A program made the position numbers and the translations under genes. This document shows, in pieces, positions 1 through 7,958 of a stretch of 7,958 bases of DNA. Each line of letters starts with the position of its first letter. Position 1 is the stretch's first letter. Source of the stretch: JAUWCW01 sp030609125 [NCBI: Candidatus Rokuibacteriota bacterium] (GTDB taxonomy: Bacteria; JAUVQV01); assembly GCA_030609125.1 (NCBI GenBank), contig JAUWCW010000081.1:1-7958 (forward strand), written 5' to 3'. The notes under the pieces are model-generated. The model was given only the letters and a program-made list of their open reading frames with translations. It had not been told where the DNA came from and did no database searches.

Positions 1-1
1 C

Positions 2-397
2 TCAGCGGGAAAGTACCTCACCGCCATGCTCCCCTATTACGAAATGGCCATCTGGATGAACGCCAATCTTCCTTCGGGCGCGCAAGTCCTCTTCCTCGGC
101 GAGACCCGGGTACTGTACGTTGAGAGGGTGGTGCACTTCAGCTCAGCCTACGACTACACCGACATCGTCCGGTGGATGCGCGAGAGCCCCGACGACGACG
201 CCTTCCGTGAGAGGATCGCCGGGACGGGCGCAGACTACCTCCTGATAAACGCCTCGGAGGTCGGGCGCCTGAACAAGACATACCGGTACATGGACCTTTC
301 ACCCCCCGAGACAGCAGCGCTCAATGGTCTTCTCGCGGAATGCACCCCGGTCAGAAGCCGGGGAGATATCCACCTTTTTCAACTCCCCGGACCGTGA
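2..397 (+). CDS. C-terminal part of a probable membrane glycosyltransferase (GT39/PMT-like), 5' end outside the window
   Basis: The reading frame is open from base 2 (S-A-G-K-Y-L-T-A-M...), so the ATG at 26 is internal and the gene starts before the window. The visible 131 residues are soluble and have no membrane helix. They contain W-M-N-A-N-L-P, V-L-F-L-G-E-T-R-V-L-Y, a S-A-Y-D segment, and G-A-D-Y-L-L-I-N followed by R-L-N-K-T-Y-R-Y. This pattern is familiar from the periplasmic C-terminal domain of multi-spanning glycosyltransferases that use polyprenyl-phosphate sugars (PMT/ArnT/GT39 type). Such proteins move a sugar from a lipid carrier onto a protein or lipid on the outer face of the inner membrane. 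The catalytic N-terminal part and the helices are not in the window, so the family call rests on the tail only. The next gene begins 100 bases downstream on the same strand. Confidence 0.65.
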   Translation, partial: SAGKYLTAMLPYYEMAIWMNANLPSGAQVLFLGETRVLYVERVVHFSSAYDYTDIVRWMRESPDDDAFRERIAGTGADYLLINASEVGRLNKTYRYMDLSPPETAALNGLLAECTPVRSRGDIHLFQLPGP

Positions 398-476
398 GAT
401 TCCCCGCCGCGATCCCCGCCGTAGCGGCTGGGAAACAGCGGCCGGGCACCGCCCCGGGGGTTTGTCAAGACAGCGG

Positions 477-491
477 GAGAATAGTATTCTC
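477..491. promoter_or_regulatory. Perfect 15-base palindrome just before the meaB start
   Basis: GAGAATA-G-TATTCTC is a perfect 7-1-7 inverted repeat ending 6 bases before the ATG at 498. The one-base centre makes it a poor RNA hairpin, so a dimeric DNA-binding regulator is the more natural reading; this is inference. It lies in a 100-base gap (398-497) where I see no convincing promoter. Within that gap, a short GC stem (CCGGG 442-446 with CCCGG 453-457), followed by GGGTTTG, might weakly terminate the upstream gene. Confidence 0.3.
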
Positions 492-497
492 GGCGGC

Positions 498-1928
498 ATG
501 AAAAGGGCGGGCGACAGCACCTCGGCGCAGATGGACCCCGAAGCCCTGGCCGCCGCCGTAGTCTCCGGCGACAGGAAAGGACTGGCACGGGCCATCACGC
601 TCATCGAGTCGGCGCGGCCGGATCACCGGCCGGCGGCGGAATCCCTCCTCGACAGGCTTGCCCCCGACACCGGAAGGGCCGTGAGGATCGGAATCACCGG
701 GGCGCCGGGCGTCGGAAAGTCCACCCTGATCGAGTCCCTCGGCAATCACCTCATCGATATCGGCCACAGCGTGGCGGTCCTCTCCGTCGACCCCTCCTCG
801 TCGCTGAGCGGCGGGTCCATCCTCGGCGACAAGACCCGCATGACGAAGCTTGCCGCGAGGGACGAGGCCTTCATCAGGCCGTCGCCGTCGGGCTCCACTC
901 TCGGCGGTGTGGCCAGAAGGACCAGGGAGGCCCTCCTCGTCTGCGAGGCGGCGGGCTACGATGTCGTCATCGTCGAAACCGTCGGCGTCGGCCAGTCCGA
1001 GACGGCGGTGGCGGAGATGACCGACGTCTTCGTTCTCATGCTCCTTCCGGGAGGAGGGGACGAGCTGCAGGGGGTGAAGAAGGGCATCTTCGAGCTCGTC
1101 GATCTTGTCCTCGTCAACAAGGACGACGGCGACCTTCGCGCCGCGGCCGCCCGGTCCGTGGCGGCGGCGCGGAGCGCGCTGACCCTCACCCGGCCGCGGG
1201 CCCCGGGGTGGACGGTGCCGGTTCTCTCCTGCTCCGCTCTCGAGGGTTCGGGAATAGTCGCGGCCTGGGCGGCCCTGCTGCGCTGCCGGGAATTCCTTGA
1301 CGAAAGCCGGCAGCTCCAGTCCCGCCGGGCCGAACAAGCCCGGGCCTGGATGTGGGCTGAAGCCGCCGAAACCCTCCTGTCGACCCTCAGGGACCACCCG
1401 GCTGTCCGGTCCAGCGTGCCGGGCCTGGAAGCGGTCGTCTCCGCCGGCGAAATCACCCCCCCCAGCGCGGCCCGGCGGCTCCTGGAAGTATTCCTGCCTC
1501 CCCGGAAGGAGACCGGCCCGGGGGGCGGATCCATAGGACGGCTCAATCACATCGCCGTCGCCGTTCCGGACCTGGCCACCGCCGCTGCCCTCTACCGGGA
1601 CCTTCTCGGCGCGGACGTTTCAGAGCCGGTGGATCTGCCCGAGCACGGCGTCAGGGTCGCCTTCGTCAACCTCCCGAACACCAGGGTGGAGCTTCTCGAA
1701 CCGCGGGGAGAAGACTCGCCGATCGACAGCTTCCTGTCCCGAAACTCCTCCGGGGGAATCCACCACGTCTGTTACGAGGTGGAGGATCTGGGCGCCGCCG
1801 CGGAGCGACTGAAGAAGACGGGCGCGCGACTTCTCGGCAGACCGCGAACGGGCGCCCACGGCAAGCCTGTCGTCTTCCTTCACCCGAAGGACTTCTGCGG
1901 AACCCTCATCGAACTGGAAGAAATCTAG
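498..1928 (+). CDS. meaB: MeaB-type GTPase fused to methylmalonyl-CoA epimerase
   Basis: The product is 476 residues with two complete domains. Residues 1-335 are a MeaB/ArgK G3E GTPase: Walker A G-A-P-G-V-G-K-S-T at 68-76, S-V-D-P-S at 96-100, I-L-G-D-K-T-R-M at 108-115, E-T-V-G-V-G-Q-S-E at 160-168, G-D-E-L-Q-G at 187-192, and the guanine-binding N-K-D-D at 207-210. The family protects and loads cobalamin in methylmalonyl-CoA mutase. After a Gly-rich linker (about 339-345), residues 347-476 are a glyoxalase-fold methylmalonyl-CoA epimerase, which interconverts the S and R forms. Its expected metal ligands are H351 (L-N-H-I-A), E398 (V-E-L-L-E-P), the H422/H423 pair and E472 (L-I-E-L). E382 (P-E-H-G-V) matches a conserved glutamate. 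The MeaB tail (A-G-E-I-T-P..A-A-R-R-L-L) runs in frame into the epimerase, with no stop or start codon between them. The ATG at 498 is preferred because an upstream in-frame ATG (324) lies inside the previous gene; its Shine-Dalgarno is weak, and ATG 531 is an alternative. No mutase gene is in the window. Confidence 0.93.
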   Translation: MKRAGDSTSAQMDPEALAAAVVSGDRKGLARAITLIESARPDHRPAAESLLDRLAPDTGRAVRIGITGAPGVGKSTLIESLGNHLIDIGHSVAVLSVDPSSSLSGGSILGDKTRMTKLAARDEAFIRPSPSGSTLGGVARRTREALLVCEAAGYDVVIVETVGVGQSETAVAEMTDVFVLMLLPGGGDELQGVKKGIFELVDLVLVNKDDGDLRAAAARSVAAARSALTLTRPRAPGWTVPVLSCSALEGSGIVAAWAALLRCREFLDESRQLQSRRAEQARAWMWAEAAETLLSTLRDHPAVRSSVPGLEAVVSAGEITPPSAARRLLEVFLPPRKETGPGGGSIGRLNHIAVAVPDLATAAALYRDLLGADVSEPVDLPEHGVRVAFVNLPNTRVELLEPRGEDSPIDSFLSRNSSGGIHHVCYEVEDLGAAAERLKKTGARLLGRPRTGAHGKPVVFLHPKDFCGTLIELEEI

Positions 1929-1962
1929 AGCTCTTCCGCACTTGACGGAGTCTGTCCTCACC

Positions 1963-2015
1963 TGTCCCCTCCCCTGTTTCCGGGAGCGTGGAACCCTGCT
2001 CCGAGGCTGGGGACA
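1963..2015 (+). other. Inverted repeat with nested stem after meaB, possible weak terminator
   Basis: TGTCCCC (1963-1969) pairs perfectly with GGGGACA (2009-2015). Inside the loop GGAGC (1983-1987) pairs with GCTCC (1998-2002). A short TTTT follows at about 2026, too far away and too short for a standard intrinsic terminator. The element may end the upstream transcript or shape a leader; the sequence does not decide this. Confidence 0.25.
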
Positions 2016-2079
2016 AACCGGGGAGTTTTCAACAGCAAGCCGCAGCGGAGAGCTTTACTCCTAAACCTTTTTATATTGC

Positions 2080-2109
2080 TTAACCATGTAACTGTTGGTA
2101 AAGTATTAT
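2080..2109 (+). promoter_or_regulatory. Candidate sigma-70-type promoter for the PilZ/HD-GYP pair
   Basis: A TTAACC box at 2080-2085 is followed after 18 bases by TATTAT at 2104-2109. The surrounding 60 bases are strikingly AT-rich compared with the GC-rich genes on both sides, which is typical of a promoter. The match to the -35 consensus is moderate. Transcription would start at about 2116, giving a very short leader before the ribosome site at 2126. It would serve both genes from 2136 to 6181. Confidence 0.4.
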
Positions 2110-2118
2110 TAAATAATA
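2104..2118. promoter_or_regulatory. Perfect AT palindrome overlapping the candidate -10 box
   Basis: TATTATT-A-AATAATA is a perfect 7-1-7 inverted repeat covering the proposed -10 hexamer. A dimeric repressor bound here would block the promoter. In an AT-rich stretch such symmetry can arise by chance, so the operator reading is tentative. Confidence 0.3.
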
Positions 2119-2125
2119 TTACTGT

Positions 2126-2130
2126 AAGGA
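2126..2130 (+). promoter_or_regulatory. Ribosome binding site that sets the PilZ protein start
   Basis: AAGGA lies 5 bases before the ATG at 2136. This favours that start over an in-frame TTG at 2076, which lacks a ribosome site, sits inside the AT-rich promoter-like DNA, and would add 20 residues with no domain content. Confidence 0.6.
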
Positions 2131-2135
2131 CCGGC

Positions 2136-4181
2136 ATGAAAAAGGAACGTCGCGTTGCAGGAACGCCTGAAGCGGCTCATGTCCCCGTATTGCATGAGGC
2201 CATGAAGCCCGTCAGCCGCAAGAGACTTATCAACACCCTGAACCGCGTCAATTTCCGAGACGGGGACATCGTCCTCAACTTCAAGCATCGCACCGAAGTC
2301 GCACGGCTCACCTTCTCCGTAAAACCCCAGCCCTGCCTCGATGAAACCCTGGAGTGCAGGTGGATCGACCAGGCCGGACCTGCGATGGACCTGGGATCCT
2401 ATGAGTTCGAGAATTTCTTTCTCTCCGACGGGCTCCGCAAGATCATCGTCGAAGCGGACTTGCTCGACCAGGATGTGGAAGGCATACGTCTTGCCCTGCC
2501 CGATGTCAGCCACAACGTCAGCACCAGGAGGGTAGAGAGACACCGGTGCAGAGGCGTCAATGCCAGGATGACTTTCGGAGCCGACGCAATCTCCGGGCAG
2601 CTCGTCAGTTTCAGTGCCCTGTCATTCTCCGTGAAGCTTCCATCCCGAGACGACTCGTCCTCACTTCCCGCTCCCGGAGATCAGGCGGACGTCTTCCTCA
2701 GCAGGGACGGACATGCCATCTTTACGGGAGTCTGTGAGGTAGTTCGAAGAGCGATCAAGCGGAGAGGCCTCTACATTGCGTTCAGGCCTCTGAGGAGCAC
2801 GGCGCCGAGAGACAAGCAGAGAAGGCACAGGAGCGTCCGACCCCACATATCCCCGCTACCCAACATCATTTTTCCGCACCCCTTCACCGGGAGGAGAGTG
2901 AATCTCAAAGCTCGGGACATTTCGGGCGCGGGCTTTTCCGTCGAGGAGCATGCCAACCGGGCCGTCCTTCTCGCCGGCATGATCATCCCCGAGGTCCAGA
3001 TCGAGTTCCTCAACGGCTTCGCGATCAACTGCAGGGCCCAGGTCGTATACAGTGACGCGAAGGATGACGGCAGTGTGAAATCCGGTCTGGCAATCGTCGA
3101 CATGGATGTTCTCGACCATACCCGCCTCTCATCCTTTCTCCATCAGGTTGTCTACAAGAACTCCTACGCCTGCACCACCGAGACCGACCTCGATGAACTC
3201 TGGGAATTCTTCTTCGAGAGCGGCTTCATTTATCCGGAGAAGTACGCGATTATCAAGAACCGGAAAGAGCACTTCAAGAGGCTCTACCGCAACCTGTACG
3301 GCAGCAATCCTCATATTGCCCGTCACGTCATCTACCGGGACAAGGGCCTTATTCTCGGTCATGTTTCCATGTTCCGCTACTACCAGAGGACATGGCTCCT
3401 GCACCACCACGCCGCCATCAGCTCCAGCAGGCACAAGGCCGGCCTCGTGGTCATGGAGCACATCATGCAATACGTAAACGAGTTTCATCGGGTTTTTCCG
3501 GAGCTCATGCAGTACATCTGCTGTTACTACCAACCTGAGAACCGTTTCGCCAATCGCGTCTTCGGGGCGGCGGCCAGGACCATCGACGATCGGCGGAAGT
3601 GCTCTCTCGACGCATTTGCCTATTTTCACCTGCAGGCAGGCGCCCCCCCGGACGCTCTCCCCGGAGGCTGGGCCCTCGAGAAGCCGCAGGAGGGCGACCT
3701 GACGAGACTGCAGAGGAGATACGCGCAGCACTCCGGCGGGCTGATGCTCGAATGCCTCGACCTCGTCAATAGACCGTTGAAGCACGAGAAGCGAATGTCA
3801 AGTGAGTACCGGCGGCTGGGTTTCACCCGTGAGCGCCGTCTCTATTCGCTCAAGAAGGGCGGTGTCCTTTACGCCGTCATGGCGGTGAACGTCTCGGACG
3901 TGGGACTCAACATGTCCGACTTGACCAATTGCGTCCAGGCTTTTGTGATCGAACCCGGGCAGCTTCCGGCGGAGACGCTCCTTCAGGCTCTTGCCGTCCT
4001 CGCCCGGCATTACGAGCACAGTTCCGTCCCGGCCCTCATCTACCCGAAAGAGTACGCTGACATCCAATCCATTCCCTACAGCAAGACGTACATGATGACG
4101 GTCCTCGACCTGGACCACGTCGGTGCCGGCCTCGCGTTCGTGGATGACCTGAAGACTCCATCGAAAAAAGCCCGTTCCTGA
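2136..4181 (+). CDS. Two-PilZ protein with GNAT-like C-terminal half, probable cyclic-di-GMP effector
   Basis: The product is 681 residues, with no signal peptide or membrane helix visible, so it is probably cytoplasmic. Residues 1-125 are not recognised. Residues about 130-220 look like a PilZ domain with an R-x-x-x-R motif (R131-R135), but S-F-S-A-L-S (158-163) replaces D-x-S-x-x-G. Residues about 222-335 are a second PilZ domain with R225-x-x-x-R229 and an intact D261-I-S-G-A-G266, the two motifs that clasp cyclic di-GMP. Residues about 350-500 resemble a GNAT acyltransferase fold: G-L-I-L-G-H-V, then W-L-L-H-H-H-A-A (420-427), then R432-H-K-A-G-L in the place of the acyl-CoA loop, then N-R-F-A-N-R-V-F-G. 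Residues about 510-660 look like a second, more diverged GNAT-like unit (G-V-L-Y-A-V-M-A-V-N at 576-585). The catalytic substrate is unknown and activity is not proven. The stop overlaps the start of the HD-GYP gene by one base, so the two are probably translated together. Confidence 0.72.
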   Translation: MKKERRVAGTPEAAHVPVLHEAMKPVSRKRLINTLNRVNFRDGDIVLNFKHRTEVARLTFSVKPQPCLDETLECRWIDQAGPAMDLGSYEFENFFLSDGLRKIIVEADLLDQDVEGIRLALPDVSHNVSTRRVERHRCRGVNARMTFGADAISGQLVSFSALSFSVKLPSRDDSSSLPAPGDQADVFLSRDGHAIFTGVCEVVRRAIKRRGLYIAFRPLRSTAPRDKQRRHRSVRPHISPLPNIIFPHPFTGRRVNLKARDISGAGFSVEEHANRAVLLAGMIIPEVQIEFLNGFAINCRAQVVYSDAKDDGSVKSGLAIVDMDVLDHTRLSSFLHQVVYKNSYACTTETDLDELWEFFFESGFIYPEKYAIIKNRKEHFKRLYRNLYGSNPHIARHVIYRDKGLILGHVSMFRYYQRTWLLHHHAAISSSRHKAGLVVMEHIMQYVNEFHRVFPELMQYICCYYQPENRFANRVFGAAARTIDDRRKCSLDAFAYFHLQAGAPPDALPGGWALEKPQEGDLTRLQRRYAQHSGGLMLECLDLVNRPLKHEKRMSSEYRRLGFTRERRLYSLKKGGVLYAVMAVNVSDVGLNMSDLTNCVQAFVIEPGQLPAETLLQALAVLARHYEHSSVPALIYPKEYADIQSIPYSKTYMMTVLDLDHVGAGLAFVDDLKTPSKKARS

Positions 4182-6181
4182 TGCAAGACATGGGCAGCAC
4201 GATGGAAGCATCACACACATACGACACCCCCCTCTACAACAGTGTGATCATCCAGTCCTACATCAAGCTTATCAGGAAAAAATACAGCCACGTGGACGTC
4301 AGGGAACTTCTCCACTTCGCGGGCATGGAGTCCTACCAGGTGGAGGACGGAGGACACTGGTTTACCCAGCGGCAGGTCAACCGCTTCCACGAAAAACTCC
4401 AGGAGATGACGGGCAACGAGGAGATCGCCCGCGAGGCCGGGCGCTACACCGCTTCCCCGGAGGCCCTCGGCATCATCGGCAAGTACGTGATCGGGCTCGT
4501 CAGTCCCGACCGGGCCTACGCTCTCGCCGGAAAGATGTCCAACAAGTTCACGAAGTCCTCCAGATACGAATCACGCAAGATCGGCCCCACTAAAGTTGAG
4601 ATCACCGTCACCCCCAACGAAGGAACGAAGGAAGAACCTTTTCAGTGTGAGAACCGAAAGGGCTACATAGAGTCCGTGACGACTCACTTCAACTTCAAGA
4701 TTCCCCGCATCGAGCACCCCCTGTGCATTTTCAGAGGTGACGGAGTATGCCGTTACGTCATCTCCTGGCAGCCCTCCTCTTCGGTGTCGTCGAAGAATGT
4801 GCGCAAAGTCGTTACATTGATCCTTGCTCTGGGTGTTCTCGCCGCCGCCCTCGGCCTCCTGCCGGGGATCTCTCCCACGGGGCTGGGCCTCTTCTCGCTC
4901 TCCCTGCTCCTGCTCCTGAGCTGGCGCATCGCCTTTCTCGACGCCCGTGACCTGAGGTCTTCGGTCGCCCAGCACGAGAAGTCCAGCGACGACCTCATCG
5001 AACAGATCAATGTGAACTATCAGAACTCCCTCCTTGTCAACGAGATCGGCCAGGCCCTGTCCAAGGAATCCAGCATCGACGATATCCTTGACAGCGTTGT
5101 GCACATCCTCGAGAAGAGGCTCGATTTCGACCGCGGACTCATTCTGATGGCCAACAACGAGAAGACAAGGCTGGTCCCCAGGGCCGGCTACGGCTATGAG
5201 CCGGAACTGTTCGGCAAGTTCGTGAGGGGCGGCGGCTTTCGCCTGGACCACAAGAAGTCCAAAGGTGTCTTTGTCCTGTCTTTCCGTGAAAAAAAACCCT
5301 ACCTGGTAAACGACATCAACGAGATCTTCAGGAACCTCTCGCCCCGCAGCTTGAGGTTCGCCATGCAGATGGGGGTCAAATCCTTCATCTGCTGCCCCAT
5401 CGTCTACGAAAATGAACCGCTCGGAATTCTGGCCGTCGACAACAGGAGGACCAAGAGGCCTCTCCTCCAGCGGGACGTGAATCTCCTTATGGGCATAGCC
5501 CCCCAGATCGGCGTCTGCATCCACAACGTCAGGCTGGTCGAGGCGCGGCTGAGCCAGTTCCAGTCGATCATCCAGGTCCTCGTCGCCTCCACGGAGGCGA
5601 GGGACCCCATCACCGCCGGTCACTCCCTGAAAGTGACGGAGTACGCCATGGGGATCTGCCGGGAGCTGGGGCTCTCCCACGAATACACGGAGATGATACG
5701 GGTGGCGGCCTCCCTGCACGACTACGGCAAGATCGGCGTGTACGACTCGATCCTGAAGAAACCGGGAAGACTGACCGCCGATGAGTACGAGATCGTCAAG
5801 ACACACGTCGTCAAGACAGAGGACATCCTCAAGCAGATCAACTTTGAGGGGATTTACCAGGAAGTGCCCGACATCGCCAGCGCCCACCACGAGAAGGTCG
5901 ACGGGAGCGGATATCCCCGGAACCTGAAGGGGGACCAGATCCCATTCGGCGCGAAAATCCTCGCCGTCGCCGACGTTTTCGAAGCCCTGACGTCAAAGCG
6001 GCACTACCGCGACCCCATGCCTCTCAACGAGGTCTTCGACCACATTGTCGGGAACATCGGCGTCCACTTCGACCGCAAATGCGTCGAGGCCCTGATCAGG
6101 TACTACAACGCCAACGAGGCCGAGACGCCTTACGTCTACGAGGGATACTCCCTGCAGGGCGCGAACGGCAGCACTCACTGA
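4181..6181 (+). CDS. Membrane sensor with GAF and HD-GYP domains, cyclic-di-GMP phosphodiesterase
   Basis: The product is 666 residues. Residues about 15-200 form a cytoplasmic sensor domain that I know only as a V4R/heme-NO-like N-terminal module of signalling proteins. It has C156, and C182 and C190 within H-P-L-C-I-F-R-G-D-G-V-C-R-Y, which could bind a metal or a small ligand. Two hydrophobic helices follow at about 208-228 and 234-254, then a short coiled stretch. A GAF domain spans about 285-452, and an HD-GYP domain about 462-640. The HD-GYP residues are all present: H513-D514 (S-L-H-D-Y-G-K-I-G), H542, H569-H570-E571, G-S-G-Y-P at 575-579 and D598 (A-V-A-D). Such domains hydrolyse cyclic di-GMP to pGpG or GMP using two or three metal ions. 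The ATG at 4181 overlaps the previous TGA (TGATG). In-frame ATGs at 4190 and 4202 are alternatives; none has a strong Shine-Dalgarno, which fits translational coupling. Confidence 0.9.
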   Translation: MQDMGSTMEASHTYDTPLYNSVIIQSYIKLIRKKYSHVDVRELLHFAGMESYQVEDGGHWFTQRQVNRFHEKLQEMTGNEEIAREAGRYTASPEALGIIGKYVIGLVSPDRAYALAGKMSNKFTKSSRYESRKIGPTKVEITVTPNEGTKEEPFQCENRKGYIESVTTHFNFKIPRIEHPLCIFRGDGVCRYVISWQPSSSVSSKNVRKVVTLILALGVLAAALGLLPGISPTGLGLFSLSLLLLLSWRIAFLDARDLRSSVAQHEKSSDDLIEQINVNYQNSLLVNEIGQALSKESSIDDILDSVVHILEKRLDFDRGLILMANNEKTRLVPRAGYGYEPELFGKFVRGGGFRLDHKKSKGVFVLSFREKKPYLVNDINEIFRNLSPRSLRFAMQMGVKSFICCPIVYENEPLGILAVDNRRTKRPLLQRDVNLLMGIAPQIGVCIHNVRLVEARLSQFQSIIQVLVASTEARDPITAGHSLKVTEYAMGICRELGLSHEYTEMIRVAASLHDYGKIGVYDSILKKPGRLTADEYEIVKTHVVKTEDILKQINFEGIYQEVPDIASAHHEKVDGSGYPRNLKGDQIPFGAKILAVADVFEALTSKRHYRDPMPLNEVFDHIVGNIGVHFDRKCVEALIRYYNANEAETPYVYEGYSLQGANGSTH

Positions 6182-6210
6182 CGCCTTCGCAAAGAAACCG
6201 AACCGCCGCC

Positions 6211-6230
6211 GGAGTTCCCTTTGGAATTCC
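6211..6230. other. Stem-loop in the convergent intergenic region
   Basis: GGAGTTCC (6211-6218) pairs with GGAATTCC (6223-6230) around a CTTT loop, with one G-T wobble in eight pairs. It begins 29 bases after the HD-GYP stop and is followed by C residues, not T, so it is not a classical intrinsic terminator. It may protect the transcript 3' end. The rest of the 186-base gap (6182-6367) between the two converging genes shows no gene and no clear terminator on either strand. Confidence 0.35.
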
Positions 6231-6367
6231 CCCGCCTATGCAGTCAGCAGCTACCATTTGACGCCCTTTCAAAATCTGCGGGACTGACCTGACCGAGGTG
6301 ACTGTGGCGGTTGCTGAAGAATGGCTCTCCAGCGGTGTTTTCACGACAGTTGTCCTGGCGGCAGGAA

Positions 6368-7177
6368 TCAGGGACCGGGTTTTTTCCCGACCACGGAGAT
6401 GAGCGGCGAATAGGTAAACCGGCGCGGGTCTGCGAAAAACCGGTCGAACTCCTCGCGAAAGTCCTCGAATCCCCCCTCGTATTCGTCGAAGTCATAGCCG
6501 ATCTTCTTCGGGGCCACCTCCACCTTCTTCATCCAGTTGAAGGCGTCACTCTCCTCGAGATAACCATAGATGAGGTGGTGCCCCTCGATGGTGACCTCGA
6601 TGTCCTGAAAACCGAGGTCGAAGAGATACGAGTACAGCTTCCGCCCCGCGTAGGGGTCGAAGTTCGCGTTCTCCGAGAGGGCGTCCATGACGGCATGGAG
6701 CGTCCGCTGAAGTCGGGGTGGCATCTCGTAGTGACAGAGGCAGTTGTTGTCGAGGTCGAGCAGGCAGATACGTCCGCCGGGCTTCAGGATGTCAGTGACG
6801 TTTCGCACGATGTCGAGGCTTCCCCTCCTGTAATACTCGAGTACGAAGCGGATCCAGAGCAGGTCGAACTCACCCAGGTGATCCAGTGGCTGCCGGATGT
6901 CGGCCTGGTGGAACTCTATCCCGGGAGATTCGTGAGGCTCCCGGGCAAAGGCGATCCTCTCCCCGGATATGTCCACCCCGACGGCCCTCCCTCCCGGCTG
7001 GGCCAGACCGTGCAGAACCGACGTGGTCTTGCCCGAGCCGCAGCCGAGGTCGGCCACCCTCATGCCAGGTTCGATGCCGGCCCAGAGCGCCTGCCGCACA
7101 ACCGCCTCCCTGTCCGTCTTGCGATCCAGCCGGAGGGCCTCCTCCTCGCTCTCCATGAGGTAGTGCTTTTCTTTCAT
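6368..7177 (-). CDS. Class I SAM-dependent methyltransferase
   Basis: The product is 269 residues. The Rossmann-fold methyltransferase core is clear: motif I V-A-D-L-G-C-G-S-G at 41-49, the acidic ribose-binding residue in V-G-V-D-I at 67-70 (D69), A-D-I-R at 92-95, F-D-L-L-W at 104-108, and L-K-P-G-G at 131-135 followed by a strand ending in D-L-D. It transfers a methyl group from S-adenosylmethionine. Residues about 150-255 form a C-terminal extension rich in acidic and aromatic residues (Y-D-F-D-E-Y-E-G-G-F-E-D-F) that probably recognises the substrate, which I cannot name. The ATG at 7177 is chosen because GAGGGG (7184-7189 on the minus strand) sits 6 bases upstream; an in-frame TTG at 7198 has no such support. 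The ribosome site overlaps the stop of the upstream cyclic-nucleotide-binding gene, so the two are probably one operon and may be translationally coupled. Confidence 0.88.
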   Translation of the reverse strand: MKEKHYLMESEEEALRLDRKTDREAVVRQALWAGIEPGMRVADLGCGSGKTTSVLHGLAQPGGRAVGVDISGERIAFAREPHESPGIEFHQADIRQPLDHLGEFDLLWIRFVLEYYRRGSLDIVRNVTDILKPGGRICLLDLDNNCLCHYEMPPRLQRTLHAVMDALSENANFDPYAGRKLYSYLFDLGFQDIEVTIEGHHLIYGYLEESDAFNWMKKVEVAPKKIGYDFDEYEGGFEDFREEFDRFFADPRRFTYSPLISVVGKKPGP

Positions 7178-7187
7178 TGCCCACCCC

Positions 7188-7655
7188 TCAGAAAACAACC
7201 ACCAGTCTTTCTTCGAGCTGCCGGAGGCGCAGTGAAAGAACCCGGCTTATTCCCTTGAGAATCTTGATGCCGAGGACCGGGTAGTCCTCTATGAAGGCGT
7301 CCAGGGCGCTCTTTCGCAGGACCAGCAGTTCTGTATTCTTAGTGGCCTCAACGGTGGCCGACCGCGGCTGGCCGTCAAAGAGGGCCAGCTCACCAAGAAC
7401 GGCGCCCTTGGTCATGCGCGCAAGAACGATCGCTTTTCCCTGGAACTCGGTCTGCTTTTTCACTTCCACCTCGCCGCTCATCAAAAAAGCGATGCAATCG
7501 GCCGGAGCTCCTTCCCTGAAGACCTTGCCGCCGGCCCCGAAGTGGGCCCGCTCGAAATAGGGAGCCAGCTTCTCCAGCTCATCCTCCTCAAAGAGGTGGA
7601 AGAGGTTGGTTTCGTCCTTGAGCTCTCGGACGATCTTCTTGATCTTCGTCTCCAT
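7188..7655 (-). CDS. Stand-alone cyclic-nucleotide-binding domain protein
   Basis: The product is 155 residues and is almost entirely one CAP effector-type beta-roll. The phosphate-binding cassette is well kept: G88-E-L-A-L-F-D-G-Q-P-R98-S-A, where E89 and R98 correspond to the residues that hold the ribose and cyclic phosphate in CAP. F-R-E-G-A-P-A-D and L-M-S-G-E-V-E-V upstream are also typical. The C-terminal helix (about 128-150) ends without a DNA-binding helix-turn-helix, so this is not a CRP-type regulator. It more likely acts by protein contact or as a ligand buffer. The ATG at 7655 is preferred over the adjacent GTG at 7658 because GAGGGGA lies 5 bases before it. It is the first gene of a pair with the methyltransferase, 10 bases apart. 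Binding of cAMP or cGMP is inferred, not shown. Confidence 0.9.
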   Translation of the reverse strand: METKIKKIVRELKDETNLFHLFEEDELEKLAPYFERAHFGAGGKVFREGAPADCIAFLMSGEVEVKKQTEFQGKAIVLARMTKGAVLGELALFDGQPRSATVEATKNTELLVLRKSALDAFIEDYPVLGIKILKGISRVLSLRLRQLEERLVVVF

Positions 7656-7850
7656 CACACTCCCCTCGCGCGCCCCGACGGCGCCCGGCGCGGGGACCGC
7701 CTCCGCAGGCGACCCGCAGCCTCAAGGACATCATAATACATTTTCCGGACACCTGCCCCCGTCCACACCAGGCATCGACGAGGGAGCCACCGGCGTGGAA
7801 ACTATTTATTCCAAGTTACATTGCTGTATTTCAGAAAACCTTGTCATATA

Positions 7851-7868
7851 TGTGCCATTCGTGGCACA
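7851..7868 (+). repeat. Perfect stem-loop with TTCG loop
   Basis: TGTGCCA pairs perfectly with TGGCACA around a TTCG tetraloop. It is related to the palindrome at 7927-7950 (see that entry). It could be a protein-binding palindrome or an RNA hairpin. Confidence 0.5.
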
Positions 7869-7900
7869 CTCGAGATATTACTGACAAATCAACAAATTAT

Positions 7901-7922
7901 GGCAGAAACAGGCTTTTCTGCC
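7901..7922 (+). repeat. Perfect 8-base stem-loop
   Basis: GGCAGAAA pairs perfectly with TTTCTGCC around a CAGGCT loop. It does not resemble the two flanking palindromes. It lacks a trailing T tract in either direction, so it is not an intrinsic terminator. Confidence 0.5.
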
Positions 7923-7926
7923 TCAG

Positions 7927-7950
7927 ATGTGGGCCATTATTGGCTCACAT
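7927..7950 (+). repeat. 10-base stem-loop related to the one at 7851
   Basis: ATGTGGGCCA pairs with TGGCTCACAT around a TTAT loop, nine Watson-Crick pairs and one G-T. Aligned with 7851-7868, it has the same inner core GCCATT..TGGC and outer TGT..ACA, with two extra bases inserted on each arm. The wobble pair is stable only if the plus strand is the RNA; on the minus strand it becomes a C-A mismatch. Confidence 0.5.
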
Positions 7951-7958
7951 AGTTCTGT

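What the first reader, a model, noticed from the sequence alone, without database searches (positions are those of the whole stretch)
2136..4181. PilZ-PilZ-GNAT-like protein: a possible cyclic-di-GMP-controlled acyltransferase
An intact PilZ motif set (R225..R229, D261-I-S-G-A-G) precedes more than 300 residues that look like one or two GNAT folds. Most PilZ proteins control motility or polysaccharide machines; a PilZ receptor joined to acyltransferase-like domains would be a direct enzyme switch. The tandem GNAT layout recalls lipid- or aminoacyl-transferring enzymes, but the substrate is unknown.
Basis: partly seen in the sequence, partly recalled or inferred. Interest (0 to 1): 0.62.

Follow-up and report, generated by a model that had tools for sequence, protein, structure and literature searches.

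The report
c-di-GMP-gated acyltransferase with partner genes
This gene encodes a likely acyl-transferring enzyme fused to receptor domains for the bacterial messenger cyclic-di-GMP; the fusion is already known as PixB in Myxococcus, but here it belongs to a wide family that is found beside a methyltransferase, a membrane sensor and sometimes a fatty-acid-type channel, which hints at what it works on.

Summary
An AlphaFold2 model (pLDDT 89) shows a YcgR-N-like domain, two PilZ domains and a tandem GNAT. The idea is not new: M. xanthus PixB has two PilZ domains and a GNAT domain, binds c-di-GMP in vitro and needs the acetyltransferase domain; its substrate is unknown. The window protein falls in the same clade as a PixB-like protein (97/95 support). 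The 'intact motif set' is only partly right: each PilZ keeps one canonical half of the c-di-GMP motif.

What seems new is a conserved gene set. Of 80 named loci, 57 hold a SAM methyltransferase gene, 66 a sensor sharing the N-terminal domain of the window's GAF-HD-GYP protein, and 26 a FadL channel gene. In a 40-row tree, methyltransferase and sensor each occur at 11 of 14 PixB-clade loci and 0 of 26 others. In 386 sampled genomes, PixB-type proteins and strong methyltransferase matches occur in the same six.

Best reading: a c-di-GMP-gated tandem-GNAT acyltransferase working with the methyltransferase, probably on a small, perhaps hydrophobic molecule, beside a sensor that mostly carries a phosphodiesterase domain. 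Activity, substrate and feedback are inferred, not shown.

The parts
2136..4181 (+). PixB-type gene: N-terminal domain, PilZ, PilZ, tandem GNAT (681 aa)
2199..2519 (+). YcgR-N-like domain, residues about 22-128
   Evidence: model and VCA0042/YcgR rows
2517..2798 (+). PilZ domain 1, residues about 128-221
   Evidence: 8u0i Z 11.3, rmsd 2.1, 82 aligned
2526..2540 (+). RxxxR of PilZ 1, R131-R135
   Evidence: 72 and 73 of 73 relatives
2817..3161 (+). PilZ domain 2, residues about 228-342
   Evidence: 4xrn Z 12.9, 4rt1 Z 12.6
2916..2933 (+). D-x-S-x-x-G of PilZ 2, D261-G266
   Evidence: D 69, S 71, G 73 of 73
3162..3635 (+). GNAT lobe 1, residues about 343-500; H409, W420, H424, G436, F476 invariant in 73 of 73
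3669..4127 (+). GNAT lobe 2, residues about 512-664
4181..6181 (+). partner: N-terminal sensor domain, membrane segment (by eye), GAF, HD-GYP
   Evidence: GAF and HD_5 over Pfam cut-off; sensor domain at 66 of 80 named loci
4181..4795 (+). conserved N-terminal sensor domain with C156, H179, C182, C190
6368..7198 (-). partner: class I SAM methyltransferase; conserved start near 7177

Best explanation
The window encodes a PixB-type protein: PilZ domains joined to a tandem-GNAT acyltransferase. [quoted passage not shown] The enzyme acts in one pathway with the conserved methyltransferase, most likely on a small and perhaps hydrophobic molecule. The sensor gene that overlaps its stop codon carries an HD-GYP domain, so the sensor would change c-di-GMP near the enzyme in answer to its own ligand. 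Shown here: fold, clade, conserved partner genes. Shown by others for PixB: c-di-GMP binding in vitro and the need for the acetyltransferase domain. Inferred: acyl transfer by this protein, a pathway shared with the methyltransferase, the kind of molecule, and the feedback.
For: Fold: two PilZ domains and a tandem GNAT, pLDDT 89.0, pTM 0.85. Clade: with L098, L099, L100 (100/100), then a 14-row clade with PixB-like L105 (97/95); L105 has RxxxR exactly at 121 and 331, the residues mutated in PixB. Partners in the 40-row set: methyltransferase 11 of 14 in the clade, 0 of 26 outside; sensor domain 11 of 14 and 0 of 26. Among 80 named loci: methyltransferase 57, sensor 66, FadL 26. Of 386 genomes, 6 have a PixB-type protein and the same 6 have methyltransferase matches of 121 bits or more (P 2.3e-13, ignoring relatedness). 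HD-GYP motifs in 51 of 66 first-listed sensors. Hints to a hydrophobic molecule: FadL at 26 of 80 loci against about 0.7% expected by a rough rate; closest tandem-GNAT folds include a histidine acetyltransferase with N-myristoyl-histidine and N-myristoyltransferases. PixB experiments: PMC8316039 passages.
Against: No binding or activity was tested for this protein. Neither PilZ domain keeps both halves of the textbook motif. The GNAT rows are fold matches at 8-13% identity with rmsd 4-7 and name no substrate. The methyltransferase was not found at 23 of 80 loci; some contigs are short, but it is missing at 9 of 36 loci with 4.5 kb or more on both sides. FadL is missing at 54 of 80 loci, and among the 40 tree loci it is at 3 only, not at PixB-like L105. 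The sensor domain was not matched in G571, which has the other two, and is matched weakly in 5 genomes without the PixB-type protein. In the window the methyltransferase is convergent, not in the same operon. In M. xanthus the acetyltransferase domain alone, overexpressed, restored motility, so c-di-GMP is not always needed.
Confidence: 0.6

Rival explanations
1. It is a c-di-GMP-controlled protein acetyltransferase that modifies signalling or motility proteins; the neighbouring methyltransferase and sensor are merely linked genes.
For: PixB acts on reversals in a Frz-dependent way; its authors leave small-molecule and protein substrates open and compare it with a cAMP-dependent acetyltransferase of Mycobacterium tuberculosis (PMC8316039 passages).
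Against: The clade-specific link to a small-molecule-type methyltransferase over many taxa fits a shared small-molecule pathway better; the methyltransferase could, however, act on proteins too.
Confidence: 0.25
2. It modifies a surface polysaccharide or cell-wall precursor, as proposed for the c-di-GMP-binding tandem GNAT HfsK.
For: HfsK is a tandem GNAT that binds c-di-GMP, and FemX is its closest solved relative (PMC5362036 passages).
Against: The PixB deletion did not change exopolysaccharide accumulation. No polysaccharide gene family stood out among the shared neighbours that I could read (cut output). No direct comparison with HfsK or FemX was made.
Confidence: 0.15
3. The GNAT part is no longer an enzyme but a binding platform, and the protein acts by contact.
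For: Lobe 2 shows no pyrophosphate-loop-like stretch after its fourth strand (by eye), and lobe 1 only a short K/R-A-G.
Against: H409, W420, H424, G436 and F476 of lobe 1 are invariant in 73 of 73, and H409, R414, W420 and H424 in 31 of 31 including the PixB-like row. The PixB acetyltransferase domain is needed in vivo, though a catalytic mutant was not among what I read.
Confidence: 0.1

Closest known systems
PixB (MXAN_2604) of Myxococcus xanthus
   Same: Two PilZ domains, then a GNAT part; the window protein is in one clade with L105, which matches PixB's R121 and R331 and is followed by two genes, as the paper says of pixB
   Different: About 18% identity to L105; at L105 the sensor is a kinase and the methyltransferase follows directly, while in the window the sensor is HD-GYP and the methyltransferase convergent
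HfsK of Caulobacter crescentus
   Same: Tandem GNAT under c-di-GMP (PMC5362036 passages)
   Different: The passages describe c-di-GMP binding through a short C-terminal extension and core residues, not through PilZ domains; no alignment was made here
YcgR / VCA0042-type proteins
   Same: N-terminal domain plus PilZ aligns with them
   Different: A second PilZ and a tandem GNAT follow
DmpR/MopR V4R sensors and H-NOX (for the partner's sensor domain)
   Same: C-x25-C-x7-C as in DmpR's zinc site C151, C177, C185 (PMC7264223 passages), exact in 26 of 31 members
   Different: No significant profile match

Membership tests
PixB-type PilZ-PilZ-GNAT proteins | two PilZ domains followed by a GNAT part | tested here: met
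   model and fold rows
PixB-type PilZ-PilZ-GNAT proteins | one clade with a PixB-like protein | tested here: met
PixB-type PilZ-PilZ-GNAT proteins | RxxxR in both PilZ domains | tested here: inconclusive
   PilZ 1 yes; PilZ 2 has R225-xxx-R229 here (K at 229 in 58 of 73) and invariant R232/R235 spaced RxxR
PixB-type PilZ-PilZ-GNAT proteins | binds c-di-GMP | not testable with these tools
   shown for PixB by others
GNAT acyltransferases | GNAT fold | tested here: met
   tandem GNAT rows, best Z 13.7; sequence alone stays below cut-off
GNAT acyltransferases | acyl-CoA binding and transfer | not testable with these tools
   no assay
FeeM or DUF2156 acyltransferases | closest fold is FeeM or DUF2156 | tested here: inconclusive
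   not among the 50 rows shown; not excluded
HfsK / FemX-type tandem GNAT | sequence or fold kinship with HfsK or FemX | not tested
   no direct comparison
HD-GYP phosphodiesterases (partner gene 4181-6181) | HD and GYP motifs | tested here: met
   PF13487 at 127.9 bits (cut-off 27.2); HDYGK and HHE...GYP in the translation
V4R or H-NOX sensors (partner's N-terminal domain) | profile match to the family | tested here: inconclusive
   V4R in 3 of 31, best E 0.0013; H-NOX chains E 0.057-0.23; hhalign with XylR_N proteins probability 1.4
class I SAM methyltransferases (6368-7198) | SAM methyltransferase fold and core | tested here: met
   Methyltransf_31 58.9 bits (cut-off 27); model pLDDT 92.2, 3mgg Z 23.3

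The most novel reading that the evidence does not exclude
The gene set is a diffusible, lipid-like signal circuit wired to c-di-GMP: the PilZ-GNAT protein is a c-di-GMP-gated synthase, the methyltransferase finishes the signal, a FadL channel lets it through the outer membrane, and the sensor protein binds it and feeds back on c-di-GMP by HD-GYP, or onward by a kinase or a nucleotide cyclase. PixB's effects on reversals and fruiting would then be effects of a missing cell-cell signal.
Probability: 0.2. Interest if true: 0.85.

Novelty: new variant of a known kind. Interest (0 to 1): 0.55.

Why it matters
PixB is needed for fruiting-body formation in Myxococcus, yet its substrate is unknown. 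That its wider family is found with a methyltransferase, a sensor and often a FadL channel in Desulfobacterota, Geobacter relatives, Brocadia and others gives concrete partner genes to delete and a class of molecules to look for. If the small-molecule reading holds, c-di-GMP would control the making of a small molecule directly.

Tried and rejected
Single-sequence searches gave nothing above cut-off; a 73-row profile gave two chance-level PDB rows. Defence: PADLOC gave no family for the PilZ-GNAT protein; the methyltransferase matched mad2 over its SAM core only (71 bits), the HD-GYP protein matched Cas3 models weakly, and the cNMP-binding protein matched Pycsar/TIR models over its binding domain; not pursued. 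The cNMP-binding gene (7188-7658) as a further partner: a relative at 1 of 80 named loci, so rejected. The sensor domain as a V4R or H-NOX domain: not shown. Methyltransferase substrate: sequence matches include juvenile hormone acid and phosphoethanolamine methyltransferases, fold matches are general; left open.

Limits of the counts. P values ignore relatedness. The FadL rate (30 copies in 61 Mb of 16 genomes) was measured mostly in genomes picked because FadL lay at the locus, so it is rough. The profiles for the 80-locus counts were built from window, L098, L101, L105, L106 and L110 (methyltransferase) and window, L099, L100 and L102 (sensor); L154 and L166 among the 80 are the same records as L099 and L100. 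The profiles (A5, A7) hold the window and 47 and 30 named loci, L154 among both and L166 in A7. In one search at most 2, at most 6 and at most 7 candidates a genome were scored. Thirteen of the 20 matching genomes have only short stretches at 45 bits or less and were not counted as PilZ-GNAT. Sensor outputs were classed by simple patterns. Alignments: A4 used 72 of 78 full-length ORFs from the 80 loci, plus the window; A5 47 of 57 methyltransferase loci, plus the window; A7 30 of 66 sensor loci, plus the window; A6 25 named and 5 unnamed loci, plus the window. The output was cut in the middle.

Full report
What was claimed and what is there. The frame exists, 681 aa; AAGGA precedes its ATG and its stop overlaps the ATG of the next gene. 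Alone, the protein gives only a sub-threshold GNAT match in Pfam (E 0.097) and nothing in NCBIfam or the PDB. Relatives settle it: 216 related stretches were confirmed in the genome collection and the best 80 kept, 35-47% identical, and Pfam finds PilZ in 25 of 31 family members at E up to 0.1.

Structure. AlphaFold2 on 73 sequences gives pLDDT 89.0, pTM 0.85. PilZ 2 (228-337) lies on 4xrn, a c-di-GMP complex (Z 12.9, rmsd 1.9, 101 aligned); PilZ 1 (128-220) on 8u0i (Z 11.3, 2.1, 82); the N-terminal part with PilZ on VCA0042 (2rde, Z 12.2, 5.6, 203); the C-terminal half on tandem GNATs: 9emp, a histidine acetyltransferase with N-myristoyl-histidine (315-664, Z 13.7, 5.7, 266), VipF (7wx7, Z 11.6), glucosamine N-acetyltransferase (5kf1, Z 10.6) and N-myristoyltransferases (Z about 10.3 to 10.8). 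Foldseek's first rows agree (5kf1, E 9.0e-9). The layout is YcgR-N-like, PilZ, PilZ, GNAT, GNAT.

Motifs. Over 73 relatives R131 is 72, R135 73, D158 52 (S in the window), D261 69, S263 71, G266 73, R232 and R235 73 each, R225 62; position 229 is K in 58 and R in 12. Each PilZ keeps one canonical half. This does not exclude binding: PixB binds c-di-GMP although both its PilZ domains lack the conserved Ser (PMC8316039 passages). In GNAT lobe 1, H409, W420, H424, G436 and F476 are invariant in 73 of 73, and H409, R414, W420 and H424 in 31 members that include PixB-like L105. Which lobe binds an acyl donor was not computed; a K/R-A-G stretch at 434-436 points to lobe 1 (by eye).

It is PixB-type. 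PixB (MXAN_2604) has two PilZ domains and a GNAT acetyltransferase domain and binds c-di-GMP in vitro. [quoted passage not shown] Of three paralogues in G231, an unnamed 9.2 Mb genome, only L105 has RxxxR exactly at 121 and 331, the residues mutated in PixB. In a 40-row tree the window protein joins L098, L099 and L100 (100/100), then a 14-row clade with L105 (97/95).

The gene set. Around the 40 tree rows, the methyltransferase profile and the sensor profile each hit 11 loci, all within the 14-row clade, none of the other 26. At L105 the methyltransferase gene overlaps the end of the pixB-like gene by 4 bases and a kinase with the sensor domain follows, overlapping again by 4 (coordinates). 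Around the 80 named loci: methyltransferase 57, sensor 66, FadL 26. Among 60 loci with 3.5 kb or more downstream: 48, 56 and 26; among 36 with 4.5 kb or more on both sides: 27, 34 and 13. The window's order (PilZ-GNAT, sensor, convergent methyltransferase) is found at 40 of 80, by my count. Of 66 first-listed sensors, 51 carry HD-GYP motifs, 8 kinase-like motifs and 7 were not classed. Pfam shows a kinase in L187, a cyclase domain in L202 and L102, and an HD domain in L166.

Co-occurrence. In 386 sampled genomes the PilZ-GNAT profile matches seven at 164 bits or more: G000, G029, G034, G402, G422, G505, G571; thirteen more have short stretches at 45 bits or less. The methyltransferase profile matches G000, G029, G402, G422, G505 and G571 at 121 bits or more, plus a partial 80-bit match in G044. 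G034's proteins lie outside the PixB clade. The sensor profile matches G000, G029, G402, G422 and G505, not G571, and five other genomes at 46-74 bits. So the methyltransferase link is tight, the sensor link looser.

A hydrophobic molecule? FadL/TodX-family genes (PF03349) lie at 26 of 80 loci, against about 0.7% expected from 30 copies in 61 Mb of 16 genomes (a rough rate). In G505 a third sensor copy lies within 10 bases of a FadL gene elsewhere in the genome (model coordinates). Against this, FadL is at only 3 of the 40 tree loci (L098; weaker L093, L094) and not at L105, and the one FadL of the window's genome lies on another contig, so linkage cannot be judged there. Other clades of the family have other enzymes as neighbours: a haem-oxygenase-like iron protein (Pfam below cut-off in L128, none in L104) or a B12-binding radical SAM enzyme. 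These are hints only.

Mechanism. Most likely c-di-GMP binding by the PilZ part alters the tandem GNAT, which transfers an acyl group in a pathway shared with the methyltransferase; the sensor protein answers to a ligand and, through HD-GYP, lowers c-di-GMP. Shown here: fold, clade, conserved partners. Shown elsewhere for PixB: binding and the need for the domains. Inferred: substrate, order of steps, feedback.

Literature. Ten full-text searches (three of them on side questions) did not list, in titles and abstract starts, a paper on the PilZ-GNAT/methyltransferase/sensor/FadL set; one search listed 15 of 33 papers. The 'PixB' search listed 5 papers, of which I read parts of one. Most subscription papers are not held, so this is weak evidence of novelty. 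Passages only were seen of PMC5362036, PMC7264223 and PMC10715001.

Noticed in passing
window 498-1928 (+): MeaB GTPase and methylmalonyl-CoA epimerase appear fused in one frame; both NCBIfam equivalog cut-offs are passed (459.5 and 157.3 bits).
   Followed up: no
window 7188-7658 (-): A small cyclic-nucleotide-binding protein gene beside the methyltransferase; a relative at only 1 of 80 named loci, though some sensors of this kind carry a cyclase domain.
   Followed up: partly
window 4181-4795 (+): Sensor domain with C156, H179, C182, C190; the Cys spacing equals that of DmpR's zinc site, with weak matches to H-NOX, V4R and AraC-type N-terminal domains, none significant.
   Followed up: partly
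L090, L104, L121, L123, L126, L127, L128: PilZ-GNAT relatives outside the PixB clade with a haem-oxygenase-like iron protein gene beside them; Pfam support is below cut-off.
   Followed up: partly
L112, L115, L120; also near L132, L134, L140, L182, L195: B12-binding radical SAM enzyme genes beside some PilZ-GNAT relatives, inside and outside the PixB clade (Pfam for L115, L120 and L140 only).
   Followed up: no
G505 contig 1, about 128438-130228: A further copy of the sensor protein lies right beside a FadL gene, away from the PilZ-GNAT gene.
   Followed up: no
L145, L147, L167: A second sensor copy, with a kinase-like pattern, lies upstream of the PilZ-GNAT gene in the Geomonas records.
   Followed up: no
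L132, L133, L136, L137: Records titled Thermoplasmatales, Planctomycetota and Methanoperedens hold relatives at 41-43% identity; gene transfer and mis-binned contigs were not told apart.
   Followed up: no
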